Shown: positions 1 to 64,000 of the stretch, in pieces
How positions within the stretch are numbered: position 1 is the stretch's first letter
Layout: each line of letters begins with the position of its first letter
NCBI RefSeq assembly: GCF_900167435.1
Contig: NZ_FUWS01000006.1
Span: 186,001 to 250,000, forward strand
Source: Marinactinospora thermotolerans DSM 45154
GTDB lineage: Bacteria; Actinomycetota; Actinomycetes; Streptosporangiales; Streptosporangiaceae
Length of the DNA stretch: 64,000 bases
Direction: 5' to 3'
Notes under the pieces: generated by a model
What the model was told of the DNA's origin: nothing
The model's database searches: none
What the model saw: only the letters and a program-made list of their open reading frames with translations
Translations under genes and position numbers: made by a program

Positions 1-428
1 CGGCCCGCGACGGCGTCGACGATCATCCGGACCAGGTCGGGGAAGGGCGCCGACTTGGAGATCCAGCCCACGGCCCCCGCGGCGATGGCCGCGGCGATAC
101 GGGTCTTCTCGGTCGTCCCGGTCAGGATCAGCACGATCCAGCCCTCCGCGCGGAGGTCCTCCGCCATGAGCATCCCGTCCACCGGGACGCCGTCGGCGCC
201 GCTGCCCAGGTCGAGGTCGAGCAGCAGAAGACCGGCCGGACCATCCGCTGCGGCGGCGCGCACGGAGTCGGGGTCGAGCGAGCGCGGCCGAAAGGCGGTG
301 ATGCCCTGCGCGCGCAGGGCGAGCTCCATCGTCGTGCTGAGCAGTTCGTGGTCGTCGACGATGAGGACGCGGGACGCCGAAACGGTGTTGCGCGCCGCGC
401 CCCCGGAACCGGGGTCAGGCACCGGCAC
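1..428 (-). CDS. Response regulator, receiver domain (3' end beyond window)
   Basis: Receiver domain of a two-component response regulator, cut by the left window edge, so its output domain is not visible. The minus strand reads a beta1 acidic pair (VLIVDDHE), a phospho-acceptor Asp in LLLLDLD and the conserved Lys in ISKSAPF. The GTG at 428 is chosen because GGAGG lies 5 nt upstream; GTG codons at 434 and 422 are in frame. It overlaps the end of the kinase gene by 14 nt, so the two are probably translationally coupled and form a cognate pair. Family and role are clear; the signal is unknown. Confidence 0.85.
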   Translation of the reverse strand, partial: MPVPDPGSGGAARNTVSASRVLIVDDHELLSTTMELALRAQGITAFRPRSLDPDSVRAAAADGPAGLLLLDLDLGSGADGVPVDGMLMAEDLRAEGWIVLILTGTTEKTRIAAAIAAGAVGWISKSAPFPDLVRMIVDAVAG

Positions 429-1938
429 GGTCACCTCCGAGCGTGTGCGGGCGTTCGCCCCGTGCCGTCCCGTGCGCCAGAGGCGCCCATCCCTGACGCA
501 CGGGACGGGCGGGCAGATCGACGAGGACGGTGCAGCCCGGTTCCTCGGGAGGGGCCGAGACCAGCCGTAACCGTCCCCCGTGGGCGGACAGCAGCTCGCG
601 GCACAGGTGCAGGCCGATGCCCTGCCCGGGCGAGCCCTCCCGTTTGACGCCGCGGCGCAGCACCTCTTCCTGCTGTCCCGGGGGCACTCCGGGACCGTCG
701 TCGTGGACGCGGATCCTGATCTGATCTCCGGTCCGGTAGGCCGTCACGGTCACGCGCGCGCCGGGGGCGTGCCGCTCGCAGTTGGCGAGCACGTTGGTGA
801 CCACCTGGGCGATGACCCGGTGGGGGGCCGTCGAGGCGAGGTCCTCCTCCACCGACAGGTCGATCCGCATGCCGGTGGTACGCCGGATCAAGACGAGCTG
901 CCGTAACAGGCCGGCCAGTCTGACGGGCTCCTCCGGCCGGGAGGACACCCCCTCGTCGAGCAGGGCGCGCATGCGGCCGAGTTCGGCCGACAGCGCGGCG
1001 CGCAGCGCCGCCCGGTCCAGTTCGACGTCCCCGCCCTCGCCGAGCGCGAGCAGGTGGGCGACCCCGTCCACCCCGGCCAGCGCGTTACGCAGCTCGTGGA
1101 CCTGCTCCGACATGCGTTCGCGGGTCTGGGACGCCTCGGCCCGGGCGTCGCGTAACTGTTCGCGGTCGAGGGTGATCTGGCGGTGGACGAGGAAGGCGAC
1201 CCGCAGGACGACACAGAGGATGAGGAGGAGGCCCACCAGGCGCATCCCGGGAACCAGCAGGACCGAGGAGACGATCGGCTCCCCCAGCAGCAGCCGGGGA
1301 GCGTGCCCGCTGATGATGGCGATCACGCCGACGCCCGTCCAGGCGGATACGGGACGGTAGCGGATCAGCCCCGAGGCGATCATGAGGAGCCCGGCGTCGA
1401 CCCACAGCAGCGATACCGCCGCCCCCATGAGCGGTGACGTGACCAGGGGTGCGGCCACCTCGGGCGCCGAGGCGGCGGCGAGCACCGCGACCAGGGTGCA
1501 GCCGAGCGCGATGGCGACCCCGCGCGAACCCCCCGCCGGGGTCCGAAACCCCGGAAGTCTCCAGGGACGCGGCCGGTCGTAGGGGGAGGCCGAGGCGAGG
1601 AGGAGCAGCGCGGTACACAGGCCGGCGGCGTGCCGGGCCGTCGCCAGCAGGACGGTCGCGGTGTCTCCCCCGTCACCGGCGGCGGTCGCGGGCACGACGA
1701 CGAGCGCGTAGACCGCCATCGCCGCCGAGATCCGGCGCAGCGGCGGGTGTCCGCTGATGCGCGCGGTCAGTTCCGCGAGGAAGGAGGTGGCGACCGCGGT
1801 CCCGGAGGCGAACATGGCCAGGGTGGCGGGCACGTCGCCGCTGACCCTCTCGGTCCCGGTTTCGACCTGCTGGAGGACCATCGCCGTGGCGGCGACGGCG
1901 GGAAGCGCGAGGGAGATTTCGAAGACGAGTTTTCGCAC
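415..1938 (-). CDS. Membrane sensor histidine kinase
   Basis: About 507 residues. The N-terminal half has roughly eight hydrophobic segments with no extracellular sensor domain evident. A coiled stretch and a dimerization region follow, with the likely phospho-acceptor His in EQVHELRNAL, then a HATPase_c domain with N box (NCERHAPG), G1 (DDGPGV) and G2 (GQGIGLHL). The frame stays open upstream to about 2391, but that extension is Arg/Pro-rich and lacks membrane character, so I use the GTG at 1938 before RKLVFEIS. Its Shine-Dalgarno is weak and the start is uncertain. Partner of the response regulator it overlaps. Confidence 0.85.
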   Translation of the reverse strand: MRKLVFEISLALPAVAATAMVLQQVETGTERVSGDVPATLAMFASGTAVATSFLAELTARISGHPPLRRISAAMAVYALVVVPATAAGDGGDTATVLLATARHAAGLCTALLLLASASPYDRPRPWRLPGFRTPAGGSRGVAIALGCTLVAVLAAASAPEVAAPLVTSPLMGAAVSLLWVDAGLLMIASGLIRYRPVSAWTGVGVIAIISGHAPRLLLGEPIVSSVLLVPGMRLVGLLLILCVVLRVAFLVHRQITLDREQLRDARAEASQTRERMSEQVHELRNALAGVDGVAHLLALGEGGDVELDRAALRAALSAELGRMRALLDEGVSSRPEEPVRLAGLLRQLVLIRRTTGMRIDLSVEEDLASTAPHRVIAQVVTNVLANCERHAPGARVTVTAYRTGDQIRIRVHDDGPGVPPGQQEEVLRRGVKREGSPGQGIGLHLCRELLSAHGGRLRLVSAPPEEPGCTVLVDLPARPVRQGWAPLAHGTARGERPHTLGGDRAGA

Positions 1939-2857
1939 GTTGCTCGGGGCTCTTTCGGCGGAGGGAACGCGATCGGGGGCGCCGGGCCGGTGGGCATGGG
2001 CCGGTCGCCCCCGCAGAGCTCGCCGGACGGACGGAGCCGGGGGGAGGACCTCCGTGGAGGAGGCGGGAGGGAAACCGGTCTGTGACGGAAATAGCGGAGA
2101 CCGCCGTGACGTAACCCGAGGAAAGACGGAAAAAGAAATCGGTTGGATGGGGATTTGGTCCCCTTTTCGGCGCTCGTCCATCGCTATTCTTTTTCGTTGG
2201 CGAAACGTCATTGAACGATGACATAGCGCGATCATCCATACGGTTCCCCTCGCCCTCGGGCTCGCTCCGTCCGGGTTCCTCTCGTAGCAGTCACTCCAGG
2301 CCACGTCACATGGCGTTGCCCGCCGGGCGGCGACACGGGACCCGCTCTTCAGGTCCGTCTCCAGCGTCCGGCGGGGGCACGCAGGAGGCACCCTACGGAA
2401 TCACCTCGCCGGACAGGAGAGTTTTCCGGGAAACACGCTCACCGAATTCCACGCCGGGGCGGTCGGGGCCGGGAATTCGTTCCCGCCTTCCCACGCCGTC
2501 CCACCGTCGCGAGGATCGGGGAATGGGCGTCCAACCGCCTCTGCCGTCGGCCATGGACGGCGGCGACGTCATCGACTTTGAGGATGACGTGGCGGCATGG
2601 CCACGGGCAGAGTGGGGGGTGCCGGCCGGGAGGACGGACGGGGTGAAGAGCGCAGCGGGACGGACGTCGTCTCCCCGCCCCGCGCGCCACGCCCCTCGGC
2701 CCGCGGCGCGACGTTACGCGGACGGTCCCTCGCCGCGCAGAGGGCCGGATTCTCCGTTGTCCGCCGCGGGCCGCCCCGGCCCGGTAGCCTCTCGACACGG
2801 CCATATCGGGCCTGTCACAGCCGCTGCGTTCCTGTTCGAAAGGACCACAGTTCTCCC
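1939..2857. other. Intergenic, 919 bp
   Basis: Region between the kinase start and the next plus-strand gene. Open frames on both strands here are Arg/Pro/Gly-rich and show no domain or good ribosome site, so I call no gene. It should hold the kinase promoter and the promoter of the gene at 2858. Confidence 0.4.
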
Positions 2858-3415
2858 GTGGCCATCGTTCCCAAGGTCCTCGCCGCCATCGGGGCCGCCG
2901 CCGTGGCCGGGATCGCCGCCGCCGTGACCGGTGCGACATACGCCTACTTCGCGCACGCCGACCGGGACGGCGCCCCCCTGGTGACCACCTCCGAGGGACG
3001 TTCCGCCCTGTCCCGGCCCGTCATACGCCTGAGCGGCGCCACCCCGGTCGGACTGACCGATCCATGGGGCGACATGTGGTACAGGGTGCGGATCGTCAAC
3101 GCGGGCCCCTCGCGCGCCGAGATCGACGCCATCGGGATCGCCGGTCCCGTCGTGGACGGTCCGCTCCCGGCGGAGTCTCCCCTGGAGGTCCGCGCCCTCC
3201 TCAAACCCGCGTCATGGCGGCCCGGCTCCTGGGACTCCCCCGCCTGGGAGCCGCTGACCCCGGGCCCCCTGGAGAACGTGCCCGGGCCCCGCGCGCTGGG
3301 GCCGGGCGAGACGGCCCACCTGTACTTCCAGTTGCGGCCGGCCGGCGACGGAGCACCGGAGCCGGCCGCGGACACCACGGCGTCACTACGTTTCCGGGTG
3401 TCACTGGAGGACTGA
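2858..3415 (+). CDS. Membrane-anchored hypothetical protein
   Basis: 185 residues, not recognised. An N-terminal hydrophobic segment (about residues 5-27, KVLAAIGAAAVAGIAAAVTG) looks like a signal anchor, leaving about 155 residues outside the cell. The exported part has alternating hydrophobic and polar residues (WYRVRIVNAGPSRAEID) suggesting a beta-sandwich, and ends SLRFRVSLED. The longer open frame begins at 2597, but that extension is low-complexity. The GTG at 2858 is preceded by GAAAGGA at about 13 nt. Stop TGA at 3413-3415. No operon partner. Confidence 0.6.
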   Translation: MAIVPKVLAAIGAAAVAGIAAAVTGATYAYFAHADRDGAPLVTTSEGRSALSRPVIRLSGATPVGLTDPWGDMWYRVRIVNAGPSRAEIDAIGIAGPVVDGPLPAESPLEVRALLKPASWRPGSWDSPAWEPLTPGPLENVPGPRALGPGETAHLYFQLRPAGDGAPEPAADTTASLRFRVSLED

Positions 3416-3428
3416 GCGCCCCCGCGAC

Positions 3429-3833
3429 TCAGTCCCGTGGAACCCGCTTCTTCGGCGGCGTGTCCTCGTCCACGGCGTGACGGCGCCGGGGGTCGAGCCT
3501 CGACGACGAGATGTCCGCCGCCTCCTCCGACCCGGACTCGAACACCAGGGGGTCGGGGGCCGGCCTGATCAGCAGCTCGGTGTCGTCGTCGAAGGCGATC
3601 TCGATACCGGCGTCGGTCTCGGTGATGACGGTGGATCGTTTGAGGCGCTTTCCGGCGACCTTGCCCGCCGCGATGATGCGTTGGCGGTCGCGCGCGGTCA
3701 ACGCGCCCATGACAACGCACTCGTGGGCACCGAGACCGCTGGTGATGCGATCGACCAGGTCACGCTGCGGCTCGGCGCCATGGATGTGGGGAAGGCGGAC
3801 GGGATCGGGTCCGGCCGGTTCGGGAAGGGGCAT
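3429..3833 (-). CDS. Hypothetical protein
   Basis: 134 residues, not recognised. It is charged and soluble, with a compact central part (CVVMGALTARDRQRIIAAGKVAGKRLKRSTVITETD), an acidic beta-like stretch (AFDDDTELLI) and a disordered basic tail. The ATG at 3833 has GGAG upstream; an in-frame GTG at 3890 has no ribosome site. Two plus-strand frames overlap it, but their composition is far less protein-like. It converges on the gene ending at 3415, 13 bp away. Function unknown. Confidence 0.5.
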   Translation of the reverse strand: MPLPEPAGPDPVRLPHIHGAEPQRDLVDRITSGLGAHECVVMGALTARDRQRIIAAGKVAGKRLKRSTVITETDAGIEIAFDDDTELLIRPAPDPLVFESGSEEAADISSSRLDPRRRHAVDEDTPPKKRVPRD

Positions 3834-4018
3834 GAGGGGTCCGCTCCGACGGGCGGAGACCAGATGCGCGTCCCTGGTGTGGGGAGACACCGGTACGGCA
3901 CGGCTCCGACGAAAAACAAGGAATTTCTCGCGATGCGCGGTAAACCTTATAAGCGATTTCGCGTCCCCAGCAGGCCGTTACTGCGATACGTATCCGACGT
4001 GTTACGAACAGTTCTCCT

Positions 4019-4879
4019 CTACCGTCGGATCCCCGCCTCCGTCGCGCCGTAGACGATGTGCCGCTGAAGCAGGACGAAGACCAGGACCAACGGGGCCACC
4101 GACACCGCGGCCGAGGCGAACAGGCCCTGGAGGTCGGCCGTCTGGGCGGTGAGATGGGTGGACAAGACGACCTGAACGGTCCACATCGAGGCGTCCTGGG
4201 CGATGACCAGCGGCCACAGGAAGGAGTTCCAGCTCTCCACGAAGGAGATCAGGCCGATCGCCGCCAGGAACGGCAGCGAGTTCGGCAGCACCACCCGCCA
4301 GTACGTCCCCCAGTAGCCGAGCCCGTCCACCCGCGCGGCGTCCTCCAGCTCCCGTGGGAATGCCAGGAAGTACTGCCGGAACAGGAACGCGGTGAACGCG
4401 CTGAACAGGCCGGGGACGATGAGCCCCCGCCAGGAGGAGACCCAGCCCAGGGACGACACGACGACGAAGGTGGGGACGAAGGTCACCGCGGCCGGGATCA
4501 TCAACGTCGCGAGGACCACGAGGACGAGCTTGCCGGCATGCCGGTAGGGGACCCGGGCGAGCGCGTAGCCCGCGGCCGAGCACACCAGGAGCCGTCCGGC
4601 CGTCTGGAGGACCGCGACGACCGCGGAGTTGCGCAGTCCGGTGGCCATGAGCGGGTCCCGGCCGGAGAAGAGGGCCGCGAACCCTCCCCAGTCGAGCTCG
4701 CGCGGCAGCGGTGACCAACCGGGCGAGGTGATGTCGGCGTCGGTGGACAGCGCGTTGCGCAGGATCAGCAGGTAGGGGAGCAGGAACAGCAGCGCGACCA
4801 GCGTCAACGTCGCGTACAGGACCACGGCCCCCACCGTCACCCGCGGCACGCGACCCGCGAACCGTCCCGCCGCGCTCAC
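4019..4879 (-). CDS. Carbohydrate ABC importer permease, MalG type
   Basis: 286-residue inner-membrane permease with about six hydrophobic segments and the EAA loop that contacts the ATPase (ELEDAARVDGLGYWGTYW). Ends YGATEAGIRR, typical of MalG/UgpE-like CUT1 permeases. The GTG at 4879 overlaps the stop of the upstream permease (GTGA), marking a translationally coupled operon. It completes a binding protein-permease-permease set with no ATPase gene. In actinomycetes such importers often share one MsiK-type ATPase encoded elsewhere; that is family knowledge, not visible here. Substrate unknown. Confidence 0.9.
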   Translation of the reverse strand: MSAAGRFAGRVPRVTVGAVVLYATLTLVALLFLLPYLLILRNALSTDADITSPGWSPLPRELDWGGFAALFSGRDPLMATGLRNSAVVAVLQTAGRLLVCSAAGYALARVPYRHAGKLVLVVLATLMIPAAVTFVPTFVVVSSLGWVSSWRGLIVPGLFSAFTAFLFRQYFLAFPRELEDAARVDGLGYWGTYWRVVLPNSLPFLAAIGLISFVESWNSFLWPLVIAQDASMWTVQVVLSTHLTAQTADLQGLFASAAVSVAPLVLVFVLLQRHIVYGATEAGIRR

Positions 4880-5808
4880 CGCGGCCCCCGGCCGATCCCG
4901 AGAAGCCGCCCCTGGACGAGGGTGACCGCCGCGATGAGCAGGGCGAGGATCACCGCGCCCGCGCTGCCACGGCCGAGGTCCTGCCCCGACCCCAACGCGG
5001 TGTAGTACAGGTAGACCAGCGGCGGGCGGGCGTAGGGCGGATAGGTCCCGTCGGCGCCCAGAAGGTTGTAGAACTCGTCGAACGCCTGGTAGGCGGCGAT
5101 GAGATTGAGCAGGAGCACCGCGATCGACGTGGCGCGCAACTGCGGCAGCGTGATGTGGCGGAAGGTGGTCCACCCGGGGGAGGCCCCGTCGACGTAGGCG
5201 GCCTCGTACAGCGAATGCGGGATGCGCTGGAGTCCGGCCAGGAAGATGAGCGCGTAGAAGCCGACCTGGAGCCACAGCCGCAGGGACACCAGGACCGGCC
5301 AGTACCAGGGCGGGTCAGTCACCGCCAGCCAGGCGATCGGGGCGGCGCCGAAGTGGCCGATCACCGTGTTGGCCAGTCCCGAGGGCAGGCCGTTGAAGAT
5401 CGTCAGCCTCCACACCAGGGCGGCGACGACGTAGGAGCAGGCTGCGGGCAGGAAGCAGGCCGTCCGGAACAGGGGGCGGGCGCGCCGCGCCCGGTGCAGG
5501 AGCAGCGCCAGTCCGAGCGAGAGGGCGAAGGTCAACGGCACGACGAACAGCGCGAACAGCGTGAAGGTGAGAAGGCTGTCGAGAAAGGCCCGAGAGGTGA
5601 GCATGCGCGCGTAGTTGGCCAGGCCGACGAACTCGGTGGGGGTGACGGTGTTGCGCGCCTCGAAGAAGCTGAGGTAGATGCTCCACAGCAGGGGGAGGTG
5701 ACCGAAGACCACCAGCCCCGCGAAGAAGGGACCCGCGAGGATCCAAAAAGCCCACGCGGGCCGGTCGGTGATCCCCTCCCACCCTCTCCGCCGTGGCGTG
5801 CCGTTCAT
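4876..5808 (-). CDS. Carbohydrate ABC importer permease, MalF type
   Basis: 310-residue permease with six membrane segments and an EAA motif (SLYEAAYVDGASPGWTTF). First of the two permeases, as usual for CUT1 systems. ATG at 5808, 14 bp after the binding-protein stop, and GTGA overlap with the next permease. Family clear; substrate not predictable. Confidence 0.9.
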   Translation of the reverse strand: MNGTPRRRGWEGITDRPAWAFWILAGPFFAGLVVFGHLPLLWSIYLSFFEARNTVTPTEFVGLANYARMLTSRAFLDSLLTFTLFALFVVPLTFALSLGLALLLHRARRARPLFRTACFLPAACSYVVAALVWRLTIFNGLPSGLANTVIGHFGAAPIAWLAVTDPPWYWPVLVSLRLWLQVGFYALIFLAGLQRIPHSLYEAAYVDGASPGWTTFRHITLPQLRATSIAVLLLNLIAAYQAFDEFYNLLGADGTYPPYARPPLVYLYYTALGSGQDLGRGSAGAVILALLIAAVTLVQGRLLGIGRGPR

Positions 5809-5822
5809 GTCGCCCGCCCGTC

Positions 5823-7088
5823 TCAGTCGAACAGCGCGTCGAGCTCGTCCTGGACCGTCCGTGCCGCGCGTTCCAGCTCCTCGCGGGGTGCGGCACCGCC
5901 CTTGACGATGTTGCCGAGCGCGTCCTTGAAGGCGGCGTCCATGGCGGAGGTCCATTCGGGCGGGCTGGAGGGCCGGCCCAGCTCGTCGACGTAGTCGACG
6001 GCGTCGGCGGCCGGACCACTGGCGAGCCGGCGGGCCGAGGAGGCGATGGAGCCGCGGGGCGGGATGTGCAGGCCGTAGCCGAGGTTGAAGTCCTCCTGGA
6101 GGTCGGTGCGCTCGATCCACAGCCAGTGGATGTAGTCCTTGGCGAGATCGGCCGCCCCGCCCTCGGCCGCGGCCATGGCGCCGAACGCGCCGACGGGGAC
6201 GGAGTCGGCACCGGCCTCGGTGAACCTCGGCCAGGGCAGCACACCGTAGTCGCCGGGGAACGCCTCCTCGATGCGCGGCAGCGCCCACAGCCCGGTCCAC
6301 TGCATCGCGGTGAGCTCCTGGACGAACGCCGCGGGATCGGCCCAGTCGGTGGGGGCTCCGAGCAGCAGCGTCCCCTCCTCGTAGAGGTCGCGCAGCCGCT
6401 CGAACGCGCTGGCCGCCGCGGGATCGGCGAACCCCGGCCGCCGGTCGGCGGTGACCTGTTCGAGCCCGACCGACCACAGCATCATCGGCCCGGCCACCGA
6501 GACGCCGGCGTCGTTGCCGAGGAACAGCCCCTTGCGGCCGTCACGGGTGAGCGTGCGCGCGGCGTCGGCGAGCGCCTCCCAGGTGCGGGGCGGCTCGGTC
6601 CCGGCGTCGTCGAGAAGGCTCTTGCGGTAGACGAGCACCTGGGTGTCCACAGCCTGTGGAATTCCATAGACGGAACCGTCGACGGTGTGGATCGCCAGCG
6701 CGGCCGGGGAGAAGTCGTCGCGGACGTCGGCGATCAGGTCGTCCAGCGGTTCCAGTAGACCGGCCCTGACCAGGTCGACCTTGGTCTGGTACTCGAAGAC
6801 ATCGGGCGGAGCTCCCCCCTGGAGTGCCGCCAGCAGGCGCGTGGCGTAGTCGCCGGGAGTCCACTGCACCCGCACCCGGGCGCGGTCGTAGGACGCCGCG
6901 TAACGCTCGACGGCCTCGCGCACCCCCTCCTCGCCGTACTGGTGGTACCAGTGCACGAGCGTCCCGGGGTCGCCATCGGGACGGCCGGTGTTGTCGCCGC
7001 ACCCCGCGGTCGCGAACGAGGCCGCCACGGGCGCCGCGGCCAGGCCGAGGAAACGCCTGCGGGACATCGGGGAGGATCCGGACGTCAT
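5823..7088 (-). CDS. Extracellular solute-binding lipoprotein (CUT1 family)
   Basis: 421 residues. The N-terminus has a twin-arginine signal (SRRRFLGLAA) and lipobox (FATAGC), so it should be exported by Tat and lipid-anchored at the Cys. The mature protein has family-1 binding-protein features such as GDYATRLLAALQGGAPPDVFEYQT and GIPQAVDTQVLVYRKSLLDD. The ATG at 7088 follows an AAGGAAGGG ribosome site; a second ATG at 7067 is in frame. It heads the importer operon and gives it specificity, probably for a sugar or oligosaccharide. Confidence 0.9.
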   Translation of the reverse strand: MTSGSSPMSRRRFLGLAAAPVAASFATAGCGDNTGRPDGDPGTLVHWYHQYGEEGVREAVERYAASYDRARVRVQWTPGDYATRLLAALQGGAPPDVFEYQTKVDLVRAGLLEPLDDLIADVRDDFSPAALAIHTVDGSVYGIPQAVDTQVLVYRKSLLDDAGTEPPRTWEALADAARTLTRDGRKGLFLGNDAGVSVAGPMMLWSVGLEQVTADRRPGFADPAAASAFERLRDLYEEGTLLLGAPTDWADPAAFVQELTAMQWTGLWALPRIEEAFPGDYGVLPWPRFTEAGADSVPVGAFGAMAAAEGGAADLAKDYIHWLWIERTDLQEDFNLGYGLHIPPRGSIASSARRLASGPAADAVDYVDELGRPSSPPEWTSAMDAAFKDALGNIVKGGAAPREELERAARTVQDELDALFD

Positions 7089-7194
7089 CGGCCCCGCCCT
7101 TCCTTGTGCCGGGAGCGCGTCGCGGGAGACGGCGGACGGGTGCCGGCGGGTCACCACGGCCGCTCCCCCGACGGCCAAGTATGACAGTGGCGAC

Positions 7195-7211
7195 TTCCCT
7201 TCGTGAGGGAA
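7195..7211. promoter_or_regulatory. Inverted repeat upstream of importer operon
   Basis: TTCCCT-TCGTG-AGGGAA, a 6-5-6 inverted repeat about 107 bp upstream of the binding-protein start and 31 bp beyond the stop of the convergent-side gene at 7242. It could be an operator for the importer or part of the end of the neighbouring transcript. No local regulator gene is present. Confidence 0.3.
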
Positions 7212-7241
7212 TCGGTACTTTGCGTAGCCGAGAGCGGTCCG

Positions 7242-8729
7242 TCACCCGATCGGGCAGGGGACCCCGTCCCTTCCGGCCTCCGGCGTCCACGGAGGAACGT
7301 GGATGGCCCACGGCCCCGCCTCGCCGGCCACCGGGTACACGTTCCACCCCTCCGCCCACTGCGGCGCCGGTCCTCCCCCTCGGGTGAGCAGGGCGGTGGG
7401 CGTGCGGCATGACAGCGCGAGCAGTCCTTCCAGCGTGTGCGTGCCGTTGTGGCCGCCGACCGCCGCGGAGGCGCATCCCGCCCGGTAGGCGATCGGGATC
7501 GCCTCGGTCCCCGTGAGCACGCACGGCGGATCCACCCCCAGGCGGTCCAGTTCGGCGATGACGGCCCCCTGGTCCCGCCGCACCTCGCCGTGCACGCCCA
7601 CCCAGTGCCGCAGGATCACCCCCTGGATCACCAGGTGCGCCAGGAGCCCCACCGCGATCACCGCGACGATGACGGGCCGCCAGCGGGGACGCGCCGCCTC
7701 CACCATCCCCACGACGCCCAGCGCGGCCGGCAGGAACAGCAGCGCGTAGGACGGCAGCAGGAACCGTGGCGCCGCGTAGCCGATGAAAAAGACGTAGGTG
7801 ACCGCCAGGCAGACCCCGACGGTCAGGGGCAGCCATCCCGCCGCGGCCCTGCGCGCCCGCACCGCCGTCCTCACCCCCGCCGCGACGAACAGGGGCAGCA
7901 CGAGCCACCACAGCACGGCCGGCCAGCGCACGCCGTCCGTGCACGGCCGGCACAGCAGGGGACCGTCCAGCGCGGAGGCGGCGAGCGGCAGCGCGAACGT
8001 CGGCCCGGCGCCGCCCTGGATCTCGCCGGTCCGCGCGATCCGCGCGGCAAGACCACCGTGACCGCCGGTCCACGCCTCGACCATCCACGGCAGCACGCCG
8101 ACGAACGCGCCCGCGACCACCGCCGCGGCGAGCCCGGTCCGCCGCCAACGGGGGACGAGCAGGACGGCCGCCGCCAGGGGCGCGGTCAGCCAGAACGCCT
8201 CACCGGGCCGCATCAGCCCGGCGACCGCCAGCGCCACGGCCAGCGCCCACAGGGGTGACCGCGCCCCCGGCCGCCGCGCCGCGTCCAGGAACCACCCGGT
8301 CGCGGCGGCACAGGCCATCGCCGCGTAGGTGTTGGGCATCGCCGCGCCCGCGTAGAACAGGGCCGGCCACAGTGTCGCGTACCCGAACGCGGCCAACGGC
8401 ACGGCCCAGGGCCGGGGGAGGACCCACAGCCAGGGGAGGAACCCCGCGAACATCGCGAGCGCGCCCGCCGCCGCGAGGAAACAGCGCAGCGCCACCACCG
8501 ACGCCGTGACCGTCACGACCGGCGCGGCCAGCACCGACACCCCCCTGGCGCGGGGCGCGCTGAAGAAGGGGGCGGGACGGTGCGGATCGTACTGGCCCAC
8601 GTAGACGGCCTCGTCCCAGCCCAACGGCAGCCCGGCCGGGACGAGGGTCACTCCCGCGACCGCGTATCCGACGCAGACGGCGCCGAGCGCCCAGGCCGCG
8701 CGGCCCACCGATGGTCGTCGCGTCCTCAT
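7242..8729 (-). CDS. Polytopic membrane glycosyltransferase-like protein (GT-C fold)
   Basis: 495 residues with about ten hydrophobic segments. An acidic pair in the first outer loop (LGWDEAVYVGQYD) is the usual place for catalytic or metal-binding acids in GT-C enzymes, which use polyprenyl-phosphate sugars. The C-terminal soluble part (about the last 110 residues) has two or three Cys (DPPCVLTG, GCASAAVGG, LSCRTPT), perhaps disulfide-bonded outside. Monocistronic. Likely acts in cell-wall or surface glycan assembly; acceptor unknown. Confidence 0.65.
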   Translation of the reverse strand: MRTRRPSVGRAAWALGAVCVGYAVAGVTLVPAGLPLGWDEAVYVGQYDPHRPAPFFSAPRARGVSVLAAPVVTVTASVVALRCFLAAAGALAMFAGFLPWLWVLPRPWAVPLAAFGYATLWPALFYAGAAMPNTYAAMACAAATGWFLDAARRPGARSPLWALAVALAVAGLMRPGEAFWLTAPLAAAVLLVPRWRRTGLAAAVVAGAFVGVLPWMVEAWTGGHGGLAARIARTGEIQGGAGPTFALPLAASALDGPLLCRPCTDGVRWPAVLWWLVLPLFVAAGVRTAVRARRAAAGWLPLTVGVCLAVTYVFFIGYAAPRFLLPSYALLFLPAALGVVGMVEAARPRWRPVIVAVIAVGLLAHLVIQGVILRHWVGVHGEVRRDQGAVIAELDRLGVDPPCVLTGTEAIPIAYRAGCASAAVGGHNGTHTLEGLLALSCRTPTALLTRGGGPAPQWAEGWNVYPVAGEAGPWAIHVPPWTPEAGRDGVPCPIG

Positions 8730-9148
8730 GTCCGCCGCCCCTTACCGGGACTTTCCCGGAGAAACGCGACAGATGGCTATGGCTTACTCTCTTCGGCCGT
8801 CGAATCGGGCCGGAGCCGGACGGCGTGGGGACGGCCACATTCGGCCGCGCCCCGATCCCCACCGGGACTTCCGCACGTCACCGCGGGATCATCGCCGGAT
8901 CACGATCCGGACGACCCCGGTGCCGGAACGATGGCGCCCCCTCCTCTCCGGGCACGGGTAAGACGGCAATCACCGGCCCGGGCGCGCGATCCGCGATGGA
9001 TTCTCGTAAGATCGGTCAACACGCCATACGGGTCCTCCCCCTCCCCCGCGGCGCGCTGCACGTCTCAGCGCGGACCCGTTGGTCCTCCTCGCCCCTCACG
9101 GCACCTCCAGGTCCTGTGACGCCCGCCGATAGAAGGCACCCCTTATTC
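8730..9148. other. Divergent intergenic, 419 bp
   Basis: Lies between the divergent starts of the membrane glycosyltransferase and the LCP gene and should carry both promoters. A CCGGGA-CTT-TCCCGG palindrome at 8745-8759 sits 16 bp upstream of the glycosyltransferase start and may be an operator. No gene seen. Confidence 0.4.
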
Positions 9149-10375
9149 ATGTCCGATGACGCCTCCACAGCCACGCCCGACGCCGCCGCCCCGCCCCGAC
9201 GGCGGTGGAAACGTGTGCTCGGCTGGACCGCCGTCGCGCTGGTGGTCGTGCTCCTCACCGGGGTCGGCACGGCCTACGCCTACTACCGTTCCCTGCGGGG
9301 CAACATGGTCCAGCACGACCTCGCCTCAGCGCTCAACGAGGAGGAGCGCCCGCCCAAGATCGGCGACGACGTCAACATCCTGTTCATCGGCTCCGACATG
9401 CGCACCGGCGGCAACGCCGAGTACGGCGGACGGGACTTCGTCGGCGAGCGCTCCGACTCGCTCATGCTCGCCCACGTCTCGCCCGATCACGGCGTCACGG
9501 TCGTGAACTTCCCCCGCGACTCCCTGGTCCAGCTCCCCGAGTGCGCCCCCTACGAGGGGACCGAGGGCACCACCGGCTACTACGGGATGATCAACGCCGC
9601 CCTGTTCCACGGCGGGCCGCCGTGCGTGGTCAAGACCATCGAGACGCTGAGCGGGATCCGCATCGACCACTTCGTCCACCTGAGCTTCGTCGGCTTCCGT
9701 GACATGGTCGACGCCATCGGCGGCGTGGACATGTGCATCCCCCAGCCGATGAAGGACGAGCGCGCCAAGCTCGACCTGGAGGCCGGGCAGCAGCGTCTCA
9801 CCGGTGAGCAGTCCCTGGCGTTCGTGCGCGCCCGCTACGAGATCGGCGACGGCGGCGACATCGGCCGCATCGACCGGCAGCAGATGTTCCTCGGCGCGCT
9901 CGCCGACGAGGTCACCAGCAGCGACGTGCTGACCAGCCCCAGCAAGATGACCGCGCTGCTGGGGGCCGTCACCGACCACACCGCCACCGACGCCGAGTTG
10001 ACGCTGGACAGGATGATCTCCATCGGCTCCACGCTCGCCGACGTCGACCTGCGCGACATCACCTTCTACACCGTTCCCTGGTTCCAGGCCCCCTACGACC
10101 CCAACCGGGTCGTGTGGAACGAGGAGAAGGCCGCCGAGCTGTTCGCGGCGATCAACGCCGACGAGCCGGTCGACGATGCGGCGTTGGAGAGCGGCGCCCC
10201 CGAGGAGCCGAAGCCGTCGCCGTCGCAGACGCCGACCGCCTCCTACCCGGCCGAGCCCGCCGCCGAGGACCCCGCGGGCGGCACCTCGGCCCTGCCCAGT
10301 GAGGCCATCGAGGGCAGGGACGCCACCGCCAACCCGTGCTCCAACGGCCTGGGCACCGGCACCGAGGAGCAGTAG
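9149..10375 (+). CDS. LytR-CpsA-Psr (LCP) family cell-wall glycopolymer ligase
   Basis: 408 residues. A short basic cytoplasmic tail, one membrane anchor (about residues 28-48) and an extracellular LCP domain with its hallmark residues: LFIGSDMRTG, RSDSLMLAHV, VNFPRDSLV, GVDMCIPQPM and LAFVRARYEIGDGGDIGRIDRQQ. The Arg/Asp cluster binds the pyrophosphate of polyprenyl-linked substrates. LCP enzymes attach teichoic acid, arabinogalactan or capsule to peptidoglycan. A Pro/Ser/Glu-rich tail ends NPCSNGLGTGTEEQ. ATG at 9149 with AGAAGG upstream; the longer open frame is not protein-like. Its last codons are duplicated 1.3 kb downstream. Confidence 0.9.
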   Translation: MSDDASTATPDAAAPPRRRWKRVLGWTAVALVVVLLTGVGTAYAYYRSLRGNMVQHDLASALNEEERPPKIGDDVNILFIGSDMRTGGNAEYGGRDFVGERSDSLMLAHVSPDHGVTVVNFPRDSLVQLPECAPYEGTEGTTGYYGMINAALFHGGPPCVVKTIETLSGIRIDHFVHLSFVGFRDMVDAIGGVDMCIPQPMKDERAKLDLEAGQQRLTGEQSLAFVRARYEIGDGGDIGRIDRQQMFLGALADEVTSSDVLTSPSKMTALLGAVTDHTATDAELTLDRMISIGSTLADVDLRDITFYTVPWFQAPYDPNRVVWNEEKAAELFAAINADEPVDDAALESGAPEEPKPSPSQTPTASYPAEPAAEDPAGGTSALPSEAIEGRDATANPCSNGLGTGTEEQ

Positions 10376-10442
10376 CCCTTCCTCCTTCCTTCGCCCCCGT
10401 CACCGGACCACCGGCGACGGGGGCGTTCCCATGGGCGGCCCT
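10333..10442 (+). repeat. Direct repeat, left copy (LCP 3' end plus terminator)
   Basis: 110 bp: the last 13 sense codons and stop of the LCP gene, its terminator hairpin and 17 bp beyond, ending GGGCGGCCCT. The right copy is at 11632-11734. They differ by a 6-bp GGCACC unit and a few bases. Similarity stops abruptly after this point. Confidence 0.9.
10392..10425 (+). terminator. Rho-independent-type terminator of LCP gene
   Basis: Stem CGCCCCCGTC/GACGGGGGCG with an inner CCGG/CCGG, 16 bp after the LCP stop, followed by TTCCC rather than a long T run. Strong GC hairpins of this kind are common actinomycete terminators. An identical hairpin occurs at 11684-11717. Confidence 0.8.
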
Positions 10443-10445
10443 CCA

Positions 10446-10471
10446 AAAAGCGGCTGATGACGGCCGCTTTT
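10446..10471. terminator. AAAAGCGGC/GCCGCTTTT hairpin at cassette left edge
   Basis: Perfect 9-bp inverted repeat with an 8-nt loop, A-rich on one side and T-rich on the other, so it could terminate in both directions. It starts 3 bp after the left direct repeat and 17 bp before the RelA/SpoT start. No copy follows the right repeat, so it belongs to the inserted segment. It could instead be an operator or a recombination site. Confidence 0.6.
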
Positions 10472-10487
10472 CTGTTACCACTGACCC

Positions 10488-11294
10488 ATGCCCCTTCCCA
10501 TGAGCAAGTCGCAGGTGGTCCGGCTTGGGGAACGTCTGATCTCCTCGGCCTCTCCTTCCGAGGACGACCTGACGGATCTGAGCCGGCTGCTGCTCGCCTA
10601 CGACGAAGCTTTGGAATCCGCCCTTGGCACCGTGCGCGGCCTGGGCTTTACTCCCTCGTCCCGGGTCAAGAACACGGGGACGGTCCTGGAGAAGCTGAGG
10701 CGGCACGGCGGGTCCTGGCTGAAGAGCATGCAGGACCTCGCGGGAATGCGAATCGTGCTGGACGGCGGGAGAAGGGAACAGGATCGCGTGACGGAGACGC
10801 TCATGGGGGTGTTCCAGGAGGAAAGCCGCGCACCGCGTCTCGTCGACCGCCGAAAAGACCCCAGTTCCGGCTATCGAGCGGTCCACGTCATCGTCTACCC
10901 CGGTGGGTTGCCCGTCGAAATCCAGGTGCGGACACGCTGGCAGCACGAGTGGGCCGACATGTTCGAGAAGTTGTCCGACCTCGTCGGGCGGGGTATTCGC
11001 TACGGAGAACCTCCCGAACACCGGCGGCACCGGCTGGCCGACCACGCAGAAAGCCTCACCCCCGAGCAAGAGACGGGTCTTGACCTCCGGTACGACACGG
11101 CCTATCGGAGGCGCGCATCCATGGTCGATCTGGCGATCGCCGTCAGCGACGTGATCTCCACTCTTGAGCAGGCGGAGGCAGCGGGTGTCGGCGAAGGCGA
11201 TCCAGGCGTCCAGGAGGGGTGGCGGCGGGTGCACGACTACCTCGCGAAGCTCCGGGAGGACATGAATGAGATGGCTCTTGCCAGGGATGTCTAG
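10488..11294 (+). CDS. RelA/SpoT-domain (p)ppGpp synthetase-like protein, possible toxSAS toxin
   Basis: 268 residues with one nucleotide pyrophosphokinase domain: RVK at 59-61 (ATP-binding G loop), DLAGMRI with the metal-ligand Asp near 83, GYRAVHV with the guanine-stacking Tyr near 129, and EIQVRT from residue 144. No HD, TGS or ACT domain, so it is a small alarmone synthetase-type protein rather than housekeeping Rel. Such proteins make (p)ppGpp or, as toxSAS toxins, ppApp or pyrophosphorylated tRNA. ATG 10488 or 10500; neither has a clear ribosome site. Codons are less GC-biased than in neighbours (for example GAAGCTTTGGAATCC). With the next gene it forms a cassette bounded by direct repeats. 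Confidence 0.8.
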   Translation: MPLPMSKSQVVRLGERLISSASPSEDDLTDLSRLLLAYDEALESALGTVRGLGFTPSSRVKNTGTVLEKLRRHGGSWLKSMQDLAGMRIVLDGGRREQDRVTETLMGVFQEESRAPRLVDRRKDPSSGYRAVHVIVYPGGLPVEIQVRTRWQHEWADMFEKLSDLVGRGIRYGEPPEHRRHRLADHAESLTPEQETGLDLRYDTAYRRRASMVDLAIAVSDVISTLEQAEAAGVGEGDPGVQEGWRRVHDYLAKLREDMNEMALARDV

Positions 11295-11318
11295 AGGCTC
11301 TTCAGGTATCGTCGAGCC

Positions 11319-11549
11319 ATGACGAATGTTCTCGTGGTGTATGACCGTTCCTCGGGACGTGTCCTGCGTGAACAGGAGTACGAGGGCCGCAGGGACGCCT
11401 TGGAGGCCCGGTTCGCCGCCGAGAAGGAGTACCGGGGCCGTCCCTCCGTCGAGATCGTCGTTCTCGGGGCCAGTGACCGCGAGGCCCTGCGGCACAGCCA
11501 TGGGCGGTACTTCCTCGACTTCGACGCCCTGGCGGCCCGCATCGCCTGA
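11319..11549 (+). CDS. Small partner protein, candidate antitoxin
   Basis: 76 residues beginning MTNVLVVYDRSSG, then a charged helix (YEGRRDALEARFAAEKEY) and VEIVVLGASDREALRHSHGRYF. It has an alpha/beta pattern and no membrane or DNA-binding motif. It starts 24 bp after the RelA/SpoT stop and is surely co-transcribed. By position it is either the antidote to the alarmone synthetase or its regulatory subunit. I know no named domain for it. Confidence 0.7.
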   Translation: MTNVLVVYDRSSGRVLREQEYEGRRDALEARFAAEKEYRGRPSVEIVVLGASDREALRHSHGRYFLDFDALAARIA

Positions 11550-11631
11550 GGCGGCGTCCCGACCTCGGTCGTGTTTCCAACCGTCTGCGGGCCATTGCCC
11601 TGTGACCGGCGCTTCCCTACCAGGTCGTCCT

Positions 11632-11734
11632 CCCGTGCTCCAACGGCCTGGGCACCGAGGAGCAGTAGCCCTTCCGCTTCCTCCGCCCCCGTCACCGGAC
11701 CACCGGCGACGGGGGCGTTCCCGTGGGCGGCCCT
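11632..11734 (+). repeat. Direct repeat, right copy (LCP 3' end plus terminator)
   Basis: 103-bp copy of 10333-10442. It still encodes in frame the residues PCSNGLGTEEQ and a TAG stop, then the same hairpin (11684-11717), and ends at GGGCGGCCCT. No LCP reading frame leads into it. The start-to-start distance is 1,299 bp, and the two-gene cassette fills 10443-11631. Confidence 0.9.
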
Positions 11735-12180
11735 TCTGCGCCGAGACGGCCGGATCGCGGCCGCCGGACTTTCCGGCCCCGGCGGCACGATCTACGGGGC
11801 CGGCCGGCCACCCGGTTCCCCACGCTCGGGCCGTGGACCGTACCGGGGCACGACGCCGCGAACCCGTCATCGCCCCGAATGCCGGCGAGGGCGGCCCCGG
11901 ACGGGAGCCCCCCGCGCCGGTGGGGCGCACCACCTTCCCGACCTGGCCGTGGGCCACCGCGCGGCCGCCGGAACCGGGCGACGCGCCGGACGGACCGAGC
12001 GGGACCGGAGGGGGCGGACACTCGTCGACAGCCGCCATCGCGAGATCCCCTCCTGGACGACGGCCCGGCCCCTGGCGGGGTGGCCCCGCCAGGGGGACGT
12101 GACCGGAATCACCGCTCGACGTTACGAGGCCGTCACGTGTGGTCGTCGAAGCGCAACGTGACCGGGGCATCGTTACCGGC
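11735..12180. other. Intergenic, 446 bp
   Basis: Between the right direct repeat and the ACT-domain gene. Frames here are low-complexity Arg/Gly/Pro on both strands; I see no gene or structured RNA. Confidence 0.35.
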
Positions 12181-13002
12181 ATGGGTCACAGCGGATTCGA
12201 CCACGCCCGCCACCACGCTCCCCGGCGACGCCCGGGTTTTCTCGGCCGGGAACTCCTCGAACTAGGCGCGCTCCTGCTCGCGGCGGGCGCGGCCCACACC
12301 TTCGTGCTCGCGCTCGGTCACAGCGACCACGGGGCGGCGGTGCTGCCGGCGCTCGGCGCGGTGTTGATCGTGATCGCCTCGGGACACCGCTGGTGGCAGC
12401 ACCACCGCGCCCCGGCCGAGCCCACGGCGTCTGCGGCCGGCGGGCGGGAGGAGCAGTTGTGGCGCATCCGGGTCGGCGTCACCGACGTTCCCGGAGGGCT
12501 GGCCACGCTGACCGCCGAGCTGGCGCGGCTCGGCGTCGACATCCGGCTCGTCCAGGTGTACCCGGGCTACACCGACGCGGTCGACGAGTTCCTGGCCACC
12601 GCGCCGCCCGGGATCGGTCCCGGGGAACTGGCCGACGCGGTGGTCCGGGCCGGCGGGCACGACCCGGTGGTCCGGACCGCCGACGCCCACGAGCTCAGTG
12701 ACACCACGAGCCGGACGCTGGCGCTGGTGTCGGGGCTGGTGACCGACCCGGCGACCCTGCCGTCGGCGCTGGCCGACCTGTCCGCCGCGCAGAAGGTGGA
12801 GCTACGTCCCGGGCCTCCCGAGGGGATGGCCCCCGACGACGTGTCCGGCGCGGTGATGTGCCTGCCCGCCCCCGAGGGCGGCGTGCTGGTGGTGCGCCGG
12901 GAGGGGATCCCCTTCACCCCGGTGGAGTTCGCGCGCTGCCGCGCCCTGGTGGACGTGGCGGCGCTGCTGGGCCGATCCCGGCGGGCGAGCCGGGAGAAGT
13001 GA
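12181..13002 (+). CDS. Membrane-anchored ACT-domain protein
   Basis: 273 residues. Two hydrophobic segments near the N-terminus (about residues 22-42 and 48-65) are followed by an ACT-like ligand-binding domain starting WRIRVGVTDVPGGLATLTAELARLGVDIRLVQVYPG, a good match to the beta-alpha-beta core. The C-terminal half may hold a second degenerate copy. ACT domains usually bind amino acids and regulate enzymes, but no catalytic domain is attached here, so the role is unknown. ATG at 12181 is chosen; an upstream start near 12139 is possible. Confidence 0.65.
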   Translation: MGHSGFDHARHHAPRRRPGFLGRELLELGALLLAAGAAHTFVLALGHSDHGAAVLPALGAVLIVIASGHRWWQHHRAPAEPTASAAGGREEQLWRIRVGVTDVPGGLATLTAELARLGVDIRLVQVYPGYTDAVDEFLATAPPGIGPGELADAVVRAGGHDPVVRTADAHELSDTTSRTLALVSGLVTDPATLPSALADLSAAQKVELRPGPPEGMAPDDVSGAVMCLPAPEGGVLVVRREGIPFTPVEFARCRALVDVAALLGRSRRASREK

Positions 13003-13042
13003 GCCGAGGGCGTCGGGCGCCGAACCCTGCGGGAACGTGAAA

Positions 13043-13070
13043 CGGGGTGGCCGCATCCGCGGCCACCCCG
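13043..13070 (+). terminator. Terminator hairpin
   Basis: Perfect 12-bp stem CGGGGTGGCCGC/GCGGCCACCCCG with a 4-nt loop followed by TTCC, 40 bp after the ACT-domain gene stop. Confidence 0.8.
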
Positions 13071-13458
13071 TTCCTCCCAGCGGGCGTCCGCCCGGATCGG
13101 CCACTGGGAAGCGCCGAAGCGGTGGGCCGGACCGGCTCCGGCCACGGGGCCTCGCCCGTTCGGTGCGCACGGCCCCTCGACGTGCGCACCCATCCGGCGG
13201 GACGCCGGGCACCGGGTCCCCCGTGGTCCACGGTGGCGGCGTCTCCGATGCGGTGTACCGGTGTCGCCGCGGGCGTCCTCGTCCGGTCCTGTGACCGAAA
13301 GACGGTTCCGGCTCGTCGCTCCACCAGCCAAGGTAGTGGCACGACGCCGGTGGAGCGCGCTCCTTCCACGGATGTGGGGGGTGTGTCCTTGCCCCCACCG
13401 GCCGCGGAGCGTGACCGTCCCGGCCCCCGCCGGGGCGGTCACGCGCGCCGATGGTGGA
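13071..13458. other. Convergent intergenic, 388 bp
   Basis: Between the terminator after the ACT gene and the stop of the minus-strand exported protein. Open frames overlapping it are compositionally poor. Nothing recognised. Confidence 0.3.
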
Positions 13459-14208
13459 CTACAGGCCCAAGGGCAGGGTCATCTCGCCGAGCGGGGTGCC
13501 CTGGGTGATCCCGTCAAGCAGGCCGCCCACGCGCTCGCCCTCTCGGGGCGCGCCGGCGTCGCCGGTGGCCGCGCCCCGGTCGAGCGGCGTCCCGCCGGGG
13601 AGGAGAGCACCGAGCAGACCACCACGGGGCCGCTCGCCGGTCGGCCGGTCCCCGGTGCGCTCACGGGAGGCGGCGTCCTCGACGTCGCCGCCCGCGTGGT
13701 GCCGGATCCCGGGCGTGACCTCGGTCTGGCCCGGCTGGATCTGGACAAGCCCCCCGAGCGGGCCCCCGCCCACCAGCGAGTCCGTGGTCCCCGCGAGCCT
13801 GCTGACGGAGAGGGACGGGGCGTCGCCCATGTGGTTGATCCGCTGGATCGGCCCGTTGGTGGCCGGGGTGCCCAGCGCGTTGTCGCCGACGGAGGGCTTC
13901 AGGGTGACGGGTCCGCTTCCGTCGAGTCCGGTGGCCGAGCCCAGGGCGGCGGGGTCGATCAGCTCACCGCCCCCACGGGGCCCGGTGCGCAGCCCTCCCA
14001 TCTCGCCGCCGACCTCTCCCACGGCGTGCAGGGCGGCGCCGGGAGCGCCGGCCACGGTCGGGGTCACGTGCTGGGCGGCCATGCCGGGAGCGCCGGCGAT
14101 GGAGCCGACCACGTCGGCGGACGCCGCGCCGGCGCCCAGGGCGATGAATCCGGCGGCGCCGGCGCCGATGAGGGCGAGCTTCACGGGGGTGGACGTGAGA
14201 CGGAACAT
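13459..14208 (-). CDS. Secreted protein of unknown function
   Basis: 249 residues with a clear Sec signal peptide (FRLTSTPVKLALIGAGAAG, cleavage near ASA-DV). The mature part is Gly/Ala/Pro-rich and likely extended, with several Gly-Gly turns; no Cys, no LPXTG, no enzyme motif. ATG at 14208 with AAAGGACC about 9 nt upstream. The next upstream minus-strand gene also encodes an exported protein of similar style, which suggests a cell-surface function for both. Not recognised. Confidence 0.65.
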   Translation of the reverse strand: MFRLTSTPVKLALIGAGAAGFIALGAGAASADVVGSIAGAPGMAAQHVTPTVAGAPGAALHAVGEVGGEMGGLRTGPRGGGELIDPAALGSATGLDGSGPVTLKPSVGDNALGTPATNGPIQRINHMGDAPSLSVSRLAGTTDSLVGGGPLGGLVQIQPGQTEVTPGIRHHAGGDVEDAASRERTGDRPTGERPRGGLLGALLPGGTPLDRGAATGDAGAPREGERVGGLLDGITQGTPLGEMTLPLGL

Positions 14209-14398
14209 GGTCGAGGTCCTTTGCAGATGTGTCGTTAAGGAGGTGTCGATCCCTCCGGGACGGCGTCCCGGAGGGCGGGCGTCTCGGTGGGGAGCGCACC
14301 GCGGGAGTGGGTTGACCAGGGGGCCGCGGCCGGCCGGGGCGCGCCTGGGGGACGCGCCGGCGGGGCCGGGTCAGTCGAGGGGTCGAGCGGACCGCCGA

Positions 14399-14444
14399 CT
14401 GACGTGAATCCCGTGTCCCGTCGCGTGCACGGGACTCACGTCAG
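14399..14444. terminator. Long hairpin between two exported-protein genes
   Basis: 17-bp inverted repeat with one mismatch: CTGACGTGAATCCCGTG at 14399-14415 and its complement at 14428-14444, with a 12-nt loop. It lies 81 bp past the stop of the exported-protein gene at 14525 (minus strand) and probably terminates it. An operator for the gene starting at 14208 is the alternative. Confidence 0.65.
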
Positions 14445-14524
14445 CCCCCAGCCGGATACGGCTGGGACGGGAGAGCTCAAGAGCGCAAAAGCCGATCGGC
14501 CTTTGGCCGAGCGCGAGACGGGCG

Positions 14525-15346
14525 CTAGTCGGGGGAGAACGACGGATCGTCGACGGGGTTGTGCGGCATGCCCCGCTCGGCTCCGCCGATGACGGCGCGG
14601 CCGGAGGCCGCGGGACGGGGCTCGGGGACCGTCGCGAGGTATCCCGTGACGAAGGTGAACGGGGCGCCGGCCTGTTGGGGGGCCGCCGGGGCGGTGGCCT
14701 GGGCCGGGGAGCGGTGGAGGTCGCGCTCGGGACCGGCCGTGTCGTCGCGCAGGTCGGCGCGGCCGTGTCCCACCTCGCCCGTTGTCGCCGTCGTGGCCGC
14801 GGGCGTGGTCTCGACCGTGGTGGCGGCGAGGAGGGGAGGCGCGGAGGGGCGCGGTGTCTCGGGTCCGTCCTGCCGGGGGACGGGCCGGGGCTCCCGATGC
14901 GCTGGGGCGGTCTCGGGCCGGGGCGCCGTGGTGGTGGGCTGGCCGGGGGCCGGGTCGGAGACGCCGGTGACCGCGGTTTCCACGTCGGCTCGGGTATGGC
15001 GGGCGAGGGCGGCCACCGGCGCGAGGTCGGCGACCGGCCCGATCCCGGCGGGGGCCACGATCTCGTCGACGACCTCGATCGGGTGGGACGCCAGGTCGGT
15101 GACGGGGTCCCCCGTGGTGGTCGTCGAGGGGATGAGGGCGCGGGTGGCCTCCTCGACGGCACCGGTGGTGTCACCGAGAAGGGCTTCGTCAAGGGTGTCG
15201 GCGGTGGCCGGGGCCGCGCCGAGGAGCCAGGCCGCGGCGGCGATTCCGGCGAGGACCAGCAGACGCCACGAGATACGCCCGTCGGCGGCGCGCGCGGCGA
15301 CGACGGCGCGCGGTCCGCGCTGCGTCGTCCGGCCGTCACACGCCAC
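14525..15346 (-). CDS. Secreted Pro/Thr-rich protein of unknown function
   Basis: 273 residues. After a 24-residue basic leader comes a hydrophobic signal segment (ISWRLLVLAGIAAAAWLLG, cleavage near ATA-DT), then a predicted helical part (about residues 50-125) and a Pro/Thr/Ala-rich linker. The C-terminal block holds FTFVTGYLATVPEPRPA and ends DDPSFSPD. No sortase motif. GTG at 15346 with GGGAG about 10 nt upstream. Not recognised; a DosR-type palindrome lies 212 bp upstream. Confidence 0.6.
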   Translation of the reverse strand: MACDGRTTQRGPRAVVAARAADGRISWRLLVLAGIAAAAWLLGAAPATADTLDEALLGDTTGAVEEATRALIPSTTTTGDPVTDLASHPIEVVDEIVAPAGIGPVADLAPVAALARHTRADVETAVTGVSDPAPGQPTTTAPRPETAPAHREPRPVPRQDGPETPRPSAPPLLAATTVETTPAATTATTGEVGHGRADLRDDTAGPERDLHRSPAQATAPAAPQQAGAPFTFVTGYLATVPEPRPAASGRAVIGGAERGMPHNPVDDPSFSPD

Positions 15347-15906
15347 GGCGCATCATCTCCCTTCGGCGGGATGGGCGGTTCAGGACCGCCCATCCGGTTA
15401 CTGATCGTGACCGTAGCATGATCCTGCGTGTCCGCAACCCTGTTCGGGAATTCTCCGGCGGCTTCTTCGCGATCGACCAGTCCCCAGGCTCTCACCAGCG
15501 CTTTTACTGGATCCCCTGGAAGGCCGCGCACCCGAGAAAGATGATTTTTCGCTTTCAGGACTAAAGTCCACACATTTCCTATCTTTTGGCTGCTTTCCAA
15601 CGCCATTTTGGAACGATGTGCTGGATCCAGGCGCCGGGAACGGGAAGGCCCGGCGCCGCCACGGAGGGGAGCGGTCACAGCCCCACCGACCCGGAACAGA
15701 GCAGCTTTCCCCTCATTTCCCCTCGTCTGCTCGCGCGGCCCCCACCGCATTTCGGACCCGGTGGAGACAGACCCCGGCGATCGCGCGGATACCGGGTTGC
15801 GTGACCGCTCCTCGTCGGCCCCACCAGTCCCGGTCGTCCCGAAAAGGACGGTCCCGCCCTCCCTCATCGCGTATCGGGATAGCGTGTACACCGGAGGTGT
15901 GGACAC
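15347..15906. other. Divergent intergenic, 560 bp
   Basis: Between the divergent exported-protein gene and the devS-like gene. It is noticeably more A/T-rich around 15530-15610 and contains the DosR-type palindrome. No gene seen. Confidence 0.4.
15558..15569. promoter_or_regulatory. DosR/DevR-type palindrome
   Basis: GGACTAAAGTCC, matching the core of the mycobacterial DosR box (consensus TTSGGGACTWWAGTCCCSAA), flanked by TTCA and ACAC. It lies between the minus-strand exported-protein gene and the devS-like gene. A DevR-like regulator is encoded 2.5 kb away, making autoregulation or control of the exported protein plausible. Confidence 0.65.
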
Positions 15907-17625
15907 GTGCCCGAGCCCCACGACGATTCCGGGCAGCGCCCCTTGCTGCCCCAGATGCGCCTCGACGATCTCCTTTCGGAGCTGCACACCCGCCTGGAGG
16001 CCGCACTGTCCACACGCGACCGCGTACGGTCCCTCCTGGACGCGGTGGTGTCGATCGGCAGCGACCTCGACCTGGCCACCGTGCTGCGTCGGCTCACCGA
16101 GGCCGCCGCGCACCTGGCCGGGGCGCGCTTCGCCGGATTGGGCGTGATCGGCGAGGAGGGGCACTTCGTCGAGTTCATCCCCGTCGGCATCAGCGACGAG
16201 CAGGCGCAGCGCATCAGCCGTTTCCCCCACGGCGACGGGCTCCTGGGATTTCCCACCCGGCAACGCGCCCCCTTGCGGCTCAGCCGGGTCCAGGACCACC
16301 CCAGCGCCACCGGCTTCCCCGAGGGTCATCCCCCGATGACGACCTTCCTCGGAGTGCCGATCCAGGTACGCGACGAGGTGTTCGGCAACCTCTACCTCAC
16401 CGACAAGGAGGACGGCGGGGAGTTCGACAAGGAGGACGAGGCCATCGTGACGGCGCTGGCCACCGCCGCCGGTGTCGCCATCGAGAACGCCCGCCTGTAC
16501 GAGGAGACCCGACAGCGCGAACGCTGGCTGTCGGCGTCCACCGAGATCACCACACGGCTGCTGTCCGGCGTCGACACCGACGAGGTGCTGGGCTACCTGG
16601 CCCAGCAGGCGCGCGAGATGTCCAACGCCGACATCGCGGTGGTCCTCCTGCCCGACGCCGCCGACGAGAACCTGGTCGCCGAGATCGCCGACGGCCCGCT
16701 CGCCAAGGAGATCATCGGCACCCCCGTGGTCATCTCCGAGACGCAGTGCGGCGCCGCCTACCGCGAGGGCAAGGCCATCGTCATCCCCGACCTGCGCTAC
16801 GCCAACTGCCCCATGCTCAGCCACCGGGGATTCCGGCCCGGCCTGCTCATCCCGTTGGGAACCCCCGAGCACACCCGGGGCGTCCTGCTCCTGGGCAAGT
16901 CCGGCGTCCGGGCGCCGTTCGACAGCTCCACCCGAGGCATGCTCGACGCCTTCTCCGGCCAGGCCGCCGTCGCGCTGGAACTCGCCGAGGCCCGCCAGGA
17001 CGCCGAACGGCTGGTCGTCCTGGAGGATCGCGACCGCATCGCCAAGGACCTGCACGACACCGTGATCCAGCGGCTGTTCGCCTCGGCGATGACCCTGATG
17101 AGCACGCTGCGCCTCGTCGACGACGCCGAGGCCGGCGAACGCCTCCAGCGCACGATCGACGACCTCGACGAGACGATCCGCGAGATCCGTTCGACGGTGT
17201 TCGCCCTCCAACACCCGCCCACGTCGACCGACATGTCGCTGCGCGGGCGCGTCCTGGCCGCCGTGGAGACCGCCGGTCGCGCGCTCGGCCGCCGTCCGGG
17301 ACTGACCTTGGACGGGCCGCTGGACACCTCGGTGCCCGAAGAGATCGCCGAACACCTTCTCGCGGTGCTGCGTGAAGCCCTGTCCAACGCCACCCGCCAC
17401 GCGCACGCCGAGGAGGTCAACGTCCGCGTCACGGTGGACGGGGAGCTGTCCCTGGAGGTCCGCGACAACGGTGTCGGCATCCCCGAAGGGGGCCGGCGCA
17501 GCGGCCTGCGCAACATGGACGAGCGCGCCCGCGCCCTCGGCGGGGAGTTCACCACCACGCCGCGCGAGGGCGGCGGGACCGTCCTTGCGTGGCGGGTCCC
17601 GCTGCCCTGCGCGTCCGACGACTAG
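15907..17625 (+). CDS. devS: DevS/DosS-like two-GAF sensor histidine kinase
   Basis: 572 residues: two GAF domains (about 45-190 and 210-365), then a HisKA_3 region with His in KDLHDTVIQRLFA near residue 383 and a HATPase domain (EALSNATRHAHA, DNGVGIPEGG). The first GAF has GFPEGHPPM with His near residue 141, close in position and context to the heme ligand His149 of mycobacterial DevS, so heme-based sensing of O2, NO or CO is likely. GTG at 15907 follows GGAGGTG. Its 3' end overlaps the convergent PPOX gene by 4 bp. Partner: the DevR-like regulator at 18089. Confidence 0.88.
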   Translation: MPEPHDDSGQRPLLPQMRLDDLLSELHTRLEAALSTRDRVRSLLDAVVSIGSDLDLATVLRRLTEAAAHLAGARFAGLGVIGEEGHFVEFIPVGISDEQAQRISRFPHGDGLLGFPTRQRAPLRLSRVQDHPSATGFPEGHPPMTTFLGVPIQVRDEVFGNLYLTDKEDGGEFDKEDEAIVTALATAAGVAIENARLYEETRQRERWLSASTEITTRLLSGVDTDEVLGYLAQQAREMSNADIAVVLLPDAADENLVAEIADGPLAKEIIGTPVVISETQCGAAYREGKAIVIPDLRYANCPMLSHRGFRPGLLIPLGTPEHTRGVLLLGKSGVRAPFDSSTRGMLDAFSGQAAVALELAEARQDAERLVVLEDRDRIAKDLHDTVIQRLFASAMTLMSTLRLVDDAEAGERLQRTIDDLDETIREIRSTVFALQHPPTSTDMSLRGRVLAAVETAGRALGRRPGLTLDGPLDTSVPEEIAEHLLAVLREALSNATRHAHAEEVNVRVTVDGELSLEVRDNGVGIPEGGRRSGLRNMDERARALGGEFTTTPREGGGTVLAWRVPLPCASDD

Positions 17626-18029
17626 CCGGGGATACGCCGCCCGGTCACCAGCTCGATCGCGATCCGCAGGAAGTGCGTGCGCGGGCCGGGCGCCCAGGGA
17701 CGCAGCGGCAGCCGCTCCAACTCGGCGCGCTGCGCGGGGTCCTCGACCGCCCGGCACGGGCCGACCACCATGACCGACCATCCGGTCCGGGCCTCGATGT
17801 CGAACTCGTCGACCTCGAAGGCGACGACCGCGTCGCGTGTGGCGCGCGCCAGCCGGGACCCCTCGGAGGTGCGCACCACGATGTCGGAACCGTGGACGAG
17901 GAAGTTGACCGGTTGCACCGCGGGAAGCGCGCGCTCGGTGAAGACGATGCGCCCGATCGGCGCCATGGCGAGCAACCGTAGGCACTCAGCGCGTTCGAGT
18001 ACCTCCATCCCCGCGGTGTCGATCCCCAT
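17622..18029 (-). CDS. PPOX-fold flavin/F420-binding family protein
   Basis: 135 residues with the split-barrel fold of the pyridoxamine 5'-phosphate oxidase family: ECLRLLAMAPIGRIVFTERALPAVQPVNFLV, then a strand containing GSDIVVRTSEGS, WSVMVVGPCRAVED and a C-terminal FLRIAIELVTGRRI. Homologues occur in DosR-type regulons. Specific cofactor (FMN, F420 or heme) cannot be told. ATG at 18029. It reads away from devR with 59 bp between them and could be its operon partner. Confidence 0.8.
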   Translation of the reverse strand: MGIDTAGMEVLERAECLRLLAMAPIGRIVFTERALPAVQPVNFLVHGSDIVVRTSEGSRLARATRDAVVAFEVDEFDIEARTGWSVMVVGPCRAVEDPAQRAELERLPLRPWAPGPRTHFLRIAIELVTGRRIPG

Positions 18030-18088
18030 TTCCCCCGTCTCCCCCCATGTCTCACCAGCCGTGCGCTGCGGCCGGTCCGGCCACAGGA

Positions 18089-18751
18089 TCACGACTTCCT
18101 ACTGCGCATCTGGGCGATGAGCACGGCCGCCTGGGTCCGGCGTTTCAGGTCGAGCTTGGCCAGCAGGCTCGACACGTAGTTCTTCACCGTCTTCTCCGCC
18201 AGATAGAGCCTTTCCCCGATTTGGCGGTTGGTCATGCCCTCGCCGATCAGTTCCAGGATCTGGCGTTCCTGCGGGGTGAGGGCGGCCAACGGGTCGGGCT
18301 CCGCGGTCGCGCCGCGCAGGCGTTGCAGCATGCGCGCGGTGCTCTTGGGGTCGAGCAGCGAGCCCCCGCCGGCGACGGTGCGGACCGCTCCCACCAGGTC
18401 GGCGCCGTGGATCTGCTTGAGGACGTAGCCGGCCGCCCCGGCCATGACCGCCTCGAACAGCGCCTCGTCGTCGGCGAACGACGTGAGCATGAGGCAGGCG
18501 ATGCCGGGATCGCGCGAGCGGACCTCACGGCACACCTCGACCCCCGACCCGTCGGGCAACCGCACGTCGATGACCGCGACGCTGGGGCGCACCGCCGGGA
18601 TGCGGCCCACCGCCTGCTCGACGGTGCCGGCCTCGCCGACGACCCTCATGTCGCCCTCCCCCTCCAGGAGGGCCGCGACCCCTCGTCGCACGACCTCGTG
18701 ATCGTCGACCAGAAAGACCGTGATCGGTTCCGGCGCGGCCGTACTCGTCAT
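18089..18751 (-). CDS. devR: DevR/DosR-like response regulator (NarL/LuxR family)
   Basis: 220 residues. Receiver domain with VDDHEVV, phospho-acceptor Asp62 (AVIDVRLPDGSG) and Lys in GYVLKQIHG; then a LuxR-type helix-turn-helix (LTPQERQILELIGEGMTNRQIGERLYLAEKTVKNYVSSLLAKL). The EKTVKNYVS recognition-helix context is typical of DevR, whose Lys and Asn read the GGACT half-site. Ends AAVLIAQMRSRKS. Located next to the DevS-like kinase; probably controls a hypoxia or redox regulon. Confidence 0.88.
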   Translation of the reverse strand: MTSTAAPEPITVFLVDDHEVVRRGVAALLEGEGDMRVVGEAGTVEQAVGRIPAVRPSVAVIDVRLPDGSGVEVCREVRSRDPGIACLMLTSFADDEALFEAVMAGAAGYVLKQIHGADLVGAVRTVAGGGSLLDPKSTARMLQRLRGATAEPDPLAALTPQERQILELIGEGMTNRQIGERLYLAEKTVKNYVSSLLAKLDLKRRTQAAVLIAQMRSRKS

Positions 18752-19376
18752 CTCGCCTCCGCCTCCTACTCGTCCCCTGCAATGACGGTAACGCGCCGCC
18801 CGACAGCCGATCGCGCCGAAGGGCTCGTTCCCGCCAGGACCAAGGTCCCGAAAGGGACGAGAGGGTTTTCACGTTCGGTCACCCACCGTGATCTGGGACA
18901 ACCTCGCGCCGCCAGCGCCCCGTCGCGGCCTTCCCGGCCGCCCCCGGCGAGGACGGCGAACTGCGCGAACCCCGGACGTGACCGACCGTATCGGCCTACG
19001 ATTGGGCGCGACGGCCCCGGAACCCGTCCCGGTCTCCCGGCCGGACGGTCCAGGTGCGCTTCGCCGTCGAGGGGCCGGCCCGGACGTTGAGGGGCTCCGG
19101 GCCGGGAACGGTGTCGCGCGCGGCGTGGACCACGCGGTCCCGGAGCCGCGCCACCCGGCCGACCCCCGTCAGCGCGGTGCACGGGAATACCGGCCGGGTG
19201 GCGTATGTTGTCAGGTGGTGCGGGGCGGTGCGGTAGTAAGTGTCCCCCGGGCTCACAATTCGCCTTCGCGGAATACCGCGTCCGGCTCTCGCCACGGCGG
19301 GACGTCCGGGCGGTCTCATGGAGCCGCGTTGTGCCATCCGCCGTGAGGCGACCGCCGTGCCGTTCCCACCTCGTCC
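18752..19376. other. Intergenic, 625 bp
   Basis: Between the devR-like start and the amidase terminator. It contains the GGACC palindrome at 18837. Overlapping frames are low-complexity. No gene seen. Confidence 0.35.
18837..18848. promoter_or_regulatory. GGACC-AA-GGTCC palindrome upstream of devR
   Basis: A 5-2-5 palindrome with the same geometry as the DosR core but C/G instead of T/A at the fifth position, 86 bp upstream of the devR-like start. It overlaps a second inverted repeat, GTCCC-GAAA-GGGAC. Possible weak autoregulatory site. Confidence 0.35.
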
Positions 19377-19403
19377 GCCCCCGCCGGTGTCACCGGCGGG
19401 GGC
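19377..19403 (-). terminator. Terminator of the amidase operon
   Basis: Perfect 13-bp complementary arms GCCCCCGCCGGTG and CACCGGCGGGGGC separated by one base (a practical loop would open the inner pairs), 4 bp beyond the amidase stop. Confidence 0.8.
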
Positions 19404-19407
19404 GTCG

Positions 19408-20892
19408 TCATGTCCGGGCCGGGCCGTGGCCGTCCGGTGGCGCCGGCCACCACTCCTGGGGGCGGGCCCGTTCGAACGCCCGCGCCGCCGCGAGGACGAG
19501 CCCGTCGGCGTGGCGGGCGCCCACGATCTGGAGGCCGACCGGCAGCCCTTCGGCCGTGAACCCGCACGGCAGGCTCGCCGCGGGCTGCTGGGTCAGGTTG
19601 AACGGGTAGCTGAACCCCGCCCAGGAGGTCCAGCGGCGGCTCGGCCACCGCCGCGGCGTCTCGCGCCCCGCCTCGAACGCGGGGATCGCCGTCGCCGGGG
19701 TCAGCAGCAGGTCGTAGGTGTCGTGGAAGCGGCCCATGAGCTCGCCCAGCGACATGCGGGTCGCCATCGCCGTCAGGTAGTCCTGCGCCGAATAGGTCAG
19801 CCCCTCCTCGACGATCTCCCGCAGTCCGGGGTCCAGCAACGCGCGCCGCTCCTCGTCCAGGGCCTCGGTGGCCTTGGCCGCGCCGGAGAACCACAGCACG
19901 TGGAAGTCCCCGACCGGATCGGCGAACCCGGGATCGACCGGCTCGACCCGCGCGCCGAGCTCGTCGAAGACCGCCGCGGCGGCCGCGACCCGTCCGGCGA
20001 CGTCCGGATCGACCTCGACGTGGCCCAGCGTGGGACTGAACGCCACGCGCATCCCCGTCAGCGGGCGGTCCAGCCCTCGGGCGAACGACTCGGCCGGCCG
20101 GGCCAGCGCGGCCCAGTCGCGGCTGTCCGCGCCGCACAGCACGTCGAGCATGAGCGCGGCGTCGGCCACGGTCCGCGTCATCGGACCGGAGTGGGCGAGG
20201 GTGCCGAACGCGCTCGCCGGATAGTGGGGGACCAGGCCGTAGGTGGGTTTGAGCGCGACCACCCCGGTGAAGGACGCCGGGATGCGCACCGAACCGCCCC
20301 CGTCGGTCCCCGTGGCCAAGGGGCCCATCCCGCGGGCCACGGCCACGGCCGCTCCCCCGCTGGACCCGCCGGGCGTGCGGGAGAGGTCCCAGGGGTTGCG
20401 GGTGACACCGGTCAGCGGGCTGTCGGTGACCCCCTTCCACGCCAGTTCGGGGGTGGTGGTCTTACCGAAGAGCACCGCCCCGTGCTCGCGCAGCCGGGCG
20501 ACGGCCGGGGAGTCCTCCGGCCACGGCCCCTTCGGGTCGATCGTGCGCGAGCCGCGCAGCGTCGGATGGCCGCGGGTGAGCATGACGTCCTTGATCGAGG
20601 CGGGGACACCGTCCAGGAGTCCGCGCGGCTCCCCGCGGCGCCAGCGCTCCTCGGAGGCCCTCGCGGCGACGCGCGCCTCGTCGGCCATCACCAGGCAGAA
20701 GGCGTTGAGCGCCGGGTTCTCCCGTTCGACGCGCGCCAGGACGGACTCGATCGTCTCGACCGGTGAGAGCTCGCCCGCGCGGTAGGCGGCGAGCAGTTCC
20801 ACGGCGGTCAGGTCGGCCGGGCAGGTGAGGTCGCGTCGCACTCCCGCGGGGAGCGCGGACCGGTCGGTGGTCCCCTCGGTTCCGGTGGTCAT
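19408..20892 (-). CDS. Amidase-signature family amidase
   Basis: 494 residues with the full Ser-cisSer-Lys triad region: SIKDV (Lys), TGTDGGGSVRIPAS (cis-Ser) and GGSSGGAAVAVA (nucleophile context). The domain spans nearly the whole protein as in GatA-like and plant-type amidases. It hydrolyses a carboxamide; the substrate is unknown. ATG at 20892 with GAGGAG upstream, 55 bp after the dehydrogenase stop, so the two form one minus-strand operon that faces the DUF3830 operon across a GntR-type operator. Confidence 0.88.
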   Translation of the reverse strand: MTTGTEGTTDRSALPAGVRRDLTCPADLTAVELLAAYRAGELSPVETIESVLARVERENPALNAFCLVMADEARVAARASEERWRRGEPRGLLDGVPASIKDVMLTRGHPTLRGSRTIDPKGPWPEDSPAVARLREHGAVLFGKTTTPELAWKGVTDSPLTGVTRNPWDLSRTPGGSSGGAAVAVARGMGPLATGTDGGGSVRIPASFTGVVALKPTYGLVPHYPASAFGTLAHSGPMTRTVADAALMLDVLCGADSRDWAALARPAESFARGLDRPLTGMRVAFSPTLGHVEVDPDVAGRVAAAAAVFDELGARVEPVDPGFADPVGDFHVLWFSGAAKATEALDEERRALLDPGLREIVEEGLTYSAQDYLTAMATRMSLGELMGRFHDTYDLLLTPATAIPAFEAGRETPRRWPSRRWTSWAGFSYPFNLTQQPAASLPCGFTAEGLPVGLQIVGARHADGLVLAAARAFERARPQEWWPAPPDGHGPART

Positions 20893-20947
20893 GACAGCCC
20901 CTTCTCCTCGATGCGTACCGGTTGCGCGGCGGCCGGCCGCGACGGTC

Positions 20948-21928
20948 TCAGCCGCCTCTCACATAGCCCCGCCGCTTGTCGACGACGTTGCGCAGCGGCT
21001 CCCCGGCGAGGAAGCGGCCGAGGTTGTCCAGGAAGAGGTCGACCAGCTCCTCCCGCCACCCGAGGACGTCGCCCGACATGTGCGGGGAGACGATCACCCC
21101 GGGCAGGTCCCACAGAGGGGAGGAGTCCGCCAGCGGCTCGTGGTCGAACACGTCGAGCGCCGCGCCCGCGATGGTCTTCGAGCGCAGCGCGGCGACCAGG
21201 TCGTCCTGCACGACCAGCGCGCCGCGGCCGACGTTGACCAGCCGGGCCGTGGGTTTCATCCGGGCCAGGGCCGCGGCGTCGACCAGCCCTCGGGTGGCCG
21301 GGGTGAGCGGTGCGGCCAGGATGACGTAGTCGGCCCGCGGCAGCGCGGAGGCGAGCTCGTCGGAGGCGACGACGGTGCCGAAGTCGGGGTCGCCGTCGCG
21401 GGCGGTGCGGCCGGCGCCCTCCACCGTCATGCCGATGGCGGTGAGCCTGCGGGCGATCGCGCGCCCGATGGGTCCGGTTCCGACGACGAGCGCGTGCCGT
21501 CCCGCGACACGTTCGGTCTCGCGGTGCCGCCAGGTCCGCCGCCGCTGGAGGGCGAGGGTGCCGGGAAGGTCCTTGGCGAAGGCCAGCACCAGGCCGAGCA
21601 CGTACTCGGCCATGGGCTCGTCGAACACCCCGCGGGAGTTGGTGACGACGACGTCGCTGTCGACGAGGCCCGGGAACATGAGGTTGTCCACGCCCGCGGT
21701 GGCGGCGTGCACCCAGCGCAACGTGTCGGCCTTGGGCCAGGCCGCCGCCAGGGCCTCGGAGAACAGGTCCCAGATCAACAGCGCGGTCGCGCCGGGCAGG
21801 GCCTCGGCGAGCCGGTCGGCGGTCGCGTAGCGCACGCTCCCGAGCCCGGGGTGGGCGTCGATGCGCTCCCGCCCGGGAGGCAGGTCGGCGCCGTGGAGGA
21901 CGACGAGGTTCGGGGATCTGCTGGTCAC
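20948..21928 (-). CDS. D-isomer-specific 2-hydroxyacid dehydrogenase
   Basis: 326 residues. NAD(P)-binding motif VVGTGPIGRAIA, substrate Arg in NVGRGALV, Glu in DVFDHEPL and catalytic His in SPHMSGD, the full set for reversible 2-keto acid/2-hydroxy acid reduction. The frame is open to 22075, but GTG 21928 (GGGAG upstream) begins the conserved part. First gene of the amidase operon. Confidence 0.88.
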   Translation of the reverse strand: MTSRSPNLVVLHGADLPPGRERIDAHPGLGSVRYATADRLAEALPGATALLIWDLFSEALAAAWPKADTLRWVHAATAGVDNLMFPGLVDSDVVVTNSRGVFDEPMAEYVLGLVLAFAKDLPGTLALQRRRTWRHRETERVAGRHALVVGTGPIGRAIARRLTAIGMTVEGAGRTARDGDPDFGTVVASDELASALPRADYVILAAPLTPATRGLVDAAALARMKPTARLVNVGRGALVVQDDLVAALRSKTIAGAALDVFDHEPLADSSPLWDLPGVIVSPHMSGDVLGWREELVDLFLDNLGRFLAGEPLRNVVDKRRGYVRGG

Positions 21929-22324
21929 GAGGCGGCTCCCGGATCGTGGCGGGCACGGCGTTGGAGTATCGACGATTCCCGTTCCGCGAGCGCGGTACCC
22001 GTGTTCGCGGGGCGCCGCCGCGGGCGGCCGGGCCGGCCCGCCTCCCTCCCCACCGGTACCGGGACTTTCCGTCACGGGGATGTAACAGACAGGCGCCCGG
22101 AGGCCATTGACACGCTAGGGAGCCTTCGTATGATTGTCAACAATCCGCGTATCCGCAGTCCTGCGGCGAATTCGACAGTGTTCCTGCTGGTCTCGCCCCT
22201 CTTGGCGAGCCCCGACCGGCCCTGCCCGGCGGGACCGCGCCACCCTCCGGTGGCGCCGACGCGACTCAGCCACCGCGTCCGCACCCACCCGAAACAGCCC
22301 GACGACGAAAGGGCCGATCCGACT
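21929..22324. other. Divergent promoter region, 396 bp
   Basis: Separates the dehydrogenase-amidase operon from the DUF3830-racemase operon. It contains the GATTGT-CA-ACAATC operator near its middle. No gene seen. Confidence 0.5.
22132..22145. promoter_or_regulatory. GntR/FadR-type operator, copy 1
   Basis: GATTGTCAACAATC: 6-bp arms around CA. The TTGT...ACAA pattern is typical of FadR-subfamily GntR repressors. The identical 14 bp recur at 27031-27044, before the aminotransferase, and nowhere else that I see in the window. The GntR gene at 24678 lies between the two. Confidence 0.75.
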
Positions 22325-22819
22325 ATGCCCAGGTACATGACCATCAGCCTGGAAAAGCGCGGCGTCAGCTGCGTGGCGGAGCTCCTGGACAAGGACGCCC
22401 CCCGCACCTGCGACGCCGTCTGGGCGGCCCTCCCCCAAGGGGGCGACGTCTACCACGCCAAGTACGCCCGCAACGAGGTCTACACGATGGTGCCCCGCTT
22501 CGCCGACCAGGAACCCGGGCGCGAGAACACCACCGTCACCCCCATCCCCGGCGACGTCGTCTACTTCTCCTTCGACGAGGGCATGCTCGACCGCCGCTTC
22601 AAGGAGGAGAAGGGCATCGACTCCCTGCCCGGTGTCATCGACCTCGCGATCTTCTACGGCCGCAACAACCTCCTGCTCAACGGCGACGTCGGCTGGGTCC
22701 CCGGCAACGTCTACGCCACCATCGTCGACGGGCTCGCGCCCATGGCCGAGGCGTGCAACGACGTGTGGCGTTCGGGCGGTGTCGGCGAGCGGCTGGTGTA
22801 CCGGCGGCTGGAGGAGTGA
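22325..22819 (+). CDS. DUF3830 family protein (cyclophilin-like fold)
   Basis: 164 residues resembling DUF3830 throughout: RYMTISLEKRGVSCVAEL, CDAVWAALPQGGDVYHAKYARNEVY and GVIDLAIFYGRNNLLLNGDVGWVPGNVYA. The family has a cyclophilin-like beta-barrel and no established activity; it recurs beside amidases and racemase-like enzymes. ATG at 22325, first gene of the plus-strand operon. It could be a small catalytic or substrate-binding partner of the enzymes that follow. Confidence 0.8.
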   Translation: MPRYMTISLEKRGVSCVAELLDKDAPRTCDAVWAALPQGGDVYHAKYARNEVYTMVPRFADQEPGRENTTVTPIPGDVVYFSFDEGMLDRRFKEEKGIDSLPGVIDLAIFYGRNNLLLNGDVGWVPGNVYATIVDGLAPMAEACNDVWRSGGVGERLVYRRLEE

Positions 22820-22879
22820 CCCGGTCGGACCCGCGGACGCGGGACCGGTCGGACGAGAAACGAAGGAGGTGAGTGACCG

Positions 22880-23830
22880 ATGCGGACCGATCTGACAACC
22901 GGCCGTGGGCCGAGTGGTGACGAGCAGGAGGAGCTGGTCATGGAGCAGTGGGTCGAGGCACCGACGGCCCTCGCGCCCCCGGCGCCCACGGCGGACACGG
23001 CCGCGCCCATCGTCAACGGGTGGGCCGCCGGGCCGGCCCACCTGGACGCGCACGGGCCGTCCCGGGCCTTGGACAACGTCGTGGAGATCCCCGCGCTCGT
23101 CGAGCCGCCCGGACAGTCCGGTGTCGGCGTGGTGGCGCCGTTCGACTTCGCGCTGGACCGGGAGCTGTGGCGGTGGACGCCCGACGACGTCTCCCTGTAC
23201 ATCACCCGGCTCCCCTTCGTCCCGGTCCCGGTGACCGTGGACATGGCGTCGGCGTTGAGCGACGACGGCAACGTACGCCGGGCGACCCGCGACCTGCTCG
23301 TCCCCGAGCCCCTGGTGGTCGGTTACGCCTGCGCCTCTGGAAGCTTCGTCCACGGCGCCGCGGGCGAACGCCGGTTGCACGCCGGCATCCTCGAAGCCGG
23401 CGCACCCGCCGCCGTCACCACCTCCGGAGCGCTCGTGCGCGCACTGGAGGCGTTGCAGGCACGCCGCGTCGCGGTCGTCACGCCCTACGTCGACAGCGTC
23501 ACCGAACGGCTGCTCGCCTTCCTGTCCGAACACGGCGTCGACACCGTCTCCAGCGTCGGGCTCGGCCTGCTCAACCACATCTGGAAGGTCACCTACTCCG
23601 AGGTCGCCCAGGCCGTGCGCGACGCCGACCGGCCCGACGCCCAGGCCGTGTTCATCAGCTGCACCAACGTGCTGACCTACGACATCATCGCGCCGCTGGA
23701 ACGCGCCCTCGGCAAACCGGTCATCGCCGCCAACCAGGTGACGATGTGGTCGGCGCTCGCCGCGATCGGCCGCCGCGCGATCGGCGCCGGACAGCGGCTC
23801 GTGGACGCCACCGACCGCACCGCGGCCTGA
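22880..23830 (+). CDS. Asp/Glu racemase-superfamily enzyme (maleate isomerase-like), two-Cys form
   Basis: 316 residues. An unusual N-terminal extension of about 70 residues precedes the two-domain racemase fold. Both catalytic cysteines of the maleate isomerase/racemase group are present: YACASGSF in the first half and FISCTNVLTYD in the second. Such enzymes isomerise maleate, racemise amino acids or decarboxylate arylmalonates. ATG at 22880 has a very strong ribosome site (AAGGAGGTGA). The second copy follows after 28 bp. Confidence 0.85.
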   Translation: MRTDLTTGRGPSGDEQEELVMEQWVEAPTALAPPAPTADTAAPIVNGWAAGPAHLDAHGPSRALDNVVEIPALVEPPGQSGVGVVAPFDFALDRELWRWTPDDVSLYITRLPFVPVPVTVDMASALSDDGNVRRATRDLLVPEPLVVGYACASGSFVHGAAGERRLHAGILEAGAPAAVTTSGALVRALEALQARRVAVVTPYVDSVTERLLAFLSEHGVDTVSSVGLGLLNHIWKVTYSEVAQAVRDADRPDAQAVFISCTNVLTYDIIAPLERALGKPVIAANQVTMWSALAAIGRRAIGAGQRLVDATDRTAA

Positions 23831-23858
23831 TCCGCCCCCGAGTGAGGAGAAGCAGCCC

Positions 23859-24608
23859 ATGACGGCCACGATCGGTTTCCTGTACCCCGGCCACAGCGCC
23901 GAGGACGACTACCCGGACTTCCAGGAACGTCTCGGCGGCGATGTCGCGCTGCGGGTCGTGCACACGCTGATGCGCGAGGACGCCCACCGCGTGGACGCGC
24001 TGTTGGACATCGGCGGGGCCGACGTGCTCGCCGAGGGGGCGCGCGCCCTGCGGGCCGCGAACGTCGACGCCGCGGTGTGGGCGTGCACCAGCGGCAGCTT
24101 CGTGTTCGGCCGCGACGGCGCGCGCGCACAGGTCGAGGGGGTGCGCGCGGCGGCCGGCGCGCCCGCCTCCAGCACCTCGTTCGCCTTCGTCAACGCGCTG
24201 GCCCACCTGGGGGTGGGGCGGGTCGCGGTCGCCGCGACCTATCCGCAGGACGTCGCGGAGCGGTTCGCGGGGTTCCTCGGTGACAGCGGGGTCGAGGTCG
24301 TCGCGCTGGCCGAGCGCGGGATCGTGACCGCCGCCGAGGTCGGCACGCTCACGACCGCCGACGTGCTCGACTTCGTCGCGGCCGGGGACGTCCCCGCCGC
24401 CGAGGCGGTGCTCGTCCCCGACACCGCGCTGCACACCGCCGGTGTCCTCGAGACGCTGGAGGAACGGACGGGCAAACCGGTGTTGACCGCCAATCAGGTC
24501 AGCGTGTGGGAGGGGCTGCGATTGGCCGGCGTCACCGGGCCTCGAAGCGGTCTGGGCACCCTGCTCCGGTCAGGCGTTCCGTCCGATTTGGCACAGGTGA
24601 GAACATGA
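23859..24608 (+). CDS. Asp/Glu racemase-superfamily enzyme, one-Cys form
   Basis: 249 residues, homologous to the preceding protein but lacking its N-terminal extension. The first Cys is kept (WACTSGSF), but the second site reads VLVPDTALHT with no Cys. In this superfamily loss of one Cys abolishes racemisation, and single-Cys members include arylmalonate decarboxylases, although those keep the other Cys. So this copy may have a different reaction or be a regulatory subunit. It ends 69 bp before the GntR gene. Confidence 0.82.
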   Translation: MTATIGFLYPGHSAEDDYPDFQERLGGDVALRVVHTLMREDAHRVDALLDIGGADVLAEGARALRAANVDAAVWACTSGSFVFGRDGARAQVEGVRAAAGAPASSTSFAFVNALAHLGVGRVAVAATYPQDVAERFAGFLGDSGVEVVALAERGIVTAAEVGTLTTADVLDFVAAGDVPAAEAVLVPDTALHTAGVLETLEERTGKPVLTANQVSVWEGLRLAGVTGPRSGLGTLLRSGVPSDLAQVRT

Positions 24609-24677
24609 AAAAGTGATCCGATGCGCCCCGGAACGACCTTCCGGGGCGCGCGAACGATCTGAGAGGGCGTGGAAGTC

Positions 24678-25358
24678 ATGACCGCTCCGGGCGAGCTCGA
24701 ACCGGTTCCCCGGGAGTCCACCGCCGCGCTGATCGCCAACCAGCTGCGCTCGGCGATCATGTACGGATCGCTGGCACCCGGCGACCAGCTCGGCGAGACC
24801 GACCTGGCCGGCCGCCTCGGCGTGAGCAGGGGACCGCTCCGCGAGGCCATGCAGCGCCTGGTGCAGGAGGGGTTGCTGCGCAGCGAGCGGCATCGGGGGC
24901 TGTTCGTCATCGATCTGACGCCCGACGACGTGCGCGACATCTACACCGCGCGGCTCGCGGTGGAGCGCTGCGCCTGCGAGCTGATCATGCGGGGCAACCG
25001 CGGCGAGGCCCTGGCCCGGCTCACCGTGGCGCTGAACGCCCTGGTCGAGGCGGCCGAGACCGGCGACCGGGTGGCCATCAGCGACGCCGACCAGGCGTTC
25101 CACCGGACCCTGGTGAGCTGTTCGGGCAACTCCCGGCTGGAACGCATGGCCCAGACCCTGCTCGTCGAGACCCGCATGTGCCTGACGGTGATGCAGGAGG
25201 TCTACCCCGAACCCGCCGAACTGGTCGAGGAGCACCACAAGCTCGTCGAGGCCATCTCCGAGGGGGACGAGGACCTCCTGCTGCGCCTCATCGAGTCGCA
25301 CATGCTGGAGACCGTCGACCGCATCAACGGGTCCGGTAACGGCGTCACCACCGGCTGA
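24678..25358 (+). CDS. GntR-family regulator, FadR/FCD subfamily
   Basis: 226 residues. N-terminal winged helix (IMYGSLAPGDQLGETDLAGRLGVSRGPLREAMQRL) and C-terminal FCD ligand domain with metal-binding residues visible in DADQAFHRTL, EEHHKLVEAI and IESHMLETV. Effectors are usually small carboxylates. ATG at 24678, GAGAGGG 10 nt upstream; GTG at 24669 is an alternative. It very likely binds the two identical operators at 22132 and 27031 and so ties the whole catabolic locus into one local regulon. Confidence 0.87.
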   Translation: MTAPGELEPVPRESTAALIANQLRSAIMYGSLAPGDQLGETDLAGRLGVSRGPLREAMQRLVQEGLLRSERHRGLFVIDLTPDDVRDIYTARLAVERCACELIMRGNRGEALARLTVALNALVEAAETGDRVAISDADQAFHRTLVSCSGNSRLERMAQTLLVETRMCLTVMQEVYPEPAELVEEHHKLVEAISEGDEDLLLRLIESHMLETVDRINGSGNGVTTG

Positions 25359-25400
25359 CCGCTCGGGGGCGGAGACCGCCCGCCCCCGAGCGCGCACCGG

Positions 25401-26870
25401 TCAGTCGATTCCCGCGATCCCCACGTACTTGGTCTCCAGGAACTCGTCGATGCCGACCCGGCCGCCCTCGCGGCCCAGGCCCGAGTGCTTGACCCCGCCG
25501 AACGGCGCGGCCGGGTTGGACACGATCCCCTGGTTGAGCCCCACCATGCCGGTCTCCAACGCCTCCGAGACCCGGAAGGCGCGGCCCAGGTCCCGGGTGA
25601 ACAGGTAGGACACCAGGCCGTACTCGGTGTCGTTGGCCGCCGCCACGGCCTCGCTCTCGGACTCGAAGGAGATGACCGGGGCGACGGGGCCGAAGATCTC
25701 GGTGTGGGCCAGCCGGCTCTCCTGGGGGACGTCGGCCAGCACGGTCGGCCGGTAGAAGTAGCCGGCGCCGTCGCCCGGCCCGCCCCCGACGAGCACCCGC
25801 GCGCCGCGGCCCACCGCGTCGTCCACCAGGCCCTGGACCTTCTCGCGCGCCCGCGCGTCGATCAGCGGCCCCACCTGGACCCCTTCCTCGGTGCCGCGCC
25901 CCATCCGCAGCGCCGACATGCGCTCGCCGAGCCGGCGCGCGAACTCCTCGGCCACGCCGGCCTGCACGTAGATGCGGTTGGCCGCGGTGCACGCCTCGCC
26001 GATGTTGCGCATCTTCGCCAACATCGCCCCCTCGACCGCGGCGTCGAGGTCGGCGTCGTCGAACACCAGGAACGGCGCGTTGCCCCCCAGTTCCATGGAG
26101 GTGCGCAACACCTGGTCGGCGCTCTGCTTCAGCAGCGTGCGGCCCACCGCCGTGGAACCGGTGAACGACACCTTGCGGATACGGCCGTCGGTGAGCAGCG
26201 GCTCGGTGACGCCGCCCGCGTCACTGGTCGGGATGACGCTGAGCACGCCGTCGGGCAGCCCCGCCTCCTTCAGCACTGCGGCCAGCGCCAGCGCCGACAA
26301 CGGCGTCTGCTGGGCGGGCTTGAGCACCATCGTGCACCCGGCCGCGACCGCGGGGCCGATCTTGCGGGTGCCCATGGCCATCGGGAAGTTCCACGGCGTG
26401 ATGAGCATGGCCGGGCCGACCGGGCGGCGCATCACCAGGAACCGGGAACGGCCGTCGGGTGACACCGAGTAGCCGCCCTCGATGCGCACGGCCTCCTCCG
26501 CGAACCAGCGGAAGAACTCGGCGGCGTAGGCGATCTCGCCCTTCGCCTCGGCGAGCGGCTTGCCCATCTCCAGGGTCATGAGCAGGCCCAGCTCGTCCTG
26601 GCGGGCCATCAGCAGCTCATAGGCGCGGCGCAGGATCTCACCGCGCTCGCGCGGCGGGTGGGCGGCCCAGGTGGGCTGGGCGGCGTCCGCGGCGGTCAGC
26701 GCCGCGAAGGCGTCGTCCACCCCGGCGTCGGCCACCTCGCACAGCACCGCGCCGGTGGAGGGGTCCTCCACCTTGAACGTCGCCCCGGAGGCGGCGTCGC
26801 GCCACTCGCCTCCGATGAACAACTGCTTGGGCACCTGGTCGACGACCTGTGCCTCGCGGTCCGCGGTCAT
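25401..26870 (-). CDS. gabD: NAD(P)-dependent aldehyde dehydrogenase, succinate-semialdehyde dehydrogenase-like
   Basis: 489 residues. Complete aldehyde dehydrogenase: cofactor-site ITPWNFPMAM, FTGSTAVGR, general base Glu in ELGGNAPF and nucleophile Cys in NIGEACTAANR. EMGKPLAEAKGEIAYAAEF is typical of succinate-semialdehyde dehydrogenases. Read divergently from the aminotransferase, with an operator between them, it should oxidise the semialdehyde that enzyme produces. The exact aldehyde is inferred. Confidence 0.87.
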   Translation of the reverse strand: MTADREAQVVDQVPKQLFIGGEWRDAASGATFKVEDPSTGAVLCEVADAGVDDAFAALTAADAAQPTWAAHPPRERGEILRRAYELLMARQDELGLLMTLEMGKPLAEAKGEIAYAAEFFRWFAEEAVRIEGGYSVSPDGRSRFLVMRRPVGPAMLITPWNFPMAMGTRKIGPAVAAGCTMVLKPAQQTPLSALALAAVLKEAGLPDGVLSVIPTSDAGGVTEPLLTDGRIRKVSFTGSTAVGRTLLKQSADQVLRTSMELGGNAPFLVFDDADLDAAVEGAMLAKMRNIGEACTAANRIYVQAGVAEEFARRLGERMSALRMGRGTEEGVQVGPLIDARAREKVQGLVDDAVGRGARVLVGGGPGDGAGYFYRPTVLADVPQESRLAHTEIFGPVAPVISFESESEAVAAANDTEYGLVSYLFTRDLGRAFRVSEALETGMVGLNQGIVSNPAAPFGGVKHSGLGREGGRVGIDEFLETKYVGIAGID

Positions 26871-27030
26871 GTCGGCCCCCTTCCGGGCTCGTGGTCGTGC
26901 TCGCTCCGCCCCTCCGGGCGCGGTTCCGCCTCCTACGTCTTCCCGGCCGGCGGATCCGCTAACAGGGCGCGGGCACGGGGCGCGGCGCGTCTGGACACCG
27001 CCATGGCCGGGATGATTCCATAGCCGAGAC

Positions 27031-27044
27031 GATTGTCAACAATC
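27031..27044. promoter_or_regulatory. GntR/FadR-type operator, copy 2
   Basis: Same 14-bp GATTGTCAACAATC as at 22132, here 20 bp upstream of the aminotransferase ATG and 161 bp upstream of the dehydrogenase. A site this close to the start is well placed for repression. Confidence 0.75.
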
Positions 27045-27063
27045 CTACGGAAGAGGTCCGAGC

Positions 27064-28329
27064 ATGGCCGAGCAGCCGGTACGGCTCTCGCCCGCCCTCA
27101 AGCAGGCGACCCCGGTCCTCGCCGCCCGCGGCGAAGGCGCCTACATCTACGACGAGGACGACCGCCGCTATCTCGACTTCACCGCCGGGATCGGCGTCAC
27201 CAGCACCGGGCACTGCCACCCCAGGGTGGTCGAGGCCGCCCAGCGCCAGGTCGCCACGCTCGTCCACGGCCAGTACACGACCGTCATGCACCGCCCCCTG
27301 CTGCGCCTGACCGAACGCCTCGGATCGGTGCTCCCCTCCGGACTGGACCGGCTCTTCTTCGTCAACGCCGGCAGCGAGGCGGTCGAGGCGGCGCTGCGCC
27401 TGGCCCGGCAGGCCACCGGACGGCAGAACGTCATCGCGTTCCAGGGCGCCTTCCACGGCCGGACCATGGCCGCCGCCTCGATGACCACCTCGGGCGTGAA
27501 GATCCGGGCCGGCATCGGGCCGCTCATGCCGGGGGTCGCGGTCGCGCCGTTCCCCTACGCCTACCGCTACGGGATGACCGAGGAGGAGGCCGGCGCGTTC
27601 GCGCTACGCGAGCTCGACTACCTGCTCGCCACGGTCAGCTCGCCGCTCGACACCGCGGCCTTCTTCATCGAGCCGGTCCTCGGCGAGGGCGGCTACGTCC
27701 CCGCGCCGGCGTCCTTCCTGGCCGGGCTGCGCGAACGCGCCGACCGGCACGGCGCCCTGCTCGTCGTCGACGAGGTGCAGACCGGCTTCGGCCGCACCGG
27801 GCGGTTCTGGGGCCACGAGCACGCCGCCGTACGGCCCGACATCCTCATCACCGCCAAGGGCCTGGCCAGCGGCTTCCCCCTGTCGGCCATCGCCGCGCCG
27901 GACGAGCTGATGGAACGGGCCTGGCCCGGTTCCCAGGGCGGCACCTACGGCGGCAACGCGGTGGCGTGCGCGGCGGCCCTGGCCACCCTCGACGTGATCG
28001 AGGAGGAGGGGCTGGTCAAGAACGCCGCGCAGATGGGCGAACGACTGCGCGAGGGCCTGGTCCGCGTCGCCGACGCCCACCCGGTGATCGGTGATGTGCG
28101 CGGGCTCGGCCTGATGCTCGGAAACGAGTTCACCGCGCCGGACGGATCCCCCGACACCGACACCGCGGCGCGGGCCCAGCGGGCCGCCGTCGAACACGGA
28201 CTGCTGCTGCTCACCTGCGGGCCGCACGGCAACGTCGTACGGATGATCCCGCCGCTGATCGTCACCGAGGAACAGGTCGACGCCGCCATGGACGTCTGGG
28301 AGCGCGCGGTCGCCGACGCGACGGCCTGA
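27064..28329 (+). CDS. gabT: Class-III aminotransferase, 4-aminobutyrate aminotransferase-like
   Basis: 421 residues. PLP-dependent omega-aminotransferase: NAGSEAVEAALRLAR, FHGRTMAA, DEVQTGFGRTG and the Schiff-base Lys in ITAKGLASGFPLSAI, then GGTYGGNAVACAAAL. Likely transfers the omega-amino group of GABA or a related acid to 2-oxoglutarate; the divergent dehydrogenase would oxidise the product. ATG at 27064 with GAGG upstream. Confidence 0.87.
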   Translation: MAEQPVRLSPALKQATPVLAARGEGAYIYDEDDRRYLDFTAGIGVTSTGHCHPRVVEAAQRQVATLVHGQYTTVMHRPLLRLTERLGSVLPSGLDRLFFVNAGSEAVEAALRLARQATGRQNVIAFQGAFHGRTMAAASMTTSGVKIRAGIGPLMPGVAVAPFPYAYRYGMTEEEAGAFALRELDYLLATVSSPLDTAAFFIEPVLGEGGYVPAPASFLAGLRERADRHGALLVVDEVQTGFGRTGRFWGHEHAAVRPDILITAKGLASGFPLSAIAAPDELMERAWPGSQGGTYGGNAVACAAALATLDVIEEEGLVKNAAQMGERLREGLVRVADAHPVIGDVRGLGLMLGNEFTAPDGSPDTDTAARAQRAAVEHGLLLLTCGPHGNVVRMIPPLIVTEEQVDAAMDVWERAVADATA

Positions 28330-28643
28330 CCCGGGCACCTGCGGTCCCGGGCGCGTGCCGGCGGCCCTGCGTGCGCCCGGCCGGGGTCCGGACAACGGCC
28401 GAGGCCGGGCCGGGGGCGAGAGCCCTCCCCGCGCCCCCTGGTCGCGTACCGTCCTCGCCGGGGGCGCAGCCTTCCGCCACGCCCCGCCCGCCGGCGACGA
28501 CTCCCAGAGGCGTGTGTAGCCTCGCTCACACCCGCTCCCGGAGGTGCCGTTCACGGTCCGAACCCTCTCCGGAGCTGTGCTAGAGTTTTTCACGTCGCCA
28601 GGGGGACCGGACAGGGAAGCCGAGGCGACGGACAACAGAACAA
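28330..28643. other. Intergenic, 314 bp
   Basis: Between the aminotransferase stop and the tRNA. GC-rich, with TAGAGT 72 bp upstream of the tRNA as a possible promoter element. No gene seen. Confidence 0.3.
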
Positions 28644-28716
28644 GCACTCGTAGCTCAATGGATAGAGCATCTGACTACGGATCAGAAGGTTGGGGGTTCG
28701 AATCCTCCCGAGTGCG
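28644..28716 (+). tRNA. tRNA-Arg (anticodon ACG)
   Basis: 73 nt that fold as a cloverleaf: acceptor GCACTCG/CGAGTGC, D arm with GCTC/GAGC, anticodon stem TCTGA/TCAGA with loop CTACGGA (anticodon ACG at 34-36), T arm GGGGG-TTCGAAT-CCTCC. No CCA is encoded. Its 3' half is the left attachment site of the integrated element. Confidence 0.95.
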
Positions 28717-28718
28717 CC
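28683..28718 (+). repeat. attL (tRNA 3' half)
   Basis: 36 bp starting CAGAAGGTT and ending GAGTGCGCC, running from the anticodon stem to 2 bp past the tRNA. It matches 32957-32992 at 35 of 36 positions. A tRNA terminator-like hairpin follows at about 28736-28770. Confidence 0.9.
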
Positions 28719-28811
28719 GCCATGAGACAGCGAAGATGAGGCCCTGCCTGGTAAAACAGGTGGGGCTTCGTCTTTTCTCGCGCTTCCCTGCGAGGATGCC
28801 GTGGGCTCCCG

Positions 28812-28830
28812 GTACGCATTCGGTACACAT
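28812..28830 (+). repeat. Possible integrase arm-site, left
   Basis: GTACGCATTCGGTACACAT, matching 15 of 19 bases at 32832-32850 near the other end of the element. Short repeats just inside both att sites are where integrase arm sites are expected. Confidence 0.4.
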
Positions 28831-28846
28831 GGCCCGGGGGCCTTCC

Positions 28847-30058
28847 CTAGGCGGCCCGCTTCGCCGCGTTGTTCACCGCCTCGACACGGCGGAGGTCGAT
28901 CACGTCGGCGACCTCGTCGAGTCGGTCCGGCCACAAGTGCCCGTAGGTATCGAGCGTCATCGACGGCTTGGCGTGGCCGAGCATCCGCTGAACGACGTAG
29001 ACGTCCGCACCACCCGCGATCGAAAGCGACGCCGCAGTGTGGCGGAGCTTGTGGATCGTGAGCCCGATCCCGTCGAGCCCCGCGTTCTTGCGCGCCTTGT
29101 TGAACTCCCGGTTCCGCCAGTTCCGGATACGGAGCGGCTTATCCCGCCCAGTACGGAACACCAGCGCGTCAGGTTCCCGCCCGGCCACGAGGGGGCGTAG
29201 CTCTTCGACGAGCGACCGGAGCAGGGGTACGACGCGGCGTTCTCCCGTCTTCGGCGTGTCCTCGTACAGTTCCCCGTCGACCTCGTTGAACGCCGTGGTG
29301 ACCTTGATGCGCCGACGGTCGAGGTCCACATGCTTCACCCGGAGCGCCGACGCTTCCCCCCAGCGCAGCCCCGTGTATGCGAGCAGGAGAATCAGCGTCC
29401 GGTTCACTCCCGCCGTGGCGGTCGGCCTGCCGTACTTCGTGCGCAGCTCCCCGGCAGCAGTCGCAAGCGCCTCGACCTGTTCATAGGTCAGGTAAACGTG
29501 ATCGCTCGGCGGGAGCTTCGGCAGTGGGACCCCCTTCGCGGGGTTGACCGAGAGGCGCCGAGGAACACACCAGTCCAGCACCATGGACAGCACCGAGTGG
29601 ACGGTGCGCGTCTGAGATGCTCCGAGGTTCCTCCCTCCCTCCTCCTTGGGCTTCTGGAGACCGGCGAGCCACGCGGCGACGTCGTCGAACTCGATCGACT
29701 TCACCGGGAGATCACCCCACCGGGGAAGGATGTGGTCTTCGAGCACGTCCCGGTACTTGGACCGTGATGAACGCTTGAGCGCCTGTGCGTCGATCCACTG
29801 CGCCGCGACTTCACGGAACCGGATCTTGCCCGCCGACGGGTCGCGGTACGACCCCTCGGCAAGTCCGTTCTCGATCTCGGTCCGGTAGTTCTCTGCCTGC
29901 GGCTTCTTGGTGAACACCTTCGCCTTCGGCTTGCCAGCGGGGTCGTACCAGCGCACCCGCCACCGGCCCGGTGGCGTGCGCTTCGCGGCCTTCGCCTTCT
30001 CGACCGCCGCGCGGTACGCCGCGTGCTCGTTGCGGTCTTCGACCCAGACACGTGCCAC
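28847..30058 (-). CDS. int: Tyrosine-recombinase integrase
   Basis: 403 residues: AP2-like arm-binding N-terminus (RWRVRWYDPAGKPKAKVF), SAM-like core-binding domain (about 70-165) and catalytic domain with Arg in YTGLRWGEAS, HxxR in HKLRHTAASL, His in MLGHAKP and nucleophile Tyr in TLDTYGHLWP. GTG at 30058 overlaps the TAG of the upstream HTH frame by one base and has AAGGTGGA upstream. Its 3' end lies 128 bp from attL, the usual arrangement for tRNA-targeting actinomycete elements. Catalytic residues are all intact. Confidence 0.93.
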   Translation of the reverse strand: MARVWVEDRNEHAAYRAAVEKAKAAKRTPPGRWRVRWYDPAGKPKAKVFTKKPQAENYRTEIENGLAEGSYRDPSAGKIRFREVAAQWIDAQALKRSSRSKYRDVLEDHILPRWGDLPVKSIEFDDVAAWLAGLQKPKEEGGRNLGASQTRTVHSVLSMVLDWCVPRRLSVNPAKGVPLPKLPPSDHVYLTYEQVEALATAAGELRTKYGRPTATAGVNRTLILLLAYTGLRWGEASALRVKHVDLDRRRIKVTTAFNEVDGELYEDTPKTGERRVVPLLRSLVEELRPLVAGREPDALVFRTGRDKPLRIRNWRNREFNKARKNAGLDGIGLTIHKLRHTAASLSIAGGADVYVVQRMLGHAKPSMTLDTYGHLWPDRLDEVADVIDLRRVEAVNNAAKRAA

Positions 30059-30513
30059 TACTCGTCCACCTTCCTCTGTCCTCTCTTGTCCTGCACGGTC
30101 AGCAACCCCCGATCCCGCGCCCGGGTGATCCATCGGTTCGCCGTCGACTTCGGAAGGCCGAGAGCCTCCCCGACGGCCGGGACGGGCGCATGTCCGAAGA
30201 TGAGCGCCATCCGGTAGAGGTAGGCCACCCACGTCAGCGCTTCCTCTGTGGGGCCGTGTTTGCCGAGGTCCTCCGGCAGCGGGCCTCGGCTGAGAAGCGT
30301 GAACCCTTGCAGGGCCGATGACACCCCGGCGTTCAGCACGGACAGAACCGGGATGGACCGAAGTGCGTCGCCAGTGGCCTCATCTCCCGATTCGGACTCG
30401 ACGGTCAGGCTCTGGCACTCGTACCTGGATATCCCCTTGGTGTTTCCGTAGTTGGGATCGCCGCGGGCCCCTCAAAGGAGTCGGGCGGGTTCAAAGGGGT
30501 CTCCGCTTTTCAT
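30058..30513 (-). pseudogene. HTH regulator/excisionase-like gene with in-frame TGA
   Basis: Reading from ATG 30513 gives MKSGDPFEPARLL, then TGA at 30474-30472, then an unbroken frame of 137 more codons to TAG at 30060. The region after the stop (SRYECQSLTVESESGDEATGDALRSIPV) is protein-like, and the C-terminus has a winged-helix motif (GEALGLPKSTANRWITRARDRGLLT). The stop fits a CGA-to-TGA change. The nearest standard start after it is GTG 30339, which would give 93 residues that keep the HTH and the overlap with int. Either a broken gene or one translated in shortened form. Confidence 0.6.
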
Positions 30514-30562
30514 GGTCTGTAGTTGCCCCAGCGCGACACGTCCGTCTCCGGGTGGTGCATGC

Positions 30563-30603
30563 GAACGGCCCCCGGCCTTCCCCTCTTCGACAGGCCGGGG
30601 CCG
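30563..30603 (-). terminator. Hairpin after the two unknown genes
   Basis: Imperfect inverted repeat ACGGCCCCCGGCCT ... AGGCCGGGGCCGT with a loop of about 13 nt, roughly 60 bp beyond the stop at 30662 on the minus strand. Likely terminates that pair and separates it from the HTH-int unit. Confidence 0.6.
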
Positions 30604-30661
30604 TCCGTCCAGCCGGCTACCGGGGAGGAACCGAGGCCGCTCCACCGGTGTCCGGCCGTTC

Positions 30662-31060
30662 TCAGCCCGCCTCGTGGCTCGGTGTCCCCAAGGCTCGGCC
30701 GTAGGCGGGTGGCGGGGCGTTCATCTGCTCTTCAAGCCGCTCGGGCGTGGTCTCGTGCAAGGTCATCGCCGCTCCCGCGGCCCCGAGGTTGGTGGCCACC
30801 CAGGCGGCGGGCCGGCCGTGTTCGTCGAGAGAGCGCCACACGCGCCAACGGCCGGTGTGCTCGGCGTTGAGCCGTCGCAGGGTCGCCTCGTCCGGGCAGA
30901 TGGGGACATGGCACACGGCCGTGGCATGTCCGGCCCGGACGGCGTAGACGTCGGAATCGGGTGCGCGTTCGACGAGCTCCAACGGCCTGTCCATGGCGCG
31001 CGCCCATTCCCGCAGTTCCACGAGATCGTCGAACACCAGCGGGTCGAGACGGTCGCTCAT
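30662..31060 (-). CDS. Unknown element-encoded protein
   Basis: 132 residues, soluble, not recognised. LDPLVFDDLVELREWARAMDRPLELVERAPD suggests a helical start; two Cys in AVCHVPICPD could bind metal but no third or fourth ligand is obvious. ATG at 31060 overlaps the stop of the upstream gene (ATGA), so the two are coupled. Both are read divergently from the XRE/TPR regulator, a layout common in actinomycete integrative elements. Confidence 0.6.
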   Translation of the reverse strand: MSDRLDPLVFDDLVELREWARAMDRPLELVERAPDSDVYAVRAGHATAVCHVPICPDEATLRRLNAEHTGRWRVWRSLDEHGRPAAWVATNLGAAGAAMTLHETTPERLEEQMNAPPPAYGRALGTPSHEAG

Positions 31061-31311
31061 CGCGCGCCCACGCCGCGGTGGTGGCCACCGGCACGCTGCC
31101 AGAGCAGCCGGGCGAGTGTGTCGAGCCGGGGCGAGATGGGCAGGCCGGACGTGTCCATGGCGTAGAACCAGCCGGACGTCTCGCCGTACCAGATCAACGT
31201 GCGCGGGTGAGCGGCTTGAAGCCGCGCGGCTGCGGCGTGACCGGCCGCGTGTGCGCGGGAACGCCCCCGCCGCCCCGGCACAACGGAGGGAAACGGTTTA
31301 GGGTCGGACAT
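31057..31311 (-). CDS. Unknown small element-encoded protein
   Basis: 84 residues: an Arg/Ala-rich N-terminal half followed by PRTLIWYGETSGWFYAMDT and a hydrophobic helix (PRLDTLARLLWQR). ATG at 31311 has AGGAG 8 nt upstream. Coupled to the next gene by an ATGA overlap. Function unknown. Confidence 0.6.
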   Translation of the reverse strand: MSDPKPFPSVVPGRRGRSRAHAAGHAAAARLQAAHPRTLIWYGETSGWFYAMDTSGLPISPRLDTLARLLWQRAGGHHRGVGAR

Positions 31312-31423
31312 GTCATCAGCTCCTGATTAGCTGGTGGCCACGCCCCCGGACGCCTGATCCGCGTCGCGGGGGTCGGTTCGTTCCCCAGCCTTGCCGAACA
31401 GGGGGGAATGGGGATCGGCCTAC

Positions 31424-31445
31424 CTGTAGGCCAATCTGTAGACCA
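31424..31445. promoter_or_regulatory. Tandem CTGTAGnCCA repeats
   Basis: CTGTAGGCCA at 31424-31433 and CTGTAGACCA at 31436-31445, a 12-bp period, ending 10 bp before the XRE-gene ATG. Probable operator for autoregulation, and perhaps for the divergent pair starting at 31311. Confidence 0.5.
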
Positions 31446-31455
31446 GACTGGAGCC

Positions 31456-32667
31456 ATGCCCCCCGAGACGTTCGGTGCGATGATCTGCCGAGCGCGTAAG
31501 GAACGCGGTTGGTCGCAATCCAGACTCGCTGAAGAACTGGCCCAGGTGTCCGGGCGTTCGACCGTCACCCGCCAAGAGGTCTACCGCTGGGAGAAGGGGC
31601 GCCGCGTGCCCCGCTTCTGGCTTCCGCACATCGCGACCGCGCTCGACATTCCACGGGACCGCCTCGAACGCGCGATAGCCGCGAATGGCGCCTCTGATGA
31701 CTCGCCTGACCCGGCAGCGACCCTGACCACGCTGCTGCCCGATGGAGACCCGCTGACGCCGCTGACGGCCTCGACCGGCCGGCGCGTCGGCGCGCAGGAC
31801 GCGCGCGACCTGGCGGCACGGGTGCACGGGCTGCGGCTCGCTGACGACGTGCTCGCCGGTCGCGACCTGGTCTCGCCCGCTCGCCGGGAACTGGCCGCCG
31901 CGCTCCGGCTCTACCAGGAGGGAAGGCACACCGAGGCGGTGGGCAGGTCCCTTCTGGTCGCCATCGGGGAACTGGCCCAGATCGTGGGGTGGATCGAATC
32001 CGACGCCGGACACCACGACCGCGCAGAGGCGACCTACCGTCTCGGTGTGTCCGCCGCGCGCGAGGCCGGGGACCTGACCCTTGCCGGAAACGTCGCCGGC
32101 TCCCTGGCCTACCAGTGGACGAACACCGGACGCCAGCGGGAAGGGCTCGCCCTCGCGCGCGCGGCACTCGACGACGCCGGGCCGGACGCCCCTGGTAAAG
32201 CACGAGCCCTGTTCTTCGATCGTGTCGCGTGGGCGCACGCGAGCATCGGGGAAGCCCAAGCCGCCATGCGGGCGCTTGAACACGCACACGAGGCACTGGT
32301 AGCCGCAGAGCCAGAAGCCGCGCCGGAATGGGCGTACTGGGTGAGCGAGGACGAGCTTCGCGTCATGGACGCGCGGGTGTACACAGAGCTTCGCCGGCCG
32401 CTGCGCGCCGTCCCCCTACTACGGGATGTGCTCAACCGGTATAACGCCGCCCACGCCCGAGAACTCGCGCTCTACCTGTCGTGGCTCGCGGTCGCCTACG
32501 CCGACGCCAACGAGCCGGAGGCGGCCGCGGAGACGACGGCGCGGATGTTCGCCTTGTCCGCCGATGTCGCCAGTGACCGCACGGCGGAGCGTTCCCAGGT
32601 CGTGCTCTGTCGTCTTGCCGACTTCGAGGACGTTCCCGAAGTCCGCGCCGTATTAGGCGTCGCGTGA
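31456..32667 (+). CDS. XRE-family regulator with TPR-like C-terminus
   Basis: 403 residues. N-terminal HTH_XRE (GAMICRARKERGWSQSRLAEELAQVSG, then RQEVYRWEKGRRVPRFW) and a C-terminal array of helical TPR-like repeats from about residue 130 onward (AEATYRLGVSAAREAGDLTLAGNVAGSLAYQ). This architecture is found in many actinomycete regulators, including ones that sense peptides. ATG 31456 is preceded by GGAG at short spacing. In this element it may control the divergent pair or the integrase. Confidence 0.82.
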   Translation: MPPETFGAMICRARKERGWSQSRLAEELAQVSGRSTVTRQEVYRWEKGRRVPRFWLPHIATALDIPRDRLERAIAANGASDDSPDPAATLTTLLPDGDPLTPLTASTGRRVGAQDARDLAARVHGLRLADDVLAGRDLVSPARRELAAALRLYQEGRHTEAVGRSLLVAIGELAQIVGWIESDAGHHDRAEATYRLGVSAAREAGDLTLAGNVAGSLAYQWTNTGRQREGLALARAALDDAGPDAPGKARALFFDRVAWAHASIGEAQAAMRALEHAHEALVAAEPEAAPEWAYWVSEDELRVMDARVYTELRRPLRAVPLLRDVLNRYNAAHARELALYLSWLAVAYADANEPEAAAETTARMFALSADVASDRTAERSQVVLCRLADFEDVPEVRAVLGVA

Positions 32668-32831
32668 CCTGCCCCCGCCACTCCCTGCCGGGTACCCAAC
32701 GAAAGCACTCGGCAGGGGATGAGTAGAACCTTCCGACGAACTTCCCATCCACCACACGCAGCGCCTCAGACTGCGCCATGCGTTCGGGCAGGAAGAGCCA
32801 CCTTACCTGGGCTGAAACGGCTCCCCTCCGC

Positions 32832-32850
32832 GTACACATTCAGTACATAC
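32832..32850 (+). repeat. Possible integrase arm-site, right
   Basis: GTACACATTCAGTACATAC, partner of 28812-28830, 107 bp inside attR. The 289 bp between the XRE stop and attR hold no gene. Confidence 0.4.
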
Positions 32851-32956
32851 CAGCGCGAGAGCCCCAATGATCCCGGGGGAAGAACCGGGAGGAGTTTTCG
32901 CAGGCGACCACGGGTCGACCGGCATCCTCGCGAGTCCGGAAGTCCCCTCGACCGAA

Positions 32957-32992
32957 CAGAAGGTCGGGGGTTCGAATCCTCCCGAGTGCGCC
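32957..32992 (+). repeat. attR (tRNA 3' fragment)
   Basis: 36-bp repeat of attL with one T-to-C difference at its ninth base. No D arm or anticodon arm precedes it, so it is a partial tRNA left by integration. Confidence 0.9.
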
Positions 32993-33008
32993 ACATGAAA
33001 TCACGGAA

Positions 33009-33044
33009 CGAGACCCTGAGCTGCGGCTACAGGTCAGGGTCTCG
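33009..33044 (+). terminator. Original tRNA terminator
   Basis: Perfect 11-bp stem CGAGACCCTGA/TCAGGGTCTCG with a 14-nt loop and TTTCG tail, 17 bp after attR. Probably the tRNA-Arg terminator before the element separated them. Confidence 0.7.
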
Positions 33045-33843
33045 TTTCGTGTCGGCGACTCCGACGGCGACTGCCGGGCCTCGCATGACAGTAAGACGCC
33101 GACAACAGGCCCTCTGGCCTGCGGCTACACGAAGCACTGGGCTGGGTGCAAAAGAAGTCGGAAGGTTGCTCCTTCTTTCACGCGCGGCCATCCCCACGGG
33201 CTTTTCAGCGCTGGGCACCGGGATGGCGCGGAGCGGATGTGGTCGTCGAGTGGCAAGCCGTCCCCGTCGACCCGCACCCTCATGTGTGGGAGGTCACCAA
33301 ACGGCATGGACCGGCGGATCGACCGCGGCGTTCCGCCGAGCCGAGCGGACCATGGCGGTGAACCACCCCGGGAGTACGCCTGAACGGGGCCACGTTAACT
33401 CGGCCCGGCGGACCCCGCACCGCGGCGGCCGGTTCGGTGCCGTCACCGGCCGCTCCGTTCCCACCGGCGACAACACCGCCGGAATCCCTGCCTTGGTCCA
33501 GGCCTGCGACGACGAGCCCGAGAGCCGCCTGCACGAGGGGGCGGGCCCTCGGCCGGCGCTCAGCGGCCTCGGTCGGCAGGGCTGAGCGTGGCTGTTCGCC
33601 CGAGCCCTCCAGCGGGCCATGGCGTGGACGCGCCTGCGGGTTAAACACCGCGGAGAGGACGATGAGCATTTCGGCGTAGGTTCGGGCGGTGGTAGGGGCG
33701 TCGCGGAACCGGTCCGGGAAACCGCGCCCCGCCTCCGATGGGGCACAGAGTTCCGCGGAGCCCCCACGCGCCGCGTACACCGGTGCACCTCACGGCGTCG
33801 CTCCGAGCCGACCGTGTCGGAGAGTATCCAGCGGTCGGGTGAG
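33045..33843. other. Intergenic, about 800 bp
   Basis: Between the element and the exporter operon. Overlapping frames on both strands lack any domain, membrane pattern or ribosome site. Possibly decayed DNA; nothing identifiable. Confidence 0.35.
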
Positions 33844-35442
33844 TCAGCTCCTGGTGCCGGTGGCTGCGCGCAGGACCGCGGTGTCGCGGGCGGCCATCGC
33901 CTCCAGCAGGCCGGCGCCGCGCTGCCGGAGCAGGCGCACGCTGAGCGCGGGTGTCACGCCCAGGACGATGGCGGCCAGCAGGCCGGCGACCAGGACGCTC
34001 CCCCACCACGGACCACCGATAACGCCGGGCAGGATGGCACCCAGCAGGACTACTGGGAAAATCGTCATCTGCCCGCCCGTCGGATCGCCCGCTTGCTGCC
34101 CCGGGTAGACGCGATCGCGGGCGTCGGCGCCCACGGCCGGCATCACGAGCGCGAGCAGCGGTGCCCCGGCGCAGCCCGCGGCGGCCGCGGCGATGGCGCC
34201 GCCAACGGCGGCGCCTCCCAAGGGAGAGCCGGTCGCGGCCCACAGCACAGCCGCCAGTGCGATGGACGGCAGGCCGAACATCAGCGCCCACGCCGCCATT
34301 CGCCCGTGCACGTCGGCCTTGAGGGCGCCCGGTGTGGTGAGGAGTTGCCACTGGGCCGTGCCGTCCAGGGCGTAGGTGTTGACCGCGGCCATCGCGCCGA
34401 ACACGGCTGCCGCCGGGCCGACCAGGGGCAGCGCCCAGATCCAGTCGGTGGCGGCGATGACGAGCGCCATCAGCAGCGGTGTCAGCCAGGCGCTGCGCAG
34501 CTCGACGCCGCGCGCCGGGTCCCGCAGCCAGGTGGCCAGCTCTCGCGAGACGACCGCGGCCACCTGCGGCGTCGTGAACGGCAAGGACAGCGCACGTCCC
34601 GGTACGGCGGGCCGCCGCGCTCTCGCCTGGCGAGGCGGCCGGCGCAGGACGCGAACCGTCAGCGCGATCCAGCAGAGCTGCAACAGGGCGCCCAATGTCA
34701 GCAGTGCGGCAAGTGGCAGCAGGACCGGCCCCGCACCGGCGCCGTCGCGGGCGGCGAGTGCCGCGCCGTACCCCCAGCCGGTAGGCGATGCGGCGAGCAC
34801 GTCGACCATCGGCTCGGGCAGTCGCCCGGCCGTGGGGATCACCAGGGTGGTGTCCCCCACGCCGAGGAGCGGCAGCAGCCAGGCCGCGACCGGCACCCAT
34901 CCGGCGAACGACAGCGCGAGCATGATCGCGGTCTGGACGGCGGCCAGAGTCATCCCGACCCGGGTCTGCAGCAGCCAGGCCGCCAGTGCCGCCACCGTCT
35001 TGCCCGCCCAGACGAGCAGATACAGCTGGGCCACCACCGCGGCCACGGCGGCCGCCACCGCCACCGTGCCGCCCGGCGCGGCCAGCACCACCAGCGACGA
35101 CAGGCACGCCAGTGTGATCAGCGGGCCGACGCCCAGCAGTTCGGTCCACGACAGCGCCCGCGCCAGCCGCCACTGCCGCAGCGGGTAACCGCGCAGCCAC
35201 TCACGGGAGATCACGGAGGGGTCATGGCGGGGCTGGGCCAGCGGCCCGAACAGCCACATGCCACCCCAGACCGTGAGCGCCACGGCGATCCAGCCCTCGT
35301 GGATCACGCCTCGGGTGCTCAAGGACGCGCCCGCGATCACCAGGGCCGCCAGGATCAGCCCGGCGACCAGGCTGAAAGCGCGCTCGTTGTGTGAGCCGTT
35401 GCGGAACAATCGCAGCTTGAGCGCGAACAAGGCGCGGGTCAT
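33844..35442 (-). CDS. ABC exporter membrane protein
   Basis: 532 residues with about 12 hydrophobic segments and a basic cytoplasmic loop in the middle (VRVLRRPPRQARARRPAVPG). Pairs with the ATPase gene just upstream; ATG at 35442 overlaps its stop (ATGA). An in-frame GTG at 35451 overlaps the Shine-Dalgarno and is less likely. Export role and cargo are inferred from the operon; no substrate clue. Confidence 0.75.
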   Translation of the reverse strand: MTRALFALKLRLFRNGSHNERAFSLVAGLILAALVIAGASLSTRGVIHEGWIAVALTVWGGMWLFGPLAQPRHDPSVISREWLRGYPLRQWRLARALSWTELLGVGPLITLACLSSLVVLAAPGGTVAVAAAVAAVVAQLYLLVWAGKTVAALAAWLLQTRVGMTLAAVQTAIMLALSFAGWVPVAAWLLPLLGVGDTTLVIPTAGRLPEPMVDVLAASPTGWGYGAALAARDGAGAGPVLLPLAALLTLGALLQLCWIALTVRVLRRPPRQARARRPAVPGRALSLPFTTPQVAAVVSRELATWLRDPARGVELRSAWLTPLLMALVIAATDWIWALPLVGPAAAVFGAMAAVNTYALDGTAQWQLLTTPGALKADVHGRMAAWALMFGLPSIALAAVLWAATGSPLGGAAVGGAIAAAAAGCAGAPLLALVMPAVGADARDRVYPGQQAGDPTGGQMTIFPVVLLGAILPGVIGGPWWGSVLVAGLLAAIVLGVTPALSVRLLRQRGAGLLEAMAARDTAVLRAATGTRS

Positions 35443-36194
35443 GCCAGCCACTCCAGCGTACGCACCGGATCGGCGCCCACCAGCTCGACGAACCGCTCGT
35501 TCAGCGTTGAGCCCGCGGCCACCTGCTCCACCGGCCCCTCGACCAGCACCCGGCCGCCGGCCACCACCGCCACCCGACGGCAGTTGCGCTCGACGAAGTC
35601 CATGATGTGGCTCGACAGCACCACCGTGCCGCCGGCCTCGACGTACTGCTTGAGCACCTGCTCGATGGAACGGGCCGAAACCGGGTCGATCGCCTCGAAC
35701 GGCTCGTCCAGCACCAGCACCCGGGGCCGGTGCAGGAGCGCCAGCGCAAGATTGATCTTCTTGCGCATGCCCGTGGAGTACTCAACGATCAGCGTCCGGG
35801 GAACCGCGTCGAGCCCGAGGATCTCCAACAGGTCGCCCGCCCGCGCCCGCCAGCCGCCGTCCAGGCCGCGCAGCCCGGCGCTGTAGCGCAGGACCTCGAC
35901 GGCGGTCAGCCGTTCGGGCAGGGACAGCCCGTCCGTCATGACACCGAGCTGTGCGAGTGCTGCCTCGCGCGCGGTGCGCAGATCATGGCCGGCGACCCTG
36001 ACCGTGCCCGCGGTCGGACGGCGCAACCCGCACATGGCCGTCAGGATCGTGGTCTTACCGGCGCCGTTGGGGCCCACGATGCCGTAGAACATCCCCGGTG
36101 GAATAGTGAGGTTGAGCCGGTCGACGGCGAGCACGGTGCCGAAGCGCTGAGTCAGGCCCGCCACTTCGACGGCGGGGACGCAGGAATTCCGCAA
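35439..36194 (-). CDS. ABC transporter ATP-binding protein
   Basis: 251 residues: Walker A GPNGAGKTT, Q loop context, signature YSTGMRKK (in place of LSGGQ, as in several DrrA/CcmA-like exporters), Walker B VLVLDEPFEAID and switch His in LSSHIMD. TTG start at 36194 with GGGAG 4-5 nt upstream, 9 bp after the hydrolase stop. The switch and D-loop residues are intact, so it should hydrolyse ATP. Confidence 0.9.
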   Translation of the reverse strand: MRNSCVPAVEVAGLTQRFGTVLAVDRLNLTIPPGMFYGIVGPNGAGKTTILTAMCGLRRPTAGTVRVAGHDLRTAREAALAQLGVMTDGLSLPERLTAVEVLRYSAGLRGLDGGWRARAGDLLEILGLDAVPRTLIVEYSTGMRKKINLALALLHRPRVLVLDEPFEAIDPVSARSIEQVLKQYVEAGGTVVLSSHIMDFVERNCRRVAVVAGGRVLVEGPVEQVAAGSTLNERFVELVGADPVRTLEWLA

Positions 36195-36203
36195 CAGACT
36201 CCC

Positions 36204-37082
36204 TCACTCGGCCGTGTGCGTGAGGATCGCATCGGCCAGCTCCCGGTGGGTCTCCAGCGGCAGCGTGTGCCCCATACCCGCCACGATCATCAGCCGCGCA
36301 CCCGGGATCTGCTCGGCGATGACCGCACCGTGGCCCGGCTTGGCCGGCTCGTGGCTGCCCTCGATGACCAGCGTGGGCGCCTTCACCTGGTCCAGCACCC
36401 CCACCGGCTCGAAATCAGGATCGGCCATCGCGGCCAACCGATGGTTGGCCACTGCCGATAGGTCGCGGGCCCGGTCGTAGACGCGTTCCTGCAGCCGGCG
36501 CGCCGCGTCCTCGTCGAAGGGCAGCCCGGTGCCGTGCAGCACGCGCTGCTCGGCGATCATGCCGTCGATCCGCGCACGCCTGCTCTCCGGCGGTGGGGCG
36601 GCCATCAACGCGCGGTAGAAGGCCACGAACTCCGGCGTCGGCTCGGGCAGGCTGCCCTCGGGCTGCGGCTGGCCCGTCAGTGCCCGCATAAGGACCTGGC
36701 CCTCGCCGCCGCCGAGTGGCGAGGAGGCGATGGCGGTCAGCGAACGCACCCGCTTCGGCTGTTCCACCGCGATGAGCTGGCCGAGCAGACCGCCCGCTGA
36801 GTGGCCGACCAGGTGCGCGCTGTCCAGGCCGTGGGTGTCCATCACGCGGTAGACGTCGTTCTTGATGTCGTTCCAGGTGTAGGGCTCCGTCGCGAAGTCG
36901 GCGGTGCCTGACATGCCGGTGTCACGGTGGTCGTACCGGATCACCCGGCGGCCTCCGGCGGTCAGGCGACCGACGAACTCGTCCGGCCACAGGACGCCCT
37001 GCGACATCGAACCCATGATCAGCAGGATCGGCGTGTCCGTCGCGGCGCCGAACTCTTCGCTCCAGATGTCTGTGCTGCGCAT
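36204..37082 (-). CDS. Alpha/beta-hydrolase
   Basis: 292 residues. Oxyanion region ILLIMGSMSQGVLWPDEF, nucleophile Ser in LVGHSAGGLLG, acid Asp region and catalytic His in VAGMGHTLPLE, with a lid domain between. Similar in layout to esterases and methylesterases of aromatic polyketide pathways, but a housekeeping role is equally possible. Three bp after the LAL regulator stop; same operon as the exporter. Confidence 0.82.
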   Translation of the reverse strand: MRSTDIWSEEFGAATDTPILLIMGSMSQGVLWPDEFVGRLTAGGRRVIRYDHRDTGMSGTADFATEPYTWNDIKNDVYRVMDTHGLDSAHLVGHSAGGLLGQLIAVEQPKRVRSLTAIASSPLGGGEGQVLMRALTGQPQPEGSLPEPTPEFVAFYRALMAAPPPESRRARIDGMIAEQRVLHGTGLPFDEDAARRLQERVYDRARDLSAVANHRLAAMADPDFEPVGVLDQVKAPTLVIEGSHEPAKPGHGAVIAEQIPGARLMIVAGMGHTLPLETHRELADAILTHTAE

Positions 37083-37085
37083 GTC

Positions 37086-39779
37086 TCAGAGCATGCCGTC
37101 TTCGGGTGCGGACGCCTTCTGTAGAACTACTAGTCGCGCCAGTTCCGTACGGGAGCTGATGCCCAGCTTCGGATAGATCTTGTACAGGTGGTACTCGACC
37201 GTACGCGGGCTCAGGAAGAGCCGGGCGGCGATCTGCTTGCTCGACAGCCCGTCGGCGACCAGGCCCGCGATGCGCAACTCCTGCGGGGACAGGGCGTCGC
37301 GCACGGGTGTGGGCGGTGCCTGCCCGCTCTCGCCCGCCGCCCGCAGCTCCTCCCGCGCGCGCCGGGCCCACGGCCGGGCACCTGCCTGCTCGAAAATCTC
37401 CCACGCCATCCGCAGGTGCGCTCGCGCCTGGCCTGGGCGCTGCGCGCGCCGCAGGCGTTCACCCAGCAGCAGAGCCGTTCTGGCCGCCTCGAAAGGGTTG
37501 GTGTGCAGCCGCAGCGCCTCGCCGAAGGCGTCCTCCGACGATTCGGCCAGGCCCCGGCAGCGGGCCAGCAGCGCGCGGGATTCGGACGTCGCGGCGTGCT
37601 CGGTCGATCGCTCGTAGTCCGAAAGCGCCGCTCGGGCACCGGCCTCGTCGCCCGCGCCCACCGCGGCCTCGACGCGGTCCGGCGCAGTCCGCCACACCAC
37701 GGTCGGATGTCCGGCGCCCGGTCCCGCCGCGGCGATGGCCGTGAAGCGGTCGTGCGCCGCCGCGAACCGGCCCAGGCACAACTCCAGCAGTGCCAGCGCG
37801 TACGACGCCACCCCCGCGCTCAATCCCACCCGGTGGGGGATGGCGATGGCCAGCGCCTCGCGGGCCTGCCGCTCGCATGACTCCGCCTCGCCCCGCAGCG
37901 CCGCCAGCACGGCCAGGTTGGCCAGGTGCGCGGCCACCGTGTTCTCATATCCGGCCTCCCGGGCCAGCGCCAGGCCCTCTTCTGAGACGGCCTGGCTGCG
38001 CGACAGCCGACCGGCGAGGCGGTCGGCTGTCGCCACGAACTCCAGCACGACGGGCAGCTGCCCGGTCATCCCCGACACCCTGGCCACACGCCCGGCCCGC
38101 TCGGCCATCTCGGTCGCCAGGTCCGATTCGCCCAGAGCGCTGGCCGCGGCCGTCGCCCACAGGCGGCCCGCCGCGTCCTCCAGCTCGCCGGCCCGCGCCA
38201 GTGCCCGCCGCAGGAGGCCCGGCCCGGCAGGGTCGCCGCTCAGCGTCAGCCCGATCCCGGCCACCGTGTCCCGCAGGAACCCCTCGGGGTGCGCCGCCGC
38301 CCGTCGGCCGAGCTCGACGATGGCCGCCGTGTCGCCGACGTATGAGGCCGCCTCCACGGCGTCGGCCAGCATGTCCAGGGTGTCGCCCGCGGCCAGGATC
38401 CGCACGGCCTCGGCGGCATTGCCCGAGTTCAGCTCGAACCGGCCCCGAAGCTGGGCGATCTCCATGGCGAGGGTGGTGTCCCCCTCGGCCCGTTCGCGCG
38501 CCTCGGCCAGCAGCGACTCCGCCTGCCCCGGGCGGCCGCCGAGCCAGGCCGCCACGGCGGCGTCCTTCAGCCGGACGGCGCGGGCGCGCGGCCCGGGGGT
38601 CAGCTCGGCGGCCCTGGACAGGGCGGTGGCGGCGGCACCGTATCCGCCGCGGTCACGTGCCCGCGCGGCGGCCTCCGCCAGCGCGAGAGCGACCGGCTCG
38701 GTCTGTCCCAGGGCGGCTCCAGCCAGATGCCAGGCCCTACGGTCGCCCGCGGTCTGCTCCGCCAGGGCGGCGTGCACGTGGCGGACCTCGGCGGGGGTGG
38801 CCGCCTCGTGGACCGCGGATCGCATGAGCGGGTGACGGAAGCGCACGTCGGTGCCCGAAACCTCGGCCAGCCCGCTCTCCTCCAGTTCGGCGAAGGCCGC
38901 CGCCACCACTGACGCCGCCGCCTCCGATCCCGCCCCGGCCACCAACCGCTCGGCGCTACGCAGGACCGCCTCAAGGTCGGCCTCGACGGCGGCGAGCAGC
39001 GCGACCAGCCGCGCGGGGGCCGACAACGCGGTCACCCGGCCGCCGAAGAGCCGGGCGCCGCCGGGCAGCGGGTCGGGCAGCGGCTGGCGGCCGGCGAGTT
39101 GCGCGGGCGTCAGCCGGGCCGCGATCTCGTTCAGGGCCAGGGGGTTCGCCCCGGTCAGCGTGATGAGTTCCCGTCTCACCGAGGCGGCCAGGAGCAGCCC
39201 GTGCCGGGATTCCAGCAGCTCGGCCGCAGCATCCTCGGGCAGGCCGCGCACGTCCACCGTCGTCGGCACTCCCTTGACTGGAGCGTCGCCGCGGACGGCG
39301 ATCAACATCGCGATCCGTTCGGTGGCCAGCCGCCGGGCGGCGAACAGCAGCGCGTCGGCCGAGGCCCGGTCGGCCCATTGGAAGTCGTCGACCACGCAGA
39401 TCAGGCCCTCCGGACCGGCGGCCTCGGCCAGCAGCGACAGCACGCCGGCGCCCAGGAGGAAGCGGTCGCCCGCACCGTCGGCGGAGTGCCCCAGGATCGC
39501 TCGCACGGCGTCGCGCTGCGGCCCGGGCAGCGCCTCCAGCGATCCCGCTACCGGCCAGAGCAACTGGTGCAGTGCCGCGAACGCCAGGTCGGACTCGGAC
39601 TCGACGCCGCTGGTCCGCAGCACCCTCATCGCCTCGCCCCGCCCGGCCGCCGCGTCGAGCAGGGCGGTCTTGCCCGCGCCGGCCTCACCCCGGAGCACAA
39701 CCGCCCCGCCGCAGCCTTGGCGGGCCTGTGCGATCACCTCGTCGAGCGCACTGAGTTCCGCAAACCTTCCGTAGAGCAC
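37086..39779 (-). CDS. LAL-type (large ATP-binding) LuxR-family regulator
   Basis: 897 residues: N-terminal AAA ATPase with Walker A GEAGAGKTALL (about residue 31) and Walker B ICVVDDFQWAD (about 128), a long helical TPR-like middle, and a C-terminal LuxR HTH (LSPQELRIAGLVADGLSSKQIAARLFLSPRTVEYHLYKIYPKLG). GTG at 39779. Size and order are typical of LAL activators, which often sit inside or beside the operon they control. It heads the hydrolase-exporter operon. Confidence 0.9.
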   Translation of the reverse strand: MLYGRFAELSALDEVIAQARQGCGGAVVLRGEAGAGKTALLDAAAGRGEAMRVLRTSGVESESDLAFAALHQLLWPVAGSLEALPGPQRDAVRAILGHSADGAGDRFLLGAGVLSLLAEAAGPEGLICVVDDFQWADRASADALLFAARRLATERIAMLIAVRGDAPVKGVPTTVDVRGLPEDAAAELLESRHGLLLAASVRRELITLTGANPLALNEIAARLTPAQLAGRQPLPDPLPGGARLFGGRVTALSAPARLVALLAAVEADLEAVLRSAERLVAGAGSEAAASVVAAAFAELEESGLAEVSGTDVRFRHPLMRSAVHEAATPAEVRHVHAALAEQTAGDRRAWHLAGAALGQTEPVALALAEAAARARDRGGYGAAATALSRAAELTPGPRARAVRLKDAAVAAWLGGRPGQAESLLAEARERAEGDTTLAMEIAQLRGRFELNSGNAAEAVRILAAGDTLDMLADAVEAASYVGDTAAIVELGRRAAAHPEGFLRDTVAGIGLTLSGDPAGPGLLRRALARAGELEDAAGRLWATAAASALGESDLATEMAERAGRVARVSGMTGQLPVVLEFVATADRLAGRLSRSQAVSEEGLALAREAGYENTVAAHLANLAVLAALRGEAESCERQAREALAIAIPHRVGLSAGVASYALALLELCLGRFAAAHDRFTAIAAAGPGAGHPTVVWRTAPDRVEAAVGAGDEAGARAALSDYERSTEHAATSESRALLARCRGLAESSEDAFGEALRLHTNPFEAARTALLLGERLRRAQRPGQARAHLRMAWEIFEQAGARPWARRAREELRAAGESGQAPPTPVRDALSPQELRIAGLVADGLSSKQIAARLFLSPRTVEYHLYKIYPKLGISSRTELARLVVLQKASAPEDGML

Positions 39780-39929
39780 AAAAACCCACTGTAGAGGGGC
39801 GATCGGAATACGGATCGCCGCTCCGGGGAGACGAACGGGCGGCGCCTGATCGGCTTCCCGTCCCAGGGCGGCTCATCCTCGACACCGCCGAGAGCGCGGG
39901 GCTGTCCGCGCTGTCTCGTGTCGGGTTCT

Positions 39930-40770
39930 TTAGAGGCGCGGAATCAACGCCTCGTCCTGTGTTGACCCGTTCTGTTGCCGGTAGAAGCCGTCCACGAACT
40001 CCGCTGGGAGGATCAGGCCGATCTCGCCGTGCAGGCGGCGGTGGTCGAACCAGTCCACGTACCCGGCCACCGCGATCTCCCCCTCCCCCAGGTTCTTCCA
40101 CGGGCCGCGGTCACGGATCAGCTCGGCCTTGAACAGCGAGTGCGACGCCTCGGCCAGAGCGTTGCCGTAGGAATCGCCGGTGGCGCCGACGGAAGCCACC
40201 ACGCCCGCCTCGGCCGACCGCTGGGTGCAGCGCACCACCGGATACTGCACTGCGCGGTCGGAGTGGTGGACCAGCCCGTCCAACCTGCGCCCGACGTGCT
40301 CGCGGTTCCACACCGCCATCTCCAACGCGCCAGCGCCGGATCGGGGCGCAACGACCGCGGCCCATCACCCGGCGAGAGAACACATCGATCACGAACGCGG
40401 CGTAGACCCACCCGGCGAAGGTGCGGATGTAGGTGATATCGGCGACCCGCAACCGGTTCGGAGCATCCGCGGTGAACGCTCTCTCGACCAGGTCCGGGCG
40501 CATGTCCGGTCCCGGGGCCGGGGTGGTGGTGCGCGGGCTCCTGCCGCGGGCGATGCCCCGCGAACCGGCTTGGCGCGTCAGCAGGTGAACGGTGCGGCGG
40601 GCCGCGCGGTGGCCCTGCCGGTTCAGCCCGGCGTGGACCTTGTCGACCCCGTAGCCGGTGCACCTGCCGGATCTCGACGGTGGTGGCCGCATCGGTGCGC
40701 GAACGCAGCGACGGCCCGCCACCGGATGCCACGGCGCCCCGTGTCCCCGGTGAACACGTGATCCGTCTCC
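39930..40770 (-). pseudogene. IS3-family transposase (OrfB) remnant
   Basis: Recognisable OrfB pieces in at least two frames: GYGVDKVHAGLNRQGHRAARRTVHLLTRQAGSRGI, then ADITYIRTFAGWVYAAFVIDVFSRRVMGR, then after a frameshift near 40345 HHSDRAVQYPVV and EASHSLFKAELI. These cover all three catalytic positions (D, D, E) but not in one frame. OrfA and terminal inverted repeats are not seen. Inactive. Confidence 0.8.
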
Positions 40771-41001
40771 GTCCAGGCCCCCGCGACGCTTGAGGCGTTG
40801 CCTCCCCGGGTACACCCACCAACGCCCGAGGGCCCCGGCCGGCCCCGGTGACGGCGGGTCGGGGCGGAGCCACCCGAGGGCTTGTCCCCCATGCGAGCTA
40901 CAGCCAGGTGTCCACCGTGAGGTGACGATTTCCGGCTGCCGGATCCGTAGCGTTCAGTGCAGCCCGCGGCGCATCGGTCGCGGCCCGGCAGAAGGGTTTC
41001 C

Positions 41002-41841
41002 ATGAGGTTCGTCTGGCAGTTCCTGACCGTGATGGCGATATACGCCCTGGGCGGCATCAGCGTCAGCGCGGTGGTGGAGAACGACTGGCTCACGCTCGTC
41101 CTCGGCATAGTGGTCGCCATACTGATCGTGCTCGGGTACAGGTGGGTGGTGCGGCGGACCGAGCACCGGCCCGCCACGGACGCGGCTTGGAAGGGCGCCG
41201 CCTCCCGGACCGGCTGGGGCGTCCTGATCGGCGTCGGCATGTTCGCGGCCGTCATCGCGATCCTCTTCGCCTCCGGGTACTACGACGTCATCGGTCTGGG
41301 CTCGGTGACCGGCACGCTGGGGCTGCTCGGCTTCATGCTCGCCGCCGCGGTGACCGAGGAAGTGGTGTACCGAGGCGTGCTGTTCCGGATCGTCGAGGAG
41401 CACATCGGCACGTACTTGGCCCTGGCGCTGACCGGCCTCGTGTTCGGCCTCTCGCACCTGTTCAACGAGCACGCGACCCTGTGGGGCGCCATCGCCATCG
41501 CGATCGAGGCCGGCTTCATGCTCGCCGCCGTGTACGCCGCCACCCGCAGCCTCTGGGTGGCGATCGGCGTGCACTTCGGCTGGAACTTCGCCGCGGCCGG
41601 CATCTTCAGCACCGTGGTCTCCGGCAACGGCACCAACCAGGGCCTCCTGGAGGGCACGATGTCGGGTCCGGCGCTGCTCACCGGCGGCGACTTCGGACCG
41701 GAGGGCAGCGTGTACTCGGTGGCCTTCGGGGCGTTGCTGACCCTGGTGTTCCTGTGGCTGGCCCACCGGCGTGGAAACATCGTGCCCTTCGGTTCCCGGC
41801 GGACCGCGGGAGCCGACTCCGCCGCTACACTGCCCCGGTGA
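41002..41841 (+). CDS. CPBP-family intramembrane metalloprotease
   Basis: 279 residues with about seven or eight membrane segments and the abortive-infection/CAAX motifs: EEVVYRGVLFR (Glu-Glu-x-x-x-Arg), LSHLFNEH and HFGWNFAAAG. In bacteria these proteins serve in bacteriocin self-immunity, peptide maturation or signalling. ATG at 41002 with GAAGGG upstream. The stop overlaps the kinase start (GTGA), so protease, kinase and regulator form one operon. Confidence 0.87.
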   Translation: MRFVWQFLTVMAIYALGGISVSAVVENDWLTLVLGIVVAILIVLGYRWVVRRTEHRPATDAAWKGAASRTGWGVLIGVGMFAAVIAILFASGYYDVIGLGSVTGTLGLLGFMLAAAVTEEVVYRGVLFRIVEEHIGTYLALALTGLVFGLSHLFNEHATLWGAIAIAIEAGFMLAAVYAATRSLWVAIGVHFGWNFAAAGIFSTVVSGNGTNQGLLEGTMSGPALLTGGDFGPEGSVYSVAFGALLTLVFLWLAHRRGNIVPFGSRRTAGADSAATLPR

Positions 41842-42998
41842 TCGATCGTCGACGTGTCATGGAGCTGTGGCACCGGCTCGATGTCACGGTCCGGGATCTC
41901 CCGCTGGGGATACTGCTCCTCGTGGCGTCGACCGTGCCGGCGCTCCACGGCAACGGGACGGAGGTCGGCGGCCTGCCGACCCGTCCCGCTGATCTGCTGG
42001 CCGGTGTGGCGGCCGTCCTGCAGTGCCTTCCGCTCGCCGTGCGCCGGCGGTGGCCGCTCGTCTGTCTCATCCTGGTGTCGGGCGGCTTCGTCCTCGACCA
42101 GTTGCGCGGCTACCACCTCGTGGCCGGCACCGCGCTGCCCATCGCGCTGCTGAGCGCAGGGTCGTATCTGGAGCGGTACCGGCGCAGCACCATGATCGCC
42201 TCGTCCGTGGCGTTCGCGGCCCTGGCGGTCGCGCTCCACCACCTCGGGCCCGGCAAAGGGGTGGCCGAGTTCCTGTCGTTCTACCTGGTGCTGGCCCTTA
42301 TATGGGGCGTCGGCGCGGGGCTGCGCTCCGCCCGGATCGCGGAGGCCGAACGCCGCATCCACGTCGCCGAGGCCGCCCGCGCCGCCGAGCGCACCCGGAT
42401 CGCCCGCGAGCTCCACGACGTCGTGACCCATCACGTGACGGCGATGGTGGTGCAGTCCGAGGCCGCCCGGTACCTGACCGCCTCGCCCGACCGCCTCGAC
42501 CAGACCCTGGTCGCCATCAGCGACACCGGCCGGCGGGCCATCACGGACCTGCGGCACCTGCTCGACCTGCTCGACCCCGACCACGGCACCGGTGGCGAGG
42601 ACAGGACACCACCCGTCGGCCGGGTGCTCACGCTCGTCGAGCAGACGCGGCTGGCCGGGCAGCCGGTGGAGCTGACCGAGGAGGGCACGCCGCCGACCTC
42701 GACCGGCAGCGCCGACCTCGTGGCCTACCGGGTCGTTCAGGAGGCCCTGACGAACGCGCTCAAGTACGACCACGGCGGCCGGACCTCGGTCCTGGTGCGC
42801 CACAGCGAAAGGGACATCACCGTGGAGGTCGGCACGGACGGCTCCGGTTCGCGGGCCGGCTCCCCCGGCGGCAGCGGGCGGGGACTGGAGAACCTGCGCG
42901 AACGGGTCAACGTCCTGGGCGGCGACTTCAGCGCGGGCCAGCAGAGCGGCGGCGGCTTCCTCGTCCGGGCGCGGATACCCGCGGGAAGCCCGGCGTGA
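41838..42998 (+). CDS. NarL-group sensor histidine kinase
   Basis: 386 residues. Five or six membrane segments, then HisKA_3 with His in RIARELHDVVTHHVTAM (about residue 193) and a HATPase domain. The ATPase looks partly degenerate: VQEALTNALKYDHGG is good, but the G1 box reads EVGTDGSGSRAG rather than DNGxG. GTG at 41838 overlaps the protease stop. Partner of the next gene. Could be a membrane-stress sensor like those paired with CPBP proteases. Confidence 0.87.
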   Translation: MIDRRRVMELWHRLDVTVRDLPLGILLLVASTVPALHGNGTEVGGLPTRPADLLAGVAAVLQCLPLAVRRRWPLVCLILVSGGFVLDQLRGYHLVAGTALPIALLSAGSYLERYRRSTMIASSVAFAALAVALHHLGPGKGVAEFLSFYLVLALIWGVGAGLRSARIAEAERRIHVAEAARAAERTRIARELHDVVTHHVTAMVVQSEAARYLTASPDRLDQTLVAISDTGRRAITDLRHLLDLLDPDHGTGGEDRTPPVGRVLTLVEQTRLAGQPVELTEEGTPPTSTGSADLVAYRVVQEALTNALKYDHGGRTSVLVRHSERDITVEVGTDGSGSRAGSPGGSGRGLENLRERVNVLGGDFSAGQQSGGGFLVRARIPAGSPA

Positions 42999-43654
42999 GC
43001 ACGCCCATCCGAGTGCTGGTCTGCGACGACCAGGCGCTGATCCGCACCGGGCTGTCGACCATCATCGACGCGCAGCCCGACCTGGCGGTGGCGGGCGAGT
43101 GCGGAGACGGGCGCACCGCCGTGGAGCTCGCCCGCCGACTGCGCCCCGACGTCGTGGTGATGGACGTGCGCATGCCGATCCTCGACGGCATCGAGGCCAC
43201 CCGGCTGCTCGCCGGCGCCGGGGTCGAACACCCCGTGAAAGTGCTCGTGGTGACGACGTTCAACCTGGACGAGTACGTCTACGAGGCATTGCGGGCCGGA
43301 GCCAGCGGGTTCCTGCTCAAGGACGCGCCGCCGGACCGGCTGCTCCACGGAATCCGGACCGTGGCCATGGGCACGGCGCTGTTGGACCCCCAGGTGACAC
43401 GTCAGCTCGTGGGCCGTTACGCCGCCCGTATCCGGCCCGTCGAGAACGGCGCGCGGGACACCCCGCTGACACCCCGCGAACTGGAGGTCCTCCGCCTCAT
43501 CGCGGACGGGCTGTCCAACAGCGAGATCGCCGCGACGCTCGTCATCAGCCACGAGACCGTCAAGACCTTCGTATCCCGCATCCTCACCAAACTCGGCCTA
43601 CGCGACCGCGTCCAGGCCGTCGTCTACGCCTACCGACACGGACTGGTGACCTAG
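42995..43654 (+). CDS. NarL/LuxR-family response regulator
   Basis: 219 residues: receiver with CDDQALI, phospho-acceptor in VVVMDVRMPILDGIE and Lys in GFLLKDAPP; LuxR HTH LTPRELEVLRLIADGLSNSEIAATLVISHETVKTFVSRIL. GTG at 42995 overlaps the kinase stop (GTGA). Third gene of the operon. Confidence 0.92.
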   Translation: MSTPIRVLVCDDQALIRTGLSTIIDAQPDLAVAGECGDGRTAVELARRLRPDVVVMDVRMPILDGIEATRLLAGAGVEHPVKVLVVTTFNLDEYVYEALRAGASGFLLKDAPPDRLLHGIRTVAMGTALLDPQVTRQLVGRYAARIRPVENGARDTPLTPRELEVLRLIADGLSNSEIAATLVISHETVKTFVSRILTKLGLRDRVQAVVYAYRHGLVT

Positions 43655-43802
43655 CCCGTCCCGCGTGGGATCCTCGCGAAAGTGTCGGCCACCGTGGCCG
43701 CCTGCTCTTGGACACTTGGCGACCGCCTGCCGTGGAGCTGGTCCCTTTCAGTGGGAGGCGCCGGGCGTGCACGTCGCACTCATGTGCGGTGGGAACAGGC
43801 GG

Positions 43803-44417
43803 TCAGGGCCAGAGATCGGACGACAGGAGCCGGGTCGCCTCGATCGGTGGAAGCCCGTCATCCAGTTCACGCAGTCGCCGGTAGAGCTGACGCATGTCCG
43901 CTTTGCCCGGGACGTACTTCTTCTGCACTGCACGTTCCAAGATGGCCAGCGTGCTGACCAGGGTGATCGACCCCACCGGACGCCCGCTGCGGCGGAGCCG
44001 TTCGAGGCGGTTGATCTCCGAGGTGGCCGTCCGCGCTCCTTCTCCGTCGTCGATGAGCACGGTCACCTTCTGGCCGGCCTCGGCAATGACGACCGCGTGC
44101 GCGATGACCATAACCTCGCCCAAATCCTTGGGACGTTTCAGCCGTTCAGCCATGGGCTGGTGGGAGATGCGCTGGATGACGGCTGCGAGTTCGGGAGTCT
44201 GGTCGTCGGACAGGATCCGCATCCACTCGAGGGCCGGCTTCCGCCGGACACCTGCGGCGGCGCGGAAACGCTCATCCTGCCGGGATTTGTCGAAAACCTC
44301 GCTCTGTACAGCCTCTGGAGCACTGAGCTTGCCCAGAACGCCGATGAGGAGACGCTCTTGATCGATCGAGAGGAAGTTCAGGCCGGGACCGGCGTCGATG
44401 ATCGGCCGATGACTCAT
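43803..44417 (-). CDS. PIN-like domain protein, candidate toxin
   Basis: 204 residues. N-terminal IIDAGPGLNFLSID resembles the first acidic site of PIN ribonucleases; APEAVQSEVFDKSRQD, LGEVMVIAHAVVIAEAG and VTVLIDDGEG supply further acidic residues in PIN order. Long for VapC. The ATG at 44417 overlaps the stop of an upstream frame (ATGA), the layout of an antitoxin-toxin pair. Fold assignment is by motif only. Confidence 0.6.
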   Translation of the reverse strand: MSHRPIIDAGPGLNFLSIDQERLLIGVLGKLSAPEAVQSEVFDKSRQDERFRAAAGVRRKPALEWMRILSDDQTPELAAVIQRISHQPMAERLKRPKDLGEVMVIAHAVVIAEAGQKVTVLIDDGEGARTATSEINRLERLRRSGRPVGSITLVSTLAILERAVQKKYVPGKADMRQLYRRLRELDDGLPPIEATRLLSSDLWP

Positions 44418-44656
44418 CCATTCCCACTCGTTGTCGTGTCAGGAGTCTCGACATCGCGCTCAGGCGCGTTGAGAGCCTCGTCCAAAGCCGCGAGGCCGGC
44501 TTCGGCATCCGGCGGCTCGGTGGAGTCGGCCCACGCGACCGGCCGTTCGCGTCGGTCAGCGGCCTCCGCTCCCCGCCGCCTCGGAGCGTGAGGACGACCG
44601 GGACCGAGAGCGGTCCCGTCCGGTGTCAGGTCCGGCAGGGCGTGCGCCGGCCGCCA
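44414..44656 (-). other. Open frame upstream of PIN-like gene, possible truncated antitoxin
   Basis: 80 codons open from an in-frame TAG at 44659 to a TGA overlapping the PIN-like ATG. The C-terminal half (AADRRERPVAWADSTEPP, AGLAALDEALNAPERD) is protein-like, yet there is no ATG, GTG or TTG start in frame. It may be the tail of a decayed antitoxin whose N-terminus was lost, or start at CTG. Confidence 0.35.
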
Positions 44657-44808
44657 CTACGAGGGCGCGCCGGGGCAGGCGGTACCACCCGCTGGAGCGG
44701 TCGCCGCGCCCCGTCCGGCGCCAAGCGGACCACGATCCCCGTGGCCGCAGACCACCGGTCTCTCCTCTTTAATGCGCCGACCACCGTGAGAGGTTCTTCC
44801 ATCACCCT

Positions 44809-45036
44809 TCAGAGGGCGATGGGCTCATACCGCATCGCGATTTCGGCGATCTCCTCAGGTGACAACTCCTCCCTGCCCTCGACATACCTATTCGGATGGT
44901 AGATGAGGCCCGTCACATAAGGGCAGAGAACTCCTCGCTCCAACCTGGCCATCTCCTCCTCGCTTTCAACACCGTTCTGATCGTTCTCCAAGATCCTCTC
45001 GACGAGTCCCATGATCTCTTCTCTGGACAGCCCCAC
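44809..45036 (-). CDS. Colicin/pyocin-type DNase immunity protein
   Basis: 75 residues resembling the E-group colicin immunity family: GLSREEIMGLVERILENDQ, SEEEMARLERGVLCPYVTGLIYHP and ELSPEEIAEIAMRYEP match the four-helix pattern, including the acidic helix II and the Tyr-containing turn before helix IV. GTG 45036 has a near-perfect ribosome site (GGAGGTGATC). It directly follows a decayed HNH-DNase toxin module, the correct partner for this immunity family. Its own frame is intact. Confidence 0.78.
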   Translation of the reverse strand: MGLSREEIMGLVERILENDQNGVESEEEMARLERGVLCPYVTGLIYHPNRYVEGREELSPEEIAEIAMRYEPIAL

Positions 45037-45570
45037 GGGCGGATCACCTCCGTAGCGGTAACCGCCGTCAAGGATGTCACGGCGGCATGGGGACGTGACG
45101 ACCTGGATATCGCCGATCCCACGCACACCGCCTCCTTGATCGGCGGGGTTCCATGATGCGGCTCATATGGACCGTGGCCTGGAATTCCCCGTTCCGGGAC
45201 CACGGACGGTGCCGGACCCCCTTGGTCTTCCGGACCGGACCGCCGGGCGAGTTCAGGGTATTCGCCACCGCTTTCCAGCAGGCTTCACGGAAGACTCCGA
45301 GGGCGGAAGCGCTCCTTCCTCCAAGGTGATCGACGACCTGCCGGGGTACCCGGCCGGTACATCCTTCACCTTCTCCCGGCCACCTCCCGGTGATCACCGG
45401 GACGCTCTCCATCTGCCGCCGTTCCGAGGGTGTCACGCGGCCGGGTGGTGGCCGGAGCCTGTTCTCGCGTCTCGCCTCCCGCTCCGCTGTCGCCACGATC
45501 CTCGTTGGTGTCGTGTACGAGGATGTCCGTCCGGCCTGCCGCGCCGTGCCAGGTGTGCGGGCCGGCGGCG
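45037..45570 (-). pseudogene. Decayed Hint-HNH DNase toxin module
   Basis: Fragments of a polymorphic toxin in several frames. HTWHGAAGRTDILVHDTNEDRG near 45500-45560 matches the end of the intact toxin's Hint domain (HTYHVAAGRTDVLVHND). FREACWKAVAN near 45280 matches the start of colicin-type HNH nucleases (FRKKFWEEVS in colicin E9, from memory). YEPHHGTPPIKEAV and, after another frameshift, GDIQVVTSPCRRDILDGGYRYGG match the HH motif and C-terminus. At least two frameshifts make it nonfunctional. Confidence 0.6.
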
Positions 45571-45910
45571 GACGCGTCCTCCTCATCGGCGCCGGCGCCG
45601 TCGCACAACGTGGCGGGGACGCGGTGCCGCGGTTCGCGCGGAGCCGGCCCGATCCGGTCCGGGCGGCCCACCGGGGAGGCCACGAGAGCCGCCGCCCCCT
45701 CACGCCCAGAGGGCGGGGCGAAGACCCGGACCTCTCGACCGGCGGCGGGCCGTCATCCGAGGCGCGGTTCCTCCCCACGGTGCTCACCGAGACGACCGGC
45801 CGTTTCCCCAGCCCCGCGTCCGGTCACCGTTCGCGCAACTCATCAGGGCTCCCTCCCCTGGTACCGGTATGTCTCTCATCCCTCCCAGGGTTGCCGGCCT
45901 CCGTCACACC
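45571..45910. other. Intergenic or decayed toxin sequence, 340 bp
   Basis: Upstream of the DNase remnant and adjoining repeat copy A. It should once have encoded the rest of a Hint domain, but I cannot recognise it. Confidence 0.3.
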
Positions 45911-46250
45911 TGGCGCGCGCAGGCCCGCGGTCAGCCCTTCTCCGGACCGGTCGTCTCCTTATCCAGGACGCCGGTGCGCGAACATGAACACGCACGCCGG
46001 CGCTTCCTCCGCGCCCCGGCCGGACACGGACAGCGGCAACCCCTGCGGACACTCCCGCAGCGCGCGGCCCAGCTCTTCGGCGGGGAGTTCCCACGCCGGC
46101 CCTCTCCGGACGGCCGGCCCGGATGGCGTGGATCCACGGTCATCTCACAGAGAGTCTCCACGGCCACCGGCCACCGGCCACAGCGGCATACCCCCTGTGA
46201 ATGACGACCATGCGCATCGGCCCTGTTAACAAGGGAGGCCAGGACCAGCC
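45911..46250. repeat. Duplicated spacer, copy A
   Basis: About 340 bp almost identical to 46890-47220; main differences are an extra CCACCGG unit and a few substitutions. With the following immunity gene and toxin tail it forms one unit of a tandem duplication. Confidence 0.85.
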
Positions 46251-46275
46251 GGAGCCCGCACCCGTCCGAATGCCT

Positions 46276-46602
46276 CTACCCCTTCTCTCGCCTCTCTTCA
46301 TCCGCCAATTCCGGGTACATATCATGGATGTATCCGATCATGTCCCGCAGAACACCCCGCCAGGTCTCCGTGTCCTCATCGGGCTCGTACCCGCTCCTCC
46401 ACTGGATGGTGACAAGGTGGTCGATCTCCTCCTCACTGAGATCAGAGGACAGCATCATCTCGATCTCCTGAAGAATTCTCCGCGATTCATCCAGTGCATT
46501 TACATGCCTCTTCCGGAAGATGTCCTCAAGACTATCGCCATCGAGGTCCCAGTCCTGGTGCATGCCCCCCGCAAAGAAGTCCTCCAGATATTCGTACATC
46601 AT
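46276..46602 (-). CDS. CdiI-type immunity protein, copy A
   Basis: 108 residues, nearly identical to copy B over MHQDWDLDGDSLE and the central HVNALDESRRILQEIEMMLSSDLSEEEIDHLVTIQW; it differs mostly at the ends (YEYLEDFF versus YEYLRKFF). It resembles the CdiI_2 family of contact-dependent inhibition immunity proteins, whose YxxHxDWD core is clear. ATG at 46602 follows AGAGGAG. Here it follows only a toxin remnant, so it is an orphan immunity gene. Confidence 0.8.
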   Translation of the reverse strand: MMYEYLEDFFAGGMHQDWDLDGDSLEDIFRKRHVNALDESRRILQEIEMMLSSDLSEEEIDHLVTIQWRSGYEPDEDTETWRGVLRDMIGYIHDMYPELADEERREKG

Positions 46603-46623
46603 CTCTCCTCTCACACCTGTGGA

Positions 46624-46866
46624 TCAGTCAACCGGGTAATCAATGCAGACACTGCACCCCAATGGACTATCCGGATCCCTGTCCAGGACCACGGTGGCCC
46701 TCTCCGGAGCCCCCTCCACCCATCCGGCCGGATTCTTCTCACTCCCCTGCCGAGTGAAATTCGAGGCCGTGGGCCCAGACGTCGCCGGCCAGGCTGGTGG
46801 TCATCTCGGTGGCGGTGTCGATGGGGTTGAGGACGCTGTCGACCAGGTCGGTGGCGTCGTCGGCGA
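46624..46866 (-). pseudogene. Internally deleted toxin remnant
   Basis: Minus strand: 46866-46760 matches codons of the intact toxin from DDATDLVD to AHGLE (48945-49051), then jumps directly to its C-terminal tail (46759-46624, matching 47778-47643). The jump is out of frame. The tail reads FTRQGSEKNPAGWVEGAPER and ends CIDYPVD, against AYPVE in the intact protein, so the catalytic Thr and Tyr are also lost. Confidence 0.85.
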
Positions 46867-46889
46867 GCGCGTTATCGGCGCCGGCGCCC

Positions 46890-47220
46890 TGGCGCGCGCA
46901 GGCCCGCGGTCAGCCCTTCTCCGGACCGGTCGTCTCCTTATCCAGGACGCCGGTGCGCGAACATGAACACGCACGCCGGCGCTTCCTCCGCACACCGGCC
47001 GGACACGGGCAGCGGCAACCCCGGCGGACACTCCCGCAGCGCGCGGCCCAGCTCTTCGGCGGGGAGTTCCCACGCCGGCCCCCTCCGGACGGCCGGCCCG
47101 GATGGCGTGGATCCACGGTCATCTCACAGAGAGTCTCCACGGCCACCGGCCACAGCGGCATACCCCCTGTGAATGACGACCATGCGTATCGGCCCTGTTG
47201 AGAAGGTAGGCCAGGACCAG
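46890..47220. repeat. Duplicated spacer, copy B
   Basis: Second copy of 45911-46250, offset about 979 bp, fused on its left side to the toxin remnant. Similarity continues through the immunity gene, apart from an insertion of about 30-40 bp near 47230-47280. Confidence 0.85.
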
Positions 47221-47294
47221 CCGGAGCCCGCACTCGCCCCGAAGGTTCCAGAGCGCGCCGATACGATCCTTCGCGTACCTCCCGGATGCCTCTG

Positions 47295-47621
47295 CTACTC
47301 CTTCTCTCGCCTCTCTCCATCTGCCAATTCCGGATGCATGTCATGGATGTATCCGATCATGTCCCGCAGAACACCCCGCCAGGTCTCCGTGTCCTCATCG
47401 GGCTCGTACCCGCTCCTCCACTGGATGGTGACAAGGTGGTCGATCTCCTCCTCACTGAGATCAGAGGACAGCATCATCTCGATCTCCTGAAGAATTCTCC
47501 GCGATTCATCCAGTGCATTTACATGCCTCTTCCGAAAGATTTCCTCAAGACTATCGCCATCGAGATCCCAGTCCTGATGCATGCCCCCCGCAAAGAATTT
47601 TCTCAGATATTCGTACATCAT
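47295..47621 (-). CDS. CdiI-type immunity protein, copy B (cognate)
   Basis: 108 residues, CdiI_2-like (GGMHQDWDLDGDSLEEIF). Starts 22 bp after the toxin stop, ATG at 47621 with AGAGGAG upstream, so it is co-transcribed and is the likely antidote of the RNase A-like toxin. Acidic overall, as expected for binding a basic nuclease. Confidence 0.85.
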   Translation of the reverse strand: MMYEYLRKFFAGGMHQDWDLDGDSLEEIFRKRHVNALDESRRILQEIEMMLSSDLSEEEIDHLVTIQWRSGYEPDEDTETWRGVLRDMIGYIHDMHPELADGERREKE

Positions 47622-47642
47622 CTCTCCTCTCGCACCTCTGGA

Positions 47643-49451
47643 TCACTCAACCGGGTAAGCAGTGTAGATACTGTACCCCAATGGGCTATCCGGGTCCCTG
47701 ACCAGGACCACGGTGACCCTCTCTGGAGCTCCCTCCACCCATCCGGTCGGGTTCTTCTTACTCCCCTGTCGAGCGAAAGATGTACCCAGAACTCCCTGAT
47801 CGACATCTATATTCTCAAGTTCTAGTCGAACATAGCCCTTCGATCCCGTATCCACCCTCTCCAGCCACTCCTCGATCTTCACTTTCTCCTGATCAAGGAC
47901 GGTCGCGACCGCACGCTCCGCGGTTTCCCTATCAGTCCATCTCGTCGCGACCCTCCCCGAAGGGGGACCGATTCCTATCGTCCGATTACGCAAATACTCA
48001 TCACTGACGCCGACATGGCGCTCCAAGGTATGGCCTCCCATATCCTCGTGGGCCTGTAGGCCTCCGCCTGGTACAAGACGGCAGGCGTCGTTGTGAACGA
48101 GGACGTCTGTCCGGCCTGCCGCGACGTGGTAGGTGTGCAGGTCGGCGACGGTGAGGTTGTGGACCCGCTGGTGGGCGGTGCGGATGTCCAGGGCGGTGAC
48201 CTGGATCCAGGTGCCGGCGGATGTCTGCAGCCAGGCGCCCGGCGTCAGGTCGATGGCGTCGGTCCAGGTCTGGGCGGTGGGAACCCAGAAGGGGTGGCCG
48301 TCGGTGGCGGTGAGCCGGCCGGTGTCGCCGTCGGTGTCGGTGACAGTGATCTCCACCAGCGTCGTGGGGCCGTGGCCGTCGATGAGGTCGGTGACGGGGC
48401 GCGGCCCGGACTCCCCGGTGAGAGGGTCGGTGGCCCAGACATGATCGCCGACTCCGACGTCCTCGATGGGGCGGTGGGCGCCGTCGGCCATCAGCACGAG
48501 AGTGCCGGGGACGAAGCTGTTACGGGCGCACGAGGATCCGTCGCCGTCCTGGCTGTCCTGGCCGTCCTGGTCAGGCCGGTCGTCCGGGGAGTTGGGGGGA
48601 GGCTGGCCGGGATCGGCACCGTCGGCGTGGAAGTGGGGGGTGTTGGCTCCGGGCGGGTCGGGGGTGCCCTCGGCGATGGCCTGGGTCAGCTTGCCGCCTC
48701 GGCCCAGCCACCCCACGCCGGGAATGAAGTAGGAGCCGAGGTTCCACGCGCCGCGCCCCAGGGCCCCGGCGTAGTCGCCGCTGCTCCAGGAGCCGGTGAC
48801 CTCCTCGTCGACCACGCTGCGGTACAGGCTGCCCACGCTCAGCGGGGACTCCCACGCCCCGTAGCGGATGTTCTCCTTCAGGAAGGTCTCCGCGGCGCCG
48901 AGGTAGTCGCCCTCGTCAAGCCGCTCGCGGACCTGGTCGGCGGTTTCGAGGCCGTGGGCCCAGACGTCGCCGGCCAGGCTGGTGGTCATCTCGGTGGCGG
49001 TGTCGATGGGGTTGAGGACGGTGTCGACCAGGTCGGTGGCGTCGTCGGCGATCCCCCCGCCGGCGCCGGTGAGGAAGCGCCACGTGCTGTCCAGGAGCCC
49101 ACCGCCGGCGTCAGCGGTGTTCTCGGAGGTGTCGGCGGCGGGCTGGATCTGCGGCTCGGCCGGCCCCGGCACAGTCTCCTCGTCGTCCCGCGAGGAGGCA
49201 TCCTCCTGCTCCTCCTCAGCGGGCGGACTGTCGAGGGGATCCTGTTCCTCGTTGCCGGCGACGGGCACGTTCCCTTGATCAGCGCCGGTGCCGTCGAAGA
49301 TGGAGCCGACGGCACCGGTGACGCCGTCGCGCAACGTGGTGGGGATACCAGAGCCGATCAGGACGGCCATGATGGCCGCGACCAGCATGATGACCGCGCT
49401 GTACTCGACGAAGGAGGCGCCCCGGTCGGGGTCGTGGATTCTGCGCAGCAT
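47643..49451 (-). CDS. Polymorphic toxin: pilin-like N-terminus, Hint domain, RNase A-like toxin
   Basis: 602 residues. Residues 8-35 (DRGASFVEYSAVIMLVAAI) match Flp/Tad prepilins: basic leader, Gly before the cut, Glu at +5 and a hydrophobic helix. An acidic linker (about 45-110) and a helical middle follow. A Hint domain (about 305-455) runs from CARNSFVPGTLVLMADG through TDGHPFWV to HNLTVADLHTYHVAAG and VLVHND. The last 147 residues fit bacterial RNase A-like CdiA toxins: GGHTLERHVG, Arg 11 residues after the second His, and the C-terminal TAYP pair, matching the His/Arg/Thr/Tyr set of that family. Followed by its immunity gene. Confidence 0.85.
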   Translation of the reverse strand: MLRRIHDPDRGASFVEYSAVIMLVAAIMAVLIGSGIPTTLRDGVTGAVGSIFDGTGADQGNVPVAGNEEQDPLDSPPAEEEQEDASSRDDEETVPGPAEPQIQPAADTSENTADAGGGLLDSTWRFLTGAGGGIADDATDLVDTVLNPIDTATEMTTSLAGDVWAHGLETADQVRERLDEGDYLGAAETFLKENIRYGAWESPLSVGSLYRSVVDEEVTGSWSSGDYAGALGRGAWNLGSYFIPGVGWLGRGGKLTQAIAEGTPDPPGANTPHFHADGADPGQPPPNSPDDRPDQDGQDSQDGDGSSCARNSFVPGTLVLMADGAHRPIEDVGVGDHVWATDPLTGESGPRPVTDLIDGHGPTTLVEITVTDTDGDTGRLTATDGHPFWVPTAQTWTDAIDLTPGAWLQTSAGTWIQVTALDIRTAHQRVHNLTVADLHTYHVAAGRTDVLVHNDACRLVPGGGLQAHEDMGGHTLERHVGVSDEYLRNRTIGIGPPSGRVATRWTDRETAERAVATVLDQEKVKIEEWLERVDTGSKGYVRLELENIDVDQGVLGTSFARQGSKKNPTGWVEGAPERVTVVLVRDPDSPLGYSIYTAYPVE

Positions 49452-49502
49452 GAAAGGCCACCGGGGGAATCAGGGGATGGGGGTGGTGGGGCCGTGGTGA
49501 GG

Positions 49503-49859
49503 TCAGCGGGACAGGAGCGCCTCGCGGGCCCGGGCGCGGGTGAGTAGTCCCAGGGTCAGCAGCGGCAGCAGCATCTGCGTCAGCGCGCTCGGACTGGGAA
49601 GATTGCCCAGCGCCAATAGCAGGGTCAGCACCTGAAGGACCGCGATCCCCCAGAACAGCACCCGGCCGCCGCGAGGCAGGCGCAGCGCGAACACGAGCGC
49701 GAGCACGCCGGGCAGCGCCACCCAGGTCAGCTCGCCCAGGATCACCGCGTCGACCTCGACGACCATCAACGCTCCGACCACGGCCAGCAGGGTCAGCCCG
49801 GCCGTGATGAACAGCAACAGGCGTACGGCCTTCAACTCCACCGGCAATCCGCGCTTCAC
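49503..49859 (-). CDS. Small membrane protein
   Basis: 118 residues with four hydrophobic segments (LLLFITAGLTLLAVVGALM; ELTWVALPGVLALVFAL; VLFWGIAVLQVLTLLLALG; MLLPLLTLGLL). GTG at 49859 with GGAGGAG upstream; it reads into the toxin gene with a 51-bp gap and is probably its operon partner. It could help export or anchor the toxin, but there is no family evidence. Confidence 0.65.
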   Translation of the reverse strand: MKRGLPVELKAVRLLLFITAGLTLLAVVGALMVVEVDAVILGELTWVALPGVLALVFALRLPRGGRVLFWGIAVLQVLTLLLALGNLPSPSALTQMLLPLLTLGLLTRARAREALLSR

Positions 49860-50889
49860 GTGGCTCCTCCGGGAGGTTCTTGATTCATCGGCTCCCCTGT
49901 GCGGGGCTGGAACCACACAAATTAATCGGGATTTACCTCCACGGATGCCGCGAAATGCCCTTTAACCCCCATCTGGCCACATCAGGCCTTTCCCCTGGGG
50001 CGTCGGCGCGAAGAACCACCTGGCTGCCCTTCCGCCTGCTCCGTGTCAGCCATTCGATTCCTTCACCCGATTTGGACAAGGAGGCGAAAAGGACAGAGGA
50101 TTTCCAGGCACGGCGGAACACCCGATGACGGCGAAGGGCAGCAGGAGCGTCATCGACATGGGAGAACCCGGCGCTGGACAACGCCGCCCGATATGTCGTG
50201 GAACAAGGAGCCTGATCGGTCTACGGATCCGAAAGACCTGGGGCGATTCCTCCCGATTACGCATCGCCGCGACGGTAAAGACAGAGCCCGACCTGCACAG
50301 ACAGGCCGGGCCTTCCCCACGTCCGGAGGGTGGGAGGAGAACCGGGACGGTCCACGTCGCGCGTTCATCGCACACGGCGCCGAGCGTTCAGGACGCGGCT
50401 GAGCGAGACATCCAGGCGGACGCGCAACAGGCCGGAAGGTTCGTCCAGAGCCGTCTCGGCCGTCGGCTTCCTGACTCTTCGGGGTATCTCGTGACTATTG
50501 GCGCACTCACTTCGCGCGCCGTCCGCGCGTCCGGCCGATACGGCCTATGCGGGTCCCCTCCGGTACCTGTCCGTCCGACGGAAGCCGAATGGGCAGGTGG
50601 GTGGCGACTTCGGTGAGGGCGAGGTCAATGCCGGTCGACATGAGGAGGAATACCCCGCACCCGCTTCCTCCCCGCGCCGCGGCCACCGGTCGGGGACGGG
50701 CGGAAGGACGGGAGAGAACGTTGTCGGCAGGCCGGTCGCGCTGGAAAGGCTCGGTGAACTGCCGCTTGTACCCGGTTACCGTCAACTGACGCGGGCGCCG
50801 GAATTCATGCCATTCGGGCCGCGCGGATCCCGATTCGGCCGCGAGGCGTTCGGCCACCTCCCGGTCCCGGCTGTCGCTGAAGACGCCGG
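49860..50889. other. Intergenic, about 1 kb
   Basis: Contains the promoter side of the toxin operon and a terminator-like hairpin at about 50286-50311 (GCCCGACCTG...CAGGCCGGGC, one mismatch). Frames here look non-coding; the left end of the next remnant may trail into it. Confidence 0.35.
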
Positions 50890-51640
50890 AACTCGCCGCG
50901 ACCGCCGCCACCTCGCCTTCCAACACCTTGCGGGCCTCGTCGACCGTCATGACGGGGACGTTGGCGGCGCGCGCCTGGCCCAGCCGGGGTCGGAGCCGTC
51001 GGTTCCCGCGACGACCAGCCGCACCGTCTTGGTGAGGTTCTCGGCAACCGTCGCCCCATTGGCGAGTGCGTAGTCCAGTAGTTCCTGCATACCGGGTGCC
51101 TCGCCCACCGGCGGCAGGCGCCACCCCTTCAGCCGCCGGTTCTGTGGACGGTGGGCCGTCGCCGCCTCCTGTAGGTCCTGGATGGGGTGGGTGGCACCCG
51201 GGTTCTCGGCGGCCGCCCGCAACTCCTTGAACTCCGCTGAGGTCACGACCCCGTCGGCTTCGGCCCGCCGGCGGGCCAGGGCCAGTGTGTCCTCGTGGAC
51301 CTGCTGGGCGGTGAGCTGCGTGAGGCCGGCCCGTGTCGCGAGGACGGCCAGGTTCCGGGCTTCCTCGCCGACGACCTTGCCGTCGGAGAGTGCGAGCTCA
51401 AGCAGGGATCGGTAATCGCGCAGCGCCTCAGGACGCGGCGGCGGAGGCGTCTGCGTCCGCGGCGGGCAGGCGACGAGGTCGCTCAGCCACCCGTCCGTGC
51501 CCTTGCGTATTCCCAGGACACGCGGAGCGACGAACCCCTGCCGGGGCGGCTCAGGCAACCGGACCGGGGACGGTCCTTGCCGGAACAGCGGCTGGGGAGC
51601 GTTCGCGAGGAGTTCGGGGAGCACGTGTCCGACTCCTCTG
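50890..51640 (-). pseudogene. Remnant of exonuclease/TerB/BRCT-type DNA-repair protein
   Basis: Minus strand carries the C-terminal part of a family with exonuclease, TerB-like and BRCT domains. VRLPEPPRQGF and DGWLSDLVA are followed by a TerB-like repeat (ALRDYRSLLELALSDGKVVGEEARNLAVLA) and BRCT-like LANGATVAENLTKTVRLVVAGTDGSDPGW. A one-base frameshift near 50990 moves RAANVPVMTVDEARKVLEG to another frame. The exonuclease N-terminus is absent. Confidence 0.6.
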
Positions 51641-51928
51641 GCCGTCCCCAAAGCACCCTGCTCGCCACTCGGCCAGCTCCCCGTCAGCAACTTGGGAGGC
51701 GGTACCGACGCCCCGCCGGTCGAACCGTCACAGGACGGCGGGGGTGTCGCAGACGTCCACGACAGGACGGTGCGTGGGGACGGAGAGAACCCGACGAAGG
51801 GCGACGTGGAACCATGCGACGGTCCGCGCCGCGCTCGTCGGCCACCGGCCGGGCCCTTTCTGCATGACCCATTCCCCGGCTGGCCGGGGCCGGGCCGGTA
51901 CTCCGGATACCGGACGCGCGGGGCGCGG

Positions 51929-52282
51929 TCAGGCGCCGCGTGAGGCGGCCTGGGCCGCGACGGTCGCGTCCGGGTACACCTGGAGGATGCGGTCGACCCC
52001 GACGATATGCAGAATGCGTGCGGTGCTGGGCGGCACCGCCGCCAGAGCGGCGTCGCCACCGGACGCCCGTGCGTGGTTCCAGGCGGCGAGGAACGCGGTG
52101 ATGCCGCTGGAGTCGCAGAACGTGAGTCCCGCGAGGTCGATCACGAGCAGCGCGCCCGGCGGCACCGCCAGGCCGCCCACCGCCGCGCGGAACACGTCGG
52201 CGCTGTCGTAGTCGAGGTCGCCCATGACCTGCACCACGGGGCCCGTGGGAGCGTCCTCGACGGCCACGGACAACGAGTTCAT
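51929..52282 (-). CDS. rsbV: STAS-domain anti-sigma factor antagonist
   Basis: 117 residues, single STAS domain: VVQVMGDLDYDSADVF, LLVIDLAGLTFCDSSGITAFLAA with the phosphorylatable Ser in DSSG, and LHIVGVDRILQVYP. ATG 52282 overlaps the phosphatase stop (ATGA). It should be the substrate of the upstream PP2C phosphatase and, when dephosphorylated, bind an anti-sigma kinase. That kinase and the sigma factor are not in the window. Confidence 0.88.
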   Translation of the reverse strand: MNSLSVAVEDAPTGPVVQVMGDLDYDSADVFRAAVGGLAVPPGALLVIDLAGLTFCDSSGITAFLAAWNHARASGGDAALAAVPPSTARILHIVGVDRILQVYPDATVAAQAASRGA

Positions 52283-53565
52283 GTCCTCTTCCCCTCCGCC
52301 GCTGCGTCCGGTGTGGCGGGCACCCCCAGGCACAGCAGCGCGGTGTCGTCGTTGAGTCCATCGCCGAATCCCGAGAGCAGTTCGACCAGGGCCGCCACGA
52401 TCCCGTCCGGTCCGCCGCCCGCGTGTTCGGCGGCGAACGCGCGCAGCGCCTCCTCGCCGAACAGGCCGCGGTCGGCGCCGACACGCGCCTCGGTGAGGCC
52501 GTCGGTGTAGAGCAGCAGGCTGTCCCCGGGTTCCAGCCGGTTGTGCGCGCCGACGAACGGCGCGTCGGGCAGGATGCCCACGAGCATGCCGCCCGGGGTG
52601 TCCAGGAACTCGGCCCCGCCGTCGGCTCGCGTGATCACGGCCGGCGGGTGGCCACCACTGGCGACGCGCACGTCGAACCCGTCGCCGTCCGGTTGGAGCA
52701 CCCCGAACACGGCGGTGCAGTAGCGCGGCTCGCCGCTCGTGTAGCGATCGTGGAGCGCGGTGTTGAGCGTCGCCAGCACCGCGGCCGGATCGGCGGTGTA
52801 CGCGGCCGCCGTGCGCAGGGTGTACCGGGCCAGCGAGGTGAGGGACGCCGCCTCGGGCCCCTTGCCGGACACGTCCCCCAGGAAGAACGCCCACCGGTCC
52901 TCGCCGAGGGGGAACAGGTCGTAGAAGTCGCCGCCCAGCCGGTCGGGCGACGCCGTGTGGTAGTGGGTGGCCGTCACCAGGCCGGGCACGTCCGGCAGCG
53001 TGTCGGGCAGCAGGCTCTGCTGGAGCACGGCCAGCGCCGACTGCAACCGGACGCGGTCGGCCTCGGCCTGGCGCCGCGCCTCCTCGGCGGCGCGGCGGGC
53101 GCGCAGCAGTTCCGCCTCGTAGGAGCGGCGGTCGCGGGCGTCGGTCAGGGTGGTGCGGATGAGCAGCGGCTCGCCGCCGTCGCCGTTCTTGACGACCGAC
53201 GTGACCAGCACCGGCATCCGGGTGCCGTCGGCCGCCCGGATCTCCAGGGCGATGCCGTTGACCTCTCCCCGCATGTGCAGCAGCGGGGCGAAGTGGGTCT
53301 CGTGGTAGAGCTTCCCGCCGACGGTCAGCAGGTCGGAGAAGCTCATCCGGCCGACCACTTCGTCCCGCTCGCGGCCCAGCCATCCCAGCAGGGTGCCGTT
53401 GACCTTGGCGATCGTGCCGTCCATCAGCGTCGACAGGTAACCGCAGGGGGCGTTCTCGTAGAGGTCCTCCGCGCTCTCCTCCAGGAGCGAGGTGAACGCC
53501 GCGTCGACCGCGGATCCGAGCCCGCGGCCGCCGTTGGCCGCGGGCTCGGATCCGCGGTTCATCAC
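52279..53565 (-). CDS. rsbP: PAS-PP2C (SpoIIE/RsbU-type) serine phosphatase, RsbP-like
   Basis: 428 residues: PAS domain (about 30-150, ENAPCGYLSTLMDGTIAKVN), coiled coil (residues 150-185), then PP2C phosphatase with metal ligands in GGDFYDLF, GDVSGKGPEAA, ASGGHPPAV, YTDGLTEAR and GLNDDTALL. PAS plus PP2C is the RsbP architecture of Bacillus energy-stress signalling. Its start overlaps the RsbQ-like gene (ATGA), and in Bacillus RsbQ binds the PAS domain of RsbP. Intact and probably active. Confidence 0.9.
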   Translation of the reverse strand: MMNRGSEPAANGGRGLGSAVDAAFTSLLEESAEDLYENAPCGYLSTLMDGTIAKVNGTLLGWLGRERDEVVGRMSFSDLLTVGGKLYHETHFAPLLHMRGEVNGIALEIRAADGTRMPVLVTSVVKNGDGGEPLLIRTTLTDARDRRSYEAELLRARRAAEEARRQAEADRVRLQSALAVLQQSLLPDTLPDVPGLVTATHYHTASPDRLGGDFYDLFPLGEDRWAFFLGDVSGKGPEAASLTSLARYTLRTAAAYTADPAAVLATLNTALHDRYTSGEPRYCTAVFGVLQPDGDGFDVRVASGGHPPAVITRADGGAEFLDTPGGMLVGILPDAPFVGAHNRLEPGDSLLLYTDGLTEARVGADRGLFGEEALRAFAAEHAGGGPDGIVAALVELLSGFGDGLNDDTALLCLGVPATPDAAAEGKRT

Positions 53566-54373
53566 GCGCGGGCTCCGGCGAACGCGGCTATCGCCTCGGC
53601 GGTGGCCGTGGGCGCGCTGAGCTGGGGGCAGTGGCCGGTGGCGTCCAGGGTGACCAACCGACTGCCGGGGATGGCCGCCTGCACGTAGCGCCGACCTCGC
53701 GGGGGGCGATCACGTCCTGGGCGCACTCCACGATCAGCGTCGGCACGGACACCGTCTTCAGGTCGTCGCGGCTGTCGGAGAGGAAGGTGGTACGGGCGAA
53801 CACGGCCGCGATGTCGGGGTCGGTCGCGCAGAACGCGTTCTCCAGCTCCCGCCCCAGCTCCGGCCGGTCCGGGTTGCCCATGATCACCGGCGCCATGGCG
53901 GCCGACCAGCCCAGGTAGTTGGAGTCGAGCGACTCCAGCAGCTCGTCGATGTCGGTGGCGCTGAACCCCCCACGGTAGCCCTCGTCGTCGATGTAGCAGG
54001 GGGACGGGGTGATCATCGCGAGCGCGCCGATGCGTTCGGGCGCGGCGGCCGCGGCGAGGACCCCCACCATGGCGCTCACCGAGTGGCCGACGAACACCGC
54101 GTCGGACAGGTCGAGGGCCGCGCACACCTCGACGGCGTCGCGGGCGTAACCGTCGAGCGTGCTGTAGCGTTCGGCGTTCCACGCCGACAGGTCGGACTTC
54201 CCCGAGCCGACGTAGTCGAACCGGACCACGCGGAAGTCCGGCTCCAGGAGTGGCACGACCAGGCGCCACAGGTTCTGGTCGCAACCGAAACCGTGTGCCA
54301 GCACCACGGTGGGCCCATCGGTCCGTCCGGTCACGACCACGTTGTTGCGCCCCAGAATGTCCATATGGCCCAT
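53562..54373 (-). pseudogene. rsbQ: RsbQ-like alpha/beta-hydrolase with one-base frameshift
   Basis: About 270 codons. The first 227 or so read RsbQ/D14-like: VLAHGFGCDQNLW, RFDYVGSGKSDLSAW, VFVGHSVSAM (nucleophile Ser) and SPCYIDDEGYRGGF. After QDVIAPREVG, near 53689, one base is missing. The frame must shift to read YVQAAIPGSRLVTLDATGHCPQLS, which holds the catalytic His. If real, the protein loses its His. Could be a sequencing error, since everything else is well kept. ATG at 54373 with AGAAGGA upstream. First gene of the rsbQ-P-V operon. Confidence 0.8.
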
Positions 54374-55034
54374 TCTCCCACGTCCTTCTGAAGGTGGCTG
54401 GGTCCGCCCGCGGTTGCCGCGGGTGGACATCTCAGCGGGCCAGACCGGCCCGGTCGTCGGATTCCGGTACCGGCTCCCCGTGGTCGGACAGCCCCACCAT
54501 GTCCGGACGGGTGAACTCGTCTTCGACTCAGGTGCCATCACGGGGACCCGGATGGCGAGACTCCGAACCCAGTGTACGAGGTGCGGAACATCGAGGGGTT
54601 TCGCGTCGGATCGGCCTGGAGGGCCCCGGCGTGACGCGTACGGGCGAAGGCGCGCGTCGGTACTGCTCCGGCGAACCGGCCGAGCGGGGCAGGGACGGCA
54701 GCCCACAACGCTCACTCCCGTGGCACGTCGGCCGGTTCCCCGCCGGAGGTGCCCGTACCGGCCTGTCAGCGGATCTCCTCTCCTCCTGCCCCGGGGAGCG
54801 GGGACGACCGCGGGAACACGGTTCCGAACGGACCGACCGGGTCTGCGGGACAGGGCGACGGCGACCTCCCCGGTCCTCGGTCGCGGCGTTCCGGCTCCTG
54901 ACCACTGTTCTCGAAGGACGCACAGGAGCGCCGGGTTCCGCACCCTCGTCGGCGCGGGCCGCCCCTGGTCGATGGAGTCACCGACCTGCCGGGGCGGCAT
55001 CCCGCCGCGGTCGGCGGGAGCACGCCCCCGCCGC
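54374..55034. other. Intergenic, about 660 bp
   Basis: Upstream of the rsbQ-like gene. Frames across it are low-complexity. It may contain unrecognisable remains of the MocR-like gene that ends at 55280. Confidence 0.3.
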
Positions 55035-55280
55035 CCACCTGGAAGCCGTGCCCCGGGGAGGGCTGAACCTCTGGGGGCGGCTGCCGGACACCACCGATCC
55101 GCCCGGGCTCGTCGAGGAGTGCGAGCGCGCCGGGGTCGTCGTCGCCCCCGGCGACGAGTGGTTCCCCGCCGAGCCCACCGGTCCCCGCCTTCGGCCCGAC
55201 TACGCGGGTCCGAACCCCGGCGCCTTCCCGATGGCGCGCGCGTCATCGGGAAGGCGCTCGCCCGGCAGCGGGCGGGATGA
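55035..55280 (+). pseudogene. C-terminal fragment of MocR-type (GntR/aminotransferase) regulator
   Basis: PRGGLNLWGRLPDTTD, CERAGVVVAPGDEWFPAEPTGP and PDYAGPNPGAFP match the end of the aminotransferase-like domain of MocR regulators. A one-base frameshift near 55232 is needed to continue into DGARVIGKALARQRAG and the stop at 55280. No HTH or PLP-binding part remains upstream. Confidence 0.6.
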
Positions 55281-55417
55281 GGGGCGGCGCCGTGGTCGGC
55301 GGGAGCGCGCTCCGTTCCGCTCGGCCTCTTGGGCGTCCGGTGGCCCGGGCGGGCCGGCGGACGGGGCCGGCCTCCCCGGTTTCCCGAGCCGGCCCCGCGT
55401 TCCTCCGCCGTCCGCCG

Positions 55418-56500
55418 TCACATGTGGTGGGCGACGATCACGCTGGTCGGGGAGGGCGTCGAACGGATCTCGGAGATCCGCAGCCCCGCCCGCCGGAACA
55501 ACGGCACCAGTTCGTCCTCGGTCCGGATGTGCCCGCGTAGCAGCGTCAGCATGACGATGTCCTCGAACTTGCCGAAGTGGGGCGAGTTGTTCGACGGGGG
55601 AACCTCGTCGATCACCAGCAGCGTGCCGCCGGGTTCCATCGCCCGGCCGATGTTGGCGAGCATCCGTTCGGCGTCGGCGTCGTCCCAGTCGTGCAGGGTC
55701 CAGGAGACGACGTAGAGGTCTCCCCCTCCGGGAACCCGTTCGAGGAAGTCACCCCCCTCGCAGCGCACCCGATCCTCGAGCCCGGCGCCTTGGATGACCT
55801 CCCTTGCCTCGGGGACGACGCGCGGCAGGTCGTACACCACGGCGGTCAGATCCGGGTAACGCTGCGCGATCAGGGAGACGAGGTGTCCCTGTCCCCCTCC
55901 GACGTCCACCAGGTGGCGTACGCCGCCGAAGTCGTAGTGCTCCAGGACCTCGGAGTTGATCCGGCGGGACATGGTGCCCATGGCCCGGTTGAACAGGGTG
56001 GCGAGCTCACGGTGCTCCCCGAAGTACTCCCACCAGGACTTCCCGTGCACGTGGTCGAAGGCCGGCTCACCGGTGCGCAGACTGTGGGAGACGTTCGCGA
56101 ACGCCTGCTGGCGGGCGGGAAGGCCGACGTACCTGGCGACGTCGCGCATCGACCCCTGCTCGTCGCTGCACAGGGTGCGGGACAGCGGGGTGTGCTCGAA
56201 GACCTCCGGCTCCACCTCCGCGAACACGCCGGTGCTGGCCAGCGCGCGCATCACCCGGTAGAGGGCGCCGGGGTGGGCGCCGGTGGCCGCCGCCAGTTCG
56301 CGCACGGGGCGCCGGCCCGCCGTCAGCTCGTCGGCCAGGCCGATGTCGGCGACCGCGACCAGGAGCTGGCTGACGAGGGAGCTGTAGAGCATCTCGTACA
56401 TGCGCACGGCCGGGGGCCGGTCTCCACCTCCCAGTACGCCCCCCGGCATGTCGGGGATGCCCGTGGCCTGGAACGAGTTGTTCTCCGCTGTCGCCGTCAT
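55418..56500 (-). CDS. SAM-dependent O-methyltransferase (plant/actinomycete type 2)
   Basis: 360 residues. N-terminal dimerisation helices (MYEMLYSSLVSQLLVAVADIGLAD), then a Rossmann SAM domain with LVDVGGGQGHLV, the VVYDLPRVVPEA strand and catalytic His in WTLHDWDD, with Glu in DEVPP. Methylates a hydroxyl on a small aromatic. ATG at 56500 with GAGGAG upstream. It is 94 bp after the AMP-ligase stop and probably the last gene of the biosynthetic operon; cremeomycin-type clusters also contain an O-methyltransferase. Confidence 0.88.
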   Translation of the reverse strand: MTATAENNSFQATGIPDMPGGVLGGGDRPPAVRMYEMLYSSLVSQLLVAVADIGLADELTAGRRPVRELAAATGAHPGALYRVMRALASTGVFAEVEPEVFEHTPLSRTLCSDEQGSMRDVARYVGLPARQQAFANVSHSLRTGEPAFDHVHGKSWWEYFGEHRELATLFNRAMGTMSRRINSEVLEHYDFGGVRHLVDVGGGQGHLVSLIAQRYPDLTAVVYDLPRVVPEAREVIQGAGLEDRVRCEGGDFLERVPGGGDLYVVSWTLHDWDDADAERMLANIGRAMEPGGTLLVIDEVPPSNNSPHFGKFEDIVMLTLLRGHIRTEDELVPLFRRAGLRISEIRSTPSPTSVIVAHHM

Positions 56501-56594
56501 CGTCGTCTCCTCGACTGTGCGTTCTTCCCTGCCCGTCCGGCCGGCGCGGGCGGCCGGCCGCCGCCTCCCGTGGCCGCGTGCTCCCGGCGGGTAC

Positions 56595-58289
56595 TCACGA
56601 GACGCCCGACCCCGCGAGCGCCGAAACGTACATCTCCCGCATCCGCCGCTTGAGGACCTTCCCGGTCGGCCCGGTGGGGAACTCATCGGGGCCGGCGGCC
56701 ACGGTCACCCCTCGCAGCGGTACCAGCCCCGCCTCGGCGAGCGCCGCGTTGAGCGTGTCGAGAAGGCTGCCGGGGGCAGGTGTTCCCGCCCTCAGCCGGA
56801 CGACGGCGAACGGGGCCTGGTCCCCGGCCACGGGGTCCGGCACGGCGATGACCGCGCAGTCGTCGACCACGGGGTCGGTCAGGACGACCTCCTCGATGGG
56901 CAGGCTGTACACCGGCCCGTCGGCCGTGTGGATGACATCGGGCGAACGGTCCAGGTGGTAGATCCTGCCGTCCTCGGTGCGGTACACGACGTCACCGGTC
57001 AGCCAGTACCCGGAGTAGGACGACTGGATGGTGCGGCGGGAGTCGTTCCAGTACCCCGGCGTGACCGTGGGCGTCCGCACCCCGAGGCGCCCCGGCTCGC
57101 CCGGCCCCAGGGGCCGTCCGGCGTCGTCGAGGACCGCGACCTCCTCGACGATGTCGATCGGTGTGCCGACGCACCGGCCGTAGTCCCCGCTCTCTGGCTC
57201 GCTGACCTTCCGGAAGAGGGCCATTCCCATCTCCGAGGAGCCGAGCCCGTCAATGAACCTCGACCCCGGGCGGTGCCCGCCGTTCCCGTCGGGCCGGCGC
57301 CCGTAGCGGACCAGGGCGCGGATGTGCGCCTCGTGGGCGGAGTCGCCGGTGTTGATCCACGTGTGCACCTGCGCGCTTCCCGGCCCGGACAGGTCGAGGG
57401 CGGCGAGCTCGACGTAGGTCTGTGGAAAGGCCGCCACCACGGTGGGCTCGAACCTGTCCATGGCGGCGCGCACCGACGCGCCGTCGTTGTCGGTCATGAC
57501 CATGGTGGGCAGCCCCAGGAGGGTCGCCGTCATCAGGTAGCTGATGCCCGCGGAGTGGGACTGCGGGAGCGCGGTCAGCAACCGGTTGCCCTCCTCCGCC
57601 TGCGGGAAGGTGAGCAGACGCTCCCGCTTGCCAAGGAAGAACTGTCGGTGGCCGAACATCGCGGCCTTGGGTGGGCCGGTCGTCCCCGACGTGTGGCAGA
57701 GCATGACGGGGTCGGGGTCGGCGTGGGGGTAGGGGAACACGCCGGGGAGCGCCGTCCCCGAGGCGGGCTCGGCGGGGATCTCGGCCGCGTCCGCGCACCA
57801 CAGCAGTCCGCCGGCGTCCAGGCCGGCGTCCCTGAGCGCGGCCAGGTGCCCCGTGGTGGCCACGACCCCGACCGCGCCGATCCGGGCGACGTAGTCGGCC
57901 GCCACGGGTGCCGGCATCCGCCCGTTGACCAGGGCGGGGACGGCACCCAGGGAGCTCAGGGCGAGGAAGTGGAGGAAGTAGCCCACCCCGTCGTCGAGGT
58001 AGACGGCGACCGGATCCCCCTTGGTGACCCCCGCCGCGTGGTACCACCCCGCGTACGTGTCACGGGTACGGACGAGCTGTTCGACGCTGAGGGGGCGGGC
58101 CTGCTCAGGGGAGCCCCCGCGCGCGACCGTCCACAGGAACGGCCGGTCACCGGCCGGGTGGACGGCGGCGACCCGGTCGAGGAAGTTGCCCATGCCGAGG
58201 TCCTCGTCGGCGAACAGCCGTCTGCGCGCTTCCAGCGGAACAGCGGCGGAGGGGGGATAAGAGTGGGAAGAGAATGAGTGGACGACCAT
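56595..58289 (-). CDS. AMP-forming acyl-CoA ligase/diazotase-like enzyme
   Basis: 564 residues, ANL superfamily: P-loop HTSGTTGPPKAAMF, A5 DGLGSSEMGMALF, A7 SGYWLTGDVVYR and catalytic Lys in PTGPTGKVLKRR. Members activate carboxylates as adenylates; in diazo pathways relatives such as CreM activate nitrite with ATP to diazotise an aromatic amine. Which applies is not decided by motif. ATG at 58289 with GGAGGAG upstream. It lies 184 bp after the CreD-like gene. Confidence 0.87.
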   Translation of the reverse strand: MVVHSFSSHSYPPSAAVPLEARRRLFADEDLGMGNFLDRVAAVHPAGDRPFLWTVARGGSPEQARPLSVEQLVRTRDTYAGWYHAAGVTKGDPVAVYLDDGVGYFLHFLALSSLGAVPALVNGRMPAPVAADYVARIGAVGVVATTGHLAALRDAGLDAGGLLWCADAAEIPAEPASGTALPGVFPYPHADPDPVMLCHTSGTTGPPKAAMFGHRQFFLGKRERLLTFPQAEEGNRLLTALPQSHSAGISYLMTATLLGLPTMVMTDNDGASVRAAMDRFEPTVVAAFPQTYVELAALDLSGPGSAQVHTWINTGDSAHEAHIRALVRYGRRPDGNGGHRPGSRFIDGLGSSEMGMALFRKVSEPESGDYGRCVGTPIDIVEEVAVLDDAGRPLGPGEPGRLGVRTPTVTPGYWNDSRRTIQSSYSGYWLTGDVVYRTEDGRIYHLDRSPDVIHTADGPVYSLPIEEVVLTDPVVDDCAVIAVPDPVAGDQAPFAVVRLRAGTPAPGSLLDTLNAALAEAGLVPLRGVTVAAGPDEFPTGPTGKVLKRRMREMYVSALAGSGVS

Positions 58290-58472
58290 CGGAACACTCC
58301 TCCACATGACCGTGGCGGCGCCTTGACGCCGGACTGTGAAATGATTTCGAAGGGTTTTCGCTCCGCCATCCCGGCAACACGGCACATTCCGAGAGAGTCG
58401 GTGTCCCGCTTCCGCCGAGGGCATACCGTGTTCGCGCCACGACGTCTCCGTGCGCGTCTTCCGCTTTCTCGC

Positions 58473-59927
58473 TCACCGGGCCGGGTCTGGCACCGTCTCC
58501 TTCGGCGTGGCCGGCCGGTGCTGGCCGAGCGCGTGGTCGACCAGGTGAACCGCTGCTCCGGTGTATCCGGCCGGATCGCACAACCCCACGAGGTCGTCGA
58601 GGGAGAACTTCCCGGCCGTCGCGGGCTCGTGGGCGAGGGCGGCGAAGAGCAGCTCGGCCTGTTCCGGCCCGCCCCCGGCCGTCCGCCCGGCGCAGTCGGC
58701 CACCAGGGCGCGGGCTCTGGCCCGCCCCAGCAGCGGTGCCAGTACCGCCGCCACGCGCTCGCTGGTCACGGCACCCGCCTCCACCGCCACGTTGCGCACC
58801 ATCCGGTCGGGCCTGACACGCAGCCCCGCGACCAGTTCGACGAGGGTGTGGGTGGACCCTCCGGTGAGCCTGAGACACTCGCGCAGCGGCTGCCACTCGG
58901 CGTGCCAGGCCCCGCCGGACCGCTCGTCCTCCGCGGCCACGCACTGGAGCAGCCCCGCGGTAAGGGCGGGCACCTGGAGGGCGGCGCTGCGGATCAGGGT
59001 GGCCAGGACGGGGTTGCGTTTGTGGGGCATGGCCGAGGAGGCCCCCCTGCCCGCAGGGCCCGGCTCCACCACCTCCCCGATCTCGGTACGGGACAGGGTG
59101 AGGACGTCGACGGCGATCTTGCCGAGCGCCCCAGCCGTGAATCCCAGCACCGACGCGAGATCGGCGATCGGCGTGCGCAGGCTGTGCCAGGGCAGCGTCT
59201 GGGGTGCCAGGCCGGTCTCCCGGGCGAAGGCCCGCACCAGGCGGTTGGTGTGGCGGGCCCGCCCCTTTCCCGAGAGCTCCCCCTCCGGCGCGGCGTACTC
59301 CAGGTAGCCGGCCAGTGTCCCCGCGGCTCCTCCGAGCGAGACCGGCAGCCCGCCGTCGAGCAGCCGTGAGACCCGTTCGCGGGCGTCCACGAGCAGGTGA
59401 CGCCACCCCACGGCTTTGAGACCGAAGGTGATGGGCACCGCCTGCATGGCGAGGGTCCGCCCGGCCATGAGGGTGTCCCGGTGCTCGTGCGCAAGCGTCT
59501 CCAGGCCACGGATGGCCGAGGACAGGTCGGCGCGGATCAGCCGCAGGGCCCGCTGGGAGACCAGCATCGCACCGGTGTCGAAGACGTCCTGGCTGGTCGA
59601 CCCCTGGTGGACGTACTCGGCGGCGTTCGGGTCGCGCTCGGCGACACACCTGGTGAGCTCCCTCACCAGGGCCACCACCGGATTGGCGTTCTCTCGGGCG
59701 GCGACCGCGACCGCGCGCAGGTCGACGCATCCGGACGTGGCCACCCTGGTGATGGCCTCGGCCGCCGACCGGGGCACGACGCCCAGCCCGGCCTGGGCCC
59801 GGGCGAGCGCCGCCTCGGCCTCCAAGATGGCGCGCAGCCACGCGGCGTCGGAGACGACCCGTTCCACCGGGGTGGCGGCCCGCACCGGCGAGAGCAGTCC
59901 CGCGTCGATCTGCTCCTCCCCGGTCAC
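58473..59927 (-). CDS. creD: Nitrosuccinate lyase, CreD-like (aspartase/fumarase superfamily)
   Basis: 484 residues. Superfamily signature GASSAMPHKRNP (flexible catalytic loop Ser), HQGSTSQDVFDTGAM and AGRTLAMQAVPITFGLK. The closest group by layout is 3-carboxymuconate cycloisomerase/adenylosuccinate lyase, the branch that contains CreD. CreD splits nitrosuccinate into fumarate and nitrite. The GTGA overlap with the CreE-like gene supports this assignment over a purine or catabolic role. GTG at 59927 with GAGGTGATC. Confidence 0.8.
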   Translation of the reverse strand: MTGEEQIDAGLLSPVRAATPVERVVSDAAWLRAILEAEAALARAQAGLGVVPRSAAEAITRVATSGCVDLRAVAVAARENANPVVALVRELTRCVAERDPNAAEYVHQGSTSQDVFDTGAMLVSQRALRLIRADLSSAIRGLETLAHEHRDTLMAGRTLAMQAVPITFGLKAVGWRHLLVDARERVSRLLDGGLPVSLGGAAGTLAGYLEYAAPEGELSGKGRARHTNRLVRAFARETGLAPQTLPWHSLRTPIADLASVLGFTAGALGKIAVDVLTLSRTEIGEVVEPGPAGRGASSAMPHKRNPVLATLIRSAALQVPALTAGLLQCVAAEDERSGGAWHAEWQPLRECLRLTGGSTHTLVELVAGLRVRPDRMVRNVAVEAGAVTSERVAAVLAPLLGRARARALVADCAGRTAGGGPEQAELLFAALAHEPATAGKFSLDDLVGLCDPAGYTGAAVHLVDHALGQHRPATPKETVPDPAR

Positions 59928-61945
59928 ACGATCACCTCTGTCAGGTCGCCGCGCGACGCGGCCACCCGGTCCCCGACCGGAACGTGCACGGCGGGTGCCA
60001 ACGCGAGCACCGACCGCGCGATCGCGTCGGAGTCGCCCAGGGTGACCGAGTCGACCCCGGGACGGGTCCCCGCGGCCGTGACCCAGTGCACCGCCTCGGT
60101 GGGCACCCCGTAGGCGAAGCGGCGCGGGTGGACCCGGCCGCGCCCGTCGACCAGGTGGTAGGGGCGTTCGGTGACCGCGAGCCCGCCGGTCTCGTAGCAG
60201 CCGCCCCCCTGGCACGCGATCCGGTAGGGGACGACCTGGTCGCTGTTCAACAGGTGGGTGAGCAGGGGGTCGTCCACCCGGCGCAGGTCGGGTTCGGGAA
60301 GCCGGGCCTCGATGAGGGCCTTCGACCGAATCGGAGGGCCCGGCACCTGGTCGGAGACCGCGACGAACCCGGGGAGGGAGGCGTCGAAGCGGACCTGGGT
60401 GCCCGGGCCGGTGATCTCCACGACCCCGGCCTCGATCAGCGCGATGAGCTCCCTGATCCGCGAGGCGGGCGGGCCGATCGACAGGAAGGCGTTGAGGGGC
60501 GTGTACCAGCCCTGCAGTTCGTCACGGTAGGACCTCCCGTCCAGCCCCCCGTGGTCGACCGCGAGCCTGACCTCGTTACGCAGGTCGCGCAGTACGTCCA
60601 GGGCCGCCTTGAGCGGTCCGTCGACGTTTCCGGCCTCGGCCGCGCGGACGTCCTGGGCGAGGTGGTCGAGAAGCCAGGCCTGGAATCCGGCCCGGCTGGT
60701 GAAGACCCGCCCCTCGTGGGGGCGGCCGAGCCGGCGCCAGTCCCACCGGTCGGCGGGCACGATGCCGTACTCGGTCGACAGCGCGACGGCCCCCGCCTCG
60801 TCCTCCACGAGGAAACGGGAGGTGAAGGTCTCGGCCGCGGTGGCATCCCCCCGCGAGCGCAGCAGGGTGGCGTAGTAGACGCTCTCGACCTCCCGCCTGA
60901 TCAACGGCCACAGATCCCGGGAGAAGCTCAGCCCTTCCGGGGAGAGCCGGCGGAGGCGTTCGATCGTCGCGGCCGTGAACAGGCGGGGGACGTGACGTCC
61001 CGCGGCCCCCTTCTGGTTACGCCCGCGCGCGTGGTAGGGGATGCCCCGGCGAGAGAACCCGTAGATGACCGGTTCTGCACCGGAGGGGTGGTACACCAGG
61101 CGGTCCGCCCGCTCCTCGAACCTCCCGCCCCGCCCCTGGGTGAGCAGGGTCACGTAGTCGAAGAAGTTGAGTCCAAGACCGCGGAGCAGCACCGGCCGCC
61201 CCGCCTCGACCCCGCTCAGATCCACGTCGGCGGGGTTGTCGGGGGTGACGTAGACGAGCCCGTGGATGCGGGCCAGGCTGGTGGTGCGGGCCTGTTGCGC
61301 GCTTCGGCGGACGGGCAGATGGCCCTGGGCCAAGACGATGGCGTCCAGGAAGTTCAGGCTCGTCCCGTTCTCCATACGGATGCCCTGCGGGCCGCCTTGG
61401 ACCCCGTAGGCGTCGGCCATCGCCAACGCCCGGGTGGCGTGGACCCGGACCCGGACGTTGGCCGGCGCCCCGGCGACGATGCGGGCGAAACAGGCACGCA
61501 GGTAGCAGCCGTACAGGGCCCGCGTCGGATAGGAGTCGGGTCCCAGGCCGCGCGCCTCCACCAGGATCTCCTCGTCGTAGCCGTCGAACTCACCGAGGAG
61601 GGCCAGCCCTTGGGCCCAGTCGTAGAGGCTGGGGCCCGGTTCGATCGGCCCGTCGATCTGGACGCTGTCGTCGGTGTAGACCGTGATCTGGGACGCCACG
61701 GTGTTCATCAGCAGGAGCCGCGACTGGTCGGTGCGCCACACCGCCCCCGCTCCCGGGGGGAAGGAGTCGATGAGGTGGACCGTCACCTCCCGATGCGAGG
61801 AGTCTCTCCTCGCGTTGGCGCACAGCCGCTCCAGCACCGACAGCCCGCGGGGGCCCGCCCCCACGATGCCCACCTCGAAACCGCGCTTCTCCCCGGGTCC
61901 CGGACCGCGATCACGGCCCTGTCTCATTCGTGGGTCGTCAGACAT
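59924..61945 (-). CDS. creE: CreE-like FAD-dependent aspartate N-oxygenase
   Basis: 673 residues with an N-terminal FAD site (VGIVGAGPRGLSVLERL), a structural Trp/Arg-rich stretch (GAGAVWRTDQSRLLLMN) and a long C-terminal half (GYDEEILVEARGLGPDS and after), like the NAD_binding_9 flavoproteins that include CreE. CreE oxidises the amino group of aspartate in three steps to nitrosuccinate. Coupled to the CreD-like lyase by a 4-bp overlap, which is the diagnostic pair of the nitrosuccinate pathway. ATG at 61945 with GGAG at about 11 nt; a GTG at 61987 is in frame. Confidence 0.82.
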   Translation of the reverse strand: MSDDPRMRQGRDRGPGPGEKRGFEVGIVGAGPRGLSVLERLCANARRDSSHREVTVHLIDSFPPGAGAVWRTDQSRLLLMNTVASQITVYTDDSVQIDGPIEPGPSLYDWAQGLALLGEFDGYDEEILVEARGLGPDSYPTRALYGCYLRACFARIVAGAPANVRVRVHATRALAMADAYGVQGGPQGIRMENGTSLNFLDAIVLAQGHLPVRRSAQQARTTSLARIHGLVYVTPDNPADVDLSGVEAGRPVLLRGLGLNFFDYVTLLTQGRGGRFEERADRLVYHPSGAEPVIYGFSRRGIPYHARGRNQKGAAGRHVPRLFTAATIERLRRLSPEGLSFSRDLWPLIRREVESVYYATLLRSRGDATAAETFTSRFLVEDEAGAVALSTEYGIVPADRWDWRRLGRPHEGRVFTSRAGFQAWLLDHLAQDVRAAEAGNVDGPLKAALDVLRDLRNEVRLAVDHGGLDGRSYRDELQGWYTPLNAFLSIGPPASRIRELIALIEAGVVEITGPGTQVRFDASLPGFVAVSDQVPGPPIRSKALIEARLPEPDLRRVDDPLLTHLLNSDQVVPYRIACQGGGCYETGGLAVTERPYHLVDGRGRVHPRRFAYGVPTEAVHWVTAAGTRPGVDSVTLGDSDAIARSVLALAPAVHVPVGDRVAASRGDLTEVIV

Positions 61946-62047
61946 CGCATCACTTCTCCAGCAGACGGTGGTGGAAGGGAGGAGCACCGCCCGCGCGCGG
62001 GCGGTGGCGGCGCCGCGGCCCGGTAAGGCCCGGGCACGGCCGGACGG

Positions 62048-62890
62048 TCAGCGCGGCAGGCTCATCTCCGCGTGGTCACGGACTCCGCCCACCGACCGGG
62101 AGAACCCCTCGGAGGCGAGCAGGGGGTGGATGACCTCCGCCACCCGGCGGGCCATTTCGCCCGGCGCGGGGGCCTCGAAGATGTTCCGGCCCATGGCCAC
62201 GCCCGACGTGCCCGCGCTGAGCAGCCGGGATACTTGGGCCACGACGTCGGCGGAGGCCTGCCCCGCAGGCCCGCCCGCGGTGATGACCGGCACGGAGCTT
62301 TGGGCCACGACGTCGGCCATCTCCTCCGGCGTCCGCGCCCACGGCAGTTTCACGATGTCGGCGCCGAGGTCGGTCGCGAGCGACGCGGCGTGCGCGAGCA
62401 GCCCGGGATCACGCGGATCGGTGATGCGCGGACCGCGCGGGTACATCATGGCCAAAAGCGGGATCCCCCACTCGGCGCAGGCGTCGGCGACCGCGGCGAA
62501 GTCCGCTATCTGCCTCCGTTCGTCGTCGGACCCCAGGTTCACGTGGACGCTCACCGCGTCGGCGGCCAACCGGACCGCGGCCTCGACACTGGAGACCAGG
62601 TACTTGGCGTCGGGGTCGGGCGCGTGCATGGTGCTCGCGCTCAGGTGGACGATGAGCCCGATGTCCGCGAAACGGCGGGGGTCCACGAACGCCACGCGCC
62701 CCTTGTGCACGACGACGGCGTCCACCCCGTTCTCCGCCAGGGTCCCGACGAGCGGATCGAGGGTGCGCGCGGGCACGATGGGCCCGTCCGCGACCGAATG
62801 GTCCAGGGGCACCACGAAGAGCCGGCCGTCACCGTAGCGGTGGAGACGGCGCATCCGCAGTAACGTGGCCGACGATCGGAAGTTCGTCAT
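62048..62890 (-). CDS. GriI/DhnA-type aldolase (2-amino-4,5-dihydroxy-6-oxoheptanoate-7-phosphate synthase-like)
   Basis: 280 residues, class-I aldolase of the FbaB/DhnA group: FVVPLDHSVADGPI, VDAVVVHKGRVAF, AVSVHVNLGSDDERRQ, ADIVKLPWART (candidate Schiff-base Lys) and VITAGGPAGQ. In grixazone, nataxazole and cremeomycin clusters GriI-type enzymes join aspartate semialdehyde and dihydroxyacetone phosphate on the way to 3-amino-4-hydroxybenzoate. Neighbouring aspartate kinase supports that over ADH synthase for shikimate. ATG at 62890, GAGAGG 9 nt upstream. A GriH-type partner should lie beyond the window. Confidence 0.82.
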   Translation of the reverse strand: MTNFRSSATLLRMRRLHRYGDGRLFVVPLDHSVADGPIVPARTLDPLVGTLAENGVDAVVVHKGRVAFVDPRRFADIGLIVHLSASTMHAPDPDAKYLVSSVEAAVRLAADAVSVHVNLGSDDERRQIADFAAVADACAEWGIPLLAMMYPRGPRITDPRDPGLLAHAASLATDLGADIVKLPWARTPEEMADVVAQSSVPVITAGGPAGQASADVVAQVSRLLSAGTSGVAMGRNIFEAPAPGEMARRVAEVIHPLLASEGFSRSVGGVRDHAEMSLPR

Positions 62891-62937
62891 TACTCTGCCT
62901 CTCTGGTGGGTCTCGGTTGTTCCGGGGAGTGGGGCCG

Positions 62938-64000
62938 TCAGGCCGGGGCCGCGCCCAGTCCGAACGCCTCGTGCAGCGCCGCCGTCGCCTTGTCGACACG
63001 CGAGGCCGGGACCAGCACGGAGGCGCGTGACTGGGTGAGCGACATCCATTCGGTGGTGATGCCGAGGTCTCCCAGGACGCGCAGGATGCGCCTGGACAGT
63101 CCCGGCCGGTTCAGCAGGCCGACCCCCACGACCGAGACCTGCGCGGCACCGGTGTCGATCGTGTAGGTGAGACCATGGCTGCCGGCCGAGCGGCGCAGCA
63201 GTTCCTCGACCTCCTCCACGCGGTCCCCGCGCACGACGAAGCCGAGGTCGAGGCCTGTCGAGGGGCCGCCGGCCCAGCCGGTGAGGTGGAGCGGGAGCAG
63301 GCGTTCGTGGAGCACGTCGAGGAGGACCCGGCCGAGGCCGTCTCCGTCCTCGTCGAGGCGCACGCCGACCTTCGCGACGTTGGGATCGTGGGTGACGGCG
63401 TACACGAATCCTGCGTTTTCGAGCATGGGCCCACTCCGCCCTTGGACGATCGTTCCTGGAATGCGGGTGTCGGGCGCGCCAACGGTGATCGTGGTGCCGT
63501 GGACCGCCGCGAGTTCCACCGCGCGGGAATGGAGGACGCGGGCGCCGGATATCGACATCTCGCTCATCACCTCGTGGGGGACCTCCGGCAGCACGCGGGC
63601 GTCGGGCACCACACGGGGGTCCGCCGTGTAGACGCCGTGGACGTCCGTGTAGATCTCGCATGTTCCCGCCCCCAGCGCGACGGCGAGCGCCACCGCGGTG
63701 GTGTCGGATCCGCCCCGGCCGAGCGTGCGGACGTCACCGTCCTCGTCATGCCCCTGGAAGCCCGCCACGACGACGACGGTCCCCTCCGCCAGGTGCGCCA
63801 GAATCCGTCGTGTCTCGATCGCGGAAATGCGGGTTTCGCCGCCGACGTGGACGGCGTCGATGCCGGCCTGCCCGCCGGTCAGGGAGACCGCGGGCACTCC
63901 CGACGCCTGTAGGGCCATCGCCATGAACGCGGCGGAGGCGATCTCCCCCGTCGACAACAGTTGGTCGAGTTCACGCGCGTTGGGTGAGGCGAACGCCTCC
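62938..64000 (-). CDS. ask: Aspartate kinase (N-terminus beyond window)
   Basis: 354 codons, open to the right edge. Kinase motifs ELDQLLSTGEIASAAFMAMAL, TLGRGGSDTTAVALA and YTDVHGVYTADPRVVP, then two C-terminal ACT domains (about 63455-62960) that normally bind Lys or Thr. It phosphorylates aspartate to feed aspartate semialdehyde. Its place at the head of this operon suggests a pathway-dedicated copy, perhaps with altered feedback control. The start and N-terminal KFGG motif are outside the window. Confidence 0.92.
   Translation of the reverse strand, partial: EAFASPNARELDQLLSTGEIASAAFMAMALQASGVPAVSLTGGQAGIDAVHVGGETRISAIETRRILAHLAEGTVVVVAGFQGHDEDGDVRTLGRGGSDTTAVALAVALGAGTCEIYTDVHGVYTADPRVVPDARVLPEVPHEVMSEMSISGARVLHSRAVELAAVHGTTITVGAPDTRIPGTIVQGRSGPMLENAGFVYAVTHDPNVAKVGVRLDEDGDGLGRVLLDVLHERLLPLHLTGWAGGPSTGLDLGFVVRGDRVEEVEELLRRSAGSHGLTYTIDTGAAQVSVVGVGLLNRPGLSRRILRVLGDLGITTEWMSLTQSRASVLVPASRVDKATAALHEAFGLGAAPA

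Follow-up and report, generated by a model that had tools for sequence, protein, structure and literature searches.

The crx (crexazone) cluster from Streptomyces sp. CS057 requires homologues of CreD, CreE and CreM, yet the compounds isolated contain no N-N bond, and its authors allow that an unstable diazo product was possibly missed (PMC11429834). The avenalumic and p-coumaric acid pathways (ava, cma) represent diazotisation-dependent deamination, in which AvaA7 expels N2; a ketosynthase, a chain-length factor and carrier proteins are described for the ava/cma-type pathway (PMC10777205). The aspartate-nitrosuccinate (ANS) pair CreE/CreD itself is a well-known enzyme system. The fingerprint E49/H118/D125/H253/R341 and the loop SSxMPxKRNP are given for the CreD nitrosuccinate lyase in a study whose nitrating enzymes sharing that dyad also include a muconate lactonising enzyme (PMC13411527).

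We analysed a stretch of 64,000 nucleotides from Marinactinospora thermotolerans DSM 45154 (the window), for which an initial annotation had claimed two overlapping genes for a flavoprotein and a lyase, next to an ATP-dependent ligase. The creE-type and creD-type ORFs are present where it placed them, both on the minus strand and with 4 bp in common, purine-rich stretches lie upstream of both starts, and the pairing is confirmed as not due to chance. The pair sits inside a 3-amino-4-hydroxybenzoate (3,4-AHBA) cluster, unseen by that annotation, which starts at 55.4 kb, extends beyond the window end to L004:14144 and also contains a CreM/AvaA6-type diazotase, enzymes of the GriI and GriH types, an aspartate kinase and a methyltransferase. 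We consider it likely that the ANS pair supplies nitrite to a 3,4-AHBA biosynthetic cluster of the crexazone type, that the diazo group formed there would then be consumed, and that the pair would be a swappable module. The features are as follows:

55418-56500, minus strand: Methyltransf_2 methyltransferase in the CrxN/CreN position, 360 aa (Pfam E 9e-45)
56595-58289, minus strand: CreM/AvaA6-type ANL ligase, 564 aa, from model rank and trees a probable diazotase that uses ATP and nitrite
58473-59927, minus strand: predicted CreD-type nitrosuccinate lyase, GTG start, 484 aa, 4-bp overlap with creE
59924-61945, minus strand: predicted CreE-type L-aspartate N-hydroxylase (nitrosuccinate synthase), ATG start, 673 aa
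62048-62890, minus strand: GriI/BagB/FevI-type DhnA aldolase (first 3,4-AHBA step), 280 aa
62938-64000 and on to 64164 (L004:1164), minus strand: cluster aspartate kinase in the CrxK position, AA_kinase plus ACT
L004:1425-2531, plus strand, beyond the window: GriH-type, predicted 3,4-AHBA synthase, BagC/FevH model 604.7 bits
L004:10577-11434, minus strand: AvaA7-like reductase, 285 aa, best model AvaA7 at 111.9 bits

The genes around the pair point to 3,4-AHBA formation. The GriI-type aldolase has NF041223 as its best model (361 bits, under the cut-off of 500) and is 75-77% identical in the genomes G018 and G158 and in S. iconiensis; its tree comprised 12 rows. BagC/FevH 3,4-AHBA synthase is likewise the best model for the GriH-type protein, with a score under the cut-off of 750. 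This protein is the only DHQS-II match in its genome, and the family was found in three of 14 control genomes, all three archaeal. The aspartate kinase, whose start at 64164 lies past the window end, matches an NCBIfam aspartate kinase model and is 51-62% identical in G717, G018 and G158. Further genes past the window (DAO, NmrA, BBE, cupin, SDR and SMR) are conserved with the cluster in relatives, as is the AvaA7-like gene, and we therefore rejected the view that these are mere neighbours. RsbP- and RsbQ-like genes at 52.3-54.4 kb were rejected as members, since neither query had a match in the G018, G146, G158 and G717 stretches; this exclusion covers these two genes, beside which lies a short ORF.

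The ligase adjoining the pair, described initially as ATP-dependent, appears from model rank and trees to be a CreM/AvaA6-type diazotase. Its AMP-binding domain was detected at E 2e-40 and its best NCBIfam model is the AvaA6 diazotase NF058622, but at 439.2 bits against a cut-off of 975 we do not call it AvaA6. The same model scores 340-504 on eight relatives of the ligase, and the AvaA6 proteins over the cut-off are 38-42% identical to the window ligase and form a separate clade in the trees (36, 43 and 26 chosen rows). The window ligase also falls outside the clade of ligases from cremeomycin-like loci, and is at most 70% identical to the relatives found (60% in Streptomyces). The Tri17 structures 9BQ0 and 8TF7 are among its PDB matches; 8ZTZ and 9XB8, named in none of the papers found, are characterised by tree position. 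Glu353 in the GSSE motif is invariant in alignment A1 and, equated through the motif rather than by alignment to CreM, reads as the counterpart of the Mg-ATP glutamate CreM E352. The putative substrate is the amino group of 3,4-AHBA or of a close derivative.

Both protein families originally assigned to the pair, a NAD_binding_9 flavoprotein and a lyase of the aspartase/fumarase superfamily, were recovered with Pfam (NAD_binding_9, E 1e-39; Lyase_1, E 5e-38, plus ADSL_C). No NCBIfam model matched the CreE-type protein at E 0.001. Its nearest solved structure is 8CP2, an aspartate N-hydroxylase (E 3.4e-187), with which it agrees at 330 of 593 aligned residues, and ten of the 11 residues checked from the published aspartate/arginine cluster of 8CP2 are kept (R13, N62, R266, R276, R409, R412, N413, R416, R577 and R593), the sole change being that of the peripheral R597 to Ala. 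One scan gave 55 CreE places besides the window's own, of which 40 were taken with their flanks, and in a CreE tree of 23 rows the window CreE shares a clade with those of S. iconiensis and Nocardiopsis (support 100/99).

The CreD-type lyase passes the NCBIfam nitrosuccinate lyase model NF052556 (694.6 bits, cut-off 650), and its nearest solved structure is CreD 5XNY (E 4.9e-151). All 20 CreD residues checked are kept, with fingerprint and loop intact, although the fingerprint is supporting rather than decisive because it is common to a muconate lactonising enzyme (PMC13411527). If the lyase were a 3-carboxymuconate cycloisomerase (PcaB) next to an unrelated N-hydroxylase, this would agree with the PcaB models ranking second and third in NCBIfam and with TIGR02426 being narrowly passed (359.6, cut-off 355.75). 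This identity is nevertheless extremely improbable, as the genome has its own separate PcaB-like protein (L203, 46.5% identical to the window lyase), the lyase gene overlaps the CreE-type gene, and a CreD match also lies in the sequence available around CreE in 75 of 80 close CreE loci (the best 80 of a longer list). The phylogeny that the initial annotation had proposed agrees: in a tree of 40 rows out of about 92 gathered, the window lyase lies within the CreD clade (support 99/100), apart from the genome's four other family lyases and PcaB 1RE5 and not with purB/argH/fumC/pcaB-type proteins. All of the 200 bootstrap trees (100%) kept five housekeeping rows together on one side, away from the window lyase and 5XNY, a count that leaves 33 ungrouped rows aside in a bootstrap not fully settled. 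Adenylosuccinate and argininosuccinate lyase models score far under their cut-offs; we therefore rejected a housekeeping identity on the family-model scores, the presence of L203 and the tree position. With these sequence tests passed, the earlier assignment of aspartate to nitrosuccinate to nitrite plus fumarate stands, and the CreE/CreD-type pair very probably makes nitrite from aspartate.

Within a crexazone-type cluster, the aspartate kinase would supply aspartate semialdehyde, from which, together with dihydroxyacetone phosphate, the GriI-type aldolase and GriH-type cyclase would form 3,4-AHBA, a step strongly indicated at the family level. Nitrosuccinate would be formed from a second aspartate by the CreE-type flavoenzyme and then cleaved by the CreD-type lyase into nitrous acid and fumarate, a strong prediction from sequence. 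The CreM/AvaA6-type ligase would then probably use nitrite and ATP to diazotise the amine. The diazo group would most likely be consumed, the methyltransferase, FAD oxidases and AvaA7-like reductase leading to a 3,4-AHBA-derived product that, to judge from crx genetics, need not retain an N-N bond. Aspartate should be the origin of the amine of 3,4-AHBA as well as of the nitrite, which makes the whole scheme accessible to labelling. The initial annotation had expected a product with a diazo, N-nitroso or other N-N bond. Diazotisation in this cluster is indeed likely, but the case for an N-N bond in the end product is weaker, since the crx compounds lack one despite the need for CreD, CreE and CreM homologues, and since the cluster holds a reductase with the N2-expelling AvaA7 as its best model (under the cut-off). 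With an o-aminophenol as substrate, an N-nitroso group is hardly to be expected.

If instead the end product were a stable diazo compound, an o-diazoquinone derived from 3,4-AHBA that resembles cremeomycin and is methylated by the adjacent methyltransferase, this would fit the presence together of CreE, CreD, a CreM-type ligase and a methyltransferase, as for cremeomycin, and in the part of the literature available an ortho hydroxyl is said to stabilise such diazo compounds. We regard this outcome as unlikely: the two FAD_binding_3 plus Rng_hyd_C hydroxylases of the S. himastatinicus locus have no counterpart in the set of 18 cluster proteins scanned, the methyltransferase shares only 30-35% identity with its equivalents in cremeomycin-like loci (64-73% in the crx-type clusters of G717, G018, G158 and G146), the ligase lies outside their clade, and crx-type genetics gave no diazo product (PMC11429834). 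Alternatively, the reductase may remove N2 to leave an amine-free hydroxy- or methoxybenzoate-type product, as happens on the way to avenalumic and p-coumaric acid. Its best match to the AvaA7 model (next model 42.8 bits) and its location inside the clusters of this genome (G000), G018 and G158 favour this outcome, as does its rarity, with three of 150 family genomes positive at E 1e-40 (G000, G018 and G146), each of which carries a 68-100% identical diazotase; this last observation also led us to reject the idea that the gene is unrelated because holders lack CreE. Of three ava-type loci, two encode proteins with 35-36% identity to the reductase, and the third is without a match. We judge such a deamination unlikely, as the score is far from the AvaA7 cut-off of 400, for which reason we term the reductase AvaA7-like and not AvaA7, as no match occurs in 38 kb around the G717 crx-type cluster, and as the G146 copy is on another contig, where the 20 kb read contains no further cluster genes. 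Nor is the gene a simple substitute for the DSBA-like gene in the crxB position, equated with crxB from gene order: in tblastn searches with the G717 query the latter had matches in G146 (64%) and in G018 (61%), which has both genes, and none in 50-98 kb of the extended window region or in 39 kb of G158.

The reading of the ANS pair as a swappable module draws on the distribution of the cluster core, which we found in four other genomes (G717, G018, G158 and, in part, G146). In two of these relatives no CreE was seen, in the Nocardiopsis relative the ANS pair is unlinked, at a locus away from the cluster, and the Streptomyces one has a CreE in a different clade from that of the window (AU p 1.7e-64). 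The nitrite supply resembles an interchangeable accessory of a conserved cluster, and the best explanation would be that the window's ANS pair and the one in the Streptomyces crx-type cluster were acquired independently. Somewhat more tentatively, the conserved 3,4-AHBA/diazotase cluster may use the diazo as a disposable leaving group that departs as N2 during coupling or reduction, and draw on a nitrite supply that is exchangeable, with CreE differing in clade, unlinked or not detected. If so, general metabolism or the surroundings would have to provide the nitrite in the two relatives without detectable CreE. One diazotase-centred cluster thus occurs with ANS pairs from two separate acquisitions, with an unlinked pair or with no pair found, a natural comparison that bears on the diazotase's need for a nitrite source of its own. 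Being from outside Streptomyces and having an AvaA7-like reductase, the present cluster is also of use for the crx puzzle of why diazo enzymes are needed when no diazo product has been found.

The four loci that we label cre-like from gene content, rather than by comparison with the cre sequence itself (L094, L162, L164 and L176), share with cremeomycin and this cluster the ANS pair, a CreM-type ligase, 3,4-AHBA genes and a methyltransferase. The annotated one (S. himastatinicus, L164/L195) has two aromatic hydroxylases between the methyltransferase and CreE; the lack of these among the scanned proteins here, together with a ligase and GriI in other clades, led us to reject a cremeomycin cluster sensu stricto. 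With ava/cma the cluster has in common 3,4-AHBA, an ATP-dependent diazotase and a denitrifying reductase as best-matching model, but we rejected this type as well, since the diazotase lies in another clade and no ketosynthase, chain-length factor or carrier protein was found among the cluster proteins scanned. The S. iconiensis locus (L105/L193) has the best CreE among the matches listed (70-71%), a CreD at 64%, a GriI at 75% and an identical GriI-CreE-CreD adjacency, whereas its CreM is only 43% and its methyltransferase 35% identical; it also encodes a cyclodipeptide synthase, an aldehyde dehydrogenase-type protein and further ligase-type proteins. By gene content the predicted cluster is of the crx rather than the cremeomycin type, an assignment for which we compared gene order, orientations and published functions, using G717 in place of the CS057 crx cluster and its sequence. 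Fourteen G717 genes (A1-A2-B-C-A3-D-E-K-I-H-N-M-F-R1) match the crx order deduced from deletion constructs (PMC11429834). The 3,4-AHBA, ANS, CrxM, CrxN, DAO, cupin and LuxR genes occur all together in this cluster, which shares with crx the DAO-type FAD oxidoreductase, cupin, CreD/CreE, 3,4-AHBA pair, K gene, methyltransferase, CreM-type ligase and LuxR and TetR regulators. It departs from that type in the missing DSBA-like match, a rearranged gene order, a CreE/CreD from a different clade than those of G717, the AvaA7-like reductase and two SMR genes close to the LuxR gene.

The initial annotation placed a flavoprotein and a lyase of the aspartate-nitrosuccinate (ANS) pathway side by side with a 4-bp overlap, and both ORFs are found so on the minus strand, the TGA stop of the CreE-type ORF lying inside the GTGA that opens the CreD-type ORF.
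58473-59927, minus strand: CreD-type lyase, 484 aa
59924-61945, minus strand: CreE-type flavoprotein, 673 aa
56595-58289, minus strand: CreM/AvaA6-type ligase
L004:1425-2531 (L004 runs beyond the window end, L004:1164 being window 64164), plus strand: GriH-type gene, best model BagC/FevH 3-amino-4-hydroxybenzoate (3,4-AHBA) synthase, 604.7 bits, cut-off 750

The families also agree with the annotation, with NAD_binding_9 (E 1e-39) in the flavoprotein and Lyase_1 plus the ADSL C-terminus in the lyase (Pfam), and the closest PDB chains are the aspartate N-hydroxylase 8CP2 and CreD 5XNY, respectively. Among NCBIfam models, the lyase clears the nitrosuccinate-lyase equivalog (694.6 against a cut-off of 650) and, marginally, one PcaB model, and stays far under cut-off for adenylosuccinate lyase (244 and 166 bits) and argininosuccinate lyase (38 bits). 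Besides the window lyase, the genome has four further PF00206 matches (five in all), which we labelled from BLAST and motifs as putative fumarase, argininosuccinate lyase, PcaB and adenylosuccinate lyase. In a 40-row tree, whose bootstrap was not fully settled, the window protein falls inside the CreD clade with 5XNY (99/100) and not with adenylosuccinate or argininosuccinate lyases, its closest rows being the S. iconiensis and Nocardiopsis CreD proteins (four-row set, 99/96); the genome's four other lyases and PcaB 1RE5 fall outside this clade, and three of them have very long branches. Transfer of published residues through pairwise alignments showed identity to ScCreD at 20 of 20 checked positions, including the E49/H118/D125/H253/R341 and SSxMPxKRNP-loop fingerprint for nitrite formation proposed in PMC13411527. 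Taken alone, this fingerprint does not discriminate against PcaB, since the same paper overlays a muconate lactonising enzyme with the nitrating enzymes. The CreE-type protein shares with 8CP2 ten of the 11 residues named in PMC10404684, the exception being R597, at the tunnel entrance, which is Ala here. The CreE/CreD pair is a further member of an already known enzyme pair.

The window corresponds to G000:C23:186001-250000, and the gene reading was extended past its end. Neighbours of the pair inside the window include a DhnA/GriI-type aldolase (BagB/FevI is its best NCBIfam model, below cut-off), an aspartate kinase (Pfam, NCBIfam) and a Methyltransf_2 enzyme (Pfam). The ATP-dependent ligase annotated next door is present as an ANL ligase; its best model, AvaA6 diazotase, reaches 439 bits and remains under the cut-off of 975. 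The Pfam family of the GriH-type protein has one copy in the genome and occurs in three of 14 control genomes, all archaea. This gene is followed by a large LuxR regulator, two SMR genes, SDR, TetR, cupin and a BBE-type oxidase, and further on by an epimerase-fold protein, NmrA, a DAO-type oxidase and a glyoxalase-fold protein.

Elsewhere in the window, a polymorphic-toxin-like gene with pretoxin HINT and CdiA-CT RNase A domains (47643-49451, minus) precedes two CdiI_2 immunity-like ORFs that are nearly identical (47295-47621 and 46276-46614, minus), and this region (46276-49451) lies at the 2-kb step where the GC content of the window is lowest (0.618, 46-48 kb). At 51929-54368 (minus) we read an RsbQ-like hydrolase whose frame is broken towards its end; next come a PAS-SpoIIE phosphatase and a short, overlapping frame resembling a STAS antagonist. 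Together they probably make up a stress-regulation module that does not belong to the cluster.

Window proteins were run by tblastn against stretches around the best 80 of a larger number of loci from a CreE scan of genome_contigs. CreD matched in 75 of these 80, CreM at 38% identity or more in 12 (and at 24-29% in 49 further loci), GriI in four and GriH in three. CreE matched at E 1e-60 in 51 of 250 family genomes, and at the 40 family CreE loci examined with flanks CreD was seen 13 times and GriH or GriI never. Finding a CreE relative is thus no sign by itself of a cluster like this one, of the crexazone (crx) type. Its true relatives emerged with the ligase as query: a 60% identical protein was found in one of 392 genomes of the genus of G354, namely G717, apparently a Streptomyces, and among 341 family genomes three more (G018, G158 and G146) have proteins that are 68-70% identical.

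Other ANS loci came to light in these scans. An S. iconiensis locus (L105/L193) combines GriH, GriI, CreE, CreD, CreM and methyltransferase with a cyclodipeptide synthase, an aldehyde dehydrogenase-type protein, an amidohydrolase, a flavin reductase and extra ligase-type proteins, and is possibly a new 3,4-AHBA cluster type. In many of L106-L184, CreE/CreD lie near an ANL ligase that shares only 24-29% identity with the diazotase of the window (such a match occurs in 49 of the 80 best loci).

The ligases of all five genomes form one clade (98/97), and CreE lies within the cluster in two of them, the window and G717. G717 carries a nearly full set including CreE and CreD, with no match to the AvaA7-like (epimerase-fold) gene at its cluster. 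The G018 and G158 clusters lack CreE/CreD, and the 16 other cluster genes tested are all present. In G158, CreE sits at a separate locus (L037), where CreE/CreD lie beside DXP synthase, polyprenyl synthase and LytB genes and an ANL ligase of the 24-29% type, which suggests a separate ANS-linked isoprenoid-type cluster. G018 (98% complete) and G146 (97% complete) have crx-type clusters with diazotase (L258-L261, L264) and yielded no CreE at E 1e-5; the partial G146 cluster retains methyltransferase, ligase, LuxR, NmrA, DAO and glyoxalase, its contig starting beside the methyltransferase and its AvaA7-like gene sitting on a different contig. The window CreE groups with those of S. iconiensis, which shares the GriI-CreE-CreD neighbourhood, and Nocardiopsis (100/99), and the G717 CreE groups with others; a single clade for the two was rejected (AU p 1.7e-64, the pair having been chosen after tree inspection). 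The nitrite module of crx-type clusters looks exchangeable.

The sequences establish the enzyme families, and these suggest that the cluster would form 3,4-AHBA, that the predicted CreE/CreD pair almost certainly supplies nitrite, and that ATP-dependent diazotisation of a 3,4-AHBA-type amine by the putative diazotase is very probable. The N-N bond that the initial annotation expected in the product does not follow, given the crx genetics and the AvaA7-like protein encoded here, and its retention seems rather unlikely. In PMC11429834, deletion of crxD or crxE abolishes all crexazones and deletion of crxM abolishes crexazones 2 and 3; all three crexazones lack a diazo group, and the authors allow for a diazo step that is cryptic or unstable. 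The 285-aa AvaA7-like protein has as its best NCBIfam model AvaA7, an N2-releasing reductase (111.9 bits versus 42.8 for the next model, under the cut-off of 400). Of the three ava-type loci examined, two encode proteins 35-36% identical to it and the third gave no match. We also drew on PMC11705231, PMC13061610 and PMC10777205.

Likeness to crx of Streptomyces sp. CS057 was judged by gene order, strand and stated functions, with G717 as the stand-in. From the deletion constructs described in PMC11429834 we infer the order A1-A2-B-C-A3-D-E-K-I-H-N-M-F-R1. G717 (DAO, NmrA, DSBA-like, cupin, BBE, CreD, CreE, aspartate kinase, GriI, GriH, methyltransferase, ligase, glyoxalase, LuxR) matches it over 14 genes; its strand relations are consistent with how the fragments are described, and functions match for all nine of these crx genes with a function stated there (A1, C, D, E, H, I, N, M and R1). 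The window cluster has counterparts of 13 of the 14, rearranged, with the AvaA7-like gene added; by tblastn, the DSBA-like gene has no match in 50-98 kb of the extended window region or in 39 kb of G158, and is present in G018 (61%) and G146 (64%). Loci that we call cre-like (cremeomycin) by gene content are separated from the window in both ligase and GriI trees, and the S. himastatinicus one carries two aromatic hydroxylases, of a type absent from the 18 cluster proteins scanned here. The variable nitrite module parallels the ava-like clusters, 72 of 134 of which lack ANS genes according to PMC10777205. The window cluster is a non-Streptomyces variant of crx that differs in its ANS pair and has an AvaA7-like gene.
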